DNA from: Aquidulcibacter paucihalophilus
Lineage (GTDB): Bacteria > Pseudomonadota > Alphaproteobacteria > Caulobacterales > Caulobacteraceae
NCBI GenBank assembly: GCA_030285985.1
Contig: CP127384.1
Span: 976,001 to 1,040,000 of the forward strand
DNA length: 64,000 nt
Direction: 5' to 3'
Part shown: positions 1-64,000 of the stretch, one piece after another
Layout of the letters: the number at the start of each line of letters is the position of its first letter
How positions within the stretch are numbered: position 1 is the first letter of the stretch
Made by a program: the position numbers and the translations under genes
Notes under the pieces: model-generated
Told to the model about the DNA's origin: nothing
Seen by the model: only the letters and a program-made list of their open reading frames with translations
The model's database searches: none

Positions 1-1383
1 GCGGGGCGTGCAGTCCGAGGTCATGGCCAGACCCTTGTCCGTACCGTGCACCCGCACCACGCCCGCGTCGGCGGCGGTGGCCGAGTCGTGCAGGGTGTCG
101 GCCATGACGTGGCGATCATACTGCTCCCAGATCCAGCGCTTGGACGCCATGTCGGGGCAGCAGACCACCTTGATCACCGCATCGACCCAGCTCTCGGGCG
201 CGGGGACGTCGGCCGGGGCGAGGCGGGGCTGGAGCGTGGGCTGGACCCACGGACGATCATACAGGGGCGCGTCGTCGAACAGCGGGGCCAGCGGCACGTC
301 GCAGACCGTTTCGCCATGGTGCTTCAGCACCAGCCGACCGGTGTCGGTGGTGACGCCGATCACGGCGGCGTCCAGTCCCCACTTCCTGAAGATCCGGTGG
401 CCGTCTTCCTCGCGGCCCGGCTTCAGCACCGCCAGCATCCGCTCCTGGCTTTCCGACAGCATCATTTCATAGGCCGTCATCCCCTCTTCGCGCTGGGGCA
501 CGGCGTCCATGTTCAGCTCGATGCCGACTGCGCCCTTGCCGGCCATTTCGACCGAGGATGAGGTCAGGCCCGCGGCGCCCATGTCCTGAATGGCGGCGAC
601 CGCGCCCGAGGCCATCAGTTCGAGTGTCGCCTCGATCAGCAGTTTCTCGGCGAAGGGATCGCCGACCTGCACCGTCGGGCGCTTCTCGTCCGAATCCTCA
701 TCAAACTCGGCGGAAGCCATGGTCGCGCCGTGGATGCCGTCGCGGCCGGTCTTGGATCCGAAATAGACCACCGACAGGCCCGGCGCCGGGGCGGCCGAAT
801 AGAAAAGGGCATCGGCCTTGGCCACGCCCACGCACATGGCGTTGACCAGGATGTTGCCGTTGTAGCCGGCGTGGAAATTGGTCTCACCGGCCACCGTCGG
901 CACGCCGACGCAGTTGCCATAGCCGCCGATGCCGGAGACCACGCCCTTGACCAGCCGCTTCGTCTTCTCGTGAGACGGATCGCCGAAGCGCAGGGCGTTG
1001 AGCAGGGCCACGGGCCGCGCGCCCATGGTGAAGACGTCGCGCATGATGCCGCCCACGCCCGTCGCCGCACCTTGATAGGGCTCGATGAAGCTCGGGTGGT
1101 TGTGGCTCTCCATCTTGAAGATGCACGCATCGCCATCGTCGATGTCGATGACCCCGGCGTTCTCGCCCGGTCCGCAGATGACGCGGGGACCCTTGGTCGG
1201 GAATTTGCCGAGGTGAATTTTCGACGACTTGTACGAGCAGTGCTCGGACCACATCACCGAGAACACGCCGAGTTCGACGTTGTTGGGCTCGCGCCCCAGC
1301 CGGTCCAGGACGACCTGATACTCGTTCGGAGCCAGGCCGTATTCGGCGGCCAGTTCGGCCATGGTCTTTTGGGGAGCGCTCAT
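1..1383 (-). CDS. purL: Phosphoribosylformylglycinamidine synthase II, N-terminal part (cut by window edge)
   Basis: Cytosolic enzyme that converts FGAR to FGAM with ATP and glutamine-derived ammonia in de novo purine synthesis. The 461 visible codons are the N-terminal part of a small-type PurL, which works with separate PurQ (glutaminase) and PurS subunits; both are encoded at 4.0-6.4 kb. Visible conserved blocks are [10 protein letters not shown] at residues 45-54, the nucleotide-binding stretch [15 protein letters not shown] at 71-85 and [20 protein letters not shown] at 90-109. The ATG at 1383 gives the usual short N-terminus before the first conserved block. The C-terminal part lies beyond the left edge. 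The family assignment is near certain. Confidence 0.96.
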
Positions 1384-1451
1384 GGGCGCGCCTTCTAGCC
1401 GTTGAACAGAGTCGTGTCAGCCACTGCTTGGGACGCGTGCAAGATCAGGGC

Positions 1452-2249
1452 TCAGGCGGTCGTCCGTTCGACGCCGGCGCGCAGGCGGAATGACAGCACG
1501 ATGGCCCCCACCAGAACGGTCACGCCGGCGGCCAGCGCCACATAGGCCAGCATCGGGTTGCGCGCCTGCTCGGCGACGAAGGCACCAAGCAATCCCCAGG
1601 CGATCGGCAGGCCATAGGCCAGGGTCCGCAGCCGCTGCGTGACGCCGAGCGCCACGCCCGCGACAACGACGATGGCCAGAATCGCCCAGACGGTCGGCGA
1701 CAGAACCTCGGGCAGCCAGCCGTTGCCGGTGGCCACGGTGATCAGATTGACCGGGGCCGCGACGGTCAGCCAGCCGGCCAGCATGGCCAGCGGCCAGACG
1801 GTCATCCACCGGTCACGATCGCCGCGGGGCAGGGCGCGGATGGCACCGGCATTGGCCAGCAGGGGAATCAACAGGACGGCCAGCGAGCCGAAGATCAGCA
1901 CGATCGTCGCCATCTCCTGGTCGAAGGCCGCCGCCACGACCCACCAGCCGATGCCGAGCAGGGCGGCGACAGACGGCCAGCCCAGACGATGGATCAGCAC
2001 ACTCTCCCCGGTCTGGGGCAGGGCTTGCCGGACCGCATAGACGACCAGCCAGAGATAGATCACGCCCCAGATGGCGAAGGCGTAGCCGGCGACCTTCAGG
2101 GTGGTGTCGCTGTCGGCGGCAAACTCGGCCGGGCTCTGGCCCCATTGAAGCAGAACCTGTGTCTGGCCGATGACGATGGCGAAGATCGTGGCGGCCAGGA
2201 CCACCAGTCGACGGGTCATCTGCGACGGTGTGGGACGTACAATGGACAT
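1452..2249 (-). CDS. TspO/MBR-like Trp-rich polytopic membrane protein
   Basis: A 265-residue integral membrane protein with about seven hydrophobic segments. Trp-rich pieces such as WGVIYLWLVVYAVRQ, GIGWWVVAAAFDQ and WMTVWPLAMLAGWLTVA resemble the TspO/tryptophan-rich sensory protein superfamily. It is longer than classic TspO (about 160 aa), so it belongs to an extended subgroup, if to the family at all. The ATG at 2249 was chosen because the reading frame upstream lacks membrane-protein character; a second ATG lies ten codons further in. It lies 69 bp upstream of the purL start on the same strand and is divergent from the hydroxylase gene at 2373. The ligand is unknown. Confidence 0.7.
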   Translation of the reverse strand: MSIVRPTPSQMTRRLVVLAATIFAIVIGQTQVLLQWGQSPAEFAADSDTTLKVAGYAFAIWGVIYLWLVVYAVRQALPQTGESVLIHRLGWPSVAALLGIGWWVVAAAFDQEMATIVLIFGSLAVLLIPLLANAGAIRALPRGDRDRWMTVWPLAMLAGWLTVAAPVNLITVATGNGWLPEVLSPTVWAILAIVVVAGVALGVTQRLRTLAYGLPIAWGLLGAFVAEQARNPMLAYVALAAGVTVLVGAIVLSFRLRAGVERTTA

Positions 2250-2372
2250 GGCGACTCCGAATGCGGTGATCACCAGTACGCGCTCGAACGGTGAAGGTTC
2301 AATCGGCCCCTGTCGTGGTCGGTTTGACGCTTTCATCTTGACGGACGCCGTTAGCCCGCCTCCGATCTGCAA

Positions 2373-3404
2373 ATGGCGAACACCGAACAGGGCCTCCGTG
2401 CCGCGCTCGAAGCGGCAGACCGCGCGCTGGCCGCGAATCCGCGCGATCTGGCGTCTCTTATCGCCAAGGGCGACGCCCTTGAGGGGCTTGGCGACAGCCG
2501 GGCCGCGGCCAGCTTCTACAGTTCGGCCCTGCGCACGGCGGGCGACGGCAGGGGTCTGGCGGCCAGTGTGATCGCGGACCTGCGCCGCGCCCGGGCCGCT
2601 GTCGAGGCACAGGCCCAACGGTTTGAGGCGCATCTGTCGACCAGCCTCGCCGGCGCGGGCTTCAGCACCTCCACCGCAAGCGATCGCTTCGCCCTGTCCC
2701 TCGATCTGATGGCCGGCCGCAAACGGCTGTACCAGCAGGAGCCGCGCTTCTACCTGTTTCCCGGCCTGCCCCAGGTCCAGTTCCAGCCTCGCGAGACCCT
2801 GCCGTGGCTGGGGGCGATCGAGGCGGCGGCGGGCGAGATTCGCGCCGAACTGGACGCGTTGCTGGCCGAGCCCGAACTGTTCCGCCCCTATGTCGAGCCG
2901 CGTGCGGACCGGCCCAACCGGGACGCCGTCGGCATGATGTCGAACGCCGACTGGAGCGCCCTGTTTCTGTGGAAGGACGGGGAGGAACAGCCCGGGATCG
3001 CCCGACGCTGCCCGCGCACCCTGGCGGCGCTGGCTGAGGTCCCGCTGTGCCGCGTGCCGGGCCGGACGCCGTCGATCCTGTTTTCGAAGCTGAAGGCCGG
3101 CGCGCGAATCCCGCCGCACCACGGCCTGATAAATACGCGCCTGATCTGCCATTTGCCGCTGATCGCGCCGCCCGGCAGCCGGTTCCGCGTCGGCAATGAC
3201 ACGCGCGAATGGCGCGAGGGCGAGGCCTGGGCGTTCGACGACACCATCGAGCATGAGGCCGCGAACGACAGCGGTCAGGACCGCACCATCCTGATCTTCG
3301 ACGTCTGGAAGCCGGAGATGAGCGAGGAGGAGCGGGCGCTGGTCTCGGCGTTGTTCCAGGCGGTCGATGCCTACGGAGCCGGCGGTCAGGCCTGGGGGGT
3401 CTAG
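2373..3404 (+). CDS. Aspartyl/asparaginyl beta-hydroxylase family dioxygenase
   Basis: A 343-residue protein. The C-terminal half is an Asp/Asn beta-hydroxylase domain (2-oxoglutarate and Fe(II)-dependent cupin fold). The first iron ligand lies in PPHHGLINTRLICHLPL near residue 248. The second lies in AFDDTIEHEAAN near residue 292 and is followed by the 2OG-contacting arginine in DRTILIFDVWKP. The N-terminal 90 residues are helical and TPR-like (repeated A-x-x-A-L and ALEGLGDSRAAASFYSSAL). Bacterial relatives hydroxylate peptides or lipid A; the substrate here cannot be read. The stop overlaps the convergent acetyltransferase stop by 4 bp. Confidence 0.87.
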   Translation: MANTEQGLRAALEAADRALAANPRDLASLIAKGDALEGLGDSRAAASFYSSALRTAGDGRGLAASVIADLRRARAAVEAQAQRFEAHLSTSLAGAGFSTSTASDRFALSLDLMAGRKRLYQQEPRFYLFPGLPQVQFQPRETLPWLGAIEAAAGEIRAELDALLAEPELFRPYVEPRADRPNRDAVGMMSNADWSALFLWKDGEEQPGIARRCPRTLAALAEVPLCRVPGRTPSILFSKLKAGARIPPHHGLINTRLICHLPLIAPPGSRFRVGNDTREWREGEAWAFDDTIEHEAANDSGQDRTILIFDVWKPEMSEEERALVSALFQAVDAYGAGGQAWGV

Positions 3405-3946
3405 GTCTTCAGGCGAGCCGGGTTGCCCACGGCGGTCGCGCCCTGGGGCACATCCCGCGTGACCACCGATCCGGCACCGATGATGGCGTCATCGCCGATG
3501 GTGACGCCGGGCAGGATGATGGCACCGCCACCGATCCAGACGTTCCTTCCGATCGTGATGGACCGGCCGAACTCGATCCCTTGAGCCCGCTGGACCGGAT
3601 CGCGAGGATGGTCGGCGGTGAGGATCTGTACCCCCGGACCAATCTGGGTCTGGTCGCCGATCTCGACCTCGCACACGTCCAGCACGACGCAGTTGAAATT
3701 CATGAACACGCCGCGGCTGAGCCGGATGTTGTAGCCGTAGTCACAGTGGAACGGCGGCCGGACGATCGCGCCTTCGCCGACCTCGCCCATACGCTGGCGC
3801 AGCAGGTCGCGGCGCTCGGCCGGGCTGGCCGCCATGGCAGCGTTGTAGCGGGCCATCCATTGTTTGGCGGCGGTCTGGTCGGCCTGAAGCTCGGGATCGC
3901 CCGGATCATAGGGCAGGCCCGAGATCATCTTCTGGCGTTCGCTCAT
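3401..3946 (-). CDS. Sugar O-acetyltransferase, maltose acetyltransferase/NodL type (left-handed beta-helix)
   Basis: A 181-residue hexapeptide-repeat acyltransferase. It opens with the Mac-type helical domain (MSERQKMISGLPYDPGDPEL, about residues 1-60), followed by LbH repeats such as NIRLSRGVFMNFNCVVLDV, IGDQTQIGPGVQI, ITIGRNVWIGGGAIILPG and VTIGDDAIIGAGSVVTRDV. The catalytic His is in LTADHPRD. It transfers acetyl from acetyl-CoA to a sugar hydroxyl; the sugar is unknown. An ATG two codons upstream (3952) is an alternative start with a better-spaced G-rich stretch. It sits between purQ and purL on the same strand but has no evident purine role. Confidence 0.88.
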   Translation of the reverse strand: MSERQKMISGLPYDPGDPELQADQTAAKQWMARYNAAMAASPAERRDLLRQRMGEVGEGAIVRPPFHCDYGYNIRLSRGVFMNFNCVVLDVCEVEIGDQTQIGPGVQILTADHPRDPVQRAQGIEFGRSITIGRNVWIGGGAIILPGVTIGDDAIIGAGSVVTRDVPQGATAVGNPARLKT

Positions 3947-4023
3947 GAACATCGGTCGGCCCCCGGGACTGCGCCCCGGGAGATCGACCGACACGCGGCG
4001 TCAGGTCAAGGCCGCAGACCGAT

Positions 4024-4686
4024 TCAGGCCGCCGCGAAGACGCTGCGGAACAGGGTCGCGCCGTCGGCTGAGCCGAGCTCTTCCTCGAACGCCCGGTCCG
4101 GGTGGGGCATCATCCCCAGCACATTGCCGCGGGCGTTCTGGATGCCGGCGATGTCGGCCACCGAGCCGTTGGGATTGTCGACATAGCGGAAGACCACCTG
4201 CCCCTCGCCCTCGATGCGGGCCAGGGTCTCGGCGTCGGCGAAATAGTTTCCGTCGCCATTGCCCTGGGTCATGACGACCTCGCGCTGGCCCTGGTAGCCG
4301 GCGGTGAAACGGGTCTGGCCGTTGGCCACGGTCAGGGCGATCGGCTTGCAGACGTATTTGAGCCCGGCGTTCCGCAGCAGGGCGCCCGGAAGCATCCCCG
4401 CCTCGCAGAGGATCTGGAAGCCGTTGCAGATGCCGACAACCGCCACACCGTCGTCCGAGGCCTTCTTCACTGCCTGCATGACCGGCGACTGCGCGGCCAT
4501 GGCGCCGCAGCGCAGATAGTCGCCGTAGGAAAAGCCGCCCGGCAGCACGATCAGGTCGAGGCCCGACGGCAACTCCGTCTCCTGGTGCCAGACCATTTCG
4601 ACGCGCTCGCCGGTGGAGCGTTCGACGGCGACCTTGCAGTCGCGGTCGCAGTTGGAACCCGGGAAGACGATGACGGCTGCGCTCAT
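4024..4686 (-). CDS. purQ: Phosphoribosylformylglycinamidine synthase, glutaminase subunit
   Basis: A 220-residue class I glutamine amidotransferase that supplies ammonia to PurL. Diagnostic features are the N-terminal [13 protein letters not shown], the oxyanion strand [16 protein letters not shown], the nucleophile cysteine in GICNGFQIL near residue 90 and the C-terminal catalytic His in [11 protein letters not shown] followed by the expected Glu. The length matches stand-alone PurQ. It is separated from purS-purC by PEBP and HD-domain genes on the same strand, so it may be transcribed from the purC promoter. Confidence 0.97.
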
Positions 4687-4719
4687 GGCGCGGCCCTGTA
4701 GCAGCGTTTGCCGCTCATG

Positions 4720-5433
4720 TCAGGGTCTGGCGCCCTCGGGCGTCTCACGCCGCACCCGGGCGAGGAAATCCGTCATCACCTCGACCCGGTCGCCGGCCAG
4801 CGCCCGGGCCGCCGCCGTCTTCAGCCGCGGCGGAATGTCGACAGCGAATCGCTCGATCCGACCCAGCGCCTGATCGTAGTCCGGTCGGTCGGCGGTCGCC
4901 GCCAGCAGTCGCGCGGCACCGAGGGCCCCGAGGAAGTCCAGCGCATCGGCGTCGTGCAGGACAACGGCTTCGGCCCCGTCCGGCTCCTTGTCGTACATAT
5001 GGCCGAGGATGGCGGCGCGGACGGCGGGGAATTTCTCCATTGGAAAGCCGGCCTCCGTCAGGAAGGGCTCGGCCAGTTCCACCGACCGGACCGCATGGTC
5101 CTTTCCGGCGACCGCGAAGGGCGCGATCCCGCCCCAGTCATGCAGGAAGGCCGCGGCGAACAGCACGTCAGCATCGACGGTCAGTCCCTCGGCCTCGGCC
5201 AGAGCCATGCCCAGCAGATAGTTGCGCTCGGAGTGACGCACGCCCCAGCTCGGGTGCTGGAGATGGGTGTTCGCCTGCTCGTACACCGCGCGCCGCCACG
5301 GGCTGTCGAGCGGGATGCCCGCCGGCGTCGCCGTCAGGGGTGCCGCGACTGCCGCGGGCTCCTGCGCCGCCGAAGCGCTCGCCGGGGCCAGCAGAAGCGC
5401 GCCCGCTGCGATGGCCAGAACCAGGGTCTTCAT
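4720..5433 (-). CDS. Exported HD-domain phosphohydrolase-like protein
   Basis: A 237-residue protein starting with a clear signal peptide (MKTLVLAIAAGALLLAPASASA, cleavage predicted after ASA). An HD-type metal site follows: RHSERNYLLG near residue 70, HDWGG near residue 96 and HDADALDFLG near 155. HD hydrolases usually cleave phosphomonoesters or phosphodiesters of nucleotides in the cytosol, so a secreted version between purQ and a PEBP gene is uncommon. The SD GGAGAGG precedes the ATG at 5433. The substrate is unknown. A role in scavenging extracytoplasmic nucleotides is only a context-based guess. Confidence 0.8.
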   Translation of the reverse strand: MKTLVLAIAAGALLLAPASASAAQEPAAVAAPLTATPAGIPLDSPWRRAVYEQANTHLQHPSWGVRHSERNYLLGMALAEAEGLTVDADVLFAAAFLHDWGGIAPFAVAGKDHAVRSVELAEPFLTEAGFPMEKFPAVRAAILGHMYDKEPDGAEAVVLHDADALDFLGALGAARLLAATADRPDYDQALGRIERFAVDIPPRLKTAAARALAGDRVEVMTDFLARVRRETPEGARP

Positions 5434-5458
5434 GCCGCCTCTCCCGATGGATGCCTGC

Positions 5459-5932
5459 TCAGCCGCGGTTCTCGTACACGCCGGTGATCGAGGCCCTGGC
5501 CAGCGTATGGAAATGCAGGTTGAAGCCGAACACGGCACCCGAATTCTCCGGCGTGACCTCAAGGCGCTCCGTGTCCACGGCGAAGACGGTGAAGATGTAG
5601 CGGTGCGGCCCGTGGCCTGCAGGCGGCGCGGCACCGCCGAAGCCCGGCTCACCGAAATCCGTGCGGCCTTCGACCGCGCCCTCGGGCAGGCCGGTGGACG
5701 AGGCACCCTCGGCCAGTTCGGTCACATCGGCCGGAATGTTGGCCACGGTCCAGTGCCAGAAGCCCGAGCCCGTCGGCGCGTCGGGATCGTAGCAGGTGAC
5801 GGCGAAGCTCTTCGTACCTTCGGGCGCGCCGGACCAGGCCAGCTGCGGCGACCGGTTGCCCTTCGCATACACCTGGTCGTCCGGCAGGGCACCGCCGTCG
5901 GCGAATCCCGTGGAGGTGAGGGTGAAGGTCAT
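5459..5932 (-). CDS. YbhB/YbcL family Raf kinase inhibitor-like (PEBP) protein
   Basis: A 157-residue phosphatidylethanolamine-binding-protein family member. Diagnostic pieces are GNRSPQLAWSGAPEGTKSFAVTCYDPDAP, then FWHWTVANIPADV, and GPHRYIFTVFAVD, which line the anion-binding pocket. No signal peptide is visible. Bacterial members have poorly defined roles, and ligand binding or kinase modulation has been proposed for relatives. The gene ends 25 bp before the HD-domain gene on the same strand and sits inside the pur gene run, with no obvious biochemical link to purines. Confidence 0.92.
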   Translation of the reverse strand: MTFTLTSTGFADGGALPDDQVYAKGNRSPQLAWSGAPEGTKSFAVTCYDPDAPTGSGFWHWTVANIPADVTELAEGASSTGLPEGAVEGRTDFGEPGFGGAAPPAGHGPHRYIFTVFAVDTERLEVTPENSGAVFGFNLHFHTLARASITGVYENRG

Positions 5933-5988
5933 GGGGCGCTCCTCGCTGCGTATGGACTGACCCTAACGCACGAACGCGGCCCGCGTCG

Positions 5989-6120
5989 CTAGTGCGCCGC
6001 TTCCTTCGCGGCCGGCGTGAAGGCCCGATCGTCGGTCAGGCCGCCGGCCAGGGCCGCGGCGAAAATCAGTGCGCCGACGACGACAAACGCTACGACCGAA
6101 AAGCGGATCAGCCGGTTCAT
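5989..6120 (-). CDS. 43-aa single-pass membrane microprotein, coupled to purS
   Basis: The frame reads MNRLIRFSVVAFVVVGALIF at its start, a basic N-terminus followed by one hydrophobic helix (about residues 6-26), then a short polar tail with Asp, Arg and Lys ending in KEAAH. Its ATG overlaps the purS TGA (ATGA, 6117-6120), so translation is probably coupled. I do not recognise a family. The coupled position, clean stop and membrane pattern favour a real gene. It could modulate a membrane-associated partner or simply be a lineage-specific small protein. Confidence 0.6.
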   Translation of the reverse strand: MNRLIRFSVVAFVVVGALIFAAALAGGLTDDRAFTPAAKEAAH

Positions 6121-6356
6121 GCGACCTCGATGCGGTAGCTTTCGATCACGGTGTTGGCCAGCAGGGTCTCGCACATGCGTTTGACCTCGGCGGCCTTGTC
6201 CTCGACGCCGTCGGCGAGGTCGAACTCGATCATCTTGCCGACGCGGGCATTCGACACGCCGGTCCAGCCCAGGCCGTGAAGCGCGCCCTCGACGGCCTTG
6301 CCCTGAACGTCCAGCACGCCCGGCTTGAGGAAGACGTGAACCTTGACCTTCGCCAT
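6117..6356 (-). CDS. purS: Phosphoribosylformylglycinamidine synthase subunit PurS
   Basis: A 79-residue small subunit that bridges PurQ and PurL in the three-part FGAM synthase. It shows the typical [20 protein letters not shown] start, GLGWTGVSNARVGKMIEFDL in the middle and MCETLLANTVIESYRIEV at the end. The start codon shares one base with the purC stop (TGATG) and its stop overlaps the next small ORF (ATGA), so three consecutive genes are translationally linked. Confidence 0.96.
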   Translation of the reverse strand: MAKVKVHVFLKPGVLDVQGKAVEGALHGLGWTGVSNARVGKMIEFDLADGVEDKAAEVKRMCETLLANTVIESYRIEVA

Positions 6357-7114
6357 CAGTGCAGTCCCCCCTGAATCACGGTCGGCATGTCCTTCATGAT
6401 GCCGAGGCGGCGGGCCACCTCGGTGTAGCTTTCGATCACATTGCCCAGATCGCGACGGAAGCGGTCCTTGTCCAGCTTCTCGCCCGTGTTGGTGTCCCAC
6501 AGGCGGCAGGAGTCGGGGCTGATCTCGTCGGCCAGAAGCACGCGCGAGAAATCGTTCTCCCACACGCGTCCGAACTCGATCTTGAAGTCCACCAGGGTGA
6601 TTCCGACCGCGCCGAACATGCCCGACAGATAGTCGTTCACCCGCACGGTCATGGCCAGGATGTCGTCCAGCTCCTGGGTCGTGGCCCAGTTGAAGGCGGT
6701 GATGTGCTCCTCGGTGACCATCGGGTCGTTGAGCTCATCCTTCTTCAGATAGAATTCGATGATCGAGCGGGGCAGGGGCGTGCCTTCGTCGATGCCGAGG
6801 CGCTGGCTCATCGAGCCGGCGACGATGTTGCGGCAGACGACCTCGAGCGGGATGATCTCGACCTCGCGGATCAGCTGCTCGCGCAGGTTCAGCCGCTTGA
6901 TGAAGTGGTTGGTCACGCCGATGCCGTTCAGGCGCGACATGACGAACTCGCTGATACGATTGTTGATCACGCCCTTGCCCTCGAGCTGGGCCTTTTTCTC
7001 ACCATTGAAGGCGGTGGCGTCGTCCTTGAAATACTGGATCAGGGTGCCGGGCTCGGGTCCTTCGTAGAGGATCTTGGCCTTGCCCTCGTAAATCTTCTTG
7101 CGCTTGACGTTCAT
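6356..7114 (-). CDS. purC: SAICAR synthase (phosphoribosylaminoimidazole-succinocarboxamide synthase)
   Basis: A 252-residue cytosolic enzyme joining CAIR and aspartate with ATP to form SAICAR. Conserved pieces are [14 protein letters not shown] at the N-terminus (nucleotide loop), [21 protein letters not shown] with the [12 protein letters not shown] segment, and [10 protein letters not shown] followed by [14 protein letters not shown]. The length is standard for bacterial PurC. It is the first gene of the minus-strand pur run; the 273-bp region upstream is shared with the divergent DUF1476 gene and should carry its promoter. Confidence 0.97.
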
Positions 7115-7304
7115 AGTGGCTGGTCCGGACGGGGCACGACGGAAACGGCTATCGCGCGGCCAGATGGGGGTCTGGGCGGCTCAATCCGGAATCGGGCGGG
7201 CGGGAAAAGTCGCGGGAACCCTTAGCGGATGCGTTGCCGCGACACAAACCGATGGCATTGCGGCAAGGCCTGCCGTCGCGGTGTCGCAACCCGGCGGGTT
7301 CCGG

Positions 7305-7332
7305 TTGCGTTCGGCCATGGGGTGGCTATAGA
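7305..7332 (+). promoter_or_regulatory. Sigma-70-type promoter for the DUF1476 gene
   Basis: TTGCGT at 7305-7310 and TATAGA at 7327-7332 are separated by 16 bp and lie 56 bp before the ATG at 7388, a good match to a housekeeping promoter. This is a prediction by eye. Confidence 0.5.
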
Positions 7333-7387
7333 CCACCTCGACTGCGGCCGTGCTTTCAGGCCGCCCAAACGGAGCCTAGCGACGCCC

Positions 7388-7711
7388 ATGACCACCTTCG
7401 ACGATCGGGAAAAGGGCTTCGAGTCCAAATACGCCCTCGATCAGGCCCAGGAGTTCAAGGCGGTCGCCCGGCGCAACAAGCTGCTGGGTCTCTGGGCCGC
7501 CGAGAAAATGGGTCTGAACGCCGACCGCGCCGAGGAGTACGGCCGCGCTATCGTGAAGGCTGACTTCGAACAGCCGGGCGAGGAAGACGTCTACCGCAAG
7601 ATCGCCCAGGACCTCGAAGGTGCCGGCCTGACCGTCTCCGAAGGTGAGATCCGCCGCAAGATGGATGAACTGTCGTCGGTCGCGCGCGAGCAGATTCGCA
7701 ACGACGAATAG
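7388..7711 (+). CDS. F1-ATPase inhibitor, zeta subunit (DUF1476)
   Basis: A 107-residue soluble protein matching DUF1476: MTTFDDREKGFESKYALDQA at the start, then RRNKLLGLWAAEKMGL and a C-terminal helical part with REQIRNDE. In Paracoccus and relatives this family is the zeta subunit, which blocks ATP hydrolysis by the F1FO ATP synthase through its N-terminus inserting into F1. The ATG at 7388 gives the canonical N-terminus. It is a single-gene unit with a promoter upstream and a bidirectional hairpin terminator downstream. Confidence 0.9.
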   Translation: MTTFDDREKGFESKYALDQAQEFKAVARRNKLLGLWAAEKMGLNADRAEEYGRAIVKADFEQPGEEDVYRKIAQDLEGAGLTVSEGEIRRKMDELSSVAREQIRNDE

Positions 7712-7736
7712 TCTGCCGCAGCATTCGAACGAAAAA

Positions 7737-7762
7737 GGGCCGCTCCAGTGATGGAGCGGCCC
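7737..7762. terminator. Bidirectional intrinsic terminator
   Basis: Perfect 11-bp stem GGGCCGCTCCA / TGGAGCGGCCC with a GTGA loop, between convergent genes. Five A residues precede it (T-tract when read on the minus strand) and TTCTC follows it, so it can serve both the DUF1476 gene and the fasciclin gene. Confidence 0.85.
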
Positions 7763-7787
7763 TTCTCGTATCCGGCTGAGGCCGGGT

Positions 7788-8381
7788 TTAGTTCGGCATC
7801 ACCACCGTATCGATGGCGTGGATCACGCCGTTCGAGGCCGGAACGTCGGCCTGGACGACGCGCGAGGCGCCACCGTTCTCGTCGGTCAGGGTGACCGAGC
7901 CGTCGGCACCGATACGGGCCGTCAGCACGCCGCCTTCGACCGTGGTCAGGGCGGCGCTGCCGCCACCGGCCTGGATCTGCTGCGTCAGAGCGGCCGCATC
8001 CACCCGACCCGGGACCACGTGATAGGTCAGGATCCTGGTCAGGTCGGCCTTGCCGGCGGGTGCCATCAGGGTCTCACGGGTCGCGGCGGGGACCTTTTCA
8101 AAGGCGGCGTTGGTCGGGGCGAAGACGGTGAAGGGGCCGGCACCGCCGAGGGTTCCGGCCAGATCGGCCGCGGTCACGGCGCTGACCAGGGTGCTGAAGT
8201 CGGCATTGCCCTGGGCGACGGCGACGACCGTGCCGGTGCCGGCCGGAGCCGGGGCCATGGCGGCGGTGTCGGCAGCGGTGGCATCCGCCGGGGCGGCCTG
8301 CTCGGCGTTGTTGCAGGCTGCGAGGGCCAGCAGGGCGGCGATCGATACGCCGGCAAGCGTGGCGGTGCGGGTGAACTTCAT
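7788..8381 (-). CDS. Fasciclin (FAS1) domain lipoprotein
   Basis: A 197-residue protein. The N-terminus is a lipoprotein signal peptide with the lipobox LAAC near residue 23, followed by an Ala/Pro/Asp-rich linker (about 24-55) and one FAS1 domain. Hallmarks are FTVFAPTNAAFEKVP (H1 motif region), LTRILTYHVVPG and the C-terminal ADVPASNGVIHAIDTVVMPN. FAS1 lipoproteins are surface-associated and often adhesive or stress-linked. In actinobacteria such genes are controlled by the SigK/RskA pair; a similar sigma/anti-sigma pair lies at 36.5-37.8 kb, but a link is unproven. Confidence 0.93.
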   Translation of the reverse strand: MKFTRTATLAGVSIAALLALAACNNAEQAAPADATAADTAAMAPAPAGTGTVVAVAQGNADFSTLVSAVTAADLAGTLGGAGPFTVFAPTNAAFEKVPAATRETLMAPAGKADLTRILTYHVVPGRVDAAALTQQIQAGGGSAALTTVEGGVLTARIGADGSVTLTDENGGASRVVQADVPASNGVIHAIDTVVMPN

Positions 8382-8502
8382 GGGTCTACTCTCCTGAGCG
8401 ACCGCCCTGTCGGCGGTTCGCGGGGAGGTACTGCTCAGCGGCCCAAAGGATGCATGCCCGCCCGCAATCAGGGCGCGACACGTGACCGCACCCCTCCACT
8501 TT

Positions 8503-8991
8503 TCAGAGAAGGCGCGTCAGGACTGACCACGCCGCCGCCTTCTCCGACAACGGCCTGGTATGGGCGGGGCTGGAAGAGGGCAGATCGATCAGATCGATGC
8601 CTGCAGGGCGCAGGAGGGTGCGCCTGCCCAGCCTTGCGGCCGTTCCGCCATTGAAGGCCACGGCCCGCAGGGCGGGCAGGGTGTTGATCAGCCGGTTCAG
8701 ATCGGCGGCCTCGACGTCGCGGATGGCGGTGTCCAGACTTCCGGGCCGACGGGCGCTGGCGATCACATCCCACAGGCCCACGCCGGCCGCCTTCAGCGCC
8801 TCCAGCCGGTCGGGGTAGGGCTGGGCCACAAGGTCGACACTGATCACGCCGCCGACCAGTCGCCAGAAGCCGTTCTGCGGGTGGCCATAGTATTGACCGG
8901 CCTTCAACGATGCATCGCCGGGCAGGCTGCCGAGGATCAGCAGTCGCGTGTGCGAATCGACGACAGGGTCGAAAGCGCGCTTGAGGCTCAC
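8503..8991 (-). CDS. DNA-deoxyinosine (hypoxanthine-DNA) glycosylase, UDG family 6
   Basis: A 162-residue UDG-superfamily repair enzyme. The first motif, RLLILGSLPGDASL, followed by YYGHPQNGFWRLVG, is typical of family 6 (hypoxanthine-DNA glycosylase), which removes deaminated adenine from DNA. A second motif, LPSSSPAHTR, lies near residue 138. It starts at GTG (8991), which overlaps the purB stop as GTGA, so it is translated with purB. Pairing purine synthesis with removal of mis-incorporated or deaminated purine is a plausible functional link. Confidence 0.85.
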   Translation of the reverse strand: MSLKRAFDPVVDSHTRLLILGSLPGDASLKAGQYYGHPQNGFWRLVGGVISVDLVAQPYPDRLEALKAAGVGLWDVIASARRPGSLDTAIRDVEAADLNRLINTLPALRAVAFNGGTAARLGRRTLLRPAGIDLIDLPSSSPAHTRPLSEKAAAWSVLTRLL

Positions 8992-10289
8992 GCCGTCCCG
9001 AACACGCGGGCGAACACCGTGTCGACGTGCTTGGTGTGATAGCCGAGATCGAACAAGGCCTCGAGCTGGCTGGCCGGGAGGGTCACGCGGGCGTCAGCCT
9101 TCAGGAAGTCGAGGAACCGCCCCTCGCCGCGCCAGACCTTCATGGCGTTCTCCTGCACCGCCGCATAGGCGTCCTCGCGCGACACGCCCGCCTGGGTCAG
9201 GGCCAGCATGACCCGCTGGGAATGCACCAGCCCGCCGAGCAGGTTCAGGTTCTTCTCCATATTGGCCGGATAGACGTTCAACCGCTCGACCACGTTCGCC
9301 AGCCGGTGCAGGGCGAAGTCGAGGTGGATTGTGGCGTCCGGGCCGATGCCGCGTTCGACCGAGGAATGGCTGATGTCGCGCTCATGCCAGAGGGCGACGT
9401 TCTCCATCGCCGGCACGACTGCCGACCGGACCAGACGGGCGAGGCCGGTCAGGTTCTCGGTCAGGATGGGGTTGCGCTTGTGCGGCATGGCCGACGACCC
9501 CTTCTGACCCTTGTCGAAGAACTCCTCGGCCTCCAGCACTTCGGTGCGCTGCAGGTGGCGGATTTCGGTCGCCAGTCGCTCGATCGACGAGGCGACGACG
9601 CCAAGGGCCGCGAAGAAGGCGGCGTGACGGTCGCGCGGAATCACCTGGGTCGAGACCGGCTCGACCTGCAGGCCCATCTGGTCAGCCACATAGGCTTCCA
9701 CCGCCGGATCGACGTTGGCGAAGGTGCCGACGGCACCCGAGATGGCGCAGGTGGCGATCTCTTCCTTGGCCGTCAGCAGACGCCGTTTCGCCCGCTGAAA
9801 CTCGGCGTGATAGCCGGCCAGCTTGAGACCAAAGGTGACCGGCTCCGCATGGATGCCGTGGCTGCGGCCGACGCACGGGGTGAGCTTGTGCTCCTTTGCA
9901 CGCGTCTCCAGCGCCGTCAGAACGCGATCGACGCCCTCGATCAGCAGATCAGACGCGCGCGCCAGCTGGACCGCAAAACAGGTGTCCAGCACATCCGAGG
10001 AGGTCATCCCCTGGTGCAGGAAACGGGCTTCCTCGCCGACGATCTCTGACACATGGGTCAGGAAGGCGATGACGTCGTGTTTGGTGGTGCGTTCGATCTC
10101 GTCGATCCGGTCGGCGTCGAACACCACATCCTTGCCCTTGGCCCAGATCGCCTCGGCGGCCTCGGTCGGGATCACGCCCAGTTCGGCCATCTTCGTGGCG
10201 GCATGCGCCTCGATCTCGAACCAGATCCGGTATTTGGTCTCCTGGGACCAGATGGCGACGGCGGCGGGGCGGGAATAGCGGCTGATCAT
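8988..10289 (-). CDS. purB: Adenylosuccinate lyase
   Basis: A 433-residue fumarase/aspartase-superfamily enzyme. It cleaves SAICAR to AICAR and adenylosuccinate to AMP, releasing fumarate. Seen: ISRYSRPAAVAIWSQETKYR at the N-terminus, FLHQGMTSSDVLDTC near residue 95, GRSHGIHAEPVTFGLK near 145 with the catalytic His, and the signature loop KGSSAMPHKRNPILTENLTG near 265-285. The length is that of the short bacterial form. It is translationally coupled to the deoxyinosine glycosylase gene downstream. Confidence 0.97.
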   Translation of the reverse strand: MISRYSRPAAVAIWSQETKYRIWFEIEAHAATKMAELGVIPTEAAEAIWAKGKDVVFDADRIDEIERTTKHDVIAFLTHVSEIVGEEARFLHQGMTSSDVLDTCFAVQLARASDLLIEGVDRVLTALETRAKEHKLTPCVGRSHGIHAEPVTFGLKLAGYHAEFQRAKRRLLTAKEEIATCAISGAVGTFANVDPAVEAYVADQMGLQVEPVSTQVIPRDRHAAFFAALGVVASSIERLATEIRHLQRTEVLEAEEFFDKGQKGSSAMPHKRNPILTENLTGLARLVRSAVVPAMENVALWHERDISHSSVERGIGPDATIHLDFALHRLANVVERLNVYPANMEKNLNLLGGLVHSQRVMLALTQAGVSREDAYAAVQENAMKVWRGEGRFLDFLKADARVTLPASQLEALFDLGYHTKHVDTVFARVFGTA

Positions 10290-10392
10290 GGGCGCGGGGT
10301 GTCGGTCTCATGCGTCCCTGAGTCAACCGGCGGCTTGTCCGGGTTCGTGAATTCGGGTCTGGTCCGATCGCCCAAGCCGTCCGGAGGAGCCG

Positions 10393-11742
10393 ATGAATCG
10401 GCGCGAATTGATTGCCACCGCCACCGCTGTGACTGGCGGGGCCCTGACCCTCCCCACGCGGGCTACCGCAGCGACACGGGCCTCGGGCCGCCTGCGGCTG
10501 GGTATGATCGGTGTCGGTATGCGGGGCCGGGTCCTGCTGCGGGAGCTGGTGCGCCGCGAAGACGTGGAGGTCGTGGGCCTGTGCGATATTGAGGCCTTCA
10601 CCCTCAATGAGGCGCTGACGCAGTTCACTGAAGCCGGCCGACCGGCACCCCGCCTCTACACCGGGTCAAACGAGGCCTGGCGTGAGATGCTGGCGTCAGC
10701 CGATCTCGACGGTGTGGTCATCGCCACCCCGTGGGAGCTTCACGCACCGATGGCCATAAGTGCCATGCGCGCGCGCGTCGCCGTGGCCTGCGAGGTGGTG
10801 GCCGGGATCACCCTCGACGACCACTGGCGGGTGTTGCGGACCCAGCAGGAGACCGGCACGCCCTATATGCTGCTGGAAAACGTGTGCTTCCGGCGGGACG
10901 TGATGGCGGTGCTGAACATGGTCCGTCAGGGCGTGTTCGGCGAGATGATCCATCTGGAAGGCGGCTATCAGCACGACCTGCGTGAGGTGAAGTTCAACGC
11001 CGGCATCCCCGGGGAGGCCTATGGCGGTGGGGTCGAGTTCGGCCGCAACGGCTGGTCCGAGGCGCGCTGGCGCACCCAGCATTCGGTTGACCGCAACGGC
11101 GACCTCTACCCCAGCCACGGCATCGGGCCCTGCGCCATGTGGGCCGACATCAACCGCGGCAACCGTTTCACCCATCTGACCAGCTACGCCTCCAAGGCGC
11201 GGGGTCTGCACAATCATGTCCTGGCGAAGGGCGGGGCCGATCACCCCAATGCGCAGGTGAATTTCCGCCTCGGCGACGTGGTCCAGACGATGATCGGCTG
11301 CGAGAACGGCGAGACGGTCCTGCTGAGCCACGACACCAACCTGCCGCGCCCCTATTCCCTGGGCTTTCGGGTCCAGGGCGAGAAGGGCCTCTGGATGGAC
11401 GTCAACAAGTCCATCTATGTCGAAGGGCAGAGCCCGCGGGCGCACCGGTGGGAGGAGGCCCAGGCCTGGCTGGACCGGTACGACCACCCCCTCTGGAAGG
11501 CGCACGCTGCCGATGCCGAGGGTGCCGGCCATGGCGGCATGGATTTCTTCGTGATCCACGCCTTTGTCGAGGCGCTGAAGGCTGGAGCCCCGATGCCGAT
11601 CGACATCTATGACGCCGTCACCTGGAGCGCCGTCACGCCGCTGTCCGAGGCCTCCATTGCGGCCGGGAACCGGACCGTCGACTTCCCGGACTTCACCGAA
11701 GGCAACTGGCGCGACCGCACGCCGATCTTCGCCCCCGCCTGA
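10393..11742 (+). CDS. Gfo/Idh/MocA family oxidoreductase, GH109-like, exported
   Basis: A 449-residue protein with an N-terminal MNRRELIATATAVTGG signal resembling a twin-arginine type. The Rossmann motif GMIGVGMRGRVLL comes near residue 40. The middle part, FGRNGWSEARWRTQHSVD then LYPSHGIGPCAMWADINRGNRF, matches GH109, the NAD-dependent alpha-N-acetylgalactosaminidases that use a redox retaining mechanism. A Tat signal fits export with bound NAD. The exact sugar specificity cannot be read. The GST gene follows after 17 bp. Confidence 0.83.
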   Translation: MNRRELIATATAVTGGALTLPTRATAATRASGRLRLGMIGVGMRGRVLLRELVRREDVEVVGLCDIEAFTLNEALTQFTEAGRPAPRLYTGSNEAWREMLASADLDGVVIATPWELHAPMAISAMRARVAVACEVVAGITLDDHWRVLRTQQETGTPYMLLENVCFRRDVMAVLNMVRQGVFGEMIHLEGGYQHDLREVKFNAGIPGEAYGGGVEFGRNGWSEARWRTQHSVDRNGDLYPSHGIGPCAMWADINRGNRFTHLTSYASKARGLHNHVLAKGGADHPNAQVNFRLGDVVQTMIGCENGETVLLSHDTNLPRPYSLGFRVQGEKGLWMDVNKSIYVEGQSPRAHRWEEAQAWLDRYDHPLWKAHAADAEGAGHGGMDFFVIHAFVEALKAGAPMPIDIYDAVTWSAVTPLSEASIAAGNRTVDFPDFTEGNWRDRTPIFAPA

Positions 11743-11759
11743 CTTCGAGAGCATTCGCC

Positions 11760-12410
11760 ATGGAACTGATCATTGGCCCCCGGCTGTATTCGACCTGGTC
11801 GCTCCGCCCATGGCTGGTGCTGAAGCGCTGCAAGGCTGACTTCACGCTACGCGAGATGGACATCTATTCCCCGGAAGGTCAGGCCGAACTGGAACAGATA
11901 TCGCCATCCCGCCTCGTGCCCCTGCTCGAGGTTGAGGGCGTCAAGGTCTGGGACTCCATGGCCATCTCGGTCTGGTGCGCAGAGCGCTATCCCGAGGTGC
12001 GGCTGTGGCCCGCCGATCCTCACGCCCGATGGCTGGCCCGGTCGGCGGCCTGCGAGATGCACGGCGGCTTCGCGGCGCTGCGGAACGACTGCGGCATGGG
12101 GCCGGACCACACCATGGTCGGACCGGACCGCTCGCCGCCGCCCAAGGGCGAAGCGGTCGAGCGCGACATCCGCCGCATCGTCAGCCTGTGGATGGAGATG
12201 CGCGACCGGTTCGGCACCGGCGGGCCCTGGCTGTTCGGCGAATGGTCCGTGCCCGACGCCTTCTTCACACCCGTCGCCGCGCGGTTCCGGCATTACCAGA
12301 TCGATCTGGCCGCCCATGGCGACGACGGCTCGGCCGCGGCCTACCGCGACGCGCTTCTGGGCCAGCCGGACTTCCTCGAATGGTCGGCTGAGGCGCTGTC
12401 GAACCGTTAA
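11760..12410 (+). CDS. Glutathione S-transferase family protein
   Basis: A 216-residue GST-fold protein: thioredoxin-like N-domain (ELIIGPRLYSTWSLRPWLVLK with the active-site Ser/Tyr region, SRLVPLLEVEGVKVWDSMAI with the cis-Pro and glutathione Ser) and a helical C-domain (ARSAACEMHGGFAALRNDCGM; GPWLFGEWSVPDAFFTPVAARF). It probably conjugates or reduces small electrophiles in the cytosol. It lies directly downstream of the GH109-like gene, on the same strand and likely co-transcribed. Confidence 0.93.
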   Translation: MELIIGPRLYSTWSLRPWLVLKRCKADFTLREMDIYSPEGQAELEQISPSRLVPLLEVEGVKVWDSMAISVWCAERYPEVRLWPADPHARWLARSAACEMHGGFAALRNDCGMGPDHTMVGPDRSPPPKGEAVERDIRRIVSLWMEMRDRFGTGGPWLFGEWSVPDAFFTPVAARFRHYQIDLAAHGDDGSAAAYRDALLGQPDFLEWSAEALSNR

Positions 12411-12490
12411 CCGACCCGCGGAACCCGGTCTTAAGACAACAGCGGTATATCCGGGGCTTGAGGAGCGCAGAAGCGTTCAGGGGTCCGCAG

Positions 12491-12601
12491 ATGTCCATGC
12501 CCGCCGAACAGCCCGGAGCAAGCCGTCCCAGCCTGATGGTCTATGGCCTGATGATCGTGATCGCCTGCTGCCTGCCGGCCCTGCTGCTGGTCAATATCTA
12601 G
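12491..12601 (+). CDS. 36-aa single-pass membrane peptide
   Basis: The ORF starts MSMPAEQPGASRPSLMVYGL and continues into a strongly hydrophobic helix containing MIVIACCLPALLLVNI up to the stop. An SD-like AGGGG ends 7 bp before the ATG. The stop TAG overlaps the convergent lytic transglycosylase stop in a shared CTAG. There is no recognisable family. It is supported by the RBS, the clean N-out or C-tail single-TM pattern and tight packing, not by homology. Confidence 0.5.
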   Translation: MSMPAEQPGASRPSLMVYGLMIVIACCLPALLLVNI

Positions 12602-14292
12602 TTCGCGCTGACCGCGGGGGCAGCCGCGACCTCGAGCGGCTGTACCGGAACCGGCGGCGGCGCGACATAGTCGAGCGACAGCGGGATCAGCGTGGCCCCG
12701 GACGCCACGGCGTCCAGCGTATTCAGCGGCCGGCCGTTCATGCGCTGGTAGATCCAGTAGGCCGCCACGACCTTTTCCACATATTCCCGGGCCTGGGGCA
12801 CATCGATCGTCTCGATCAGCAGCAGCGGATCGGCGTCATGGCCCAGCTTGCGCACTGCATCGACCATGGGCCCGGGCCCGGCGTTGTAGGAGGCCGCCGC
12901 CCGCAGCAGGTCGCCATTGATCGCCGGCAGGGCCAGCACGCGGTTCACATAGGCCTGACCCAGGCGCGCGTTGACGTTGGGCTGGAACAGTCGCTCGGGG
13001 TCGCTGACGAAGGCCCGGTCGCCGGTCAGTTCGACAGCGGTCGTGGGCATGACCTGCATCAGGCCATAGGCACCGGCACCGGAGCGGGCGCGGGCGTTGA
13101 AGCCGGTTTCCTTGCGGGCGATGGCATAGACCAGCGAGCGTTCGACGGTGAAGCCGCCGTCGGGCTCGATGACCGGCTGGGCGTAGCGTGTGGCGTCGAT
13201 GCGGCGCACATCGTCGCCCGAGCCCGTCACCCGCGGGCCCAGCGCGCGGCCCAGCGCGGCCCAGAGCTGGCGGCCCCGGTCGGTGACGGCGGCGCGAAGG
13301 CCGGTGCGCAGCTCCTCGCGGGCGTCGGCGCGACGGCCGACCTCGAAGAAGGCGACGGTCCGGCGTGCGCGGGGCTCGGTCCGGATGAACTCGTCCAGTT
13401 CGTCGGCACCGACGCCGATCGGCTCTTCGGCCTGATAGGACGCCGGGCGCAGGCTTCCGGCGGCATAGGGCGTCGGCCCCAGGTTTTCGATCACCGGCTC
13501 CTCGCCCAGCTGACGCAGGGCGATCTGGCCGTAGAAGGTGGCCGGCCAGGTGGCGGCGCGGTGCAGCAGGGGCTGGACGCGATCCTGCTGACCGGACCGG
13601 CCGGCCGAGCGCGCGGCCCAGAAGGCGGCACCGGAACGCACCCAGCCATCTTCGGTCGGATCGTCGAGAACCCGCTCAAAAGCGATCTTGGCGGCGGCGA
13701 ACTCGCCGAGACGATACTGGGCCAGGGCGACGGACCACCAGTCGCCGATCTGCTCGCCGATCGTGACCGCGCCGCTCAGGTCCTCCCGGTTCAGGGCGAC
13801 GCGAGCCGCCTTCATCGGGTCGGCTTCGGTATTGCCGCCGGCGGCCTCGATACGGTTCCAGTAGCGGCCACCGCCCATGCGGGAGGGCTGCCTGGGCTCA
13901 GGCGCGCCGTCGGGGCGGCGTCGCATGGCGAGGTTCCAGGCGCGTTCCGCGACGGGAAGGTCGGCATACTCCTCCAGCCAGGCCGCCAGTTCGTCGTAGG
14001 TCGCCGTGTAGTCGGCGTGGAACAGGCGCTCGAATTCAACCTGTCCCAACAGGACGTGATCGTTGGCCTGACGGGCCGAGTTGCGGGCGGCTTCGAGGTC
14101 TCCGCGACGCAGGGCGTCGAAGGCGGTGGTGTAGTTCAGGCGGTCCGCGGCGCTCAGCGTGGAGGGCGGGCGGCGGTCGTCCTCTTCGGCGTGCACGGCG
14201 CCGGCGAAGGCGAACAACGCCAAGGCCAACGTCGGCGCGAAAATCGCGCGGCGGAAATCAGATCGCACTTGAGGCGGCCCCCCTGAGAGCAT
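12598..14292 (-). CDS. Soluble lytic murein transglycosylase (Slt-type, GH23)
   Basis: A 564-residue periplasmic enzyme that cleaves the glycan strand of peptidoglycan, forming 1,6-anhydroMurNAc. A signal peptide (AIFAPTLALALFAFAGAVHA) precedes a long helical superhelix domain with RDRFV-type and TPR-like repeats (about residues 50-370). The GH23 domain follows: catalytic Glu in ARKETGFN near residue 390, then GAYGLMQVMPTTA, and AAASYNAGPGPM further on. A TTG at 14319 is an alternative start; the ATG at 14292 gives a normal signal peptide. Confidence 0.9.
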   Translation of the reverse strand: MLSGGPPQVRSDFRRAIFAPTLALALFAFAGAVHAEEDDRRPPSTLSAADRLNYTTAFDALRRGDLEAARNSARQANDHVLLGQVEFERLFHADYTATYDELAAWLEEYADLPVAERAWNLAMRRRPDGAPEPRQPSRMGGGRYWNRIEAAGGNTEADPMKAARVALNREDLSGAVTIGEQIGDWWSVALAQYRLGEFAAAKIAFERVLDDPTEDGWVRSGAAFWAARSAGRSGQQDRVQPLLHRAATWPATFYGQIALRQLGEEPVIENLGPTPYAAGSLRPASYQAEEPIGVGADELDEFIRTEPRARRTVAFFEVGRRADAREELRTGLRAAVTDRGRQLWAALGRALGPRVTGSGDDVRRIDATRYAQPVIEPDGGFTVERSLVYAIARKETGFNARARSGAGAYGLMQVMPTTAVELTGDRAFVSDPERLFQPNVNARLGQAYVNRVLALPAINGDLLRAAASYNAGPGPMVDAVRKLGHDADPLLLIETIDVPQAREYVEKVVAAYWIYQRMNGRPLNTLDAVASGATLIPLSLDYVAPPPVPVQPLEVAAAPAVSAN

Positions 14293-14426
14293 CGAACGGC
14301 CGGTCTCGATCCGGATCAATTCGCGCTGTTCGTTCGGTCGTCAGGCCAGAAAGGCGCCACCGCCCCGACCCATGTCAATATTTCACCCCTTTTTGGGGCG
14401 GTTTTGAGTCTGAACGGTGAACGAGC

Positions 14427-15215
14427 TTAACCGTCCGCCTCGATACGCGCCGCCAGCGATAGCAGGTCGGCCCAGACCTCGCGCTTGGCGATGGGCTGGC
14501 GCAGCAGGAAGGCGGGATGCAGCGTCGGCAGGGCCGGGGCCGAAACGGCACCCTCCGCCAGTCGCCATTCACGCCATTGTCCGCGCATCCGCATGATGCC
14601 CTCGTCGGTCGCCAGCACCGACTTGGCCGAGGCCGCGCCAAGCAGCAGGACCGCCCTGGGCTTGAGCAGGGCGAAGGCGCGCTCGACAAAGGGCGCGCAC
14701 ACCGCCTGCTCCGCCGCCGTCGGCGTGCGGTTGCCGGGCGGTCGCCAGAAGACCGTGTTGGTGATGAACACCCGCCCCTCCAGCCCGGCCTCGGCCAGCA
14801 TCCGGTCCAGCAGCTGGCCTGCCTTGCCGATGAAGGGCTGGCCGCGCTCTTCCTCTTCCGCGCCGGGGCCTTCGCCGATGATCAGCACTTCGGCCTGGGG
14901 ATTGCCGCGACAAAACACCGCCTGTTTCGCGCCCATGCCGCGCAGGGGGCAGCCCTCGAAGCCGGCGATGGCCTGACCCAGAGCCTCCAGCGTATCCGCG
15001 CCGGCCGCCAGCCGCCGCGCGTCTGACAGGGCGTCGCCGGCCGGAATGATGGGCGTCACCGAGGCCGTGGCCTTCGCCACAGCCTTGACGGCCGGCGGCG
15101 GAACGACATGCGTCCGGTCGACCGGGGCGTCCTCGAAACAGGCGTCGACGCCCGCGTCCCGCCAGAAGGCGAGCAGGCTTTCGGCGCTGGCGGTGTCGAG
15201 GTGCGGCGTTGTCAT
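14427..15215 (-). CDS. Uracil-DNA glycosylase, family 4 (Fe-S type)
   Basis: A 262-residue base-excision repair enzyme that removes uracil from DNA. Motif A, VLIIGEGPGAEEEERGQPFIGKAGQ, and the C-terminal LPTLHPAFLLRQP are characteristic. Cysteines in GFEGCPLRG, VFCRGNP and AVCAPF are in the right places for the 4Fe-4S cluster of UDGa enzymes. There is an N-terminal extension of about 80 residues rich in Ala and Pro. The ATG at 15215 was chosen; a GTG slightly upstream is possible. It is divergent from the ETF-QO gene. Confidence 0.92.
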   Translation of the reverse strand: MTTPHLDTASAESLLAFWRDAGVDACFEDAPVDRTHVVPPPAVKAVAKATASVTPIIPAGDALSDARRLAAGADTLEALGQAIAGFEGCPLRGMGAKQAVFCRGNPQAEVLIIGEGPGAEEEERGQPFIGKAGQLLDRMLAEAGLEGRVFITNTVFWRPPGNRTPTAAEQAVCAPFVERAFALLKPRAVLLLGAASAKSVLATDEGIMRMRGQWREWRLAEGAVSAPALPTLHPAFLLRQPIAKREVWADLLSLAARIEADG

Positions 15216-15312
15216 CGGGTGGATGCGCACAGGGATAGTCCTTGACCACCCTTGCGTCACCTTCCGATAAACGGAAAACAGCAAGACCCCACGGAACGCG
15301 AGGACATCCACC

Positions 15313-17067
15313 ATGGCCGAGAACGCCATCGAAGGCGGCGCAACCAACGCCTGGCAGGACGCCGTGATCGACAAACTGCCGCCCGCCGAGGCCCTTGCCG
15401 GGGTCGAGCGCGAGGTGATGGAGTATGACGTCGTCATCGTCGGCGGCGGCCCCGCCGGCCTGTCCGCCGCCATCCGACTGAAACAGCGGGCGGAAAAGGA
15501 CGGCAAGGAGATCACCGTCGCGGTGCTGGAGAAGTCGGCCGAGGTCGGCGGGCACATCCTGTCGGGTGCCGTGATCGATCCGAAGGCGCTGAACGAACTC
15601 TTCCCCGACTGGAAGGAACGCGGCGCGCCGCTGGAGACGCCGGTCACCGAGGACCGGTTCATGATTCTGGGACCGATGGGCCAGGCCTCCCTGCCCATGC
15701 CCCTGCTGCCGCCGATCATGCACAATCACGGCTGCTACATCGCCTCGCTGGGCAATGTGGCGCGCTGGCTGGGCGAACAGGCCGAGGCCATGGGCGTCGA
15801 GGTCTATCCCGGCATGGCCGCCAGCCATGTTGTCTGGGACGAGCCGTCCGGGCGGGTGAAGGGTGTGGTCGCCGGCGTCTTCGGCATCGACCGCCACGGC
15901 AAGCCCACCGACGACTTCCAGCCCGGCATCGAACTGCACGGCAAATACGTCTTCATCGCCGAGGGCGTGCGCGGCTCGCTGGCCAAGACCATCATGGCCC
16001 GCCACAACCTGTGCGACGACGCCCAGCCGCAGAAATATGGCATTGGCCTCAAGGAGTTGTGGCAGGTCCCGGCCGAGAAGCACCGTCCCGGCCTGGCCCA
16101 GCACACCACCGGCTGGCCGCTGGACGAGTTCACCGGCGGCGGCAGCTTCATGTACCATTTCGGCGACCGCTACGTGGCCATCGGCTACGTCGTGCACCTG
16201 AACTACAAGAACCCGTTCCTGTCGCCGTTCGACGAGTTCCAGCGCTTCAAACATCACCCGGCGATCAGCGAGCATCTGGAGGGCGGGACCCGCATCTCCT
16301 ACGGCGCGCGTGCCATCACCGAGGGCGGCTTCCAGTCTGTGCCGAAGCTGTCGTTCCCCGGCGGTGCCTTGATCGGCTGCTCGGCCGGTTTCGTGAACGT
16401 GCCGCGCATCAAGGGCAGCCACAATGCCATGAAGACCGGCATGCTGGCCGCCGACGCCGCCTATGACGCGGTGCAGGCCGGGCGCGCGGGCGACCAGCTG
16501 GTCGAATACCAGGCCGCCTATGAGAAGAGCTGGGTCTACAAGGAGCTGAAGCAGGTCCGGAACGCCAAACCCTATCTGTCGAAATTCGGCACGACGATCG
16601 GCGGGGCGCTGGGCTTGTTCGACATGTGGTTCTCGTCCCTCTTCCGCGTGAACCTTCCCTGGACGCTGAAGCACGGAAAGACCGACGCCGCCTCGACCCA
16701 GAAGGCCGCGAAGCACCAGGCGATCGCCTATCCGAAGCCGGACGGGAAGCTGTCTTTCGACAAGCTGTCGTCGGTGTTCATCTCGAACACCAACCACGCC
16801 GAGGAACAGCCCGCCCACCTGAAGCTGCTGGATCCCTCGACCCCGATCCGGGTCAATCTGCCGGAATATGGCGAGCCGGCGCGGCTTTACTGCCCGGCGG
16901 GCGTCTACGAGGTCCTGTACGACGAGGACGGCACGTCCAATCCGCGCTTCCAGATCAACGCCCAGAATTGCGTCCACTGCAAAACCTGCGACATCAAGGA
17001 TCCGTCGCAGAACATCGTCTGGACCACGCCGGAGGGCGGCGGCGGGCCGAACTATCCGAATATGTGA
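15313..17067 (+). CDS. Electron transfer flavoprotein-ubiquinone oxidoreductase
   Basis: A 584-residue membrane-associated flavoprotein that passes electrons from ETF (acyl-CoA and amino-acid dehydrogenases) to ubiquinone. The FAD Rossmann motif is YDVVIVGGGPAGLSAAIRL near residue 37. GGHILSGAVIDPKAL and LPMPLLPPIMHNHGCYIASL follow, and the C-terminal 4Fe-4S region contains LYCPAGVYE and NCVHCKTCDIKDPSQNI. The length and domain order match the family. It appears to be monocistronic, with the TPR gene 67 bp downstream. Confidence 0.96.
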   Translation: MAENAIEGGATNAWQDAVIDKLPPAEALAGVEREVMEYDVVIVGGGPAGLSAAIRLKQRAEKDGKEITVAVLEKSAEVGGHILSGAVIDPKALNELFPDWKERGAPLETPVTEDRFMILGPMGQASLPMPLLPPIMHNHGCYIASLGNVARWLGEQAEAMGVEVYPGMAASHVVWDEPSGRVKGVVAGVFGIDRHGKPTDDFQPGIELHGKYVFIAEGVRGSLAKTIMARHNLCDDAQPQKYGIGLKELWQVPAEKHRPGLAQHTTGWPLDEFTGGGSFMYHFGDRYVAIGYVVHLNYKNPFLSPFDEFQRFKHHPAISEHLEGGTRISYGARAITEGGFQSVPKLSFPGGALIGCSAGFVNVPRIKGSHNAMKTGMLAADAAYDAVQAGRAGDQLVEYQAAYEKSWVYKELKQVRNAKPYLSKFGTTIGGALGLFDMWFSSLFRVNLPWTLKHGKTDAASTQKAAKHQAIAYPKPDGKLSFDKLSSVFISNTNHAEEQPAHLKLLDPSTPIRVNLPEYGEPARLYCPAGVYEVLYDEDGTSNPRFQINAQNCVHCKTCDIKDPSQNIVWTTPEGGGGPNYPNM

Positions 17068-17134
17068 CGCCAAAACTTCTTGGGGCGGGCGAGAGGCCTT
17101 GTCGCCGCCGCATAATCCGGGAAGGGTCGCGCTC

Positions 17135-18934
17135 ATGCGCCTTTCCCGCCTCGCCCTTCTGCTCTCCGGTTGCGCCCTGACGGCGCTGGCCTCGCCTGTG
17201 TTGGCGCAGGATGCGCCGATTGTGGTGCCGCCGCCTGCAGCGTCCGCAATCGTGATCCAGAATGAGGCGGCGGCCCCGGTTTCACCTGTCGCCGTTGCCA
17301 TTCCCGCCGAGTGGTCGCCGGTCCCGGCCGATGAGTTGGGCCGGACCGCCTATGGCCTCTATCTGTCCGGACGACTGGCCGCCTTCCGGGGCGACACCGT
17401 CATGGGCGCTGATCTGCTGGCCCAGAGCCAGGCCCTGACCCCGGAGCAGCCTGTCGTGGGCGAGGAAGCCTTCCGGTCGGGCCTGTTTGCCGGGGACCTC
17501 GAGACGCTGGCTGAGCTCGCCCCCTCGGTTCAGGACACGCCGTTGCTGGCGGAGGCCGCGCGGCTGGTCGTGATCGTGGACGACCTGAACAATGGAGACG
17601 CCTCGGCCGGACTGTCCATCCTTCGGCAGCAGCCCTTCGCCGAGCCGTTCGAGACCATCGGGCGATACATCCTGCCGTCGGTCGCGGCGGCGGCTGGCGA
17701 CTGGGACCTCGCCCTGGCGCCGGTCACGGCACCGTCCACCGACATCGACTCGCTGGTGCTGCGCCATCAACGGGTGAGGCTGCTGGAAATTCGCCGGCGC
17801 AATGCGGAGGCCGAGGCGGAGTACCGCGCGCTAACGGCCTCGATGCTGGGCGCGCAGTTGTTCTCCGCGGACTTCGGTCGGTTCCTGGAGCGCCGCGGAC
17901 GGCGCGATGAGGCGCTCGCCATCTATGAGGCTTCGCTGACCGGTTCGTCGCCGGACCCTGAGGCCCTTGTGGGCCGTTCGCGGGTGCTGGACCGCGCCGC
18001 GGCGCCGTCCCTGCCGACGATCCGCGAGAACGCCGCCTTCGCCATCAAACTGGCGGCAATCCAGTCGGCCGAACGCCGCGAACGCGATGTCGCTGCCATT
18101 TTCCTGCGTCTCGCCGACAGCCTCGGGCAGGATGACGAGGTATCGCTGCGGATGGGGCTGAGCCTGGTGTCGCTCGGCCATGAGACCTCGGCCCGCGAGG
18201 CGTTCAGTCGCGTGAGCAGTGCCAATCCGATCCTGTATGCGGGTGCGCAGTTCGGCCTCGGGCTGAGCTTCCAGCGGGGTCAGATGTACGACGAGGCGCT
18301 CGCCGCCTACCGCCGCGCGGACACTGCCGCCCCCGGCCAGATGGAAGTCATCCTGCGCCTGAGCCAGCAGCTCATCGCCATGGACCGCCAGGAGGACGCC
18401 CTGGCCGTCCTGAACCGGCCCCAGGTAAATGTCGTCGGACAGCCCGCTGAACTGCGCTTCCTGCGCGGTGCCACACTGGAAGCGCTCGGCCGGATCGACG
18501 AGGCGGAAGCCGAGCTCTGGGCTGCGCTTTCGGCCGCGCCGGACAATCCCACCATCCTGAATACGCTCGGCTATATGTGGGTCGACAGCGGCCGACGCGT
18601 CGAGCAGGGGGCCGAGATGCTGGCCCGGGCCCACGCCGCCGAGCCCGAGAACGGCAACATCCAGGATTCGCTTGGCTGGGCCCAGTTCCGGCAGGGTCAG
18701 TACGACGTCGCCGTCGAAACCCTCGAGGGTGCCGTCAGCAAGGAGCCCGCCAATGCCGAGATCAACGATCACCTCGGCGACGCCTACTGGCAGGTCGGCC
18801 GGACGCGCGAGGCCCAGTGGCAGTGGAACCGCGTGCTGACGCTCGATCCGGACGCCGAACGCCGCGCCGAGGTGGAGCAGAAGCTGGCCAAGGGTCTGAC
18901 GATCGCGCCGCCGGTGGCCGCCGGCCAGTCCTGA
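17135..18934 (+). CDS. Exported tetratricopeptide-repeat protein
   Basis: A 599-residue protein with signal peptide MRLSRLALLLSGCALTALAS ending near VLAQ, followed by many TPR-like units. The clearest are in the C-terminal half: GLGLSFQRGQMYDEALAAYR, LEALGRIDEAEAELWAALS, DSLGWAQFRQGQYDVAVETL and DHLGDAYWQVGRTREAQWQW. It probably acts as a periplasmic or lipid-anchored scaffold in envelope assembly. Similar TPR proteins sit next to ispE in other alphaproteobacteria, as I recall. The ispE start lies 3 bp after its stop. Confidence 0.85.
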   Translation: MRLSRLALLLSGCALTALASPVLAQDAPIVVPPPAASAIVIQNEAAAPVSPVAVAIPAEWSPVPADELGRTAYGLYLSGRLAAFRGDTVMGADLLAQSQALTPEQPVVGEEAFRSGLFAGDLETLAELAPSVQDTPLLAEAARLVVIVDDLNNGDASAGLSILRQQPFAEPFETIGRYILPSVAAAAGDWDLALAPVTAPSTDIDSLVLRHQRVRLLEIRRRNAEAEAEYRALTASMLGAQLFSADFGRFLERRGRRDEALAIYEASLTGSSPDPEALVGRSRVLDRAAAPSLPTIRENAAFAIKLAAIQSAERRERDVAAIFLRLADSLGQDDEVSLRMGLSLVSLGHETSAREAFSRVSSANPILYAGAQFGLGLSFQRGQMYDEALAAYRRADTAAPGQMEVILRLSQQLIAMDRQEDALAVLNRPQVNVVGQPAELRFLRGATLEALGRIDEAEAELWAALSAAPDNPTILNTLGYMWVDSGRRVEQGAEMLARAHAAEPENGNIQDSLGWAQFRQGQYDVAVETLEGAVSKEPANAEINDHLGDAYWQVGRTREAQWQWNRVLTLDPDAERRAEVEQKLAKGLTIAPPVAAGQS

Positions 18935-18937
18935 ACC

Positions 18938-19804
18938 ATGGCCGCGATCGCCCGGCTCGCCCCGGCCAAGATCAATCTGTTCCTGCACGTCGGACCCCTT
19001 GAGGCGGACGGCTATCACCCGCTGGCCAGTCTGGTCGTCTTCGCCGACGTCGGCGACCGGCTGACGGTCGAGCCGGCGGAGCGCCTGTCGCTGACGGTCA
19101 CCGGCCCGTTCGCCGGCGCGCTCGAAGGCGAGGGCGACAATCTGGTGCTGCGGGCGGTGCGGGCGCTGGGCGCGGCGGCCGGGATCGGGGAACCGGGACT
19201 TCGCATCACCCTCGACAAGCAGTTGCCGGTGGCCGCCGGCCTGGGCGGCGGGTCGTCCGACGCCGGGGCGGCGCTCAAGCTGGCGCGCAATGCGCTGGGT
19301 TTGCCGCTGGACGATGCGGCGCTGGCGGAGATCGCCGCCGGCATCGGTGCCGACGGACCCATGTGCCTCCACGCCCGTGCCGCCTGGGCCGAGGGGCGGG
19401 GCGACGTCCTGACCTTTGAGGACGGCCTGCCGGCTCTGCCGGCCTTGCTGGTCAATCCGGGCGTGCCCTCCTCGACCGGGGGCGTCTATCGCGCCTTCGA
19501 CGAGGGCGTCGCGGGCCGGGCGGACCGGCCGGCATCGCCCTCGGCCCGGGATGCCGCCGCGGTCATCGACTGGCTGTCGGAGCAGCGGAACGACCTGCAG
19601 GCCCCCGCTGTGGCCCTGGCCCCCGCGATTGGCGAAGCGCTGGCAACGACAGCGGGCCTGCCCGGCGCGCGCCTGACCCGGATGTCGGGCTCGGGGGCCA
19701 CGGTCTTCGCCCTGTTCGATACGGCCGCCGCCGCCGAAGCCGCCGGGCGCTCACTTGCGGCCCTCCAGCCCGACTGGTGGGTCCGGCCGACGACCCTGCG
19801 GTAG
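18938..19804 (+). CDS. ispE: 4-diphosphocytidyl-2-C-methyl-D-erythritol kinase
   Basis: A 288-residue GHMP kinase of the MEP isoprenoid pathway that phosphorylates CDP-ME at the 2-hydroxyl. Seen: LAPAKINLFLHVGPLEADGYHPL at the N-terminus (substrate His and Lys), the ATP-binding PVAAGLGGGSSDAGAALKLA near residue 90 and the C-terminal GARLTRMSGSGATVFALFD. The length is standard. It starts 3 bp after the TPR gene and is surely co-transcribed with it. Confidence 0.96.
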   Translation: MAAIARLAPAKINLFLHVGPLEADGYHPLASLVVFADVGDRLTVEPAERLSLTVTGPFAGALEGEGDNLVLRAVRALGAAAGIGEPGLRITLDKQLPVAAGLGGGSSDAGAALKLARNALGLPLDDAALAEIAAGIGADGPMCLHARAAWAEGRGDVLTFEDGLPALPALLVNPGVPSSTGGVYRAFDEGVAGRADRPASPSARDAAAVIDWLSEQRNDLQAPAVALAPAIGEALATTAGLPGARLTRMSGSGATVFALFDTAAAAEAAGRSLAALQPDWWVRPTTLR

Positions 19805-19857
19805 CCGCCGGGCACCGCCTTAACCGTCGGCAAACGCGTCTCTGGCAGAGTGCCGGT

Positions 19858-20781
19858 ATGGAAACGCTCTCGCCCGCCTGGATCGCCGCGTTCGAAGCCG
19901 TGCTCAACAAGGTCCCGCTCGAGGATCGCGCCCGCCTTCACGCCCTCAAGGACACCGCCGCCGCCGCGGCTGCCGCCTCGGCCCCGCACTGGGATTTCGA
20001 CCAGCCCGGCCACCGGGCCGAAGAGGCCCTGGCCGAAGCCTTCGGCCCTGCGCTGACGGACGATCACCGCCGTGCGCTGGTCGCGCTGTGGGCGCTGGAG
20101 ATGCCGGCACGCATTCCGGCCGCCGACCTGCCGGGCACCGTCCTGGAGCTCTATCCGGAATGGATCCAGCGGCTCGCTGACTTCCTGACCGCCGCCGCCG
20201 ATCCCTATGACCGCGACTTCTGGGCCAAGGACGTGCGGATCTCGCTGGTGCTCAGCGTGCCCGGTGCCCGGACCCAGATGATCGACCTGAGCTCACCGAT
20301 GGGCCCGGGCCAGGTGCTGCGTCACGCCCGCGAAGGCTGGGGCTGGTCGGTGATCCCGGCCTATGCCGCCGCCCAGGCCTGGAAGCCCTGGCTGGAGGTC
20401 CATACCGAGAGCCGCGAGCTGTCTGATTTCAACGAGGCCGGCTGGGACCGCGCATGGGCCACGGCCGCCGAGATCTGCAAGCGCCGCCCGGAGATGGCCG
20501 GCATGCTGGGCTCCAGCTGGTTCTACGATCCGCCGCTGGAGCAGATCAGCCCGCGGCTGGCCTATCTGCGGCTCAACCTGCTGAAGCACGGGGCCTTCAT
20601 GGTGCATCAGGGGCCGGGTGAGATTCACACCCAGCGGGCCGCCACCTCATCGCCGACCCGCGCCGCCCTGATCGAGGCCGGCGAGTACACGGCCCGTTCG
20701 TGGATCGTCGCCTTCCCCCGCGCCGCCCTGATCAAATGGGCGGACGGGCGCAAGGCCGCGATGATGCGCGAAGCGGCGTAA
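19858..20781 (+). CDS. Conserved hypothetical protein, 307 aa
   Basis: A soluble protein without signal or TM segments; I do not recognise the family. It is rich in Trp and aromatic residues in the middle (YPEWIQRLADFLTAA, REGWGWSVIPAYAAAQAWKPW, GMLGSSWFYDPPLEQISPRL). The C-terminal third has GAFMVHQGPGEIHTQRAATS, a basic/Ser-rich stretch that could bind phosphate, and ends with ARSWIVAFPRAALIKWADGRK. It follows ispE on the same strand after 53 bp and converges on the polysaccharide deacetylase gene. Confidence 0.75.
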   Translation: METLSPAWIAAFEAVLNKVPLEDRARLHALKDTAAAAAAASAPHWDFDQPGHRAEEALAEAFGPALTDDHRRALVALWALEMPARIPAADLPGTVLELYPEWIQRLADFLTAAADPYDRDFWAKDVRISLVLSVPGARTQMIDLSSPMGPGQVLRHAREGWGWSVIPAYAAAQAWKPWLEVHTESRELSDFNEAGWDRAWATAAEICKRRPEMAGMLGSSWFYDPPLEQISPRLAYLRLNLLKHGAFMVHQGPGEIHTQRAATSSPTRAALIEAGEYTARSWIVAFPRAALIKWADGRKAAMMREAA

Positions 20782-20785
20782 GCGG

Positions 20786-21526
20786 TCAGGCGCGGGTCAC
20801 TGCGGCCCAAGCCGCGCCGACCGGCGCGATCTCCAGCCCGGCCGCCTTGGCCGCGTGCAGCACCCGGTCCAGATCGGCCGGGGTGCAGCCGTAGTCTGTG
20901 GGCCGGTCGCTCACGTCATGGCCATAGGCGGTCAGCCAGCCGTTCGAGGCGGCGGTTTGGGCCATCAGGCCTTCGAGGTCGTAGCCGGGGAGGCGGCGGC
21001 TTTCGAGGCCGATCGACTTGATCAGGGCCCGGTCCTCGCGGCCGGCGTTGACGCCGTCGCGGACGCCGCGGGCCATGGCGAAGCGCTCGCGCACCACGCG
21101 CTTGGCCCCCACGGTCGCATCGCCGAAGGGCCAGGCGAAGGTGGTCATGCGGTGGCCGTCCAGCCGCTCGCCCACCCAGGCGGCATTGGCGTCGAGGCTG
21201 AGCCGAAGGGCCTCGGCATCCATGCGCAGGGCGCTGGTGTGGCCGAAGGTGTGGCAGCCGACCTCGTGGCCGGCGGCGTGCAGCGCCTGCAGGTGCGGGA
21301 CCTGGAACTGGTCGCGGTCCATGTTGATCCCGTCGGCGAGGCCGCCGCAGACATAGTAGGTGGCTTTCACCCCGTGGTCGGCGAGGATCGGCCCGGCCTC
21401 GGTCCAGGCGCTGGCGGGGAAGTCGTCGAAGCTCAGCGAGAAGACCCCGCGCGCCGGCGCGATGGTCACCGGGTCGATGTCGAGATAGCGCGCGGCCCGC
21501 CGGCGCATCTGGTCGATCTGCTTCAT
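20786..21526 (-). CDS. Polysaccharide deacetylase family (NodB homology) protein
   Basis: A 246-residue CE4-type protein. The catalytic metal motif is [13 protein letters not shown] near residue 30 (Asp-Asp) with [12 protein letters not shown] near 92 (HxxxH). A substrate-groove strand, [13 protein letters not shown], follows near 128, and a late His in TAYGHDVSD. No signal peptide is seen, so it may act on a cytosolic or lipid-linked sugar, removing N- or O-acetyl groups. Which polymer is served is unknown. It is divergent from glyQ. Confidence 0.88.
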
Positions 21527-21642
21527 ACGGCGGTCATAGCCCGGGGGCGCTTAAGGAAGGGTTTGGCGGGCCTTCGCCTTGCCCGCAAAGGGCCGCCCGT
21601 CTAGGGTCCGCGCCTCTCATTTTGCGACTGCGAACAGCCTCT

Positions 21643-22530
21643 GTGACAACCGAACCGCTCGCCTTCCAGGACCTGATCCTGACGCTCCACAAATACTGGG
21701 GCGATCAGGGCTGCGCGATCCTGCAGCCCTATGACATCGAGGTCGGGGCGGGGACGCTGCATCCGGCGACTGTGCTGAGGGCGCTGGGGCCGCGTCCGTG
21801 GAAGGCCGCCTATGTCCAGCCGTCGCGGCGGCCCGGTGATGGCCGCTATGGCGAAAATCCGAACCGGCTCCAGCACTATTACCAGTATCAGGTGATCCTG
21901 AAGCCGAACCCGGACGACCTGCAGGCCCTGTACCTCGGCTCGCTGGCGGCGATCGGGATCGATCCGAAACTGCACGACATCCGCTTCGTCGAGGACGACT
22001 GGGAGAACCCCACGGTCGGGGCCTGGGGGCTGGGCTGGGAGGTCTGGTGCGACGGGATGGAGGTGACCCAGTTCACCTATTTCCAGGGCGTGGGCGGGAT
22101 CGAGGTCGACGTGGTCTCGGGCGAGCTGACCTACGGGCTGGAGCGTCTGGCCATGTACGTCCAGGGCGTCGACAACGTCTACGACCTGAAGTTCACCAAG
22201 GAGGGCCTGACCTATGGCGAGGTCTTCCTCGAGAACGAGCGCCAGCAGTCGGAGGCCAATTTCCACGGCTATGACGTCGACGGGCTGAAGCGCCGGTTCG
22301 AGGACATGGTCGGCGAGGTCGGCCGTTTGCTGGCGATGAAGGGGCCGCAGGATCAGGCGCTGGTGCTGCCGGCCTATGACCAGGTGCTGAAGGCCAGCCA
22401 TCTGTTCAACCTGATGGACGCGCGCGGGGCGATCGCCGTGGCGGAACGCCAGAGCTACATCGGGCGGATCCGCGATCTCTGCAAGGCTTGCGCGACCGAA
22501 TGGGTCGAGCAGGAAAGGGGGCGCGTCTGA
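21643..22530 (+). CDS. glyQ: Glycine-tRNA ligase alpha subunit
   Basis: A 295-residue catalytic subunit of the alpha2beta2 bacterial glycyl-tRNA synthetase. It contains [20 protein letters not shown], then [20 protein letters not shown] (motif 2 region) and [20 protein letters not shown]. The GTG at 21643 (reading [10 protein letters not shown]) gives the usual N-terminus; a TTG 21 bp upstream is the longer alternative. Its stop overlaps the glyS start (TGATG). Confidence 0.97.
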
Positions 22531-24620
22531 TGGCCCAGCTGCTGATCGAACTGTTCTCCGAAGAGATCCCGGCCCGCATGCAGGGCGGGGCGGCGCGCGA
22601 CCTCGAGCGGATGGCCGCCGAGCGGCTGAAGGCCGCCGGGCTGACGTATGACGCCCTGACGACCTTCGCGGGGCCGCGGCGGCTGACGCTGGTGGTCGAG
22701 GGGCTGCCGGCGGCGACGCCCGACCGGGAGGAAGAGGTCAAGGGACCGCGGGCCAATGCGCCGGAACAGGCGCTGGAGGGCTTCCTGCGGAAGACCGGCC
22801 TGACCAAGGACCAGCTGGTCGAGCGGGACGGCGTCTTCTTCGCCGTGCTCAGCAGCAAGGGCCAGCCGACGGCGGCCCTGATCCCGGAGATGGTCGACCA
22901 GATCGTGCGCGGCTTCCCCTGGCCCAAGTCGATGCGCTGGGGTTCGGGCACGCTGCGCTGGGTGCGGCCGCTGAAGCGGATCGTCGCCCTGTTCGACGGC
23001 CATGTCGTGCCGTTCGAGATCGACGGCATTCAGAGCGGCGACCTGACCGAGGGGCATCGCTTCCTCGGCTGCGGCCGGGCTTTCGCGGTCAAGGATTTCG
23101 CGGACTATCGGGCGAAGCTGGAGAGCGATTTCGTCCTGCTGGACGCGGCCGACCGGCGGCTGAGGATCCTCGAGGCGGCCCGGAAGGTCTGTGCCGACAA
23201 GGGCCTCGCCCTCGTCGATGACGACGGCCTGCTGGACGAGGTGGCGGGGCTGGCCGAATGGCCGACGCCGATCCTCGGCGACATGGACCCGGCCTTCCTC
23301 ACCCTGCCGCCCGAGGTGGTCCGGCTGTCGATGAAGGTGCACCAGAAATACTTTGCGGTGCGCGATCCGGCGAAACACGGCCTGGCCCCGCATTTCGTGG
23401 TCGTGGCCAATGTCGAGGCGACCGATGGCGGCAAGGCGCTGGCCGCCGGCAACAGCCGCGTGCTGTCGGCCCGTCTGGATGACGCCCGCTTCTTCTGGGA
23501 CGAGGACCTGAAGACCGGCTTCGACGTCTGGGCGAAGAAGCTGGAGGGCGTGACCTTCCACGCCAAACTGGGGACGCTGGCCGAGCGGGTCGAGCGGATC
23601 GCTGCCCTGGCGCGTGAGATCGCGCCGCTGGTCGGAGCCGATCCGGATCAGGCCGAGGCCGCGGCCAAGCTGGCCAAGGCTGATTTGTCGGCCGCCATGG
23701 TCGGTGAGTTCCCTGAACTTCAGGGCGTCATGGGCGGCTACTACGCCCGCGCCGCTGGCCACCCGGACGCCGTCGCCGACGCCGTGCGCGATCACTACAA
23801 GCCGCAGGGACCGGCGGACTCGGTGCCAACTGCGCCGCTGACGGTGGCTGTGGCGCTGGCCGACAAGCTGGACACGCTGGTCGGGTTCTTCGCGATCGAT
23901 GAGAAGCCGACGGGGTCGAAGGATCCGTTCGCGCTGCGACGGGCGGCGCTGGGGGTGATCCGGCTGGTGCTGGAAGCCGGCGTAAGGCTTCCGCTGACCA
24001 AGCTCATTATTAGGTGGGTTGAGCAGAACTCCGGAAAGCCAGTGCTTTCAGATCCTCAGCTCGCTTCGCAGGCGATCAACGTGAAAATGGACCTGCCGGG
24101 CTTCTTCGCCGACCGCCTGAAGGTTCTCCTCCGTGATCAGGGCAAGCGTCACGACCTCGTCGACGCCGTCTTCGCGCCAATCGACGGCAAGGCCGACGAC
24201 GACCTCGTCCGCATCGTGCGGCGGGTGGAGGCGCTGGACGGCTTCCTCGCCACGGACGACGGGGCCAATCTGCTGGCCGGGTACAAGCGGGCGTCCAACA
24301 TCCTCAAGGCCGAGGAGAAGAAGGGGGCCGTGCCGACCGGCGAGGCCCTGACCGGCCTGCCGGGACAGCCGGAGCAGGAGACCGCCCTGGCGCTCGCCGC
24401 CGCCGCCGCCGCGACGGCCGTGGACGCCGCCCTGGAGACCGAGGATTTCGCCGCCGCCATGACCGCGCTTTCGCGGCTGCGGGCGCCGGTGGACGCCTTC
24501 TTCGACAAGGTGATGGTCAATTCGGACGTCGCCGAGGAGCGGGACAACCGGTTGAAACTGCTGGGGCAGGTCCGCAGCGTCATGGGCCGGGTGGCGGACT
24601 TCGGGATGATCGGGGGGTAG
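22530..24620 (+). CDS. glyS: Glycine-tRNA ligase beta subunit
   Basis: A 696-residue beta subunit that binds tRNA-Gly and supports the catalytic alpha subunit. It begins [20 protein letters not shown] and contains EGHRFLGCGRAF, MKVHQKYFAV, ARFFWDEDLKTGFD, TFHAKLGTLAERVERI, and the HD-like ALADKLDTLVGFFAIDEKPTGSKDPFALRRAALG. It ends with the anticodon-binding-like helical region VMVNSDVAEERDNRLKLL. It starts at an ATG sharing one base with the glyQ stop. Confidence 0.97.
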   Translation: MAQLLIELFSEEIPARMQGGAARDLERMAAERLKAAGLTYDALTTFAGPRRLTLVVEGLPAATPDREEEVKGPRANAPEQALEGFLRKTGLTKDQLVERDGVFFAVLSSKGQPTAALIPEMVDQIVRGFPWPKSMRWGSGTLRWVRPLKRIVALFDGHVVPFEIDGIQSGDLTEGHRFLGCGRAFAVKDFADYRAKLESDFVLLDAADRRLRILEAARKVCADKGLALVDDDGLLDEVAGLAEWPTPILGDMDPAFLTLPPEVVRLSMKVHQKYFAVRDPAKHGLAPHFVVVANVEATDGGKALAAGNSRVLSARLDDARFFWDEDLKTGFDVWAKKLEGVTFHAKLGTLAERVERIAALAREIAPLVGADPDQAEAAAKLAKADLSAAMVGEFPELQGVMGGYYARAAGHPDAVADAVRDHYKPQGPADSVPTAPLTVAVALADKLDTLVGFFAIDEKPTGSKDPFALRRAALGVIRLVLEAGVRLPLTKLIIRWVEQNSGKPVLSDPQLASQAINVKMDLPGFFADRLKVLLRDQGKRHDLVDAVFAPIDGKADDDLVRIVRRVEALDGFLATDDGANLLAGYKRASNILKAEEKKGAVPTGEALTGLPGQPEQETALALAAAAAATAVDAALETEDFAAAMTALSRLRAPVDAFFDKVMVNSDVAEERDNRLKLLGQVRSVMGRVADFGMIGG

Positions 24621-24641
24621 GGCGCGAGCCCCCACCACATC

Positions 24642-24834
24642 CGCTATCGTCATTCCGGGCGAAGAGACGCGAAGCGGCTCGAAGACCCGGAACCCAGCGG
24701 CGCCGCGACGGCGGCGAAACACGGGCGGTCCCAAGCAAGTCGACCCGGTAACACCGCGCTCCCGACAGGTTCGCGCTCGCGCGCGCCGCTGGGTTCCGGG
24801 TCTCCGCTGCGCTTCGCCCGGAATGACGATAGCG
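24642..24834. repeat. 193-bp palindromic intergenic repeat, copy 1
   Basis: It is bounded by a perfect 19-bp terminal inverted repeat: CGCTATCGTCATTCCGGGC at 24642-24660 and its complement at 24816-24834. Inner inverted blocks AGACCCGGAACCCAGCGGCG (24683-24702) and its near complement (24784-24803) extend the palindrome. Its left half is matched by the reverse complement of the right half of the copy at 26171-26353, and vice versa. It has no coding capacity, so it resembles a MITE or large REP-type element. The rest of 24621-25121 holds one further hairpin and no gene. Confidence 0.8.
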
Positions 24835-24980
24835 GGCGGGGGTGCGCAGGGCGGCCCGCAGCTCTCCCGGAAAAAATCGCGAAAAGCTGCCTTCTCGACC
24901 CTCTTTGCGCGTGGGCTATGCGCAGCTGACCTGTGGAGTTCACCGCGCCTGGGGCGGTCGCGGGGGTGTGGATTGTCAAA

Positions 24981-25011
24981 GACCGGCGGCGCTCCGGGGA
25001 GCGCCGGGGTC
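24981..25011 (+). terminator. GC-rich hairpin followed by T-rich tail; possible end of a small RNA
   Basis: The inverted repeat GACCGGCGGCGCTCC / GGAGCGCCGGGGTC (one bulge) is followed by TATTTTAC. It lies 360 bp after the glyS stop, too far for a simple glyS terminator given the repeat between them. It could be the end of a small transcript from 24.85-25.0 kb, but no good promoter was found. Confidence 0.35.
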
Positions 25012-25121
25012 TATTTTACGGTGGCCGGGACGGGCGCCAGGCTGAAATATTTCGCGGAGGGGCGAGAAGGAAGCTTCGGGGGTCGGAAGGGGAGCGAGGA
25101 TCGGGGGCGGGATGGGAGGCT

Positions 25122-26114
25122 TCAGCGGCCCAGAACCGGCTGGTCCATGAAGGCGGCGTCCAGTCCGTAGGTCGCGAACCTTGCGAGGCGCTCGCGCAGC
25201 CGACCATGAGCCGCAGGTTCGGTGCCGATGCGGTCGGGCCCGGGCAGGAACTGGTTTTCGGCACGGAAGGTCCAGGCGGCGACCTTGAGGCCGGCGGCGT
25301 GGGCGTCGGCGATCAGAGCGGTCGGGGCGGCGGGGGCCGGTTCGATCAGGGCCGTGTCGATGCCGATCCAGTCAGCGTATCGCGCGATGTCGGCGAGGCC
25401 GGCGGGTGTGGCCATGGCGGCGTAGCTCAGGTCCGGGCGGTCGGCCGGGCCGCCGCCGGAGGCGACCAGCTGCAGCAGGGGCGTGGCGATACGGGCGCGC
25501 AGGCGCTGCAGGGGGGCGACCTCGAAACACTGGACGATCACAGGGGCGTCGGCGCCGGTCAGGCCGCGGCGTTCGAGCGTGGCGACGAAGACGTCCTCCA
25601 TCGGCAGGCCGAGGGCGGCGAAATACGACGGGTGTTTCAGCTCGGGCGCGATCCCGACGCCCGCCGCAGCGGCGATGTCCAGCACCTCGTCGAAGGTCAG
25701 GATCGGCTCCTGTCCGTCGAAGGCGGTGTTGGCCGGGCGCAGCTCGGGCAGGCGTTCGCGGGCGCCCAGGGTCTTCAGCTCGGCGAGGGTGAAGTCCTCG
25801 GTGAACCAGCCGGTGACGGTTTCGCCGTCGATGGTCTTCCTGGCGCGGCGGTCGGTGAATTCGGGGCGGGCGGCGACGTCGGTGGTGCCCCCGATCTCGT
25901 TCTCATGGCGCACGATCAGGACGCCGTCGCGGGTCATGACCAGATCGGGTTCGATAACGTCGGCGCCCTGTTCGATGGCCCGATCATAGGCCGCGCGGGT
26001 GTGCTCGGGCCGTTCGCCCGAGGCCCCGCGGTGGGCGATGATCAGAGGGTGGGTCTGGGCCAGCGCGGGGCTCGCGGTGAGGAGGACGAGGGTCAGCAGG
26101 ATGAGCCGGATCAT
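25122..26114 (-). CDS. Glycerophosphodiester phosphodiesterase, exported
   Basis: A 330-residue GDPD enzyme that hydrolyses deacylated phospholipids to glycerol-3-phosphate and alcohol. Signal peptide MIRLILLTLVLLTASPALAQ; active-site start PLIIAHRGASGERPEHTRAAY near residue 24; metal ligands in GADVIEPDLVMTRDGVLIVRHE near 50-70; GIAPELKHPSYF near 160. The long periplasmic GlpQ type is indicated. It is bracketed by two oppositely oriented copies of a palindromic repeat of about 190 bp, an unusual setting. Confidence 0.93.
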   Translation of the reverse strand: MIRLILLTLVLLTASPALAQTHPLIIAHRGASGERPEHTRAAYDRAIEQGADVIEPDLVMTRDGVLIVRHENEIGGTTDVAARPEFTDRRARKTIDGETVTGWFTEDFTLAELKTLGARERLPELRPANTAFDGQEPILTFDEVLDIAAAAGVGIAPELKHPSYFAALGLPMEDVFVATLERRGLTGADAPVIVQCFEVAPLQRLRARIATPLLQLVASGGGPADRPDLSYAAMATPAGLADIARYADWIGIDTALIEPAPAAPTALIADAHAAGLKVAAWTFRAENQFLPGPDRIGTEPAAHGRLRERLARFATYGLDAAFMDQPVLGR

Positions 26115-26170
26115 GCCCCGGGGATAGGGGCGAGCGGTGACGGGGGGATGACGGCGGTTGTTTCTGCTTT

Positions 26171-26353
26171 CGTCATTCCGGGCGGAGCGCAGCGAAGACC
26201 CGGAACCCAGCGGCGCGCGAGAGCGCGAAGCTGTCGGGAGCATCGATGGCGGCGATCCATTCGCACAGGCCGGTGTTTCGCCGCCGTCGCGGCGCCGCTG
26301 GGTTCCGGGTCTCCGAGCCGCTGCGCGTCTCTGCGCCCGGAATGACGATAGCG
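26171..26353. repeat. 183-bp palindromic intergenic repeat, copy 2 (inverted relative to copy 1)
   Basis: It is bounded by CGTCATTCCGGGCG at 26171-26184 and CGCCCGGAATGACG at 26334-26347, the latter extended by ATAGCG. The inner blocks GACCCGGAACCCAGCGGCG and CGCCGCTGGGTTCCGGGTC repeat those of copy 1. The half containing CGGCGGCGAAACA in copy 1 reappears here as its complement near 26277-26289, so the two copies face each other across the phosphodiesterase gene. Confidence 0.8.
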
Positions 26354-26376
26354 GTGGGGGTGGCGCCGGGGGCGCC

Positions 26377-27282
26377 TTACGCCCCCAGAATCCAGCCTTC
26401 TTCCTGCTCGACCTTCGCGATCAGGGCCCCGTCGGCGCCCTTGGGCGGGGCGAAGGCAGCGGAGAGGGTGCCGGCCTCGTCTAGGGCGGCGAAATGTTCG
26501 GCGGTGACGCGGACCTGGGCCTGGTCCTTGAACTCGCCCTCATTGGGCTTGGCGTCGAACATGGAGGGCCAGACCTCGACCAATAAGGCAGAGAGCGGCT
26601 CAACATCGGCAGCGTCCAGGGCGCGCCAGCCGGTGCCGAAGGGCCAGACGGCGCCCGAGGGGCCGAGCTTCTCGAGCAGACGGCGGACGGCGGGGACGCC
26701 GACCAGGGTCTGGCCGCCGACGGCGCCGGCACCGTGCATCTGCCAGACCGACTTGGGCTGGAGCTTGCCCTTGCGGACCGCGTCCTGCGTCGCGCGATAC
26801 TCCGGGATGTCCGCGCCCGAGCCCACGGGGGGCTTGGTCGTGGTCAGCCAGCGCTGGGCCTGATTGGCCGGAGCGCCCCACATGGGCCAGGCGTTGTCGG
26901 TCATCAGCCGGTTGATCTTGGCCGCGACCTGGTAGCGGTTGTTGGTGTTGTCGGGCTTGTCGACCACGTTGGCGGCGAGGAATTTCCACATCGCCGACCA
27001 GGGCGTTCCCGTCAGCTTGAGCCGTTCGGCCGTGCCGGCGGGGAAGCCGAAATTGAAATCGAAGCCGACCAGCACGCGGTCGCCGCGCTTGCGGTGCTCG
27101 GCCAGCAGGGAGGCCAGCAGGGCCTCGCCCTCGGCGCGCGTCGCGACATTGTGGGTCTCGGAATAGAGGCGGAAACGCACGTCGCGTTTGGCCACGCCGA
27201 GCCACAGGGACGTATCGCCGAGCTTCTTGCCCTCGGCGGCGGTCCAGTCAGCGATGATGTAGGCGTCGAACAGGCGGGCCAC
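26377..27282 (-). CDS. Conserved hypothetical protein, possibly RNase H-like fold (DUF429-like)
   Basis: A 301-residue soluble protein of unknown function. The start MARLFDAYIIADWTAAEGKK followed by SLWLGVAKRD, and RVLVGFDFNFGFPAGTAERL near residue 75, recalls DUF429-like proteins with an RNase H/actin-like fold: an early Asp-Trp, then a second acidic strand. A later GAGAVGGQTLVGVPAVRRLLE is also typical of that group. The assignment is by eye. It has the repeat element on its downstream side, and a membrane-anchored gene ends 87 bp upstream on the same strand. Confidence 0.7.
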   Translation of the reverse strand: MARLFDAYIIADWTAAEGKKLGDTSLWLGVAKRDVRFRLYSETHNVATRAEGEALLASLLAEHRKRGDRVLVGFDFNFGFPAGTAERLKLTGTPWSAMWKFLAANVVDKPDNTNNRYQVAAKINRLMTDNAWPMWGAPANQAQRWLTTTKPPVGSGADIPEYRATQDAVRKGKLQPKSVWQMHGAGAVGGQTLVGVPAVRRLLEKLGPSGAVWPFGTGWRALDAADVEPLSALLVEVWPSMFDAKPNEGEFKDQAQVRVTAEHFAALDEAGTLSAAFAPPKGADGALIAKVEQEEGWILGA

Positions 27283-27369
27283 GGGGGCTCCTCAGGGTAC
27301 TCGGTCACAGGGAATGGGGGGTTCTAGCGGTCCGGGGGCGGGGGCGGAAGGGCGCCCGCCTGATTCCGC

Positions 27370-27885
27370 TCACCCCTTCAGCAGGGCTTCCAGATGGGAG
27401 AGCCAGCGGCGGCCGAGGCGGAGGGCCTCGCCGGGGGAGCCGGTCTGGACCGGGAGGGTGGCGTCCCAGAGGGCGAGTTCGAACTCGGGGTGGCGGGCGT
27501 CGGCGAACATCAGCCGCAGCACCACCTGTTCGGCGTCGGGGGCCATGAGGTCGAGCGCCTTGCGGGCCTCGCCGCGGCGGACGCGGGCGACGACGTGGCC
27601 GTCGACGATGATTTCACCGCCCTCGATCTCCTCGAAGGCATAGACCAGACCGGAGCCACCGCGGTTCCAGAGCACGGCGACCTGGGCACCATCGAAATCG
27701 AGGCCGGCGGCGCGGCCCTCGGCGGGCGACAGGGCCTCGGCCTCGGGCGTGGCGCCGAGCGATTTCAGCAGGGCCCGGCGCATGCGGCGGATCGGCTCCA
27801 TCCACCAGTTCAGGACCAGGGCGCCCGTGGTCAGGGCCGCCGCCGCGAGGGCGACCAGCAGTATGACCCTGAGCACATCGGCCAA
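27370..27885 (-). CDS. Membrane-anchored conserved hypothetical protein
   Basis: 171 residues: one N-terminal transmembrane helix (VLRVILLVALAAAALTTGAL, about 4-24), then a soluble domain. The latter includes AQVAVLWNRGGSGLVYAFEE, GGEIIVDGHVVARVRRGEAR and a Trp-containing C-terminus (RRWLSHLEALLKG). I do not recognise a family. The gene starts 2 bp after the xthA stop, so the two are one transcription unit. Confidence 0.72.
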   Translation of the reverse strand: MADVLRVILLVALAAAALTTGALVLNWWMEPIRRMRRALLKSLGATPEAEALSPAEGRAAGLDFDGAQVAVLWNRGGSGLVYAFEEIEGGEIIVDGHVVARVRRGEARKALDLMAPDAEQVVLRLMFADARHPEFELALWDATLPVQTGSPGEALRLGRRWLSHLEALLKG

Positions 27886-27887
27886 GT

Positions 27888-28685
27888 TCAGTCCTCCAGT
27901 TCGACGACGACGGGGACGTGGTCGGACGGCTTGTCCATGTCGCGGGCGTCGCGATGGGTCTCGACGCCGACGAAGCGGTCGGCCGCCTGGGGCGACAGCA
28001 GGTGGAAGTCGATGCGGATGCCGTGGTCGCGCTGCCAGGCGCCGGCCTGGTAGTCCCAGAAGGTGAAGGTGCCGGGCGGCTGTTTGCCCAGGGCTCCGGC
28101 CTCGGACAGGCCGAGGTTGTTCAGGGCCCGGAAGGCGGCGCGACTCTCGGGCTGGAACAGGGCGTCACCGGTCCAGGCAGCCGGGTTCTTCGCGTCGTCC
28201 GGGGTGGGAATGACGTTGTAGTCGCCGCAGAGGGTGAAGGCCTCTTCCTGCCGGAGCAGGTCCCTCGCATGGGCCTGAAGCCGGTCCATCCATGCCAGTT
28301 TGTAGGCGAATTTTTCCGTGCCGATCGGGTTGCCGTTGGGCAGGTAGAGGCAGCCGACGCGGACCGGGCGCGGGCATTCGATCACGGCCTCGATGTAGCG
28401 GGCCTGTTCGAACTCCGCCTCGAAACCGGAGGCGTCCACGCCGGGCAGGCCGCGGCGCACGTCGCTGAGCGGATATTTCGAGAGCAGGGCGACGCCGTTG
28501 TAGGTCTTCTGGCCGTTGGTCTCGACGTTGTAGCCGAGCGACTCAAAGGCCTCGCGGGGGAATTTCTCGTCCAGGCATTTGATCTCCTGGAAGCCGACGA
28601 CGTCGGGCTGGGCCGCCTCCAGCCACGCCAGCACCGTCGGCAGGCGGGCGTTGACGGAGTTCACGTTCCAGGTGGCGATGCGCAT
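27888..28685 (-). CDS. xthA: Exodeoxyribonuclease III / AP endonuclease
   Basis: A 265-residue EEP-fold enzyme that cleaves DNA at abasic sites and trims 3' blocking groups. It reads MRIATWNVNSVNARLPTVLA at the N-terminus, VVGFQEIKCLDEKFP with the metal-binding Glu, YNGVALLSKYPL, FTLCGDYNVIPTPDD with Asp/Asn and the terminal DKPSDHVPVVVEL with the catalytic Asp-His. It repairs products of the DNA glycosylases encoded at 8.5 and 14.4 kb, although the genes are far apart. Confidence 0.96.
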   Translation of the reverse strand: MRIATWNVNSVNARLPTVLAWLEAAQPDVVGFQEIKCLDEKFPREAFESLGYNVETNGQKTYNGVALLSKYPLSDVRRGLPGVDASGFEAEFEQARYIEAVIECPRPVRVGCLYLPNGNPIGTEKFAYKLAWMDRLQAHARDLLRQEEAFTLCGDYNVIPTPDDAKNPAAWTGDALFQPESRAAFRALNNLGLSEAGALGKQPPGTFTFWDYQAGAWQRDHGIRIDFHLLSPQAADRFVGVETHRDARDMDKPSDHVPVVVELED

Positions 28686-28732
28686 ACGCCATGCTTAAGG
28701 CGCGTCGGGGCGGTCTGTGAAGCCGGCATCGG

Positions 28733-28784
28733 CCGGACCATTCTGCCGTCAGGTCGAATCGAACTGACGGCAAAAATGGTCCGG
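28733..28784. repeat. Strong 20-bp stem inverted repeat
   Basis: CCGGACCATTCTGCCGTCAG (28733-28752) pairs with CTGACGGCAAAAATGGTCCGG (28764-28784) apart from a one-base bulge and a single mismatch, leaving an 11-nt loop GTCGAATCGAA. It lies just upstream of xthA. It could be a transcript-processing hairpin or an insertion-type repeat. Confidence 0.7.
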
Positions 28785-28794
28785 AGTTATGCTG

Positions 28795-28845
28795 GAGCGA
28801 AATCTGAGCCTTGGCGGACTGCGTCCACCAAGACCGATTTCGCTC
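28795..28845. repeat. Palindromic intergenic repeat (family member 1)
   Basis: Perfect outer arms GAGCGAAATC / GATTTCGCTC enclose imperfect inner arms TGAGCCTTGGCGGAC and GTCCACCAAGACC. The same design and sequence recur at 34916-34964 and around 42157-42206, so this is a dispersed repeat family rather than a local hairpin. Confidence 0.7.
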
Positions 28846-28854
28846 TAACGAAAA

Positions 28855-28880
28855 ACGCCCCGGAGCGAACTCCGGGGCGT
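28855..28880 (-). terminator. Intrinsic terminator for the four-cysteine-module protein gene or bidirectional stop
   Basis: Perfect 11-bp stem ACGCCCCGGAG / CTCCGGGGCGT, loop CGAA on the plus strand. Read on the minus strand it is followed by TTTTCG, as expected downstream of the gene that ends at 28905. Confidence 0.85.
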
Positions 28881-28904
28881 CGTCTCGATGGATTTTCCGG
28901 CCGA

Positions 28905-29903
28905 TTACTCGGTCGGCGGCAGGGCCGGGGCCGGGGTGAAGCGGCAGCCCCCGCCGATCCGCTGGGCGGTGGCGCAGGGGTAGATCTGCTGGGTCACGCC
29001 CTCATTGTTGATGCGGGCGATATAGCCTTCACCTTCGGCGGCGCATTTGGCTTCGTAGAAGCGGCCGTTGGCATTGGAGCCCATCAGGCGGACCTGGGTG
29101 ACGTCGCAGGCCGCGGCGTCGGTGCCGGCCAGCTTGGGCTCGAAGCCGTCAGCCTGTTCCTGACCCGTGGTGAAGCGGCAGATGCCGCCGGTCGAGTTGA
29201 CCTGCAGGCAGTCCTTCAGGTCCCAGCCGGTGCCGACGCGTTCCAGCCAGTAGCCGTCCGTGCCGGCGCAGCCGATTTCGTAGACGATGTTGTCGGCGTC
29301 GCTCTTGCCGATGGCGACGGCCTCATCGACCGTGCAGGTGACGCCGGCACCGCGGGCCCAGCCACCGATGACGGCCAGGCCGTTCTGGTTGGCGGGGAGG
29401 GCGCATTGCTGGCCCACGTCGGCGGCGGGGTCGCGCAGACGGGCGGTGTAGGCGGTGCCGGCCAGCTCGAGGCAGTCGAAGCTCTGGGGCGGGGTCGACT
29501 CGATCAGGATCAGGCCGGGGCCTTCCGAACAGGCGGCTTCATAGATCTTCTGCTGTTCGGCGTTCATGCCGGGCTGGGCGGCCTCGGTCACCGAGCAGGC
29601 AGCACCGGTGGCGACGACCAGGACCTGGGCGGCGGCCTTGATTTCCTCGGGCGTTGCGACCGCCGGAGGGGGAGCCGGACGATTGCGGGTGGCGCGGTTG
29701 TCCGGCACGCGGTCGCGACGACCGCCGCCGACGCGGCCGGGCAGGACGCTCTCACCGCGGATGGTACCGGAGGCCCGGTCGGATTCCGTCCGGCCGGTGG
29801 TCCCGGGATTTTCAGGACTATCCTGGGCGAAGGCGGGCTGGGCCGCGATCAGCGCGAGGGCCAGGGCACCGCCCGCAAGCGCGAGCCATTTTCTGTGGAA
29901 CAC
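28905..29903 (-). CDS. Secreted protein with three four-cysteine modules
   Basis: 332 residues with signal peptide MFHRKWLALAGGALALALIA up to QPAFAQ and a low-complexity Arg/Pro linker (about 27-80). Three related modules follow. Each begins with C-[ST/D]-V-x-[EQ], has a Y-E-x-x-C-x-x-x-x-x-G-Y/L segment, then a short Cys-containing strand and a closing Cys, for example CTVDEAVAIG, IVYEIGCAGTDGYWLE, KDCLQV and ICRFT. The last two modules are the most alike. Disulfide-stabilised repeats suggest a periplasmic or surface protein. I do not recognise a named family. Confidence 0.8.
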   Translation of the reverse strand: MFHRKWLALAGGALALALIAAQPAFAQDSPENPGTTGRTESDRASGTIRGESVLPGRVGGGRRDRVPDNRATRNRPAPPPAVATPEEIKAAAQVLVVATGAACSVTEAAQPGMNAEQQKIYEAACSEGPGLILIESTPPQSFDCLELAGTAYTARLRDPAADVGQQCALPANQNGLAVIGGWARGAGVTCTVDEAVAIGKSDADNIVYEIGCAGTDGYWLERVGTGWDLKDCLQVNSTGGICRFTTGQEQADGFEPKLAGTDAAACDVTQVRLMGSNANGRFYEAKCAAEGEGYIARINNEGVTQQIYPCATAQRIGGGCRFTPAPALPPTE

Positions 29904-30043
29904 GAGAACACTCCGAACAGGATAACCGTTGGCTCAACCCTTGGCGGGCCGATGTGGCGGGGTCAAGGCGTGCGCGTGCGAGCGGCTGGACGGAGACCGC
30001 CGGTTGAGGGTATCAAGACGATCAGTTGCAATTGGAGACGGAC

Positions 30044-31135
30044 TTGGCAGACGGCGCGGTCCCGGCAGAGATCGATCAGGCGGCGCGCGACGGGCGCGGC
30101 CTGACCTATCCGCATCCGGTCCCGCCCGGGTTCGGCGAGGCCATCACGGTCGCGCCGGGCGTGCTGTGGATGCGGCTGTCGCTGCCGATCTCGCTGAACC
30201 ACATCAATGTCTATGCGGTCGAGGACGGCGAGGGCTGGGTCCTGATCGACACCGGGCTGAACATCCCCGATTCGCGCGACCGCTGGGACGCCCTGCTGGC
30301 GGGACCGCTGGGCGGACGGCCGGTGACGCGGGTGATCTGTACCCATATGCACCCCGACCATATCGGCCTGGCCGGATGGCTGTGCGAGCGGACGGGCGCG
30401 CCGCTGGTGATGACGCGGGTGGAGTATGTGACCGCCCGGATGCTGCTGGCGGACACGGGACAGCCGGCACCGGAAGCGGGCGCGGTCCACTATCGCGCCG
30501 CCGGCTGGGATGCCGAACAGGTTGAGACCTACCGCCGCGAGTTCGGCCAGTTCGGCCGGGCCGTCTCGCCCATGCCGACCGGCTATGTGCGGATGCGCGA
30601 GGGCGACCGGCTGAGCATCGGCGGGCAGGACTGGCGGGTGGTGGTCGGCGAGGGACACAGTCCGGAGCACGCCTGCCTGTGGCGCGAGGCCGACGGCGTG
30701 ATGCTGGGCGGGGACCAGATCCTGCCGCGGATATCGTCGAATGTGTCGGTCTGGCCGACCGAGCCGAATGCCGACCCGCTGGGTGACTGGCTGGACTCGC
30801 TGGAGCGGATGAAGGGCATCCTGCCGCACGACGGCCTGATCCTGCCCTCGCATGGCGAGCCCTTCCATGGGGTGCACACGCGGCTGGACGCGCTGATCCG
30901 GGGGCATGAGGTTTCGCTGAAGCGGCTGGAGAAGACGTTGCAGACGCCGAAGCGGGCGGTGGACGTCTTCGGGGCCCTGTTCGCGCGCGCGGTCGGCGAC
31001 GGGGTGCGGGGGATGGCCACGGGCGAGGCGATCGCGCATCTGAACTATCTGCTGCATCGCGGCCGCGTCACCCGGACGCGCGATGCCGACGGCGTGGACT
31101 GGTGGACAATGATCAAACGGGGAGAGGCCGCGTGA
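30044..31135 (+). CDS. MBL-fold metallo-hydrolase
   Basis: 363 residues. The zinc site is complete: VICTHMHPDHIGLAGWL (HxHxDH) near residue 100, GHSPEHACL near 205, the Asp in VMLGGDQIL near 225 and LPSHGEPFHGV near 272. A C-terminal helical domain (HEVSLKRLEKTL to HLNYLLHRGRV) is typical of the beta-lactamase-2-like/LACTB2 group that acts on thioesters or RNA. There is no ATG in the region, so the TTG at 30044, 6 bp after GGAG, is taken as the start; TTG at 30026 is an alternative. Its stop overlaps the GTG of the hydratase gene. Confidence 0.87.
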   Translation: MADGAVPAEIDQAARDGRGLTYPHPVPPGFGEAITVAPGVLWMRLSLPISLNHINVYAVEDGEGWVLIDTGLNIPDSRDRWDALLAGPLGGRPVTRVICTHMHPDHIGLAGWLCERTGAPLVMTRVEYVTARMLLADTGQPAPEAGAVHYRAAGWDAEQVETYRREFGQFGRAVSPMPTGYVRMREGDRLSIGGQDWRVVVGEGHSPEHACLWREADGVMLGGDQILPRISSNVSVWPTEPNADPLGDWLDSLERMKGILPHDGLILPSHGEPFHGVHTRLDALIRGHEVSLKRLEKTLQTPKRAVDVFGALFARAVGDGVRGMATGEAIAHLNYLLHRGRVTRTRDADGVDWWTMIKRGEAA

Positions 31136-31908
31136 GCGACCAAATTCAGACCGAACTGGCGGGCGGCGTCCTGACCGTCACCCTGGCGCGGCCGGAGAAG
31201 AAGAACGCCATCACCCAGGCCATGTACGCGGTGCTGGCCGAGGCGACCCAGCGCGCGCGGACGGACGATGCCGTGCGGGTGCTGGTGTTCAAGGGCCAGG
31301 GCGACAGCTTCTCGGCGGGCAATGACATCGCCGACTTCATCGCCCTGGGCTCGCAGGGCGGGGGACAGGTCACCGACGCCCCTGTGTTCCATTTCCTCAA
31401 GGCCCTGGCCGATCTGGACAAGCCGGCGGTTGCCGCTGTCCGGGGACGGGCGGTCGGCATCGGCCTGACGCTGCTGCTGCATTGCGACATGGTGGTGGTG
31501 GCCGAGGACGCCCTGCTGTCGGCCCCCTTCATCAATCTGGCACTGGCCCCGGAGGCGGCGTCCTCGATGTTGCTGCCGGCGGTGCTGGGCCATCAGCGGG
31601 CGTTCGAGATTTTCGCCCTCGGCGAGCCCATCGACGGCCGTACGGCGGTCGCCTGGGGGCTGGCCAACCGGGCCGTGCCCGCGGACCAGGTCGATGCCGT
31701 GGCGGCGGAGCTGGCGGGCAAACTGGCCGCGCGGGCGCCCAACTCCATCCGCAAGACCAAGCGGCTGATGCGGGACGCCGCGCAGCTGTGGGCCCTGATG
31801 CAGCGCGAAGGCGAGGCCTTCGGCAGCCAGATGTCGAGCCCCGAGGCGATGGAGGCCTTCATGGCCTTCAGCCAGAAGCGCGCACCTGATTTCTCGAAAG
31901 CCGGTTGA
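31132..31908 (+). CDS. Enoyl-CoA hydratase/isomerase family protein
   Basis: A 258-residue crotonase-fold enzyme. Oxyanion-hole motifs: NAITQAMYAVL early, FSAGNDIADFIAL near residue 62, AVRGRAVGIGLTLLLHCDMV near 103 and SAPFINLALAPEAASSMLLP near 127 with the acidic catalytic position. It probably hydrates or isomerises an enoyl-CoA in fatty acid or aromatic degradation. The GTG start at 31132 overlaps the MBL gene stop (GTGA), suggesting the two act together on CoA thioesters. Confidence 0.93.
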   Translation: MSDQIQTELAGGVLTVTLARPEKKNAITQAMYAVLAEATQRARTDDAVRVLVFKGQGDSFSAGNDIADFIALGSQGGGQVTDAPVFHFLKALADLDKPAVAAVRGRAVGIGLTLLLHCDMVVVAEDALLSAPFINLALAPEAASSMLLPAVLGHQRAFEIFALGEPIDGRTAVAWGLANRAVPADQVDAVAAELAGKLAARAPNSIRKTKRLMRDAAQLWALMQREGEAFGSQMSSPEAMEAFMAFSQKRAPDFSKAG

Positions 31909-31942
31909 TTCGCAGGTCGGCGAGCCCTAGTTGCGCGCCCTC

Positions 31943-32431
31943 ATGTTGGACGCCCCCGCCAGACCCGCGCCCCAAGACGCTTCTTGGCGCATAGAGATCG
32001 AAGCCTCCGCCGACGCAGCGGCGGTCGAGGGTCTCGTGCTGGCGGCTTTCGGGCCTGGCCGGTTCGCCAAGACGGCGGAGCGGCTGCGCGAGCGGGCGCG
32101 GATCGCGGCCGGGTTCGTCGCGCGCGAGAACGGCAAGGTCATCGGCTCGGTGCGGCTGTGGGCGATCACGGTCGGCGGCGAGCCGGCGCTGTTTCTCGGC
32201 CCGATAGCGGTGTCGGCGGACAGCCGCCGGGCGGGACTGGGCGCCGATCTGGTGCAGGCCTGCGTGGATCATGCCGGAGATGTCGGCATCCTTCTGGTCG
32301 GTGATCTTCCCTATTTCGGCCGGTTCGGGTTCCGGCCGGCCCGGGAGGCGCGCCTGAACGGGCCCGTCGATCAGCGGCGTGTGCTGTGGCGGGGCGAGGG
32401 CGAGGCGACGGGAACCGTGTTGCCGGCCTGA
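31943..32431 (+). CDS. GNAT family N-acetyltransferase
   Basis: A 162-residue acetyltransferase. A typical GNAT order is seen: RIEIEASADAAAVEGLVLAAF, GFVARENGKVIGSVRLW, then the acetyl-CoA loop FLGPIAVSADSRRAGLGADLV, and LLVGDLPYFGRFGFRPA near the end, which marks the YhbS-like subgroup. The substrate is unknown. An ATG at 31943 was preferred to an upstream TTG at 31931. Confidence 0.88.
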   Translation: MLDAPARPAPQDASWRIEIEASADAAAVEGLVLAAFGPGRFAKTAERLRERARIAAGFVARENGKVIGSVRLWAITVGGEPALFLGPIAVSADSRRAGLGADLVQACVDHAGDVGILLVGDLPYFGRFGFRPAREARLNGPVDQRRVLWRGEGEATGTVLPA

Positions 32432-32482
32432 CTCGCCGGCGGACGCCTTTCCGATCCGACCGACGCGGCCTAAGTCTGGGGC

Positions 32483-33049
32483 ATGGCTGAATCCGCGGGC
32501 AGCAAGACAGGACTGGCCGGCGTGGCGGCTGCGGCGAAACAGGCGCCGGGCCGTGGGCCGCCGCCGGTGCATCTGTGGCATCCGGCGCATTGCGGCGAGA
32601 TCGACATCGTCATCCGCCGCGACGGCCTGTGGATGCACGAGGGCTCGCCGATCGGCCGGGCGGAACTGGTGCGACTGTTCTCGACCGTGCTGCGCAAGGA
32701 CGACGACGGCTATGTGCTGGTCACGCCCGGCGAGAAGCTGTCGATCACGGTCGAGGACCTGCCGTTCCGCGCCGTGAGCGTCGAGCGACGGGGAGAGGCT
32801 CTGGTTTTCACTACCGATGTCGGGGACGAGACCGAGGCCGGGCCGGACCATCCCATCCGCGTCGAGACTGATCCTGCAACCGGCGAGCCGTCGCCGTCGG
32901 TGCATGTCCGGGCCGACCTTTGGGCGCGGATCGCGCGGCCGGTCTTCTATGAACTGGTCGAGATGGCGGGGGTCGAGGACGGGCGGCTGACGGTGCGGTC
33001 GGGCGGCGTCGCCTTCGCCCTGGGCCCGGTCGGGGCGGGCCTGGAATGA
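32483..33049 (+). CDS. DUF1285 domain protein
   Basis: 188 residues. The conserved core HCGEIDIVIRRDGLWMHEGS followed by PIGRAELVRLFSTVLRKDDD and YVLVTPGEKLSITVEDLPF identifies DUF1285, a family of unknown function widespread in proteobacteria. It heads a coupled trio: its stop overlaps the NUDIX gene start (ATGA), which in turn overlaps cca. The association with NUDIX and cca genes is recurrent in alphaproteobacteria, as I recall, and suggests a housekeeping role. Confidence 0.9.
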   Translation: MAESAGSKTGLAGVAAAAKQAPGRGPPPVHLWHPAHCGEIDIVIRRDGLWMHEGSPIGRAELVRLFSTVLRKDDDGYVLVTPGEKLSITVEDLPFRAVSVERRGEALVFTTDVGDETEAGPDHPIRVETDPATGEPSPSVHVRADLWARIARPVFYELVEMAGVEDGRLTVRSGGVAFALGPVGAGLE

Positions 33050-33705
33050 GCCTGTCGAGCCTGCGCGCGCGTTTGATCGAACATCTGGAGCCGGCCGCCA
33101 GCTGGACGGCGGACCGGGCACCCGCACGCTCGGACTTTGACCTGAACCCGGAGGCCGAACGGCCGGAGCGGATCCTGAGGCCCGCCGCGGTGTTGATCCC
33201 CGTGATCGCGGGGCCGGACGGGGCGACAGTGTTGATGACACGCCGGTCGGACACGCTGGCCAGCCATACCGGTCAGATCGCCTTTCCCGGCGGACGGCTG
33301 GATCCCGGTGAGACCGCGGTCGAGGCGGCCGTGCGTGAGGCCTTCGAGGAGGTGGCGCTGGACCCGGCCCTGGTCGAGGTGCTGGGCGTCGGCGACGCCT
33401 ATGAGACGGGCACCGGCTTTCTGGTGACGCCGGTGGTCGGCTGGCTGACGGCGACGCCCGCCACCGAGGCGGCGCTGGACGAGGTGGCCGAGGTGTTCGA
33501 GGTGCCGTGGGACTTCATCATGGACCCGGCCAATCATCGCCGGGATTCCTACGACCGTGAGGGCCAGCCGCGCCGTTGGTACTGGGCCATCACCCACCAG
33601 GAACGCTACATCTGGGGGGTGACGGCGGGGATCGTTCGGGCGCTGCGGACGCGGCTCTACGGCGAGGATGTCCTCCCGGACATCGTGGCGGAGGATGCGG
33701 CGTGA
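33046..33705 (+). CDS. NUDIX hydrolase, CoA pyrophosphatase type
   Basis: 219 residues. The Nudix box reads GRLDPGETAVEAAVREAFEE with the preceding SHTGQIAFPGG, and an upstream LMTRRSDTLASHTGQ is typical of the NudL/UPF0035 CoA pyrophosphatase subgroup. It is predicted to hydrolyse CoA or similar dinucleoside pyrophosphates. The start overlaps the DUF1285 stop and its own stop overlaps the cca GTG. Confidence 0.92.
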   Translation: MSLSSLRARLIEHLEPAASWTADRAPARSDFDLNPEAERPERILRPAAVLIPVIAGPDGATVLMTRRSDTLASHTGQIAFPGGRLDPGETAVEAAVREAFEEVALDPALVEVLGVGDAYETGTGFLVTPVVGWLTATPATEAALDEVAEVFEVPWDFIMDPANHRRDSYDREGQPRRWYWAITHQERYIWGVTAGIVRALRTRLYGEDVLPDIVAEDAA

Positions 33706-34910
33706 GGCGGCTCGATGACCAGCCCTGGCTGACGGCCCCGGCCACGCGCGCCGTGATGGCGGCGCTGGAGGCGGCGGGCGGGCCGGACTGCGCCCGCTTC
33801 GTCGGCGGCTGCGTGCGCAACGCCCTGATCGGGGCACCGGTGGCCGATGTCGACATCGCCACGACCCTGAAGCCGGAAGAGACCGACCGCGCCATCCGCG
33901 CCGCCGGGCTGAAGGCCGTGCCGACCGGAATCGCCCACGGCACGGTGACGGCGGTTTCGGGACGCCAGCCGTTCGAGATCACCACCCTGCGCCGCGATGT
34001 CTCGACGGACGGTCGCAACGCCACCGTGGCCTTCACCGATGACTGGGCCGAGGACGCCGCGCGCCGCGATTTCCGTCTCAACGCCCTGTATGCCGACGGC
34101 GAGGGGCGGGTGTTCGACCCGACCGGCGAAGGCGTCGCGGATGCGGCGGCGGGACGGATCGTCTTCGTCGGCGACCCGGAGACGCGCATCCAGGAAGACT
34201 ATCTGCGCATCCTGCGCTTCTTCCGCTTCTTCGCCTGGTACGGCCGGGGCGAGCCGGACGTCGCCGCGCTGGCGGCATGCCGGGCTTTGGCGTCAGGCAT
34301 GACGCGGTTGTCGGCCGAGCGCGTGTCCAAGGAGCTGATGACCCTGCTGGCCGCACCCGATCCGCGGGTCGCCGTGGCGGCGATGGCGGACACCGGGGTG
34401 CTGGCTCAGGTCCTGCCCGAGGCCGTGGCAGGCCCGTTGTTCGAGGCGGCGGTCGAGCAGGGCGACGACCCGGTCATGCGGTTGATGGCCCTGCTCCCGA
34501 GCAACGAGCGGATTGTGAGAGAGGCCTCGGCGCGTCTGCGGTTTCCGAATGCAACGCGTGACCGACTGGCGGACGCCGCCGTGGCGGCCCCGGTGGTCAG
34601 CCTGACGATGAGCGACGCCGAGGTTCGCGCCGCCGTCTATCGTTTCGGCGGGCGGGCGGTGGCCGACGCCCTTTGCCTGAGGATGGCGGAGCGCCCTGCG
34701 CAAACCGGCGACGGGCACCGTCTGCTGGCGCTGGCCGAGGGCTGGCGACGCCCGTCGATGCCGGTCGGCGGCCGGGAGCTGGCGCGGCTGGGCGTGGAGC
34801 CGGGGCCGGAGACCGGACGGCTGCTCAAGGCGTTCGAGGAAGCCTGGATTGCGGATGACTTCCCCGCCGACGGCCATGCCGAACGGCTGGCCGCGCTGGT
34901 CAGGTCCTGA
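33702..34910 (+). CDS. cca: CCA tRNA nucleotidyltransferase
   Basis: A 402-residue class II nucleotidyltransferase that adds or repairs the tRNA 3' CCA end. It shows CARFVGGCVRNALIGAPVADVDIATTL (catalytic GG and DxD), RRDVSTDGRNATVAFTDDW, EDAARRDFRLNALYADGEG and EDYLRILRFFRFFAWYG. It starts at GTG overlapping the NUDIX stop. The C-terminal domain of about 180 residues is helical. A palindromic repeat follows its stop. Confidence 0.95.
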   Translation: MRRLDDQPWLTAPATRAVMAALEAAGGPDCARFVGGCVRNALIGAPVADVDIATTLKPEETDRAIRAAGLKAVPTGIAHGTVTAVSGRQPFEITTLRRDVSTDGRNATVAFTDDWAEDAARRDFRLNALYADGEGRVFDPTGEGVADAAAGRIVFVGDPETRIQEDYLRILRFFRFFAWYGRGEPDVAALAACRALASGMTRLSAERVSKELMTLLAAPDPRVAVAAMADTGVLAQVLPEAVAGPLFEAAVEQGDDPVMRLMALLPSNERIVREASARLRFPNATRDRLADAAVAAPVVSLTMSDAEVRAAVYRFGGRAVADALCLRMAERPAQTGDGHRLLALAEGWRRPSMPVGGRELARLGVEPGPETGRLLKAFEEAWIADDFPADGHAERLAALVRS

Positions 34911-34915
34911 TCCCG

Positions 34916-34964
34916 ACTGAAATCCGGGCCTTGCCGGACGTCGTCCAACAAGACCGGTTTCAGT
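34916..34964. repeat. Palindromic intergenic repeat (family member 2), bidirectional terminator position
   Basis: Outer arms ACTGAAATCCGG / CCGGTTTCAGT enclose inner arms GCCTTGCCGGACG and CGTCCAACAAGA. It is situated between the convergent cca and EEP genes and reaches into the stop codon of the latter. It is closely related to the elements at 28795 and 42157. Confidence 0.65.
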
Positions 34965-35958
34965 CCGTCGCGCGGGTGAATTCGGTCACCACCGGGCGAT
35001 GATCCGACCCGGTCGGGCGGCCGAGGCGGCGACTGATGAAGGCGAGGTCGGGCGAGGCGTAGACCTGGTCGATGGTGATCCCCAGGCCTGATGGCAGGTC
35101 GCTGGGCCAGGTGCCGGGGAAACCGGGCGCGGGACGAAGGCCGATGTCGCCCTGGACCTGTTTGCCGATGCGGGCGCTGGACACGCTGTTGAAGTCGCCG
35201 GCGACCACGACCGGCCCGGTCAAATCCCTGACGACAGCCTCCAGGGCCATGGTCTGACTGATCTGGCCCCATGAATGCTGGAATGGCCATGGCCGGGTCA
35301 GGTGGACGCCGACCACATTGACCGGACCCAGCGGCGTCCGGACGGTTGCGGCCACGGCGTGAAGGCCGTCGGGTGGATCAGCGCGCACGGTCAGGGGCCA
35401 ACGTGAGGCGATCAGGGACCGTGACGGCCCGCGGGTCTGGTCCAGGCGCATGGACGCGGCCCGGTGCGGATAGCCGGCGAGCAGTTCGTCAACGGACGCC
35501 GCCGGATCGCTGGCCAGTTCGATGAGCACGACGATGTCGGCGTCGGCGGCCTCGATCGACCGGCGAATCCGGGCCGTATCGTTGTTCAGGTAGAAGAGGT
35601 TCGCCGAATAGACCCGCACCACGGCTGCGCCGGGGTCCGGAGCAGAGGCCTTGGGGAACCACTGCGGCCAGACCGCCAGGGTCAGAACGAGACAGGTCAG
35701 GACGCCCGCTCCGGCAGCGGCCTTCATCCGGAACAGGCCCAGACCGGCGGTCAACAGGAGCATTGTGATCAGCATCGGCGCCATGAACTGGGCCAACAGG
35801 TCCACGGCCCGGTTGTCGATGCCCGCAAGCACAAGGAGCCCGGTCCCCGCCACCGGAATCAACCCCAGCACCAGCAGCGCTTCCAGCCGCTGGCACCACG
35901 TAAGGAGGTGAAATCGAATTCGCGGACCTTGCCTTTCCGGCTGAACGGGGTTCGTCAT
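34960..35958 (-). CDS. Membrane-anchored endonuclease/exonuclease/phosphatase (EEP) family protein
   Basis: 332 residues. Three N-terminal hydrophobic helices (about 25-100) are followed by an EEP domain: VRVYSANLFYLNNDTARI, DADIVVLIELASD with the metal Glu, VNVVGVHLTRPWPF, PVVVAGDFNSVSSARI and the final GSDHRPVVTEF. This is the typical layout of inner-membrane EEP proteins that may hydrolyse lipids or nucleic-acid phosphates in the periplasm. The substrate is unknown. It is divergent from the DUF4112 gene. Confidence 0.88.
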   Translation of the reverse strand: MTNPVQPERQGPRIRFHLLTWCQRLEALLVLGLIPVAGTGLLVLAGIDNRAVDLLAQFMAPMLITMLLLTAGLGLFRMKAAAGAGVLTCLVLTLAVWPQWFPKASAPDPGAAVVRVYSANLFYLNNDTARIRRSIEAADADIVVLIELASDPAASVDELLAGYPHRAASMRLDQTRGPSRSLIASRWPLTVRADPPDGLHAVAATVRTPLGPVNVVGVHLTRPWPFQHSWGQISQTMALEAVVRDLTGPVVVAGDFNSVSSARIGKQVQGDIGLRPAPGFPGTWPSDLPSGLGITIDQVYASPDLAFISRRLGRPTGSDHRPVVTEFTRATD

Positions 35959-35991
35959 GGCGCGTTACGGTCTCGCTTCAGGAGGGCAGAC

Positions 35992-36465
35992 ATGGCCAGA
36001 CGGTCCGTCGCGGATATCGAGAAAATCTGGTCCAATGTCGAGGGCGTCAAGAAGCTGTCCGACCGGGCGCTCGGCATCGGCCCGTTCGGCATCGGGCTCG
36101 ACGGCCTGCTGACCTGGATACCGGTGGTGGGCACGGCCTACAGCGTCGGGGCTGCCGCCTGGCTGCTGGTGCAGGCGGCCCGGGCCCGGGCCGCGCCGGG
36201 CACACTGCTCCGAATGGCGACCTATCTCGGGCTCGACAGCACGGCGACCGCTGTGGGCGAGGTCATCCCGTTCGCACCGGACGTCGTCGACATGCTGTTT
36301 CCCGGCCACCTGATGGCGGCCAAGGCGCTGCAGAAGGACATCGAATCCACCCACTGGGTCGAGGCGAACGAGCGCGAGGCGCGGGCCTCGGGGGCGCATG
36401 AGGGCCATGTCGCGGACATGCGCCGGAATCCGAAGCTGCGGCGGATCGTCTATCTGCACGACTGA
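35992..36465 (+). CDS. DUF4112 domain membrane protein
   Basis: 157 residues. The DUF4112 signature is visible: LSDRALGIGPFGIGLDGLLTWIPVVG then YSVGAAAWLLVQAARARA and GEVIPFAPDVVDMLFPGHLMA, two hydrophobic hairpins. The C-terminal tail is polar. The function of the family is unknown. A strong SD AGGAGGG precedes the ATG. It is upstream of an ECF sigma gene but separated by 61 bp. Confidence 0.9.
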   Translation: MARRSVADIEKIWSNVEGVKKLSDRALGIGPFGIGLDGLLTWIPVVGTAYSVGAAAWLLVQAARARAAPGTLLRMATYLGLDSTATAVGEVIPFAPDVVDMLFPGHLMAAKALQKDIESTHWVEANEREARASGAHEGHVADMRRNPKLRRIVYLHD

Positions 36466-36526
36466 ACCGCTTGACGAAGGCGCGCCGTCACCGCCAACTC
36501 GAAACTCACCTACGCCGGACCTGTGA

Positions 36527-37087
36527 ATGAGCGCGATACTGACCCGAGATGAACTGGCCCTGGCGCTCGGTCGCACGGGCGAAGGGGACCGCGCCGCCTT
36601 CCGTCGTGTCTATGAAGCGACCTCCGCGAAGCTATTGGGGGTGACCCTGCGTATCTTGGCCGACCGACAGCTCGCCGAGGACGTTTTGCAGGACACCTAT
36701 CTGACCGTGTGGAGGAAGGCCGGAAGCTTTGATGCTTCGCGCGCCAGCCCGATCACCTGGCTGGTGACCATCGCCCGGAACCGGGCGATCGACCGCCTGC
36801 GGTCCGGTGCGGCCATGCGCAAATCGACCCCGATCGATGAGGCGGTGAACGTGATCGCAGATGACGCCCCCTCGCCGGCCCAGGCGCTGGAGACGGGCGA
36901 TGACGTGCGCCGGCTCAACGACTGCCTCGGCCAATTGGACGACAGAACCGGCGGCGCCATCCGCACGGCCTTCATCGAAGGCGTGACCTATGATGCGCTG
37001 GCGGTGCGGGAGAATGTGCCCCTGGGCACGATGAAGAGCTGGATCCGGCGTGGATTGATGCGGCTGAGGATGTGTCTCGAATCATGA
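36527..37087 (+). CDS. ECF-type RNA polymerase sigma factor, SigK-like
   Basis: 186 residues. Region 2: AFRRVYEATSAKLLGVTLRI, ADRQLAEDVLQDTYLTVWRK and SPITWLVTIARNRAIDRLRS. Region 4: IRTAFIEGVTYDALAVRENV with the helix-turn-helix LGTMKSWIRRGLMRLR. Its partner gene downstream codes an RskA-type anti-sigma factor and overlaps it by ATGA, the usual layout of SigK/RskA systems. Such pairs are released by regulated proteolysis. Its targets are unknown; the fasciclin lipoprotein at 7.8 kb is a candidate by analogy. Confidence 0.93.
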   Translation: MSAILTRDELALALGRTGEGDRAAFRRVYEATSAKLLGVTLRILADRQLAEDVLQDTYLTVWRKAGSFDASRASPITWLVTIARNRAIDRLRSGAAMRKSTPIDEAVNVIADDAPSPAQALETGDDVRRLNDCLGQLDDRTGGAIRTAFIEGVTYDALAVRENVPLGTMKSWIRRGLMRLRMCLES

Positions 37088-37809
37088 CCGATCCCACGGA
37101 CGTCGGCGGAATGGATGAAGATCAGGCCCTGGCCGGGGAACTGGCCCTGCGCGTTCTCTCGCCGGAGGACGAGGCCGCGGCCCGCGCCCGCGAGGCAAAT
37201 GACCCGGCCTTCGCGGCCCATGTCGAGGCGTGGAACGAGCGGCTCGGCGGCCTGGTGGAAGGGATCGTTTCGGTCGAGCCTTCGCCCCTGGTCTGGCCCA
37301 GGGTCGAGGCGGGGCTGACGCCGCCTGCCGCCAATGACAACAGCGTCGTCTTCTGGCGCCGGTGGGCCATCGGCTCGACGGGTCTGCTGGCGGCCAGCGT
37401 GGCGGCGGTGGTCATGCTGCTGGCCCAGCCGGCCCCGGCACCGATCGCCCCGGCCGCTCCGGCCCCCGCGGTTATCCGGGTCGCGACCCTGACGCTGGAG
37501 AGCGGCGCGGCGGCCATGACCCTGGCCTATGACGCCACCTCGGGCGAACTCTATCTGGCCCCGACCAATGAGATGGCGGGCGATACGCGGGTGCCCCACC
37601 TGTGGCTGGTGATGCCCGAGGGCGGTGTCCAGCTGGTCGGTGCCATCGACGGCTCGACCACGTCGCGCCACAACCTGGGCCAGGCCCTGTTCGGCCCGGC
37701 CGGACATGCGAACGCCGTCGCCGTCTCGATGGAGGCCCCCGGCCATACGCCGGCGCCGGACAAGCCGGATGGCCCGGTCGTCGCCCAGGGCGCGCTCCAG
37801 CGGCTGTAG
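37084..37809 (+). CDS. Anti-sigma factor, RskA family
   Basis: 241 residues. N-terminal cytosolic zinc-free anti-sigma part with helices (EDQALAGELALRVLSPEDEA and FAAHVEAWNERLGGL), then a TM helix (IGSTGLLAASVAAVVMLLA, about residues 98-117) and a periplasmic RskA domain with YDATSGELYLAP, PHLWLVMPEGGVQLVGAI and a Pro-rich end. It binds and inactivates the sigma factor encoded immediately upstream. Translational coupling (ATGA) fits a fixed stoichiometry. Confidence 0.9.
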   Translation: MTDPTDVGGMDEDQALAGELALRVLSPEDEAAARAREANDPAFAAHVEAWNERLGGLVEGIVSVEPSPLVWPRVEAGLTPPAANDNSVVFWRRWAIGSTGLLAASVAAVVMLLAQPAPAPIAPAAPAPAVIRVATLTLESGAAAMTLAYDATSGELYLAPTNEMAGDTRVPHLWLVMPEGGVQLVGAIDGSTTSRHNLGQALFGPAGHANAVAVSMEAPGHTPAPDKPDGPVVAQGALQRL

Positions 37810-38062
37810 CTGCATCCGTCGGGCGACCGGCGGCGTAGCTTTGCTGACGGGTTCGTCGCGGCGCCGCGCAAGCGCGCCGTCTGGTCCTGACAGCCTGCGG
37901 GCCCGTCTGCGGGGAGGCCGTCCAGCCCTTCCAACACCGGTCTCCCCGCTACCTTTTCGCCGATTGTCAGCATAATCCGGTGACGCAGGCCATTGATGTT
38001 GCGCCATTTCATGGCGACGACAGCGTCATGAGCCCGCCTGAGGAAGGCCGCCCGCCAGACTG

Positions 38063-38085
38063 ATCTCCGACACGATTTCGGAGAT
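38063..38085 (+). promoter_or_regulatory. Perfect hairpin enclosing the ribosome binding site of the DUF2793 gene
   Basis: ATCTCCGA (38063-38070) and TCGGAGAT (38078-38085) form an 8-bp perfect stem with a 7-nt loop. The right arm contains GGAG, 6 bp before the ATG at 38090, so folding would hide the SD sequence. It could equally be a dyad operator in DNA. The rest of 37810-38062 shows no convincing gene. Confidence 0.55.
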
Positions 38086-38089
38086 TTCC

Positions 38090-39568
38090 ATGAGCGACGA
38101 TCACAGCGCGCGGCTGGCCCTGCCGTATCTGGCGGCCGGGCAGATGCAGAAGCACGTCACCCTGAACGAGGCCCTGACGCGGCTGGATGCCCTCGTCCAG
38201 ACCGTGGTGGTCAGCCGCACGACGACGGCCCAGCCGGGGGCACCGGGGGACGGGGCCCTTTGGATCCTGCCGTCCGGGGCAACCGGGGCCGACTGGAGCA
38301 CGCGGCCTGAAGGCGCGCTGCTGCGGGCGGAGGGTGGTGGCTGGACCGTCGTCCCGGCCGGCGACGGCCTGATTGCCCTGGTGGCGGACGCGGGAGAGGT
38401 CGTCGTGCGGCACGGCGGGTCATGGGTGCCGCTGGGCGCGCGGCTGGGCGTGGCCCAGGCACTGACCCGGCTCGGGCTCGGGACGACCGCGGACGCGGCC
38501 AATCCCTTTGCGGCCCGGCTGAACACCGCCCTGTGGACCGCGCTGGAGGCCTGGGCCGGGGGCACCGGAGACCTGCGGCTGACGCTGAACAAGGAGGCGG
38601 CCGGGGACGTCCTGTCGCTGCTGTTCCAGAGCGGCTGGGGCGGGCGGGCGGAGCTGGGCCTGGCCGGGGATGACGACCTCAGGCTGAAGGTCAGCGCCGA
38701 CGGTTCGAGCTGGCATGAGGCCTTTGTGGTCGACCGCGCCACGGGGCGGCTGACCCATGCGCTGGGTGCCGGACGCCGGGCCGTCTCGGTCTTGACCGCC
38801 GATGGGAGCTACGCCGTGCCCGCATGGGCGCGCAGCGTTGAGGCCGTGGCGGTCGGAGGCGGTGGCGGCGGCGGGGCCGGGGCCTTCGGCGCGTCCGGAT
38901 CGCGCTTCGGGGGCGGCGGGGGCGGGGCCGGCGGGATCAGCCGGGGCGCGTGGGCCGCGGACATGCTGGGCGGAACGCTGGATGTGGTCGTGGGAACCGG
39001 CGGGGCCGGCGGCAGCGCGGCCGGGGGCGCGAACGGCACCGACAGTACGGTCGTGATGGGCGGGCTCAGCCTGCTGGTCGCGGGCGGCGGTGGTGGGGGC
39101 GGGCAGGGAGACAGCACGAGCGGCGCGGCGGGAGCCGCCGGGGCGGGCGCTCCGGCCTGCAATGGCGGTGGGGCTTCCAGCGTCGCGGCGACGGGCGGGA
39201 GCGGTCGAAGCCTCGACCGACCGGACGGGCCGGGCGGCGGCGGGGCCGGCGGTGGTCTGGACGGTGTGGGCGTCGCGCGGGCGGGTGGAGACGGCGGTGA
39301 CGGCGGGGCGCTGGCGGTGAAGGCGCCTGGCGGAGGCGGCGGAACAGGCGCGGCGGGTGCGCCGGGGACGACGGCGCCGCAGCCGACCTTGCACTGGGCC
39401 GGCGGTGGCGGGGGCGGTGGTGGCGCAGCGGCTTCCGGTGCGGGCCATGCGGGTGCCGCGGGCGGGTCCGTCGGTGGCGGCGGCGGCGGTGGGGGAGCCG
39501 GGGTCGCCGCGGGTGGCAACGGCGGGGGCGGCGCGCCCGGCGTGGTCTGGCTGGTTGCCGTCGGATGA
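38090..39568 (+). CDS. DUF2793 phage/GTA-like protein with Gly-rich C-terminal domain
   Basis: 492 residues. The N-terminal DUF2793 region (RLALPYLAAGQMQKHVTLNEALTRLDALVQ) is a family found, as I recall, in phage and gene transfer agent tail regions of alphaproteobacteria. The C-terminal 240 residues are extremely Gly-rich, with repeated G-stretches alternating with short A/S/V segments, ending GVVWLVAVG; this resembles the polyglycine-helix domains of phage tail-tip adhesins. A structural or host-recognition role is inferred. It heads a fully overlapping operon with holin, endolysin and spanin genes. The RBS lies in a hairpin. Confidence 0.8.
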   Translation: MSDDHSARLALPYLAAGQMQKHVTLNEALTRLDALVQTVVVSRTTTAQPGAPGDGALWILPSGATGADWSTRPEGALLRAEGGGWTVVPAGDGLIALVADAGEVVVRHGGSWVPLGARLGVAQALTRLGLGTTADAANPFAARLNTALWTALEAWAGGTGDLRLTLNKEAAGDVLSLLFQSGWGGRAELGLAGDDDLRLKVSADGSSWHEAFVVDRATGRLTHALGAGRRAVSVLTADGSYAVPAWARSVEAVAVGGGGGGGAGAFGASGSRFGGGGGGAGGISRGAWAADMLGGTLDVVVGTGGAGGSAAGGANGTDSTVVMGGLSLLVAGGGGGGGQGDSTSGAAGAAGAGAPACNGGGASSVAATGGSGRSLDRPDGPGGGGAGGGLDGVGVARAGGDGGDGGALAVKAPGGGGGTGAAGAPGTTAPQPTLHWAGGGGGGGGAAASGAGHAGAAGGSVGGGGGGGGAGVAAGGNGGGGAPGVVWLVAVG

Positions 39569-39732
39569 GCCCTGCCATGAGCCGCTCCGAAGATCACACC
39601 GACCCCTGGCTGCTGGACGAGGAAGCCTGGGCGAGCCCCGGCCGTCTGAGCGAGGCCGATCTGTTTGCCCACGCCAGCCCGGGCTGGCGCCGGGGCGACG
39701 CACCCCTTGATGATCCGGAGGATGACCGATGA
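39565..39732 (+). CDS. 55-aa acidic protein in lysis operon
   Basis: Starts MSPAMSRSEDHTDPWLLDEE and ends with DDPEDDR; about a quarter of residues are Asp or Glu. The ATG overlaps the DUF2793 stop (ATGA) and its stop overlaps the holin start (ATGA), so it is coupled on both sides. A second in-frame ATG is at codon 5. No family is known. Its placement between tail and holin genes suggests a phage accessory or chaperone-like protein. Confidence 0.6.
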   Translation: MSPAMSRSEDHTDPWLLDEEAWASPGRLSEADLFAHASPGWRRGDAPLDDPEDDR

Positions 39733-40004
39733 CGACGCCTTCACTGCCGGGTGCCCCGCTGCTGGCCGAGGGTCGGTGGCTGTGGCGTCGGCTCTATGTC
39801 TTCGCGACCAGCGGGGCTGCCTGGCTGCTGCTTGACCGCCTGATCGCCGCGACGCCGCCCGAGGCGGTGCCGCGGCTGGCGCAGGGGCTGATGGCCCTGC
39901 TGGCGCTGGTGCTGGTTCTCTATCTGGTGGCCCCGACGGCCCAGCAGCTGATCGCGACGCTGGCCGTGCTGCGGCCCCGGATCGGTGGGGAGGGCCGGCC
40001 ATGA
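39729..40004 (+). CDS. Holin-like two-TM protein
   Basis: 91 residues with two predicted helices: LYVFATSGAAWLLLDRLIAA (about 24-43) and AQGLMALLALVLVLYLVAPT (about 53-72), and a basic C-terminal tail PRIGGEGRP. Size, topology and position before an endolysin without a signal peptide point to a class II-like holin that permeabilises the inner membrane. Holins lack conserved sequence, so this is by context. It overlaps neighbours at both ends through ATGA. Confidence 0.68.
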   Translation: MTTPSLPGAPLLAEGRWLWRRLYVFATSGAAWLLLDRLIAATPPEAVPRLAQGLMALLALVLVLYLVAPTAQQLIATLAVLRPRIGGEGRP

Positions 40005-40384
40005 GCTTTCGGCTGTCCGGGCGATCCCTCAAACGGCTGGTCGGGGTGCATCCGCGCCTCGTCGCCCTGGTGCGGGAAGCCGCCGCCCTGAGCCCGGTGG
40101 AGTTCATGGTGACGGAGGGGCTGCGCACGCCCGAGCGGCAGGCGGCCCTGGTCCGGGCCGGGGCCAGCCGCACCAAGCGGTCGCGTCATCTCACCGGCCA
40201 TGCGGTCGATGTGGCGGCTCTGGTCGACGGGCAGGTCCGCTGGGACTGGCCGCTGTATCCACGCATCGCGGCGGCGTTCAAGGCGGCGGCTGCGCGTCAG
40301 GGCACGGCCATGATCTGGGGCGGCGACTGGACCACCCTCAGGGACGGCCCGCATTTCGAGCTGGACCGGAGGGTGTTCCCGTGA
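40001..40384 (+). CDS. M15-type peptidase endolysin
   Basis: 127 residues. The M15 zinc site is visible: SRHLTGHAVDVAAL (H-x6-D type) near residue 66 and GPHFELD near 119; TEGLRTPERQAALV upstream is typical of phage T5-like L-alanyl-D-glutamate or D-Ala-D-Ala endopeptidases. There is no signal peptide, so the enzyme needs a holin to reach the peptidoglycan. Its start overlaps the holin stop and its stop overlaps the next GTG. Confidence 0.85.
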   Translation: MSFRLSGRSLKRLVGVHPRLVALVREAAALSPVEFMVTEGLRTPERQAALVRAGASRTKRSRHLTGHAVDVAALVDGQVRWDWPLYPRIAAAFKAAAARQGTAMIWGGDWTTLRDGPHFELDRRVFP

Positions 40385-40866
40385 GGGCTCCGGCGCTCCT
40401 GCGAACCCTGACTCCCTGGGGCTGGGGGCTGGTCGTGGCCGGTGTGCTGGCTGCGGTGCTGGTCGGCCTGCACGGACTGGGCTTTCGATGGGACCCGCTG
40501 GGGCTGGCGGAGCGACGGCTGCGCTCTGCCGAGGCGAAGGCCTCCGCCGCGGTCGAGGACGCCGCCGCGCGCCGGCTCGAGGTCGCGGGTGCCGCCGAAC
40601 AGGCCCGGCGTCTCGAACACCTTCATCAACTGACCGTGACGGTCGCGCGCGAGACCGCGCAGGCCACGACGCAAGCCAGGAGCGCCCCTGATGCCGATAC
40701 CCCGCTGGACCCTGATCGTGTGGCTCGCCTTGCCGGCCATGACCGCGAGCTGTGCCGTCTCGCGCCCGCCGTCTGCGGAGCCGCCGCGGCTGACCCTGCC
40801 GGAGACGGCGACAAGGCGGTGCGTGCTGGCGCGGTTGCCGGACGCGCCGACGATCGCCGATCTTGA
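40381..40866 (+). CDS. Rz-like inner-membrane spanin subunit
   Basis: 161 residues from a GTG that overlaps the endolysin stop. An N-terminal TM helix (WGWGLVVAGVLAAVLVGLHG, about residues 13-32) is followed by a long charged helix with heptad character (LAERRLRSAEAKASAAVED to RRLEHLHQLTVTVARETA). This TM plus periplasmic coiled coil is the layout of Rz proteins. The Rz1-like gene is nested in another frame of its 3' part, as in lambda. Spanins fuse inner and outer membranes in the last step of lysis. The call rests on topology and order. Confidence 0.68.
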   Translation: MRAPALLRTLTPWGWGLVVAGVLAAVLVGLHGLGFRWDPLGLAERRLRSAEAKASAAVEDAAARRLEVAGAAEQARRLEHLHQLTVTVARETAQATTQARSAPDADTPLDPDRVARLAGHDRELCRLAPAVCGAAAADPAGDGDKAVRAGAVAGRADDRRS

Positions 40867-41014
40867 GATCGCCTACGTCGAACGCGGTGCCCAACTGGTG
40901 GCCTGCGAGCTGGCCCGGGCCGCAGCGGTCGATACCCTCATGGCGGAGCGGGCGCTGCAGGATCGTTGGCGGCGGGAGGCCGGGACACGGCACGGACCGA
41001 CAGTCTGGCCCTGA
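40691..41014 (+). CDS. Rz1-like outer-membrane lipoprotein spanin subunit
   Basis: 107 residues, starting inside the Rz-like gene in the +1 frame and overlapping it by 176 bp. The signal peptide PRWTLIVWLALPAM ends in a plausible lipobox T-A-S-C at about residue 21, followed by a Pro-rich stretch (SRPPSAEPPRLTLPE). The body is charged and helical. Nested out-of-frame lipoprotein genes with a Pro-rich tail are the hallmark of Rz1. The lipobox is not ideal (T at position -3). Confidence 0.65.
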   Translation: MPIPRWTLIVWLALPAMTASCAVSRPPSAEPPRLTLPETATRRCVLARLPDAPTIADLEIAYVERGAQLVACELARAAAVDTLMAERALQDRWRREAGTRHGPTVWP

Positions 41015-41080
41015 CAGGCAGGCGCAGACCGGTCCCGAATGTATGCCCGGCATTTCCCGACCGGCATGACCTGCCCAGCG

Positions 41081-41101
41081 CCCGGCAAAAGTTGCTCGGC
41101 C
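41081..41101. promoter_or_regulatory. FlbD/ftr-like upstream activator site for flagellin 1
   Basis: A dyad GCCCGGCA-N5-TGCTCGGC, with an additional half site TTTGCCGG at 41112-41119. It lies about 90 bp upstream of the sigma-54 promoter, the distance of an enhancer. It has the same architecture as the sites before flagellin 2. It resembles, from memory, the ftr elements bound by FlbD in Caulobacter. Confidence 0.6.
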
Positions 41102-41191
41102 CTTGCAGGCTTTGCCGGAGGGAACACGCGGCGCTTCAGGAAATTGTCAGCAAAATCAACACCAGGCTGAGGAACGTCGGTGTCTGGCGGC

Positions 41192-41207
41192 TGGCCCTGT
41201 CCTTGCT
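41192..41207 (+). promoter_or_regulatory. Sigma-54 promoter of flagellin 1
   Basis: TGGCCCTGTCCTTGCT has GG at 41193-41194 and GC at 41205-41206 with exactly 10 bp between, matching TGGCAC-N5-TTGC. The start codon is about 80 bp downstream. Confidence 0.8.
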
Positions 41208-41283
41208 CAAGAGAAACCCGAGCAGAACGCTCCTGACCGCCAAAATGGCGTCAGACATGTCGAAGACACAGAGGAAAGCCAAA

Positions 41284-42093
41284 ATGGCTAACAGCATCAA
41301 TACGAACGTCGGCGCCATGGTTGCGCTGCAGAACCTGAACGCCACCGGCCGTGAGCTGAATGTCACCCAGAACCGGGTCAACACCGGGCTGAAGGTTGCC
41401 TCGGCCAAGGACAACGGTGCCATCTTCGCGATCGCGTCCGGTCTGCGCGCCGAACAGGGTGCCCTGGATTCGGTCAAGAACTCTATCCAGCGCGGCATCT
41501 CGGTCATCGACGTCGCCCTGGCGGCCGGTGATACGATCCAGAAGGCCCTGGAAGAGCAAAAGGGCCTGGCGGTCGCCATCCAGTCGTCCGTTGCAGGTTC
41601 CGCCGCCGAGACGGCCTATCTGGCTGACTTCAACGCCCTGGGCACCGAAATCACGGCCGCCCTCGCCGGTGCAAGCTTCGACGGCGTCAACATCTACGCC
41701 GCCGGATCGGCCACCAACAATCTGGTCGTTCAGACCGGTACCGCCACGACCTATTCGGTTCATGGGGTCGCCGGTGCCGCAACGACCGTCGCGACGGCCA
41801 CCGGCACCGTCGTCCGTGCCGGCGCCACCGCCGCCGCAGTCGACACCGCCAATGCGACCTTCGCGGCCAAGCTCGGCACCCTGGGCGGTAACGCCAAATC
41901 CCTGGAACGTCAGCTGACCTTCACCAGCAAGATCCAGGACGCCCTTGAAGCCGGCGTGGGCAACCTCGTCGACGCCGACCTGGCCAAGGAAAGCGCCCGA
42001 CTGACCGCTCTGCAGACCAAGCAACAGCTGGGTGTGCAGGCCCTCGGCATCGCCAACCAGTCCGGGTCCATCCTGCTCGGCCTGTTCCGCTAA
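41284..42093 (+). CDS. Flagellin (class-alpha small flagellin), copy 1
   Basis: A 269-residue flagellin. Conserved D0/D1 domains are intact: N-terminal MANSINTNVGAMVALQNLNAT with NTGLKVASAKDNGAIFAIAS, and C-terminal LVDADLAKESARLTALQTKQ followed by QLGVQALGIANQS and ILLGLFR. The middle variable part is a short Ala/Thr-rich stretch, as in the small Caulobacter flagellins, which are assembled through the flagellar type III system. The upstream in-frame ATG at 41245 belongs to the leader; the ATG at 41284 is the family start. It is transcribed from a sigma-54 promoter with ftr-like sites. Confidence 0.96.
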   Translation: MANSINTNVGAMVALQNLNATGRELNVTQNRVNTGLKVASAKDNGAIFAIASGLRAEQGALDSVKNSIQRGISVIDVALAAGDTIQKALEEQKGLAVAIQSSVAGSAAETAYLADFNALGTEITAALAGASFDGVNIYAAGSATNNLVVQTGTATTYSVHGVAGAATTVATATGTVVRAGATAAAVDTANATFAAKLGTLGGNAKSLERQLTFTSKIQDALEAGVGNLVDADLAKESARLTALQTKQQLGVQALGIANQSGSILLGLFR

Positions 42094-42164
42094 ACCCTTC
42101 TGCTTCGGGATCCCATCAACCCGGGTTCAACATAGGACCCGGCGACCTTCCGGAACGAAAATTG

Positions 42165-42197
42165 AGCCTTGGCGGACCCGGTCCGCCAAGGCTTTTT
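42165..42197 (+). terminator. Intrinsic terminator of flagellin 1, within palindromic repeat family member 3
   Basis: Perfect 14-bp stem AGCCTTGGCGGACC / GGTCCGCCAAGGCT with a one-base loop, followed by TTTT. With flanking CGAAAATTG upstream and CCGTTTTCG downstream (42156-42207) it matches the repeats at 28795 and 34916. The rest of 42094-42685 holds the ftr sites and promoter of flagellin 2, and no gene I can support. Confidence 0.85.
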
Positions 42198-42462
42198 CCG
42201 TTTTCGACCTGGCGGAGCGGATGGCGGCGGCGCTGCCGGTCGCGTCCCGTGGCGCGTTTGGCCCCGGCGGCTTTCAGAAGGCGGTGACCGGGCACCCGCG
42301 CCGATCATGTCCGGGCCCCGCAGTGCGCCCCCGCGTGCGCCCCGGACCGGTGGACCGCCCTCGGTGCGGGAGGCTGTCTCCCCATCGTCGGACGAGGGAT
42401 GAATCCGACCGGATCTCGCCCTGGCCACCGGCGTTCCGGCGACGCCCCCGCGGCGGGGCAGA

Positions 42463-42504
42463 GCCCGGCAAAGGATGCCGGGCACCCGGCAAATCCTGCC
42501 GCGG
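42463..42504. promoter_or_regulatory. Tandem FlbD/ftr-like activator sites for flagellin 2
   Basis: Site A is a perfect dyad GCCCGGCA-N5-TGCCGGGC (42463-42483). Site B, CCCGGCAAATCCTGCCGCGG (42485-42504), follows directly. Both lie about 100 bp before the sigma-54 promoter at 42596. Confidence 0.65.
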
Positions 42505-42595
42505 CCAGGCAGAGTTTTCCGGGTCGGGAATGTGGTGAACAAGAACTAACGTAGCAAAATCAACGACAGTTGGGTTGGCATGGGTGGTCGGTCGG

Positions 42596-42611
42596 TGGCT
42601 CCGTCCTTGCT
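42596..42611 (+). promoter_or_regulatory. Sigma-54 promoter of flagellin 2
   Basis: TGGCTCCGTCCTTGCT has GG-N10-GC spacing and shares CCNGTCCTTGCT-like sequence with the flagellin 1 promoter. The ATG is 75 bp downstream. Confidence 0.8.
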
Positions 42612-42685
42612 TCATCCCGTTCGGGCAGAATGCCTCCGACAGCCAAAACGGCGTCGGTCATGTCGAAGACAAAAGGACAGCCAAA

Positions 42686-43495
42686 ATGGCTAATAGCATC
42701 AACACGAACAGCGGCGCTCTCGTTGCGCTGCAAAGCCTGAACGCCACGAGCCGCGAACTGGACACCGTCCAGAACCGCGTCAACACCGGCCTGAAGGTTT
42801 CCAGCGCCAAGGACAACGGGGCCATCTTCGCGATCGCCTCCGGACTGCGCGCTGAACAGGGTGCCCTGAACTCGGTCAAGAACTCCATCCAGCGCGGTCA
42901 GTCGGTCATCGACGTCGCCCTGGCGGCCGGTGACACCATCTCGAAGGCGCTGGAAGAACAAAAGGGTCTGGCGGTCGCCATCCAGTCGTCCGTTGCGGGT
43001 TCCGCCGCTGAAACGGCCTACCTCGCCGACTTCAACGCCCTGGGCACCGAAATCACGGCTGCGCTCGGCGGTGCAAGCTTCGACGGCGTCAACCTGTTCT
43101 CCGCCGGTTCGGCCACCAACAACCTGATCGTTCAGACGGGCACGAACAGCACCTATTCGGTGCACGCCGTGGCCGGCACGGCCACGACGGTTGCAACGGC
43201 GACGGGTGCTATCGCCCGGGCCGGTGCCACCGCCACCGCCGTCGATACCGCCATCACGGCGTTCTCCGCCAAGCTCGGCACGCTCGGCAGCAACTCCAAG
43301 TCCCTGGACCGCCAGCTGACCTTCACCAGCAAGATCCAGGACGCCCTTGAAGCCGGCGTGGGCAACCTCGTCGACGCCGATCTGGCCAAGGAAAGCGCCC
43401 GACTGACCGCTCTGCAGACCAAGCAACAGCTGGGTGTGCAGGCCCTGTCGATCGCCAACCAGTCGAGTTCAATCCTGCTCGGCCTGTTCCGCTAA
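42686..43495 (+). CDS. Flagellin (class-alpha small flagellin), copy 2
   Basis: A 269-residue flagellin of the same length as copy 1 and nearly identical in the D0/D1 ends (SARLTALQTKQQLGVQAL shared). Differences cluster in the centre (for example NLFSAGSATNNLIVQTGTNS against NIYAAGSATNNLVVQTGTAT). It is preceded by its own sigma-54 promoter and ftr-like sites and by a leader similar to that of copy 1. A tandem duplication with later exchange is likely. Multiple flagellins are typical of Caulobacterales filaments. Confidence 0.96.
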   Translation: MANSINTNSGALVALQSLNATSRELDTVQNRVNTGLKVSSAKDNGAIFAIASGLRAEQGALNSVKNSIQRGQSVIDVALAAGDTISKALEEQKGLAVAIQSSVAGSAAETAYLADFNALGTEITAALGGASFDGVNLFSAGSATNNLIVQTGTNSTYSVHAVAGTATTVATATGAIARAGATATAVDTAITAFSAKLGTLGSNSKSLDRQLTFTSKIQDALEAGVGNLVDADLAKESARLTALQTKQQLGVQALSIANQSSSILLGLFR

Positions 43496-43510
43496 GGAAC
43501 CAGGAGATGG

Positions 43511-43536
43511 AGGCGGAGCCGTGCGCGGCTCCGCCT
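43511..43536 (+). terminator. Hairpin after flagellin 2 (weak T-tract)
   Basis: Perfect 11-bp stem AGGCGGAGCCG / CGGCTCCGCCT with a TGCG loop, followed by CTGTTCC. It may stop or stabilise the flagellin 2 transcript; leaky read-through into flaG is possible. A second small stem CGTCGGC / GCCGACG (43565-43584) precedes the flaG SD. Confidence 0.6.
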
Positions 43537-43592
43537 CTGTTCCCGAGCGCTTGTGACCAGGAGACGTCGGCTTTGTCGCCGACGATCAGGAG

Positions 43593-43877
43593 ATGAATGC
43601 AGAACAAACAGTAAGAGCCGTACCGGTTCTGACAGCCGAACCATCACTGCAGTCCGGAGCTGACCGTGAAGCCAGCTCCAAAGCTGTCGCAGACGCTGAA
43701 CGCCAGGCCCGTTACCGACTGGTGATCGAGCAGGGGTCCAGCGCGGGATCCTTTGTCTACAAGACCCTGGACCGGGAAACCGGTGAGGTCGTGCGGCAGC
43801 TGCCGAGCGAGGAAGTGATGCAGATGAGGCAGCGTGATGACTATGGCGTCGGGGCGGTGATCAACACCACCGTCTGA
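43593..43877 (+). CDS. flaG: FlaG family protein
   Basis: 94 residues. The C-terminal half YRLVIEQGSSAGSFVYKTLD, then RETGEVVRQLPSEEVMQMRQ, is the FlaG signature; the N-terminal half is a variable polar region. FlaG proteins are linked to filament length or filament-cap function. An SD AGGAG directly precedes the ATG. It lies between flagellin genes. Confidence 0.9.
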   Translation: MNAEQTVRAVPVLTAEPSLQSGADREASSKAVADAERQARYRLVIEQGSSAGSFVYKTLDRETGEVVRQLPSEEVMQMRQRDDYGVGAVINTTV

Positions 43878-43934
43878 AACGCCGTCGAGATCTGACCGTC
43901 CCCGGGCCGCAGCCGCGCGCCCGGATATCTGGCG

Positions 43935-43942
43935 TTAACCAT
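43935..43942 (+). promoter_or_regulatory. CtrA-like half site upstream of flagellin 3
   Basis: TTAACCAT, 54 bp before the ATG at 43996, matches the half-site form recognised by the cell-cycle regulator CtrA in Caulobacter. No GG-N10-GC sigma-54 pattern was found here, unlike the other two flagellin genes. Confidence 0.4.
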
Positions 43943-43995
43943 ACGCACACGACTCGCCTCATAGCCTGTGCCCGAACCGTTCCAGGGCCAGAACC

Positions 43996-44820
43996 ATGTC
44001 CAACAGCGTCCACAGCAATTCCTCAGCGCTCGTTGCGCTGCAAAACCTCAACCAGATCAACGACCGGATGGCAGCGGTGCAGAACCGCGTCAGCACGGGC
44101 CTGAAGGTCGCGGGTGCCAAGGACAATTCGGCGGTCTGGGCGATCGCGCAGAACCAGCGGGCCGATCTGGGGGCCCTTGATTCCGTCAAGACCAGTCTGG
44201 ACCGGGCCACCTCGCTCGCGGATGTGACCCTGGCGGCCGGTGAGGCGATTTCCGACCTGATCATCCAGATGCGCCAGAAGGCCGTGGCGGCGTCCGATCT
44301 CTCCCAGACCGCCGAGTCCCGTGCGGCCTACAACGACGACTTCCAGAGCCTGGTCCGGTCGGTGCAGCAGTTCGCCGACAGTGCCTCGTTTGACGGGGTG
44401 AACCTGCTGGACGACTCCCTGACAGCGGCCCTGGACTTTCTGGCCAACGTCGATACCGCCGATACCATCTCGATCGATCCGCAAGACTTTACCACCGTCG
44501 GTCTCGGGCTGAGCACCCAGAACCTGCTCCTGCCGGCAGCCGCGGCCACCGCGCTCGGCGTCATCGATACGGCCCTCGCAACGGTGAACTCGGGTCTGGC
44601 CTCACTCGGTGCCCAGGCCAAGCAGATCGAGACTCACAACACCTTCGTCTCGAAGCTGATGGATTCGCTTGAAACCGGCATCGGCAAGCTGGTCGACGCT
44701 GACCTCGCGAAGGAGAGCGCCCGCCTTCAGGCCCTGCAGGTGCAGCAGCAACTCGGTGCGCAGTCGCTGTCGATCGCGAACCAGTCGCCGCAGATCATCC
44801 TGTCACTGTTCCGGAACTAG
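43996..44820 (+). CDS. Divergent flagellin, copy 3 (FljJ-like)
   Basis: 274 residues with flagellin D0/D1 ends (MSNSVHSNSSALVALQNLNQ, VSTGLKVAGAKDNSAVWAIA; LVDADLAKESARLQALQVQQ, SLSIANQSPQIILSLFRN) but a very different middle (RQKAVAASDLSQTAESRAAY, DDFQSLVRSVQQFADSASFD, FTTVGLGLSTQNLLLPAAAA). It is less related to copies 1 and 2 than they are to each other, like the minor flagellin FljJ near the hook in Caulobacter. The role is inferred from that parallel. Confidence 0.92.
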   Translation: MSNSVHSNSSALVALQNLNQINDRMAAVQNRVSTGLKVAGAKDNSAVWAIAQNQRADLGALDSVKTSLDRATSLADVTLAAGEAISDLIIQMRQKAVAASDLSQTAESRAAYNDDFQSLVRSVQQFADSASFDGVNLLDDSLTAALDFLANVDTADTISIDPQDFTTVGLGLSTQNLLLPAAAATALGVIDTALATVNSGLASLGAQAKQIETHNTFVSKLMDSLETGIGKLVDADLAKESARLQALQVQQQLGAQSLSIANQSPQIILSLFRN

Positions 44821-44933
44821 GCCGGCCGGCGCACGCCTGCGGGGCCGATCTGGACGGCGGCGCGACGCCGCCGCGTCCCGATACCGTACATTGAAAGCAA
44901 TGATTTCAAGGCGTTGACGAAGGCGGTCTTCAC
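44817..44933 (-). CDS. Possible 38-aa Arg-rich small protein, antisense to the flagellin 3 end
   Basis: A GTG-start ORF reading MKTAFVNALKSLLSMYGIGT then a poly-Arg cluster and ending RRPA. A strong SD AAGGAGGA lies 4 bp upstream on the minus strand. Its stop overlaps the flagellin 3 stop. An amphipathic helix followed by basic residues is seen. There is no family match, and it depends on the SD alone. Confidence 0.35.
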   Translation of the reverse strand: MKTAFVNALKSLLSMYGIGTRRRRAAVQIGPAGVRRPA

Positions 44934-45020
44934 AGCGTCCTCCTTATCGAGCGCGCCGATAACGGCTGCACCAGAACATTGTTCCCTGAGTCGCGGCCGG
45001 AGTCCCTCCGTAACCGGACG

Positions 45021-45035
45021 TTAAGCCGTCGTTAC
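45021..45035 (+). promoter_or_regulatory. CtrA-like box upstream of the FlaEY-like gene
   Basis: TTAA-N7-TTAC, one base short of the CtrA consensus TTAA-N7-TTAAC, centred 42 bp before the GTG at 45070. Prediction only. Confidence 0.4.
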
Positions 45036-45069
45036 GGTTGAGCCCCCATAGTCGTCGCGGGAGTTCGCC

Positions 45070-47778
45070 GTGATCAACAACAGCTATCTGCTCGGTCTGT
45101 ACGGAGCCTCCGCGGCAGACACGGCCGCGTTCAGCGGCGCGTCCACCGCGAGGACAGTGAAGACCCAGCCGACCCCGCCATGGGACGTCAGCGTCAAGCC
45201 GTCCAAGCCGGATTCCGTCGTGCGGTCCGCGCTCTCCGCCCGACAGCTGATCACGGTCGATTCCAGTCGTCTCGATGTTCCGGGCGCGTCTTCCGACTAT
45301 CGAAAACTGTTCGCCCTCTACCAGGGTCTGACCTCACTGACCGCCCTTGCTACGCGGGTGGACCAGACCGGTGTTGGCGAGGGAGAGCTGGCCCGGATCC
45401 GCGAGCGGTTTGCTTCCGGAATCTCGGAGGTCGGCGCCTATCTGCAGACGGCCGGTTTCGAAGATGTCCGCATGGTCCAGGGTGTTTCGTCCACGACGGC
45501 GAAGACGTCTGCGGGCGTGGCGCGCGACGCGACGCGGATCGTGACACGACCGGTCCACGACGGCGACCTCGCCTCCTCGGTGCCGAACCTCGAGGGGCCC
45601 GTCGTGTTCGACATCACGATCGGAACCGTCGGCGGGGACGTCACCGTCCCGATCGACCTCGCCGGGATGGGGGCCCAGACCCGTACGCTCGATAACGTCA
45701 TCACCTTCGTCAATGACAGGCTGACTGACGCCGGGGTCGCCACGCGGCTGGGCCGGGAAAAGGTCAATGGCGCGCCCCGCACGATCCAGCTCGGCTCCAA
45801 GACCATCACCCTGCCGGCACAGGCGGATCAGTGGGGGCTGGTGCTGCAGGGCACGAGCGCCGAAACGGTTCGCTTCACCGCGCCGCAGACGTCAGATGCG
45901 GTCTATGTGGTCCAGGCTGCCGGCAGCGCGGGCGGGAACGAACTTCTGAAATTCCAGAGCGACGGCGGTGCCGCGCCAGAGCCGCTGCAGCCGTCCGGCC
46001 AGACGGGCTGGGTGGCGGGGCGGGCCTCCCAAACGGCCTTGCCCAAGGGGGTGGAGACGGTTCGAGCCAGCGCCACCGCATCCGACGGGTCGCTGTGGAT
46101 CGTCGCTGATATCGAGGCGGCTCCGGGCTCCCAGCCGCTCAAGGGCGAGCGTGATATGGCGCTCATGAAGCTTGATCCGTCGGGACGTGTCGTGGCCACG
46201 CGGATGCTCGGGGCGGCGGACGAGGCGAGCGGCTATGCGATCGCCATCGCCGCGGATGGACGGGTCGCCGTGGCCGGGTCGGTCACCGGCGGACTCGAAC
46301 CGGGCGCGCGGGTGGTTGACGCCAATGTGTCGGACAGTTTCGTCACTGTGTTCGACGCGGCCGGAGAGGAGCTGTGGACCCAGCGGCGCGGGGCCCGGGC
46401 GGCGGACGAGGCCACGGCTGTCTCGTTCGGGGCCGACGGCAGGGTCTATGTCGCCGGGCGCTCGAAATCAGCGATGCCGGGCGCGTCAGGAATCGGCGGG
46501 TGGGACGGCTATCTGCAGGGCTTTTCGGCGACCCAGGCGCACAGCCTTGCGCCCTTCACAGCCTCGCCCGTGTCGATCAGCCAGTTCGGAACGGCCGGCG
46601 ACGACAGCGTCAAGGCCATGACGGTCGAGGGCTCGTCGATCTATACGGCGGGGGTCGAGAACGGTCGGGTCGTCGTGCGTCATTATACGCCGGACCTCGA
46701 CGGAGCTCCGAGCCTGGCCGGGGTCCGGGATCTGGGAGCCGCCAGCGGCGATGTGACCGGGATCGCCGTCTCCGCCGGCCGGGTTGTCCTGACCGGAACG
46801 ACCCGCAACCCCGCCCTCGACATCGCGACGGTGAACACGGCCCATTCAGGCAGTTCGGACGCCTATGTCGCGGTGCTGGAGGCCGACCTTTCACCGGCGG
46901 CCGCGGACCGGCTGACCTATTTCGGCGGTGCCGGCGACGACAGCGTCGCGGATATGAAGGTGCACGGCGGCAAGGTCTGGATCACGGGCACTGCCGACCG
47001 ACCGGCCGGGGCCCCGGAGACGGATCCGAGGGAGGGCTATCTCACCCGGCTCGACCCGTTGACCGGGGCGGTCGAATGGACCCGCACCTGGTCGGGGGCG
47101 GACCAGCAGGCATCGCCTCTGAGCCTCGCCGTGGCGAGCGGGGGAGCCAGCGTGCTGGACCGTCTGGGCCTGCCCCAGGGGCTGGTTTCGATGGGAGATT
47201 CCAAGACCCTGACGGCGGCGACGGCGTTGCGGCCGGGCGACCGCTTCTATCTGTCGCCCGCCGATGGCAGCCGACGCCGGGCGGTCACCATCGAGGCCGC
47301 GGACACCTTGCAGACGTTGGCGCGCAAGATCGAACAGGCCTCCTCCGGCCAGCTGAAGGTCACCGTCGTCACCGATCCGCTCAAGACCGGAGAGCTTGAG
47401 GAGCAGAACAGCGGACGGATGCAGAGGCTGTCCATCGTGCCGCGCGACGGACGGGCCGGCGCTATCCTGACCAGCGGGGAAACGGGCCGTGATGCCCTCG
47501 CCGCCCTCGGCCTGTCGCCCGGGATCGTCAGTCCCACGTCGAAGGCGGGCGGTCCCAAGACTTTCGCCATGGCGCTGCCTACGACGCTGTCGCTGACCGG
47601 AGCCGACCAGATCAAATCCTCGGTCGAGGCGCTCAGAGCCGCCGTCAGGGTGGTCCGGGACGCTTACAAGGCGCTGGCTCCCGGTGCCAACAAGCCGGCC
47701 GTCACGGGTGCGGCTCCCGCCTATCTGACGGCGCAGCTGGCCAACTACCAGGCGGCGCTCGCCCGCCTCGGCGGATAG
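45070..47778 (+). CDS. flaEY: Large FlaEY-like flagellin-associated protein with beta-propeller repeats
   Basis: 902 residues from a GTG start. The N-terminal 250 residues have hook/flagellin-like segments (MINNSYLLGLYGASAADTAA, FSSG-type helical parts). The middle (about 330-680) holds SBBP-type repeats: DMALMKLDPSGRVVATRMLG, SFVTVFDAAGEELWTQRRGA, YFGGAGDDSVADMKVHGGKV with recurrent D-G-x-x-Y/V-A-G. The C-terminal part (DRFYLSPADGSRRRAVTIEA; TLQTLARKIEQASSGQLKVT) resembles hook-associated domains. A protein of this kind, FlaEY, sits beside the flagellins of Caulobacter and affects flagellin synthesis or assembly; I assign it by context and memory. Confidence 0.62.
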   Translation: MINNSYLLGLYGASAADTAAFSGASTARTVKTQPTPPWDVSVKPSKPDSVVRSALSARQLITVDSSRLDVPGASSDYRKLFALYQGLTSLTALATRVDQTGVGEGELARIRERFASGISEVGAYLQTAGFEDVRMVQGVSSTTAKTSAGVARDATRIVTRPVHDGDLASSVPNLEGPVVFDITIGTVGGDVTVPIDLAGMGAQTRTLDNVITFVNDRLTDAGVATRLGREKVNGAPRTIQLGSKTITLPAQADQWGLVLQGTSAETVRFTAPQTSDAVYVVQAAGSAGGNELLKFQSDGGAAPEPLQPSGQTGWVAGRASQTALPKGVETVRASATASDGSLWIVADIEAAPGSQPLKGERDMALMKLDPSGRVVATRMLGAADEASGYAIAIAADGRVAVAGSVTGGLEPGARVVDANVSDSFVTVFDAAGEELWTQRRGARAADEATAVSFGADGRVYVAGRSKSAMPGASGIGGWDGYLQGFSATQAHSLAPFTASPVSISQFGTAGDDSVKAMTVEGSSIYTAGVENGRVVVRHYTPDLDGAPSLAGVRDLGAASGDVTGIAVSAGRVVLTGTTRNPALDIATVNTAHSGSSDAYVAVLEADLSPAAADRLTYFGGAGDDSVADMKVHGGKVWITGTADRPAGAPETDPREGYLTRLDPLTGAVEWTRTWSGADQQASPLSLAVASGGASVLDRLGLPQGLVSMGDSKTLTAATALRPGDRFYLSPADGSRRRAVTIEAADTLQTLARKIEQASSGQLKVTVVTDPLKTGELEEQNSGRMQRLSIVPRDGRAGAILTSGETGRDALAALGLSPGIVSPTSKAGGPKTFAMALPTTLSLTGADQIKSSVEALRAAVRVVRDAYKALAPGANKPAVTGAAPAYLTAQLANYQAALARLGG

Positions 47779-47853
47779 AGCTTCACCGACGAAGAGCGTT
47801 GACGCGGAAGGGCGGGGCGGGGTTATTGGAGGCTCCATCCGCGCGAGCCCTTC

Positions 47854-48519
47854 ATGCCCCAGGACAATCGTCTTCTCATCGCCATCGGCGCCGGCCTGGC
47901 GGTTGTCGCGGCCGTCGTGATCGCCCTGATCTTCAGCGCCGGCCGGGAGCGCAATCCCGCACCCCCGCCCGCCGCGCAGGGCGGGCTGACGGTCGATGTG
48001 GCCGATGCCCCTGAACTGAACACCACGCGCGAACTGCGCTGCTTCGTCGACGGCCAGTATATCGGCTTGGCGACCCTGTCCGACTGCGCACGGCGCAACG
48101 GGGTCGCCACGGACGCGCTCGACGTCGGTATCGACGAGACCGGCGCCCTGGCCGCCGCGCCGACCGCCGCCTTTGCCCCGCCGCCCAGCGCGCCGCCCAT
48201 CGAACTGACCGAGGCGGAACAGCCGCCGCTCACCGAGCCGCAGCCGGATGAACCGTCGGTCCAGCCGGCGTCGGGCTCGGCCTGCCTGCGGCACACGGGG
48301 TCGGACTGGCGTTCGCTGTCGGGCAATATGAGCCTGAACGCCTGCGTCCAGGCGCTGTATTCGGGCACCTGCGTGCGGCCGGGCGAGGCGCTGTACGGCC
48401 GTTGGGGCGACGTGACGCTGAGGCTGGTGCCGCGTCGGGTCGAGCAGTCGAACGACAACAGCCGCTTCCGCACGCTGGCGGAACAGGATCGAAGCTGCAC
48501 ATTCCCGGGACTGCGCTGA
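47854..48519 (+). CDS. Membrane-anchored hypothetical protein with Pro-rich linker
   Basis: 221 residues: N-terminal TM helix (LLIAIGAGLAVVAAVVIALI, about 7-26), a short domain with paired cysteines (ELRCFVDGQYIGLATLSDCARRNGVA), a Pro/Glu-rich linker (about 105-140) and a second Cys-containing domain (ACLRHTGSDWRSLSGNMSLN; GTCVRPGEALYGRWGDVTLR). The topology predicts a periplasmic part with disulfides. The function is unknown. Its stop overlaps the lipoprotein gene start (TGATG). Confidence 0.75.
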   Translation: MPQDNRLLIAIGAGLAVVAAVVIALIFSAGRERNPAPPPAAQGGLTVDVADAPELNTTRELRCFVDGQYIGLATLSDCARRNGVATDALDVGIDETGALAAAPTAAFAPPPSAPPIELTEAEQPPLTEPQPDEPSVQPASGSACLRHTGSDWRSLSGNMSLNACVQALYSGTCVRPGEALYGRWGDVTLRLVPRRVEQSNDNSRFRTLAEQDRSCTFPGLR

Positions 48520-48968
48520 TGAAATATCTCGCCATCACCGCCTTCGCTGTCGGCGCCCTGTCGCTGGCGGGCTGCGAAAAGGCCGTCGAGGCTCCGTTCG
48601 ACCGGGGCGTCTGCTACGCCGTCGAGGTCGGGGCCGAGGGCGAGGCGCCGCGGTTCAACAAGGTGGCCGACAACCAGCCCCAGATCGAGTTCTGCGCCGC
48701 GCGGCTGGAAGAGGTGCGCCTGCGCTTCCTGCGCATGGGCGGGTCGCGGCAGGAGATTACCGGGTCCTACCAGGGCCAGTTCATCTTCATCGACCGTGGC
48801 GGTGTCTGGCTGTCCCAGACGCTGGACGGCGGACGGTTCAACGCCATGGCCCGGACCGGGGACGGCCGCCTGGCCATGCCGGGTGCCATCCAGCGGGCCA
48901 TCGACGGCACGCCGATCGCCGTGTCTGCCAATGACGCGCCGGATCCGACCGCGCCGCCCGCGCCCTAG
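48519..48968 (+). CDS. Small hypothetical lipoprotein
   Basis: 149 residues. Lipoprotein signal MKYLAITAFAVGALSLAGC with lipobox L-A-G-C, then a domain with GVCYAVEVGAEGEAPRFNKV, IEFCAARLEEVRLRFLRMGG and QGQFIFIDRGGVWLSQTLDG, ending in a Pro/Ala tail. I do not recognise the family. It is translationally coupled to the preceding membrane-anchored protein, so the two probably form an envelope pair. Confidence 0.78.
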   Translation: MKYLAITAFAVGALSLAGCEKAVEAPFDRGVCYAVEVGAEGEAPRFNKVADNQPQIEFCAARLEEVRLRFLRMGGSRQEITGSYQGQFIFIDRGGVWLSQTLDGGRFNAMARTGDGRLAMPGAIQRAIDGTPIAVSANDAPDPTAPPAP

Positions 48969-48976
48969 ACGAAACA

Positions 48977-48991
48977 GAACAAACGTGGAAC
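48977..48991. promoter_or_regulatory. LexA (SOS) box upstream of ssb
   Basis: GAAC-AAACGTG-GAAC, the reverse complement form of the alphaproteobacterial LexA consensus GTTC-N7-GTTC, 128 bp before the ssb ATG. Confidence 0.65.
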
Positions 48992-49118
48992 AAGCAATCT
49001 GTGGATTGCGCCACAAAGCGGGCGCGCGCCTGTCGAAAGCGCGCTAGGCCCGGATGACAGGCAATCGGCACCGAACAGCGCGAAGCGCGGCGGGCCAGAA
49101 CGAAGAAGGAGCTCGGCG

Positions 49119-49598
49119 ATGGCGGGCAGCGTCAACAAGGTCATTCTGGTCGGCAACCTGGGCAAGGACCCGGAAATCCGCACGCTCAACTCGGGTGAGC
49201 GGGTGGCCAACCTGTCCATCGCCACCTCCGAGCAGTGGCGCGACAAGGCCACCGGCGAGCGCAAGGAAAAGACCGAGTGGCACCGGGTGGTCATCTTCAA
49301 CGAGAACATCGTCAAGGTGGCCGAGAACTATCTGAAGAAGGGCTCGACCGTTTACATCGAGGGCTCGATCCAGACCCGGAAATACGAGCAGGCGGGCGTT
49401 GAGAAATACACCACCGAGATCGTGCTGCAGAAATTCCGCGGTGAACTGACCATGCTGGGCGGTCGTAGCGACAGCGCCGGCGGCGGTGGCCCGCGCGGCG
49501 GGGACGACGACTATTCGTCGGGCTTCTCGACCGGCGGGGCCAACAAGCCCAGCGGTCCCAAGGAAAGCTACGACCTGAACGACGACATTCCGTTCTAG
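49119..49598 (+). CDS. ssb: Single-stranded DNA-binding protein
   Basis: A 159-residue OB-fold protein: [53 protein letters not shown] and [17 protein letters not shown]. It is followed by a Gly/Ser-rich flexible linker and the acidic tip YDLNDDIPF that binds partner proteins. It coats ssDNA in replication, repair and recombination. A LexA box upstream indicates SOS induction. Confidence 0.97.
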
Positions 49599-49681
49599 GT
49601 CAGCCGACGCGCCACAGTCCGAAATGCAATGTGTCGCCGTACGCGCTCGCGTGCGGCGGCCGTGCGCGTTAAGCCGGGCGG

Positions 49682-50587
49682 GTGATCACACCTGACAAGC
49701 CGCACAGCCCGCTCTCGCCCGTCGAGATCCTCGCCATCATCGCGGTGGTGGTGATCTGGGGTGTGAACAATGCGGCGGCCAAACTGGCCACAGAAACCCT
49801 GCCGCCATTGCTGACCGGTGCCCTTCGATTCGGCATTGCGGCGGCCTGTCTGGTTCCGTTCGTGCGGCGGCCGTTTCCGAACTGGAAGAGCCTGCTGATC
49901 ATCACGGGCATTGGCGGACCGGTCCATTACGGCCTGATCTACCTCGCCTACTGGCTGGCGAAGGACGTCAGCCCCGTGTCCGTGGCTTCCCAGCTGTGGG
50001 TGCCGTTCACGGCCCTGTTCGCCTTTCTGCTGCTCCGGGAGCGGCTGTCGCGCATTGCGCTGACGGGCGTGGCCGTCGCCTTCCTCGGCGTCGCCTGGAT
50101 GACCCTTGATCCCCACGCCCTGCTGGACTGGAAGGCGATCCTGGTCGGGACCGGCGCGGCCTGCGCCTGGGCGCTGACGACGGTCGTGGCGCGACGGACG
50201 ACCTCGATCCCGCCGCTCAAGATGCAGGGACTGCTGGCATTGGTCACCCTGCCCACCCTGGCCTTCGCTTCAGCCGTGTTTGAACAGGGCCAGTGGGCCG
50301 CGGTCCAGAAGGCCGACGCGCTGGTCTGGGCGTGCGTGATCTGGGCCGGGCTGGTGTCGTCGGTACTGGCCACGACGCTGGTGTTCTGGCTGGTGCAGAA
50401 GCGGGAGGCGGGGCGGGTGACGCCCTATCTGCTGGCGACGCCCGTGGTGTCGATCCTGATCGGCTGGGGGTTCATGGGCGATGTGCTGACGCCGCAGATC
50501 CTGGCCGGGGCGGCCCTGACCATGGGGGGCGTCGCCATCGTCGCCCTGGCCGAACGCGGTCTGAGAGCCGGCGCCGCCAAGGGCTGA
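49682..50587 (+). CDS. EamA/DMT family transporter
   Basis: A 301-residue inner-membrane protein with about ten TM helices in two EamA halves: VEILAIIAVVVIWGVNNAAA in the first; LVSSVLATTLVFWLVQKREA and PYLLATPVVSILIGWGFMGD with the final ILAGAALTMGGVAIVALAER in the second. It is related to drug/metabolite exporters; RhaT-like or amino-acid exporters are in the same group. The substrate is not predictable. The GTG at 49682 was chosen. Confidence 0.93.
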   Translation: MITPDKPHSPLSPVEILAIIAVVVIWGVNNAAAKLATETLPPLLTGALRFGIAAACLVPFVRRPFPNWKSLLIITGIGGPVHYGLIYLAYWLAKDVSPVSVASQLWVPFTALFAFLLLRERLSRIALTGVAVAFLGVAWMTLDPHALLDWKAILVGTGAACAWALTTVVARRTTSIPPLKMQGLLALVTLPTLAFASAVFEQGQWAAVQKADALVWACVIWAGLVSSVLATTLVFWLVQKREAGRVTPYLLATPVVSILIGWGFMGDVLTPQILAGAALTMGGVAIVALAERGLRAGAAKG

Positions 50588-50650
50588 TCCCCGCTTGCGG
50601 GGCCGCGGTCACAGGGCTCCGCCCTGTCGATCCGAAGCGGCCATGAAAAA

Positions 50651-50676
50651 GGCCCGGCTGCTGTCGCAACCGGGCC
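50651..50676 (-). terminator. Intrinsic terminator for the DUF3035 gene
   Basis: GGCCCGG (50651-50657) and CCGGGCC (50670-50676) form the stem; on the minus strand it is followed by five T (50646-50650). The loop is 12 nt. Confidence 0.65.
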
Positions 50677-50698
50677 CCACTGCAGACTGTGTTCGAAC

Positions 50699-51262
50699 CT
50701 AGAGGCCCGGGAGTTTGAAACCCGTGTCGCGGCGCGGCGTGATCGAGATGCCGGTGCGGCCTCCCGTCAGGGCCTGAACGCGGGCGTATTCGCTCGCCGC
50801 GTCGACGTTGACGGCACCTTCGGAGGTCTGGAGCGTCGTCGGGGCCTGGGTCGCGGCGTCGTCACGGCGCCAGAACATGATGCGGTTGGCCCAGCTTTCT
50901 TCCTTGTGCGCCAGGTCGCCGAACTCGTCGTCCACGACGTAGCGGGCGAGGGGATCGGCGCGGTCGCCGCCGGCCTGGGCCACCAGGGCCTGCTCGCCTT
51001 CCGAACGCGTCACGGCCTGACGTTGGCCGAGCAGGATCTGGCGGGCGGCGGATTCAGGGGCTAGCTCCTGCGGACGCGGCTGGCCCGGTGCCGGCGGGCG
51101 CAGGCCGTACTCCGGCGGCACGGTCAGGGGGGCGGTCGAGACGGTCAGAAACTCGTCCGGCGTGATCTTGTTCAGGCCAACGCCCGTCCGGATGCCTGAG
51201 CAGGCGCCCAGGGCGAACATCGAGGTGGTGAGGGTCAGAACGGCGACGGTGCGAAGACGCAT
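50699..51262 (-). CDS. DUF3035 lipoprotein
   Basis: 187 residues. Lipoprotein signal MRLRTVAVLTLTTSMFALGAC with lipobox L-G-A-C, followed by the DUF3035 motif KITPDEFLTVSTAPLTVPPEYGLRPP, then PQELAPESAARQILLG. Family members sit beside lspA and M16 peptidase genes in alphaproteobacteria and are linked to the envelope by this context; the function is unknown. It is downstream of lspA on the same strand (64-bp gap). Confidence 0.9.
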   Translation of the reverse strand: MRLRTVAVLTLTTSMFALGACSGIRTGVGLNKITPDEFLTVSTAPLTVPPEYGLRPPAPGQPRPQELAPESAARQILLGQRQAVTRSEGEQALVAQAGGDRADPLARYVVDDEFGDLAHKEESWANRIMFWRRDDAATQAPTTLQTSEGAVNVDAASEYARVQALTGGRTGISITPRRDTGFKLPGL

Positions 51263-51326
51263 GTTTGATATCTCGGTGCGGGGCGCCGGAACGGGCGCGC
51301 GCGTGAACCCTACAGGAAGCGGCTGA

Positions 51327-51857
51327 TTACGACTTTTCGGCGGCGAGGCCAACCTTGGCTTCCTGCTCTGCCCGAACACTGTCGAGGATCAGCAGGATGA
51401 CGCCGATGCAGATGGCGCTGTCGGCGACGTTGAAAATCCACGGGAAGCTGATCTTCATCGTGCCGAGGAAGAAATGCGGGCCGGAGAAGTCCAGGAAATC
51501 GACGACATAGCCGAAGCGGATCCGGTCGATCACATTGCCGAGCGCGCCGCCCATGATCAGGCCGATGGCGGTGATCAGCATGCGACGGTCGGCCTTGAGC
51601 GCCCACCAGCCGAGGATGCCGGCCACGGCGATCGAGAAGGCGCTGAGCATCCAGCGGGCCGAACCGTCGCCGAACAGGCCGAAGCTGACGCCGCGGTTCT
51701 CGACCCAGGTCAGGTTGAAGAGGGGGGGCAGAACCCGGATGTGCCCCATTTCGCGCAGGTCGAGGCCACCCATGATCCAGGCCTTGGTCAGCTGGTCGAG
51801 GACGATGACGATGAGGGCGAAGCCGAAGGCGGCGTAGGCGATGCGTGGGATTTTCAT
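51327..51857 (-). CDS. lspA: Lipoprotein signal peptidase II
   Basis: A 176-residue inner-membrane aspartic protease that cleaves prolipoproteins before the lipidated Cys. It has four TM helices, with VIVLDQLTKAWIM early, FNLTWVENRGVSFGLF, the catalytic Asp in ALGNVIDRIRFGYVVDFLD and the second in WIFNVADSAICIGVILLI. It processes the lipoproteins encoded elsewhere in this window, including its neighbour DUF3035. Confidence 0.97.
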   Translation of the reverse strand: MKIPRIAYAAFGFALIVIVLDQLTKAWIMGGLDLREMGHIRVLPPLFNLTWVENRGVSFGLFGDGSARWMLSAFSIAVAGILGWWALKADRRMLITAIGLIMGGALGNVIDRIRFGYVVDFLDFSGPHFFLGTMKISFPWIFNVADSAICIGVILLILDSVRAEQEAKVGLAAEKS

Positions 51858-52029
51858 TCGGGTCGCTGAAATGTGAGGGGAGTCCGGTTAGCAGCCCTCG
51901 CGCTGCACGCGAAGGGGCAATCGTGTCACGGGTCAGGCACCGTGGCGGGCGTGCTTGTAATCTGGGGGGCGAGTCCCCATCTACCGCTCCCCCAAGCCCC
52001 GCATTCCCGCACGCATCCGAGGAGCGCCG

Positions 52030-53265
52030 GTGCCCCATGCCGACAGTCTGATTCTCACCCTGGTCGGCGGCTTTGTGCTGGCCTTTGTGTTCGGCATGGT
52101 GGCCAACCGGCTGAAGCTGTCCCCGCTGGTCGGCTATCTGGTAGCGGGGATCGCGGTCGGCCCGCACACCCTGGGCTTCGTCGCGGACACGGAACTGGCC
52201 CCGCAGCTGGCGGAGGTTGGCGTGATCCTGCTGATGTTCGGGGTCGGGCTGCATTTTTCGCTGGCCGACCTGATGAAGGTGCGGAAGATCGCCGTCCCCG
52301 GGGCCCTGTTCCAGATCGCCGCCGCCACAGCCCTGGGCTGGGGACTGGGCCGTCTGATGGGGATGAGCGATCTGGAGGCGACCCTGATGGGGTTCGCCCT
52401 GTCGGTCGCCTCGACGGTCGTGCTGCTGCGGGCGCTCGAGGAACGCAGACAGGTCAAGGGCCAGGTCGGCCGGCTGGCCATGGGCTGGCTGATCGTCGAG
52501 GACCTGGTGATCGTCCTGGCGCTGGTCATCATGCCGCTCCTGATCATTCAGCCCGGTGAAGCGCTGAATGGCGCCGAACTGGCGCAGTCCATCGGCTGGA
52601 CGCTGTTCAAGGTCGCCGGCTTTGTCGGGGTGATGCTGGTGGTCGGAGCCCGTCTGCTGCCCTGGCTCCTGATCCGGATCGCTCATACGCGGTCGCGGGA
52701 GCTGTTCACCCTCGGGGTGCTGGCCATCGCCCTCGGCATCGCCTGGATCGCCTACTGGCTGTTCCACTCGTTCGCCCTCGGTGCCTTCCTCGCGGGCCTC
52801 GTGTTGAACAGTTCGCCGCTGGGCCACAATGCGGCCGAACGGTCGCTGCCGCTCAGGGACGCCTTTGCGGTGCTGTTCTTCGTCTCGGTCGGCATGCTGT
52901 TTGACCCGACCATACTGGTGCGTGAGCCGCTGGCCGTGCTGGGCCTGCTGGGTATCGTCATTGTCGGCAAGTCGCTGGCGGCGCTGGCCATCACCACGGC
53001 CTTCAAGCTGGACAGGGCGACCAGTCTGACGGTCGCCGCGGCCCTGGCCCAGATCGGCGAGTTTTCATTCATTCTGGCGGCGGTCAGCGTCCAGCTGGGC
53101 GGCATGCGGCAGGAGACGCACGACCTGATCCTTGCGGCGGCCCTGCTGTCGATCTCGCTGAATCCGTTTGTCTTCGCCCTGATCGACCGGATGGGGGCAC
53201 GGCCGAAGCCGCCATCGGCCGAGGCCATGGAAAAGGCCGCCGCCGTGAATCCGGCGACGGCCTGA
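52030..53265 (+). CDS. CPA2-family cation:proton antiporter (KefB/YbaL-like, no RCK domain)
   Basis: 411 residues with about 12 TM helices. YLVAGIAVGPHTLG, VGVILLMFGVGLHFSLADL, GFALSVASTVVLLRALEE, WLIVEDLVIVLALVI (conserved acidic ion-binding Asp), FFVSVGMLFDP and LAQIGEFSFILA are CPA2 signatures. Homologues such as YbaL and KefB carry an added C-terminal TrkA-N domain; here the protein ends soon after the membrane part. It probably exchanges K+ or Na+ for H+. The start is a GTG. Confidence 0.92.
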   Translation: MPHADSLILTLVGGFVLAFVFGMVANRLKLSPLVGYLVAGIAVGPHTLGFVADTELAPQLAEVGVILLMFGVGLHFSLADLMKVRKIAVPGALFQIAAATALGWGLGRLMGMSDLEATLMGFALSVASTVVLLRALEERRQVKGQVGRLAMGWLIVEDLVIVLALVIMPLLIIQPGEALNGAELAQSIGWTLFKVAGFVGVMLVVGARLLPWLLIRIAHTRSRELFTLGVLAIALGIAWIAYWLFHSFALGAFLAGLVLNSSPLGHNAAERSLPLRDAFAVLFFVSVGMLFDPTILVREPLAVLGLLGIVIVGKSLAALAITTAFKLDRATSLTVAAALAQIGEFSFILAAVSVQLGGMRQETHDLILAAALLSISLNPFVFALIDRMGARPKPPSAEAMEKAAAVNPATA

Positions 53266-53286
53266 TCTGTCAGACGTCGCCTGGCG

Positions 53287-54066
53287 TCAAAGGACGCCGA
53301 TCATCGAAGCCACGAGCGGGTGCCGGACGATGTCCTGTTCGGCGAGCCGCACCACGGCGATGTCCGGCACGGGCTCCAGTCGCTGGGCGACATCCATGAG
53401 GCCTGAGATGCCCGGCAGCAGGTCGGACTGCTGGGGATCGCCCGTGACCACCATGGTCGAATGCCAGCCCAGGCGGGTCAGCAGCATCTTCAGCTGCACA
53501 TAGGTGCAGTTCTGGGCCTCATCGACGACGATGAAGGCGTTGTTCAGGGTGCGGCCGCGCATGTAGCCGATGGGCGCGATCTCGATCAGGCCCTCGGCCA
53601 TCAAGGCCTTCACCCGCTTCATGCTGAGCCGGTCGGAAAGGGCGTCGTAGAGCGGACGCAGATAGGGGGCGAGCTTGTCCTCCATGTCGCCGGGGAGGAA
53701 GCCGATCGATTCGCCGGCCTCGACGGCGGGGCGGCTGAGGACGATGCGGCCGACCTTGCCGGCCTCGAGCGCCTCGACCGCCTTGGCCACGGCCAGATAG
53801 GTCTTGCCCGTGCCTGCCGGCCCGAGGGCCAGGACGAGGTTGTGGTGGTCGATGGCCGTCATCAGCTCGGCCTGGCCGTCCGACTTGGGCTTCAGCGTTT
53901 TCAGATAGGCCTGGTCGCGATCGTCATTGGATGGATAGGGCGACCAGCCGGCGTGGGTTGGGAGCCGGCGTACCTTGGAGTCCTCCATGAACTGACGGGA
54001 ATCGAGCACACCGTGTTCACGGGATGTCTCGCGGGTCTGACGCTTGATGGCCGCACGCTTGGTCAT
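53287..54066 (-). CDS. PhoH-family ATPase
   Basis: A 259-residue P-loop protein. Walker A ALGPAGTGKTYLAVAKAVEA near residue 82, GFLPGDMEDKLAPYLRPLYD, Walker B FIVVDEAQNCTYVQLKMLLT near 175 and VVTGDPQQSDL are diagnostic. It corresponds to the short PhoH type, thought to act on RNA (helicase or RNase adaptor). The ATG at 54066 with SD GGAGG upstream was chosen. A terminator-like hairpin lies in its leader. Confidence 0.93.
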   Translation of the reverse strand: MTKRAAIKRQTRETSREHGVLDSRQFMEDSKVRRLPTHAGWSPYPSNDDRDQAYLKTLKPKSDGQAELMTAIDHHNLVLALGPAGTGKTYLAVAKAVEALEAGKVGRIVLSRPAVEAGESIGFLPGDMEDKLAPYLRPLYDALSDRLSMKRVKALMAEGLIEIAPIGYMRGRTLNNAFIVVDEAQNCTYVQLKMLLTRLGWHSTMVVTGDPQQSDLLPGISGLMDVAQRLEPVPDIAVVRLAEQDIVRHPLVASMIGVL

Positions 54067-54128
54067 GGACGCCTCCAGGGCATGGAAGACGACGACGCGG
54101 AAAACGCGCCGTCGCGGGGCATGAAAAA

Positions 54129-54153
54129 AGGCGATGCCGGAAAAGCATCGCCT
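54129..54153 (-). terminator. Terminator-like hairpin in the phoH-family gene leader
   Basis: Stem AGGCGATGC / GCATCGCCT with a 7-nt loop. Read on the minus strand it is followed by six T. It sits 63 bp before the start of the PhoH gene on the same strand, a position for an attenuator; it may alternatively end an unknown upstream transcript. The rest of 54067-54405 shows no convincing gene. Confidence 0.5.
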
Positions 54154-54405
54154 CGAACGAAGGTGGGGAGGAGAGAAGGGGACGCGACGCATCCGCCCGG
54201 GTCGGAAGAAGGATCAACTTCCAGCGGAATCATCCGCCGAACCGAGCGCACCACGCACAATCCCCGAAGTCTGACCGGACCGGGCTTGATCCGGCTTCCA
54301 ATCCGGGGCCGAAATGGCGGCCTCGAATCGCATCTACATGATGTAGCCTAACGTGGTTTACGAGAGCTTAAAGCCCTCGATTTATTGAGAAATGGCGGTG
54401 TTCGG

Positions 54406-54930
54406 ATGAATGTTTACGGTCTTGGCGACAAGAAACCACAGCTTCCGCCTGAGGGCGAATACTGGGTGGCACCGAACGCAACCCTCGTAGGAGACGTGAT
54501 TCTCAAACCGGGCGCCAGCGTCTGGTTCGGGGCTGTTCTGCGCGGCGACAATGACCCCATCACCATTGGTCGCGACACCAATATCCAGGACGGCAGTGTG
54601 CTGCATTCCGATCCAGGCGAGCCGCTGACGATCGGCGACGGGGTGACCGTCGGCCATATGGTGATGCTTCACAGCTGCGAGATCGGCGACAACACCCTGA
54701 TCGGTATCGGCGCGGTGGTGCTGGGCCGGGCGAAGATCGGGAAGAACTGCCTGATCGGGGCCAACACCCTGATCACCGAGGGCAAGGTCATCCCCGACGG
54801 ATCGCTGGTCATGGGCCAGCCGGGCAAGGTGGTGCGGGAGCTGGAGCCGGGCCAGATCGAGGCGCTGAAGGCCTCGGCCGCCCACTATGTGCAGAACTGG
54901 AAGCGGTACGCGCGCGACCTGAAGGCCTGA
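54406..54930 (+). CDS. Gamma-carbonic anhydrase-like hexapeptide protein (YrdA/PaaY family)
   Basis: 174 residues of left-handed beta-helix: [73 protein letters not shown] and [15 protein letters not shown]. His residues at SVLHSD, VGHMVML and LHSC are the gamma-CA metal ligands. It is a cytosolic homotrimer in relatives. Many YrdA-type members have weak or no carbonic anhydrase activity. Confidence 0.93.
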
Positions 54931-54940
54931 GCCGGAACGG

Positions 54941-55480
54941 TCAGGCGATCCTGCGGCCGCCGACGGCGGCGAGCGAGAGGGCAGGGCGGGCGGCCTCGCC
55001 CACGCCGATCGAGACCCGGGCGGTGAGCAGGCGGGGCTCGTCTGGGGCGAAGCTCAGGCTGGCGATCGGCGCGTAGAGCCCCAGAATCCGGTCAACCGCG
55101 CCCGAGGGGCCCCGAAGTGGGACAAGGGCGATCTCGATCTGGGCCGACAGGAAACCGGCGAGGGCGGCGATCACGACGGGCCGGGCCTCGCGCACGGTCT
55201 GGGTCATGGCCCCCGCGACCAGGGGGCGCGAGGCGGTGCGCCAGACGGACAGAAGGTCGCTGTCCTTGAGAGATTCGCTGTGAAAACCCTCGATCCAGCT
55301 GCCCGCGAGGCGGATGACGGCATCTTCACCGGTACGTTCGGCGATAAAGGCGCGCGGCAGGCGCAGCCCGAGGGCGTCCGGCTCCAGCGCGGCGCGGTCG
55401 GGAATCCCCGCGCGAACGCCTCCGCGGCGGGCCAAACCCGTCCAGTGGTCGATCAGGAACTGCGTGTCAGGATGAAACAT
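54941..55480 (-). CDS. PAS-domain regulatory protein (PAS_5/DUF1457 family)
   Basis: 179 residues: an N-terminal helical HPDTQFLIDHWTGLARRG, PDRAALEPDALGLRLPRAFI and a PAS core with VIRLAGSWIEGFHSESLKDSD and IALVPLRGPSGAVDRILGLYA. This fits the alphaproteobacterial PAS_5 family of small proteins with a single PAS domain and no output domain. Related Caulobacter proteins act as regulators of signalling, but the role of this one is unknown. Convergent with the gamma-CA gene. Confidence 0.85.
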   Translation of the reverse strand: MFHPDTQFLIDHWTGLARRGGVRAGIPDRAALEPDALGLRLPRAFIAERTGEDAVIRLAGSWIEGFHSESLKDSDLLSVWRTASRPLVAGAMTQTVREARPVVIAALAGFLSAQIEIALVPLRGPSGAVDRILGLYAPIASLSFAPDEPRLLTARVSIGVGEAARPALSLAAVGGRRIA

Positions 55481-55632
55481 CGTTCTCGCCTCTGACCGCT
55501 GCGAAGCAAGCAGCGCGCCTGTGGCGGGTCGGGGCAAAGGGCAACGGAAATGAAAGGCTTTTGCGGTTCAGATGGACGCTGAAGCGCGCTGCGCCCGACG
55601 CGGCTCGCACTGACTTAACTGGAGGTCGGCCC

Positions 55633-56517
55633 ATGCGGGTGCGGATCATGACATGGCTGCCGGCGCTGGCGGGCTTCTGCGCCCTGACGCTGTTCGCCGA
55701 CAAGGCGGCGGCCCAGTGCGGCCCGGTGTGCCCGCCGCCGCCCCCGCCGTGCTGCGAACCCCCGCCGCCGCCGCCTCCGCCACCCCCGCCGCCCCCGGCC
55801 TGCTGCGAGAATCCGCCCCCGCCTCCCTGCTGCGGCGGCGGCGGCAATCTGAACGTCAACGTCAATGTGAACGCCAACGCCAATGCGAACTCCAGCGCCG
55901 CCTCGCGGGCGGGTCTGAACGCCCGTGCAGGCGGCAGCGTCTATGTCGGCGGCGGCGGTTCGGCCTATGTGACGGTGGACCAGCCCTATCCGACCACGAT
56001 CAACGGCCTGATGGTCGAGGGCGCGCGCGTCCGGCAGGTCATCCGCGTGCCCTATGAGGCGCGGCGACGGTGGGAGAAGCGGGTCGTGATCCGCGCCTTC
56101 TGCATCGACGACCGTAATGTGCCCCATCCGGCATCGCAGGTGCGTCCCGACCGGGACGTGGACGGGGACTATGAGGGGGAGCTGTACCGCTGCCTCGCCG
56201 GCACCTGGCTGCAGATCACCTGGGCGGAATATACGGGCGACGCCGACTTCGGACATGGCGAAACCATGGACTGCCGCAAGGGCGAGGCCCTGTGGCACGG
56301 CCGCGGCGGCCAGATCGAGTGCAAGGCCCAGCGGGCCGAACGTGAGTGCAACGAGCGTTCGCTGCTGCGCCGCTACGGCGCGGGCGTGAAGATCCTGACG
56401 TGGGTTCGCGAGGAGACCTACACCGAATACCGCGAGGAAGTGGTCGAACAGGCCGGCTATGCCGTGCAGGGGGCCACGATCACCCTGGATGGCGGCGTCG
56501 GCGGCCGGGTATTCTGA
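55633..56517 (+). CDS. Exported Pro/Cys-rich protein
   Basis: 294 residues. Signal peptide MRVRIMTWLPALAGFCALTL ending near KAAAQ. Next comes an unusual stretch (about 29-70) of Pro runs separated by Cys pairs (QCGPVCPPPPPPCCEPP, then ACCENPPPPPCCGGGG), a polar NLNVNVNVNANANANSS run, a Gly-rich part and a folded domain (VMVEGARVRQVIRVPYEARR; ECNERSLLRRYG). Possibly a cell-surface or cell-wall-linked protein. I recognise no family. It has its own terminator. Confidence 0.8.
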   Translation: MRVRIMTWLPALAGFCALTLFADKAAAQCGPVCPPPPPPCCEPPPPPPPPPPPPPACCENPPPPPCCGGGGNLNVNVNVNANANANSSAASRAGLNARAGGSVYVGGGGSAYVTVDQPYPTTINGLMVEGARVRQVIRVPYEARRRWEKRVVIRAFCIDDRNVPHPASQVRPDRDVDGDYEGELYRCLAGTWLQITWAEYTGDADFGHGETMDCRKGEALWHGRGGQIECKAQRAERECNERSLLRRYGAGVKILTWVREETYTEYREEVVEQAGYAVQGATITLDGGVGGRVF

Positions 56518-56608
56518 CGCGGGAGTGAACACCGGCGTTCAGCCGCGCGTCAGTCGCGGCGGCCCACAGTGTGAGCGTCGGCTTCGTCGACGATCCTGAG
56601 AAGCAAAC

Positions 56609-56642
56609 TGGCCCCGGCTCTTGCGAGCCGGGGCCATTTTTT
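56609..56642 (+). terminator. Intrinsic terminator for the Pro/Cys-rich gene
   Basis: Perfect 12-bp stem TGGCCCCGGCTC / GAGCCGGGGCCA, TTGC loop, followed by six T on the plus strand. Confidence 0.9.
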
Positions 56643-56659
56643 CGTCTGCTGGCTTCGGC

Positions 56660-59521
56660 CTACTGTGCCGCTGCCGGGGGGGCGGCGGGGTTGTCGGAAA
56701 CCGACACGCCGCGCCAGGCCGTTTCGGCCCGCAGATACTGACGCGCCGCGCGCTGGATGTCGGCCACGGTGATGGCCTCCAGATCGGAGATGTGGGTCAG
56801 GATCTGATCGACGTCAGCCGGATTGGCGGCCACGCCGGACAGTTGTCCCAGCCAGTATTCGTTTCCGGCCTGGGTGCGTTTCAGCCGCTCCACCTCGGGC
56901 AGGCGGGCACGGTTCAGTTCGTCTTCCGTGATCGGCGTATCCCTGAGCGAGGCCGTGATGGCGTTCACAGCGTCGTAGAAGGCCGTGAAGGACTCCGGTC
57001 GGGTCAGTGCCTGGACGAAGATTGAGCCGTAGCCGGCGAAGGTGTCGGACGTGCTGGCACCGACGCCCGGCGAATAGGCGATGGCCAGACGTTCGCGGAT
57101 CTCCTCGGTGGCGCGCAGGCTCATGACCTCGCCGAGGATCTGGATGGTCCGGGCTTCCGTGCGGTCCGCGACGGAGTCGGTGGTCGGCCAGGCGATGTAG
57201 GCCAGGCCCTGTTCACCGGGACCGGTGTGCTTCAGCACGACCGGCTCGGCGGTGCCGGCCGGGAAGCGCCGCTCGGTGGCACCCGGCGCCGGTTGGGGCG
57301 CGGGTCCACGGGCGGGCAGGGCTCCGAACGTCGTGGAGACAGCGGCGATGGCGTCTTCCACCGTCACGTCACCGACCACCGTCACATCGATCGGACCGGA
57401 GGCCAGGCCGGCGGTGACACCGCTGCGCAGTTCCTCGATCGTCCAGGAGCTCACCTCCGCGGCCGTGGGAAGCGATTCGCGCCGGTCGCCGCTGGCGAGA
57501 AGCTCGCCGGACTGCATGGCGAAGGCCCCGCCCGGGGTGGCCATCTGCTGGGCGATGATCTGCGGGAACAGTGCCTGGATCTGCTGGAACGGCGCAGGGC
57601 GCAGGCCCGGATCCGTCAGATAGGCGGTCAGCACCTGCATCTGCAGGTTCAGATCCTGCGGGCGGGTGGCACCCGACAGCTGCCAGGCATCGCTGTCAGC
57701 GCTGAAGCCAACGCTGTAGATGCGGCCGCTGAGGACGCGGTTGAGTTCATCGGCCGTCAGCTGGCCGAGGCCGCCCGCCTGGAACACGAAGCCGGCGAAG
57801 GCCAGCGGCGTGGAGCGGTCGGTCGGCAGGGACAGCTCGCCGATACCGGTCCGGACGCTGATGAGGATTTGCTCGTCGCGGAAGGTGGTCGGCTTCACCG
57901 TCAGGCGGACGCCGTTCGGGAAGGTGACGACCGTGGCTCCGACAGCGGCCAGTTCGGTCCGGTCGGTCGGCGCGGTCGGAGCGCCGAAGTTCGAGTAGGG
58001 CCAGTCCAGCTGGGCCTGGGCGGCGGGGGCCGCGACGGGCGCCTGGCGCGAGGCCGCGAGGGCTGCGGTGACGGCGTCTGCGCCACCTTCGATTTCGACC
58101 GGGGTGATGACCAGGATCACCGGGCCCTGTCCTTCAAAGACGGGCGGCAGGACGCCGTTGACCTGCGCCGCCGTCAGACCCTCGACGGCCTGGTTGAAGA
58201 GCGCGAGGTTGGTCGCCGGGGCGGTGAAGACCGACTCGCTGTTCGCGGCGTTCAGCAGACCGTTGACCAGGCCCGGCGTGGTGCGGGTCGCGGCGGCGGC
58301 GGCGGCGTTTTCCAGTGCCGTGCGGGTGTCGGTGATCTCACGCTGCAACTCGGCGTCCGATACGCCGAACTGAACCAGCCGACGCTGTTCCTGTTCGATC
58401 GTCTCAAGCGCGCGCTGCCAGCCGCCCGGATTGAAGGTGGCGTTGATGCCGCCGATTTCCAGGCTGTCGACCACGGTCGAGCTGGACGCGCCGGCGTTGA
58501 TAAACGGCGCGTTCTCCTGACGCGAGATCTCCCCGAGGCGACGGTTGAGCACCGCCAGGCCGAGGTTGCGGATCAGGTTCGAGCGGCGCTCCGCCACGGT
58601 GTCGGGGTCCAGGTCGGGATCGCGAACCCAGTTCAGCTGGATCGACGACTGGATGCCGGGCTCGACCAGAATGCTGGTCTGGGGTCCGCGCGGCTGGACC
58701 GTGCCCAGGTCCGGCTCCGGACCCTCGGCGGCCTTCGGCTGCCAGCTTTCGAAGGCCGCGCGGATCTTGGCTTCCATGACATCGACATCGAAGTCGCCGA
58801 CGGCGATGAAGGTGGCCCGGTTCGGACGGTAGTAGGCGTTGTAGAATTCCACGAACCGGTCGCGCGGCGCGGTCCGGATGATGTTCAGATCGCCGATCGG
58901 GAAGCGGTTGGACAGGCGCTGGCCGGGTGCCAGCAGGGCCAGCTGCGCCTTGGCGGAGCGAAGGCCGGGGGTGTTGCGGGTCCGCTCCTCGCCCTCGATC
59001 ACGCCGCGTTCGGCGTCCACGGCGGCGGGGTCCATCAGCGCTTCGGACACCTGCTCGCGCATGATCCGCAGGGCGGCATCGACGGTCTCGTCGTTCGTGC
59101 GCGGCAGTTCCAGCTGGTAGAAGGTCTGGTCAAAGCCGGTCGCGGCATTGGTGTCGGCCCCGAAGGCCAGGCCCAGACGCTCGAGGATGCGCAGCAGTTC
59201 ATTCTCGGGGATGTTGGTCGTCCCGTTGAAGGCCATGTGCTCCATGAAGTGGGCGAGACCCAGCTGGTCTTCATTCTCCATCAGCGAGCCGGCGTCGATG
59301 CGCAGGCGCAGGGAGGCCTGTCCGGGCGGCGTGGCATTGCGCATGACGGCGTACTGCATGCCGTTGGGCAGGACGCCGAAGCGGACATTGGTGTCGACCG
59401 GAATGTCGCTGGTCGCCTGGGCCCATGGATCGGAAGGCTGGACCTGCGCGAGCGCCGGCGCGGCGGCGGTCAGGACGGCGACGGAAGCCGCGGCAAGCAG
59501 AAACAGGCGAGCGGAACGCAT
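56660..59521 (-). CDS. M16-family zinc metallopeptidase, exported
   Basis: 953 residues. Signal peptide RSARLFLLAAASVAVLTAAA up to LAQ. The inverted zinc motif HFMEH is in LAHFMEHMAFNGTTNIPENE near residue 90, with the third ligand in the GVIEGEERT region about 75 residues later, typical of pitrilysin-type M16. Two M16 halves with inactive-copy domains follow; ENAP and ASFL-type substrate loops are visible. It probably degrades small periplasmic peptides. The ATG at 59521 starts a normal signal peptide. Confidence 0.92.
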   Translation of the reverse strand: MRSARLFLLAAASVAVLTAAAPALAQVQPSDPWAQATSDIPVDTNVRFGVLPNGMQYAVMRNATPPGQASLRLRIDAGSLMENEDQLGLAHFMEHMAFNGTTNIPENELLRILERLGLAFGADTNAATGFDQTFYQLELPRTNDETVDAALRIMREQVSEALMDPAAVDAERGVIEGEERTRNTPGLRSAKAQLALLAPGQRLSNRFPIGDLNIIRTAPRDRFVEFYNAYYRPNRATFIAVGDFDVDVMEAKIRAAFESWQPKAAEGPEPDLGTVQPRGPQTSILVEPGIQSSIQLNWVRDPDLDPDTVAERRSNLIRNLGLAVLNRRLGEISRQENAPFINAGASSSTVVDSLEIGGINATFNPGGWQRALETIEQEQRRLVQFGVSDAELQREITDTRTALENAAAAAATRTTPGLVNGLLNAANSESVFTAPATNLALFNQAVEGLTAAQVNGVLPPVFEGQGPVILVITPVEIEGGADAVTAALAASRQAPVAAPAAQAQLDWPYSNFGAPTAPTDRTELAAVGATVVTFPNGVRLTVKPTTFRDEQILISVRTGIGELSLPTDRSTPLAFAGFVFQAGGLGQLTADELNRVLSGRIYSVGFSADSDAWQLSGATRPQDLNLQMQVLTAYLTDPGLRPAPFQQIQALFPQIIAQQMATPGGAFAMQSGELLASGDRRESLPTAAEVSSWTIEELRSGVTAGLASGPIDVTVVGDVTVEDAIAAVSTTFGALPARGPAPQPAPGATERRFPAGTAEPVVLKHTGPGEQGLAYIAWPTTDSVADRTEARTIQILGEVMSLRATEEIRERLAIAYSPGVGASTSDTFAGYGSIFVQALTRPESFTAFYDAVNAITASLRDTPITEDELNRARLPEVERLKRTQAGNEYWLGQLSGVAANPADVDQILTHISDLEAITVADIQRAARQYLRAETAWRGVSVSDNPAAPPAAAQ

Positions 59522-59589
59522 TATCGGTCTCTTTCCGAAGGGCACGAGAGCTCCCGCATCGGGGCCGCGCCGGTCAATTGGGAAGGACC

Positions 59590-59605
59590 GCGGTAGACCT
59601 ACCGC
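59590..59605. repeat. Short inverted repeat between hfaD and the M16 gene
   Basis: GCGGTAG-AC-CTACCGC, a perfect 7-bp dyad about 70 bp upstream of the M16 start and just after hfaD. It may be an operator or a hairpin; unclear. Confidence 0.35.
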
Positions 59606-59660
59606 CGACGCCCCGCGCAACTCTTCGGGGACGAAGGGGTAAGTCTCAAGTTACCGAATG

Positions 59661-60905
59661 TTAATTTCCAGGCCGCGAGACGTAGAAGCTGGCCGAGTTT
59701 CCGACGGCGTTTGCGCCGGTGATCACCGAACGATTGGAACCCGCGACGGTTGTATTGGCGACAGCCGAGACATCGCCGGTGTTCGTCTGGGTGTTGCTGG
59801 CTTCCAGTCGGCCCTCGCATTCGGAGCAGGCGTAGCCGGTCACGCTGTTGCCGACGGCGTCGGCCCCGACCGAGATGTCATAGCCGTTCGTGCCCGAGAA
59901 GGTGGAGGTCACGTCCACGCCGCCCGTATTGAACTGGGTGTTGTCGATCTCGACGTAGATGTCGTTATTGCCGACCGAGAGCTCGTTCGCCGCGCCGCGG
60001 GCATAGGCTTCGGCGCGGCCGTAGTCATAGGCGGTGGTCAGGGCGGAGGCGCGGACGAAGCTGGAGTTTCGCTGGTCCGAGGCGTTCACGACCGAGCCGC
60101 CCTCATTATAGAGCACGGCCTGGTTGGCGGTGGCGCGGGCGCGGGCGGCGAGGTCCCAGGCATTGCCGGAGTTGGCGCTGGCCTCGGCCTCGATGAAGCT
60201 GCCGAAGGACCGCTGCGCGATGCTCAGGTCCTGGCCCGAGGTGTTGTCGCTGTTGACCGCGATGGCGTTGGCGATGGCCTGGCTGCTCACGCTGGCCTCG
60301 GCCGGGATGTACTGGCTCTCGATCCGGCCGAACGACCGGACGATGGCGGATGAGGCCTGGTCGATCGTCCCGCTGACCACCGAGGTCTGGCCATAGACGG
60401 CCACGGTGTTGGAGATGGCCGAGGCGCCGACCGCGGCACCGGCATGCAGACGGGCGTTGCTGTCGCCGACTTCGGTGGTGGCGCTGATCAGGCCGTTGTC
60501 GGTCGTCTGGGCTGCGTCCAGCGTCAGGCTGGCGTCATAGGCGCTGACCGCCAGATAGTTGCCGCCGGCCTGGGTCGTGGCGTTGACCACACCATAGGTG
60601 TCGCCGCCGAGGGTGATGTCGGTGGTCGCGACCGCGTCGCCCTGCATGGTCTGGTCGGACTGGACGGTGATCGAGCCGTTGTAGACCGCGCCCGAGGCGC
60701 TGTTGCCCTGGGCCGAGGTCCCGACCGTCACCTGGTCCTGCGAATCGACGACGTTCAGCGTCTGGCCGGCGAAGACGTCGCCCAGTTGCAGTTGCTGGTT
60801 CAGGACGATCGTGCCGTCCTGGGCCGCGGCCTCAGTAGCGGCTGCGGCGCACAGCACCGTCGCGGCGATCGTGCCAGCGAGACGGATCCGCGCGGGTTTC
60901 GCCAT
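59661..60905 (-). CDS. hfaD: Holdfast anchoring protein HfaD
   Basis: 414 residues. Signal peptide MAKPARIRLAGTIAATVLCA up to AAAQ; then a long Asn/Ser/Ala/Thr-rich beta-helix-like passenger of imperfect repeats (QTNTGDVSAVANTTVAGSNR, QDLSIAQRSFGSFIEAEASA, VSSQAIANAIAVNSDNTSGQ). HfaA, HfaB and HfaD together attach the polysaccharide holdfast to the cell envelope in Caulobacter. The ATG at 60905 overlaps the end of hfaB by 74 bp. Confidence 0.88.
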   Translation of the reverse strand: MAKPARIRLAGTIAATVLCAAAATEAAAQDGTIVLNQQLQLGDVFAGQTLNVVDSQDQVTVGTSAQGNSASGAVYNGSITVQSDQTMQGDAVATTDITLGGDTYGVVNATTQAGGNYLAVSAYDASLTLDAAQTTDNGLISATTEVGDSNARLHAGAAVGASAISNTVAVYGQTSVVSGTIDQASSAIVRSFGRIESQYIPAEASVSSQAIANAIAVNSDNTSGQDLSIAQRSFGSFIEAEASANSGNAWDLAARARATANQAVLYNEGGSVVNASDQRNSSFVRASALTTAYDYGRAEAYARGAANELSVGNNDIYVEIDNTQFNTGGVDVTSTFSGTNGYDISVGADAVGNSVTGYACSECEGRLEASNTQTNTGDVSAVANTTVAGSNRSVITGANAVGNSASFYVSRPGN

Positions 60906-61848
60906 TGTTCGTGTCCGTGTTGGGGTAAGCGGCATAGAAGCCTCCGGTCGGGCCGACCGTGCCGCCCAGGGGGTCGGGACCGGCGTTGAGGCAGACTTCC
61001 GGGCCGGGCGCGCCGTAGAGGTTGGCCATGAACTCGACCGTCGCGCGTTCGATCAGGGCGCGCACCGCCAGCTGGACCGGCTCGAGCCCGCCTTCGCCGG
61101 CCGAGATGTCGAAGACATTGCCGTCGAGGAAGTCGAACACCCCGGCCGAGATCTCCCGGCCGATGATCTGCTTCTGGTAGGAGACCACATCAACCACCTC
61201 CAGCGTGGTGGTCTGGATCAGCCGCAGGTCGATGCCGATGTTCATCACATAGGCCTTGCCCGCGAACGCCGTCGACAGCGGCGTCTGACTGGTCGCCTGG
61301 CCGGCAGCCATGTCGAAGCCGCCCGAGCGGATATTGTAGTTCACCTCGGTGATGCCGCCGATGATGTAGAAATCCGTGCCGGGCACCGAGCCCGCAATGA
61401 TGCGCCGGTACTGGACGTCGTCGGCGCCCGCGGGACCATCGTCACCGATCAGGCGGTTGTTGGCGTAGCGCAGCTCCATCTCGGAGACCGAGGTGTCATA
61501 GCGCTCGACCATTCGCGCGCCCGACTTGGCCAGGGCGGTCATGGCCATCAGCGAGGCCCCACCCGTGATCTGGCGGCCGCCATCGGCCGAGACGGTGCCG
61601 GTGTAGTCGGAGATCCGGCCCACAGCCATGCGCGGGGAGGGCAGGTTATAGCGACGGGCGTAGTCGGCCATGCAGTAGAGGGCGGCCGAGTAGGGGGTCG
61701 GATTGGCCGTGACCGGCGCATTGCCGATGGGCGTGGCGTAGAGGCCCTGCGGACCGGCCGAGGCCGAGATACAGCCGCTCAGCAGCGCGGCGGTCGCACA
61801 GGCGATACCGGCCGTCCTCAGGTGCCGTGAGATGGAGCCAACGATCAT
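60832..61848 (-). CDS. hfaB: Holdfast anchoring protein HfaB (CsgG-like)
   Basis: 338 residues. Lipoprotein signal CATAALLSGC with lipobox L-S-G-C, then a CsgG-like outer-membrane secretion domain: VQYRRIIAGSVPGTDFYIIG, INYNIRSGG-type strands, YVMNIGIDLRLIQTTTLEVV, DVVSYQKQIIGREIS. It is thought to export HfaA and HfaD across the outer membrane. Its ATG overlaps the hfaA stop (ATGA). The C-terminal tail is Asn/Thr/Arg-rich. Confidence 0.9.
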   Translation of the reverse strand: MIVGSISRHLRTAGIACATAALLSGCISASAGPQGLYATPIGNAPVTANPTPYSAALYCMADYARRYNLPSPRMAVGRISDYTGTVSADGGRQITGGASLMAMTALAKSGARMVERYDTSVSEMELRYANNRLIGDDGPAGADDVQYRRIIAGSVPGTDFYIIGGITEVNYNIRSGGFDMAAGQATSQTPLSTAFAGKAYVMNIGIDLRLIQTTTLEVVDVVSYQKQIIGREISAGVFDFLDGNVFDISAGEGGLEPVQLAVRALIERATVEFMANLYGAPGPEVCLNAGPDPLGGTVGPTGGFYAAYPNTDTNNGETRADPSRWHDRRDGAVRRSRY

Positions 61849-62285
61849 GGAAGCCTCAGCGTGCCGTTCAGTGTCGTTCCGGCGGTGACGGCGCCGTTGT
61901 TGACCTGGGTCGAGTTGACGATGACCGTGTTGTGATTGCCCTGGACCACGACGTTCAGGCTGTTGCCGATGGCGGTGGAGCCGCCGATGGCCGTGCCGCC
62001 GTTCCCGCCTGCGCCGGAAAAGCTGGAGGAGACCCCGCCGGAGGCGCTGGAATAGGCGCTCGCGCCGGCCTGGATGATTCCATCCACGATCAGCCGGTTG
62101 CCGTTGGCGTCCCGGGTCGAACCGGTCTGCGGCCGTGCCGTTGTATAGCGTGCCCCGCCATAGCCGGCCGAATAGGCGCCCATGCCGGAGGATCCCGCGG
62201 ACTGCGCGGCGGCCGCAGCGGGCACAGCCAGCGTCGCGACGGCGGCAACAGCGAGGGCAGTCAGGGTCCGGGTCCGGTCGGTCAT
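61845..62285 (-). CDS. hfaA: Holdfast anchoring protein HfaA
   Basis: 146 residues. Signal peptide TLTALAVAAVATLAVPAAAA up to AAQ. Then a Gly/Ser/Tyr-rich segment (GMGAYSAGYGGARYTTAR, SAYSSASGGVSSSFSGAGGN) and a beta-strand repeat end (IGNSLNVVVQGNHNTVIVNS; NNGAVTAGTTLNGTLRLP). It forms high-mass polymers in the outer membrane, rather like CsgA curli subunits. First gene of the hfa operon; a promoter must lie in 62286-62413, shared with the divergent rhomboid gene. Confidence 0.9.
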   Translation of the reverse strand: MTDRTRTLTALAVAAVATLAVPAAAAAQSAGSSGMGAYSAGYGGARYTTARPQTGSTRDANGNRLIVDGIIQAGASAYSSASGGVSSSFSGAGGNGGTAIGGSTAIGNSLNVVVQGNHNTVIVNSTQVNNGAVTAGTTLNGTLRLP

Positions 62286-62413
62286 GGCAGGCGACTCCAC
62301 GCAAACATGGTTTACGGGCCGGCAAGGACCCTGCGTGCCAATCTGGGTCATGGTTATTAAGAAGCGCTTGCCATGTTGTCGTTTGGCGCCCGACAGGGTG
62401 ACCACGTGATCCA

Positions 62414-63100
62414 GTGGAGCCCGACCTGACCCAGCCGCCCGCCGAACGGATTCTGAATGCGCCGGCCGTGGCTGTGCTGGTCGCAGGGTCGATGCCGGCC
62501 CTGTACCTGATTCAGGAGCGGCTGTCGGACAGGGGGTTGTCCCTTGCGTTCCGGCCTTCGTCCCTGTGGACCGGGGCGTGGTGGCCGGGACTGCTGACCT
62601 CGATGTTCCTGCATGACGGCTGGGCCCATGTGGCCATGAACGCCACTGGGGCCCTGGCCTTCGGTCCGCCCGTGGCGCGCCTGGCGGGAGGGGCGAGGGG
62701 CGCGGCCGCCTTCCTTCTCTTCTATGTCGCGTGCGGACTGGTCGCGACCGGGGGGTACGGCCTGATCCATCCGGACAGCTATGATTCCCTGGTCGGGGCG
62801 TCGGGTGCGGTCTTCGGTCTGATGGGCGGGGCCCTGCGTCTGCTGGGCCGGCGCGATCACCGGCTGAGGTCGCTGGGGGACCGTCGCTTCCTGACGCCCG
62901 CGGCCGTCATCATGGCCGTGAACGTCGCCGTCGGCCTGGCCGGACTCGCCCCGGGCATGGAGGGGGCCCGGATCGCGTGGGAAGCTCATGCGTTCGGATT
63001 CGTGTGCGGTGCCCTGCTGATCGGGCCATGGGCGAAGGCGTTTGGCTCGCCGCGCGCGCCATTTGCTTCCTCGCCCGATCTGGGCGACGCTGACGTCTGA
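62414..63100 (+). CDS. Rhomboid-family intramembrane serine protease
   Basis: A 228-residue membrane protein with about six TM helices. Catalytic motifs: SMFLHDGWAHVAMNATGALA near residue 55-75, Ser in VGASGAVFGLMGGALR (GASG) near 133, and His in WEAHAFGFVCGALLIGP near 195. It cleaves TM substrates within the membrane. It starts at GTG 62414. Substrate unknown; it is divergent from hfaA. Confidence 0.93.
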   Translation: MEPDLTQPPAERILNAPAVAVLVAGSMPALYLIQERLSDRGLSLAFRPSSLWTGAWWPGLLTSMFLHDGWAHVAMNATGALAFGPPVARLAGGARGAAAFLLFYVACGLVATGGYGLIHPDSYDSLVGASGAVFGLMGGALRLLGRRDHRLRSLGDRRFLTPAAVIMAVNVAVGLAGLAPGMEGARIAWEAHAFGFVCGALLIGPWAKAFGSPRAPFASSPDLGDADV

Positions 63101-63121
63101 AGCGGGCCGTCCGCGGCCACG

Positions 63122-63133
63122 CTCTATATAGAG
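63122..63133. promoter_or_regulatory. Perfect 12-bp AT-rich palindrome before the CBS gene
   Basis: CTCTATATAGAG, directly upstream of the SD GGGAGGAG of the CBS gene. It may contain a -10 element or an operator. Low support. Confidence 0.35.
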
Positions 63134-63147
63134 AGGGAGGAGCCGCG

Positions 63148-63573
63148 ATGCTGGTCGCCGAAATTCTCAAGGACAAGGGCGACGCGGTCTACGCGATCGG
63201 GCCGGACATGCCGCTCGGTGAAGCCTGCCGGGAACTGGACCGGCTCAGGGTCGGGGCCCTGATGGTCTGTAACAAGGACAAGGTGGTCGGGGTTCTGTCC
63301 GAACGGGATGTGGTCAAGGCTGTGGCGCGTGACGGCCAGCCCGCCCTGGCCCGCCCGGTGTCACACTATATGACGGCCGAGGTGATCTTCGCCGCGCCCG
63401 GAGAGACGGTGGCGATTCTGATGGGCCGGATGACGGACCGCCGGATCCGGCACCTGCCTGTACTGCGGGACGGTCGTCTGGCCGGAGTCATCTCCATCGG
63501 CGACGTCGTCAAATGCCAGATCGCGGAAGCCACCCAGGAAGCGGAATCCCTGCGTACATATATAGCGGGCTAG
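63148..63573 (+). CDS. Stand-alone CBS-domain pair protein
   Basis: 141 residues, two CBS domains: MLVAEILKDKGDAVYAIGPD, ACRELDRLRVGALMVCNKDKVVGVLSERDVV and SHYMTAEVIFAAPGETVAIL, MGRMTDRRIRHLPVLRDGRLAGVISIGDVV. CBS pairs bind adenine nucleotides such as AMP/ATP. Stand-alone members work as energy-state sensors in partner complexes; the partner is unknown. Confidence 0.94.
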   Translation: MLVAEILKDKGDAVYAIGPDMPLGEACRELDRLRVGALMVCNKDKVVGVLSERDVVKAVARDGQPALARPVSHYMTAEVIFAAPGETVAILMGRMTDRRIRHLPVLRDGRLAGVISIGDVVKCQIAEATQEAESLRTYIAG

Positions 63574-63645
63574 GGCCGCCGCCTTAAGGCCACGCTTCGG
63601 CGATCGTGAATCCGCGAGAAAGTTCGTGAATCTGTCGGATTCCGG

Positions 63646-63674
63646 TTGCGGACAAATCGGTCGCTGCGTATATC
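63646..63674 (+). promoter_or_regulatory. Putative upstream promoter P1 of an rRNA operon
   Basis: TTGCGG at 63646-63651 and TATATC at 63669-63674 with 17-bp spacing. It lies in the 427-bp region 63574-64000 that has no gene and runs towards the right edge. Confidence 0.45.
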
Positions 63675-63910
63675 GCCGCCTCGCTCGGAAACGGGCCGGC
63701 CGCCGGGGCCACGGAGACGAAAGCCTCCAGGGTCCCTCGGGAAGAAAGTCGCGAAAGCGGGTTGCTTCCCTAAGGGTGTTCGGTTAGGTTCCGCGCTCCA
63801 AACGAATCGTCGGTAACGAAACAGAGGCAAGCCTCTCGGGCTTTCCAGACGGTTTTTTGCGGCCTGAAGTCTCCGGATTTCAATCTCCGCAAAATGGCTG
63901 AAAAGCCCGG

Positions 63911-63939
63911 TTGACACGGAGATTGGCTCTCTTTAGACA
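63911..63939 (+). promoter_or_regulatory. Strong sigma-70 promoter, probably rRNA operon P2
   Basis: TTGACA (63911-63916), 17-bp spacer, TAGACA (63934-63939), followed by CGCC-rich leader. It resembles rRNA promoters of Caulobacterales by position and strength. No rRNA sequence is present before the edge. Confidence 0.6.
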
Positions 63940-63978
63940 GCCGCCTCCGCCGCCCTTCGGGACGGGTTCGCAGACAGA

Positions 63979-63999
63979 GGTTCTTCTTTAAAAAGAACC
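63979..63999 (+). other. rRNA leader hairpin with boxA-like sequence
   Basis: GGTTCTT (63979-63985) pairs with AAGAACC (63993-63999) around a CTTTAAA loop. TCTTCTTTAAAA resembles the boxA antitermination element of rRNA leaders. It ends at the window edge. Confidence 0.4.
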
Positions 64000-64000
64000 A

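Follow-up and report, generated by a model that had tools for sequence, protein, structure and literature searches.

An overlapping operon of a GTA-type tail-fibre gene and candidate lysis genes is typical of Brevundimonas

Introduction

Particles of the R. capsulatus gene transfer agent (RcGTA) are released by a phage-derived holin and endolysin (PMC7296036, PMC10883770), and the second of these papers names DUF2793 as the RcGTA fibre and reports that it co-evolves with the GTA genes (PMC10883770). The genome analysed here resembles that system in its structural core families, its DUF2793 tail fibre and a putative holin-endolysin release (PMC7296036, PMC10883770). With the GTA of C. crescentus (CcGTA) it shares the host family, GafY/GafZ-type activators and a distant tail-fibre homologue (PMC9632790, PMC11150451): in C. 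crescentus, ccna_02456, described as a homologue of the R. capsulatus tail-fibre gene, is GafYZ-induced (PMC9632790), and from PMC9632790 and PMC10883770 combined we infer that ccna_02456 is the DUF2793 gene. The C. vibrioides genome has a PF10983 match.

CcGTA differs in its mode of release. PMC13236601 reports that no holin/endolysin homologue was found there and that GTA lysis requires LypABC instead, a CARD-NLR-like system of which only 4 of the 11 Caulobacter species with a GTA were found to have the full set. Because C. crescentus lyses through a system of this limited distribution, the operon described here matters as what would be a concrete, testable means of GTA release in a large sister genus, with lysis tied to a receptor-binding fibre in a single chain of overlapping genes. 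A further likeness is to the type-10 secretion system (T10SS) cassettes ChiWXYZ of Serratia and YenLC of Yersinia entomophaga, which are chromosomal, non-prophage loci with the order holin, endolysin, Rz, Rz1 (PMC10847048); unlike these, the present operon is headed by a GTA-type fibre gene, lies in a genome with a GTA core and has no identified secreted cargo. In the excerpts of open-licence literature that we consulted, we found no description, for either Caulobacteraceae or Brevundimonas, of a lysis cassette next to the gene of a GTA fibre.

Operon structure and gene content

An ORF listing of the window (the whole 64-kb stretch of DNA that was analysed) confirmed six plus-strand ORFs with overlapping ends between 38090 and 41014, corresponding to 1,014.1-1,017.0 kb of the contig (Table 1). 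The chaining described in an earlier note on this DNA is present as claimed, with ATGA overlaps at the DUF2793/p55, p55/holin candidate and holin candidate/M15 junctions and GTGA at M15/Rz. The RcGTA fibre is reportedly encoded at a different locus from its holin and endolysin, whereas here fibre, holin candidate, M15 and spanin candidates form one overlapping operon.

Table 1. Features of the operon and its leader, with positions in the 64-kb window.
Feature	Position	Strand	Evidence
Leader hairpin, GATCTCCGA-7-TCGGAGATT	38062..38086	+	lies just before the start of the DUF2793 gene
DUF2793 tail-fibre-type protein, 492 aa	38090..39568	+	PF10983, 1.3e-22
Acidic protein (p55), 55 aa, no role assigned	39565..39732	+	ORF, ATGA overlaps at both ends
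Holin candidate, 91 aa, two-helix hairpin	39729..40004	+	AlphaFold2 topology, gene order
M15 L-Ala-D-Glu-type peptidase, endolysin, 127 aa	40001..40384	+	PF13539, 9.4e-13
Rz-like inner-membrane spanin candidate, 161 aa, GTG start	40381..40866	+	model topology, 4-base M15 overlap
Rz1-like outer-membrane lipoprotein spanin candidate, 107 aa	40691..41014	+	nested in Rz, other frame

The earlier call of the first gene as DUF2793 holds. Its product has a glycine-rich C-terminal half (Gly_rich_2, 2.3e-8), is the single PF10983 match in the whole genome, outside the GTA core, and matches PDB 8gtc_S (6.9e-12), whose entry name there is Ribonuclease III; the structure's own paper lists 8gtc as covering the roseophage R4C distal tail and baseplate. 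The p55 protein matched no Pfam or PHROG family, and a homologue was detected by tblastn in part of the compared loci only.

Among the lysis genes, the M15 assignment stood, with a PHROG endolysin match (phrog_465, 4.2e-57) beside PF13539 and a match to ChiX (5OPZ, 9.6e-38); no signal peptide is apparent. The holin and spanin calls of the same note matched no family above cut-off, and we treat these proteins as candidates on the strength of topology, order, nesting and weak profile matches. For the holin candidate, topology and gene order are what suggest the role: its AlphaFold2 model places helices at residues 11-41 and 44-84 (mean pLDDT 79.3, pTM 0.40), and no Pfam or PHROG family scored above cut-off. 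It has 663 homologues, and among the best 120 of these 663 the organism names are Brevundimonas or Alphaproteobacteria; no relative was present in 50,697 phage records, and none was confirmed in IMG/VR viral contigs by a pattern scan. The Rz-like protein is modelled with a helix of transmembrane length (12-32) followed by a long helix (42-101; mean pLDDT 77.8, pTM 0.34). Its best Pfam value was 0.072, a transposase (E 0.055) outranks an Rz-like spanin (E 0.4) among its sub-threshold PHROG matches, and its profile gave zero matches in the PDB. The Rz1-like protein has no Pfam family and a weak spanin match (phrog_456, E 0.01), and in all 28 aligned homologues a cysteine occupies the lipobox position, with a proline-rich stretch after it.

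Compared with T10SS cassettes, the M15 gene and the chromosomal place fit, and the holin and spanin candidates fit by topology only. Phage M15 lysis cassettes are similar in the nesting of Rz1 in Rz and in the peptidase, which matches 1,210 of the 50,697 phage records at up to 65.6% identity; they differ in that no phage relative of the holin candidate was found and that the neighbouring genes tested include no replication or packaging genes.

Conservation and chromosomal surroundings

Loci of relatives were fetched with a holin profile, of which the best 80 of 83 matches were retained, giving 79 loci. M15 was found in 77 of the 79, DUF2793 lies upstream of the cassette in 50 of 52 loci with enough room, and a flagellin lies downstream in 70 of 74 with enough room. 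This recurrence of the gene order goes beyond chance. The overlaps are likewise conserved, as the earlier note had proposed to check: that of holin and M15 is kept in 72 of 73 loci, that of M15 and Rz is 4 bases in 68 of 69, and Rz1 starts inside Rz in all 68 measurable loci. The cassette is typical of Brevundimonas and occupies the same place in most of the genus.

The genes tested on each side are chromosomal, in agreement with the ordinary flanks first described: they comprise genes of polyA-pol/CCA type, endonuclease/phosphatase, DUF4112, ECF sigma and anti-sigma types, three flagellins, FlaG and a 902-aa ORF that matches no Pfam family, and no integration or structural phage genes were among them. 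Nor was a prophage seen at any of the compared loci, whose flanks were compared with the window's own genes only. That the operon is part of an intact prophage or a recent phage insertion, as its standard phage genes (tail fibre, holin, endolysin and spanins) might suggest, is exceedingly unlikely and already contradicted by the present evidence: chromosomal genes lie on both sides, synteny with the flagellins is conserved, and a related holin is absent from the phage records, with none confirmed in the IMG/VR contigs.

Selection on the operon bears on a second alternative, that of a functionless, decaying remnant of an old prophage beside the flagellins. The genes are of phage type, a recognised Rz1 is absent in 4 of 19 GTA-bearing loci and in 3 of 16 genomes lacking the GTA core marker TIGR02217, and start codons are missing from M15 in G164 and from the holin in G204, both genomes without that marker. 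Against decay, all 19 GTA-bearing loci checked have open reading frames for holin and for M15, and the M15 motifs SRHL.GHA.D and GPHFEL are invariant across 34 aligned sequences (a set that left out G164, which has no start). Over 561 pairs, in which pS approaches saturation, M15 has a median pN/pS of 0.33; in the five closest pairs the values are 0.08-0.32. Medians for the other genes, also computed at high pS, indicate weaker constraint (DUF2793 N-part 0.53, holin 0.64, p55 0.65, Rz 0.68, Rz1 0.70). With overlaps and catalytic motifs conserved, low M15 values in close pairs, a location constant in most of the genus and a homologous holin absent from the phage and viral collections, we regard decay as very unlikely.

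The GTA core and its activators

A search of the complete genome, proposed in the earlier note, located both a GTA core and a gafYZ-like pair. The core is an RcGTA-type structural cluster on the same contig at about 930.2-947.4 kb, running from terminase (1.4e-33) through portal (8.9e-59) and HK97 capsid (5.5e-117) to the GTA_TIM megatron (2.8e-126) and also including prohead protease, connector, GTA-gp10, TIGR02217, a TIGR02218 hub and NlpC/P60; it ends about 67 kb upstream of the module, outside the 64-kb window. The activator-like pair, at 802-803 kb, consists of a 118-aa protein (DnaA_C 1.9e-4, under the cut-off) overlapping a 242-aa protein with DUF6456 (1.5e-30), which we take to be a marker of GafZ. 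A DUF6456 activator is found in 125 of 131 genomes of the genus, and its presence therefore does not track the GTA core. Physical linkage of module and core is not conserved: in 30 genomes hand-picked for having both on one contig, and with circularity ignored, the two lie within 100 kb of each other in 9, at a median distance of 1.2 Mb. An AAA_16 search of the same genome for a LypB-like NLR ATPase returned 29 matches, but AAA_16 is a generic ATPase family, too broad to single out LypB.

Co-occurrence with the GTA and the role of the module

In Caulobacteraceae, DUF2793 is strongly associated with the GTA core. Across 149 genomes, DUF2793 and TIGR02217 are both present in 66 and both missing in 71, with 12 discordant (3 with the GTA only, 9 with DUF2793 only); outside the genus the corresponding counts (both, GTA only, DUF2793 only, neither) are 45/3/6/71. 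The orthologous M15 is present in 95 of 107 genus genomes with a GTA core, and missing in 12, and present in 16 of 24 without one (Fisher p 0.012), with one partial match (G211) scored as present; this test, like that for DUF2793, ignores kinship. In 13 of those 16 genomes both the holin and the M15 frame are open, and in G097 the holin runs off the contig end. The division by TIGR02217 is not a clean one, since the megatron gene is nearly full-length in 3 of the 24 TIGR02217-lacking genomes (G097 and G226, both of them with M15, and G222), and a megatron match is absent in 5.

We consider it likely that the module is an auxiliary GTA locus of Brevundimonas that provides a receptor-binding fibre and lytic release; the suggestion in the earlier note of a retained lysis and receptor-binding unit whose GTA cluster is elsewhere gains support from the core on the same contig, the activator-like pair, the association of DUF2793 and of M15 with the core, the constraint on M15 and the lysis genes of other families found behind the fibre gene in some other genera. 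Points against it are the M15 genes kept by TIGR02217-lacking genomes, the 12 GTA-bearing genomes that lack the orthologue, a DUF6456 distribution that does not follow the core, the other genera in which no lysis gene was seen behind DUF2793, the weaker constraint on the remaining genes and the holin candidate's lack of phage relatives. GafY-GafZ-type activators would turn on the module jointly with the GTA cluster in producer cells, and the DUF2793 fibre would dock on the baseplate encoded by the cluster about 67 kb away. The two-helix holin may then open the inner membrane, letting the M15 enzyme, itself without an apparent signal peptide, cross and cut the peptide stems of the cell wall, while the nested Rz/Rz1 pair would bridge inner and outer membrane and open the envelope. 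In this way the lysis set of the operon would free GTA particles.

The retention of the endolysin in 16 of 24 TIGR02217-lacking genomes leaves room for an independent lysis role: the operon could be a T10SS-like self-lysis cassette through which a small subpopulation releases some cytoplasmic cargo, with the fibre as relic or cargo; a self-lysis programme was the other option raised in the earlier note. We judge this unlikely, since a DUF2793 tail-fibre gene lies upstream at nearly all loci with room, the operon showed no gene for a secreted cargo, M15 has its many matches in phage records, and other lysis families stand behind DUF2793 in some other genera. Of the 15 loci read from other genera, 3 have such unrelated lysis genes no more than 4 kb beyond the 3' end of DUF2793: a Phage_lysozyme in G028 and in G011, the latter with an additional LysC/Rz1 match (5.9e-9), and a phrog_1356 holin in G014. 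By ORF listing, no lysis gene was seen after DUF2793 in g22 (presumably Caulobacter), g20, g2 or one of three g14 loci.

Returning to the auxiliary GTA locus, the operon hints at an exchange of lysis genes at the DUF2793 site. Tentatively, GTA release in Caulobacteraceae might be an exchangeable cartridge behind the fibre gene. Brevundimonas would use holin, M15 and spanins, and some other genera a GH24 lysozyme accompanied by spanins or by small membrane proteins; in presumed Caulobacter, where no cartridge was seen at this site, LypABC or another system would act instead. Some Brevundimonas cartridges could outlive the particle as a lysis programme of their own, and the operon gives a handle on whether genomes losing the GTA core retain lysis for another use.

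Upstream sequences and leader

The first two flagellin genes have sigma-54-like -24/-12 sites (41192-41206 and 42596-42610, about 80-90 bp 5' of the likely start codons), of which 0.85 are expected and two are reached in 21 of 100 shuffles. Because each has its own site, these genes look separately transcribed and the adjacency to the module looks positional; the significance that the earlier note gave to the flagellin neighbour is unsupported.

A promoter shared by core and module was considered and rejected. The stretch upstream of the core contains CATAGT, whose reverse complement, ACTATG, is the sequence that was changed by mutation in the GafY element of C. crescentus; neither form occurs in the 300 bases upstream of the module, and an alignment of 16 module upstream stretches revealed nothing tied to the core promoter. 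A single hexamer is likely by chance, and we therefore claim no regulatory link. In the same alignment, a CAGACTGAT-like box precedes the leader hairpin, and one stretch is common to the loci with an anti-sigma gene upstream.

The hairpin, whose 3' arm contains the ribosome-binding sequence GGAG, has a stem of 9 and a folding energy of -11.1 kcal/mol (shuffle mean -1.8). Its covariation within the genus is weak. Across the family, a comparable hairpin is absent altogether in 4 of 57 distinct 50-nt DUF2793 leaders and present at p<=0.05 in 29 (100 shuffles per leader).

A conserved module of fibre and candidate lysis genes

The six chained plus-strand genes described in the earlier note exist, with the overlaps it gave, in an ORF reading of the window. 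Its calls for M15 (endolysin) and DUF2793 (the tail-fibre gene heading the operon) stood up to family tests, while those for the holin and both spanins drew weak profiles only; these three are candidates identified from position, overlap, nesting, topology and such profiles. A G083 relative of the Rz1 protein is ~40% identical, with a LysC score (1.3e-4) below the cut-off.

A holin profile searched against genome_contigs gave 83 relatives, named Brevundimonas or by a higher rank, one being labelled Bordetella MAG; no holin relative could be confirmed in viral contigs by pattern scanning. Comparison of gene order across Brevundimonas, as the earlier note had proposed, bore out the arrangement: the 79 loci kept from the best 80 of these 83 include M15 in 77, Rz in 70 and Rz1 in 68, with all cassette genes found on the same strand, and where there was room DUF2793 occurs in 50 of 52 and flagellin in 70 of 74. 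M15 also shows the lowest median pN/pS in the module (0.33; DUF2793 N-part 0.53, holin 0.64, p55, the second gene, 0.65, Rz 0.68, Rz1 0.70), all medians coming from a pS of ~0.45-0.61, a level that inflates the ratio; Rz and Rz1 have bases in common. The five closest pairs gave 0.08-0.32 (M15), 0.05-0.21 (holin), 0.28-0.70 (Rz) and 0.25-0.79 (Rz1).

Gene transfer agent core and putative activators in the same genome

The GTA structural cluster that the earlier note had suggested looking for was found as an RcGTA-type core on the same contig; it stops 28.6 kb short of the window's first base, ~67 kb ahead of the module. Ten core genes, from terminase to megatron (the last gene), have family matches; some small core ORFs have none. 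Candidates for the gafYZ-type activators, likewise proposed as a search, turned up as a 118-aa DnaA-domain-IV-like ORF overlapping a 242-aa ORF with DUF6456, which we take to be a marker of GafZ. This putative pair fits the published description, in which GafY and GafZ are two halves of GafA and GafY resembles DnaA domain IV (PMC9632790).

Features and their coordinates
Feature	Coordinates	Remark
Window	976001-1040000, contig	single-contig genome, 3.10 Mb
RcGTA-type core	~930.2-947.4 kb, contig
~4-kb stretch in core	~933.5-937.6 kb, contig (13500-17600 in locus L067)	between prohead protease and capsid; minus-strand and non-phage-like ORFs
Candidate gafY/gafZ	802-803 kb, contig
GC-rich hairpin	37880-37965, window	long; behind anti-sigma gene
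DUF2793 leader hairpin	38062-38086, window	at ribosome-binding site
Sigma-54-like sites	41192-41206 and 42596-42610, window	TGGCNC-N5-TTGC; ahead of two flagellin genes

Association of the module with the core

DUF2793 and the core occur together across 149 Caulobacteraceae genomes (both 66, GTA only 3, DUF2793 only 9, neither 71; kinship ignored). Within the genus Brevundimonas, M15 matches in 115 of 131 genomes (111 counted orthologous, four with a 44-51% identity match only; the G211 match is partial) and the core marker TIGR02217 in 107, 103 of them above cut-off. Each of the 19 GTA-bearing loci compared has open holin and M15 frames; recognisable Rz and Rz1 are absent in four, and the spanins are therefore dispensable or replaced there.

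Against a tie to the GTA, however, 16 of the 24 genomes without TIGR02217 keep M15; among these, M15 (G164) or the holin (G204) lacks a start in one genome each, and in G187 Rz is short and Rz1 missing. The megatron protein, used as a second core probe, matched in some form in 19 of the 24: near full-length in G097, G222 and G226, partially in G156 (residues 1-792) and G255 (148-1237), and by its C-terminal part only in 14 (including G143, G194, G204, G230 and G254), some at contig ends. These remnants could reflect either 5'-side decay or retention of that end; on these match patterns, the core is decayed in most, not all, of the 24.

Twenty loci were fetched around DUF2793 or M15, 15 from other genera. 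A lysis family lies downstream of DUF2793 in three: Phage_lysozyme within a few ORFs in G028 (1.9e-11) and G011 (3.5e-15), where Rz-like and LysC genes accompany it, and a phrog_1356 holin immediately downstream in G014 (2.1e-17). Three others (G012, G016, G068) have only membrane or phage-type proteins without known function there, and ORF listings, read without HMM, revealed no lysis gene in the remaining nine (genera g22 four, g20 two, g2 two, g14 one).

G083, G205, G245 and G162 carry the core with only the weaker M15 match, possibly a second lysis cassette type. G083 has an M15-Rz-Rz1 set flanked by an endonuclease/phosphatase gene on one side and, beyond two other genes, an anti-sigma gene on the other, surroundings that resemble those of the cassette on Brevundimonas chromosomes; its DUF2793 is at another locus.

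Proposed mode of release

Given the known roles of these families, the holin would make a pore, M15 would cut peptide stems and the spanins would drive membrane fusion, releasing particles bearing DUF2793 fibres. Module and core may be co-expressed, since GafYZ is reported to induce the tail-fibre homologue of Caulobacter crescentus (PMC9632790). The authors of PMC13236601 searched that species for homologues of holin and endolysin and found none; it lyses via LypABC, and the full lypABC set was found in 4 of the 11 Caulobacter species that carry a GTA. T10SS (type 10 secretion system) cassettes share the gene order of the module's lysis genes (PMC10847048). The open-licence literature, in its accessible parts, yielded no description of such an operon (a lysis cassette beside a GTA fibre gene in Caulobacteraceae/Brevundimonas).

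Leader hairpins and candidate flagellin promoters

The sigma-54-like pattern has two matches in the window against 0.85 expected, a number reached by 21 of 100 shuffles. The GC-rich hairpin, with its partly conserved loop CCAGCCCTTCCA, was spotted by eye in 5 of the 15 relatives whose sequence ahead of DUF2793 was aligned, and had no Rfam match at gathering scores. The DUF2793 leader hairpin, present in many such leaders across the family (p<=0.05 against shuffles in 29 of 57 distinct leaders) and preceded in the genus by a CA-ACTG box, has stems that differ in sequence between genera, with weak covariation inside the genus, and may regulate how the fibre gene is translated.
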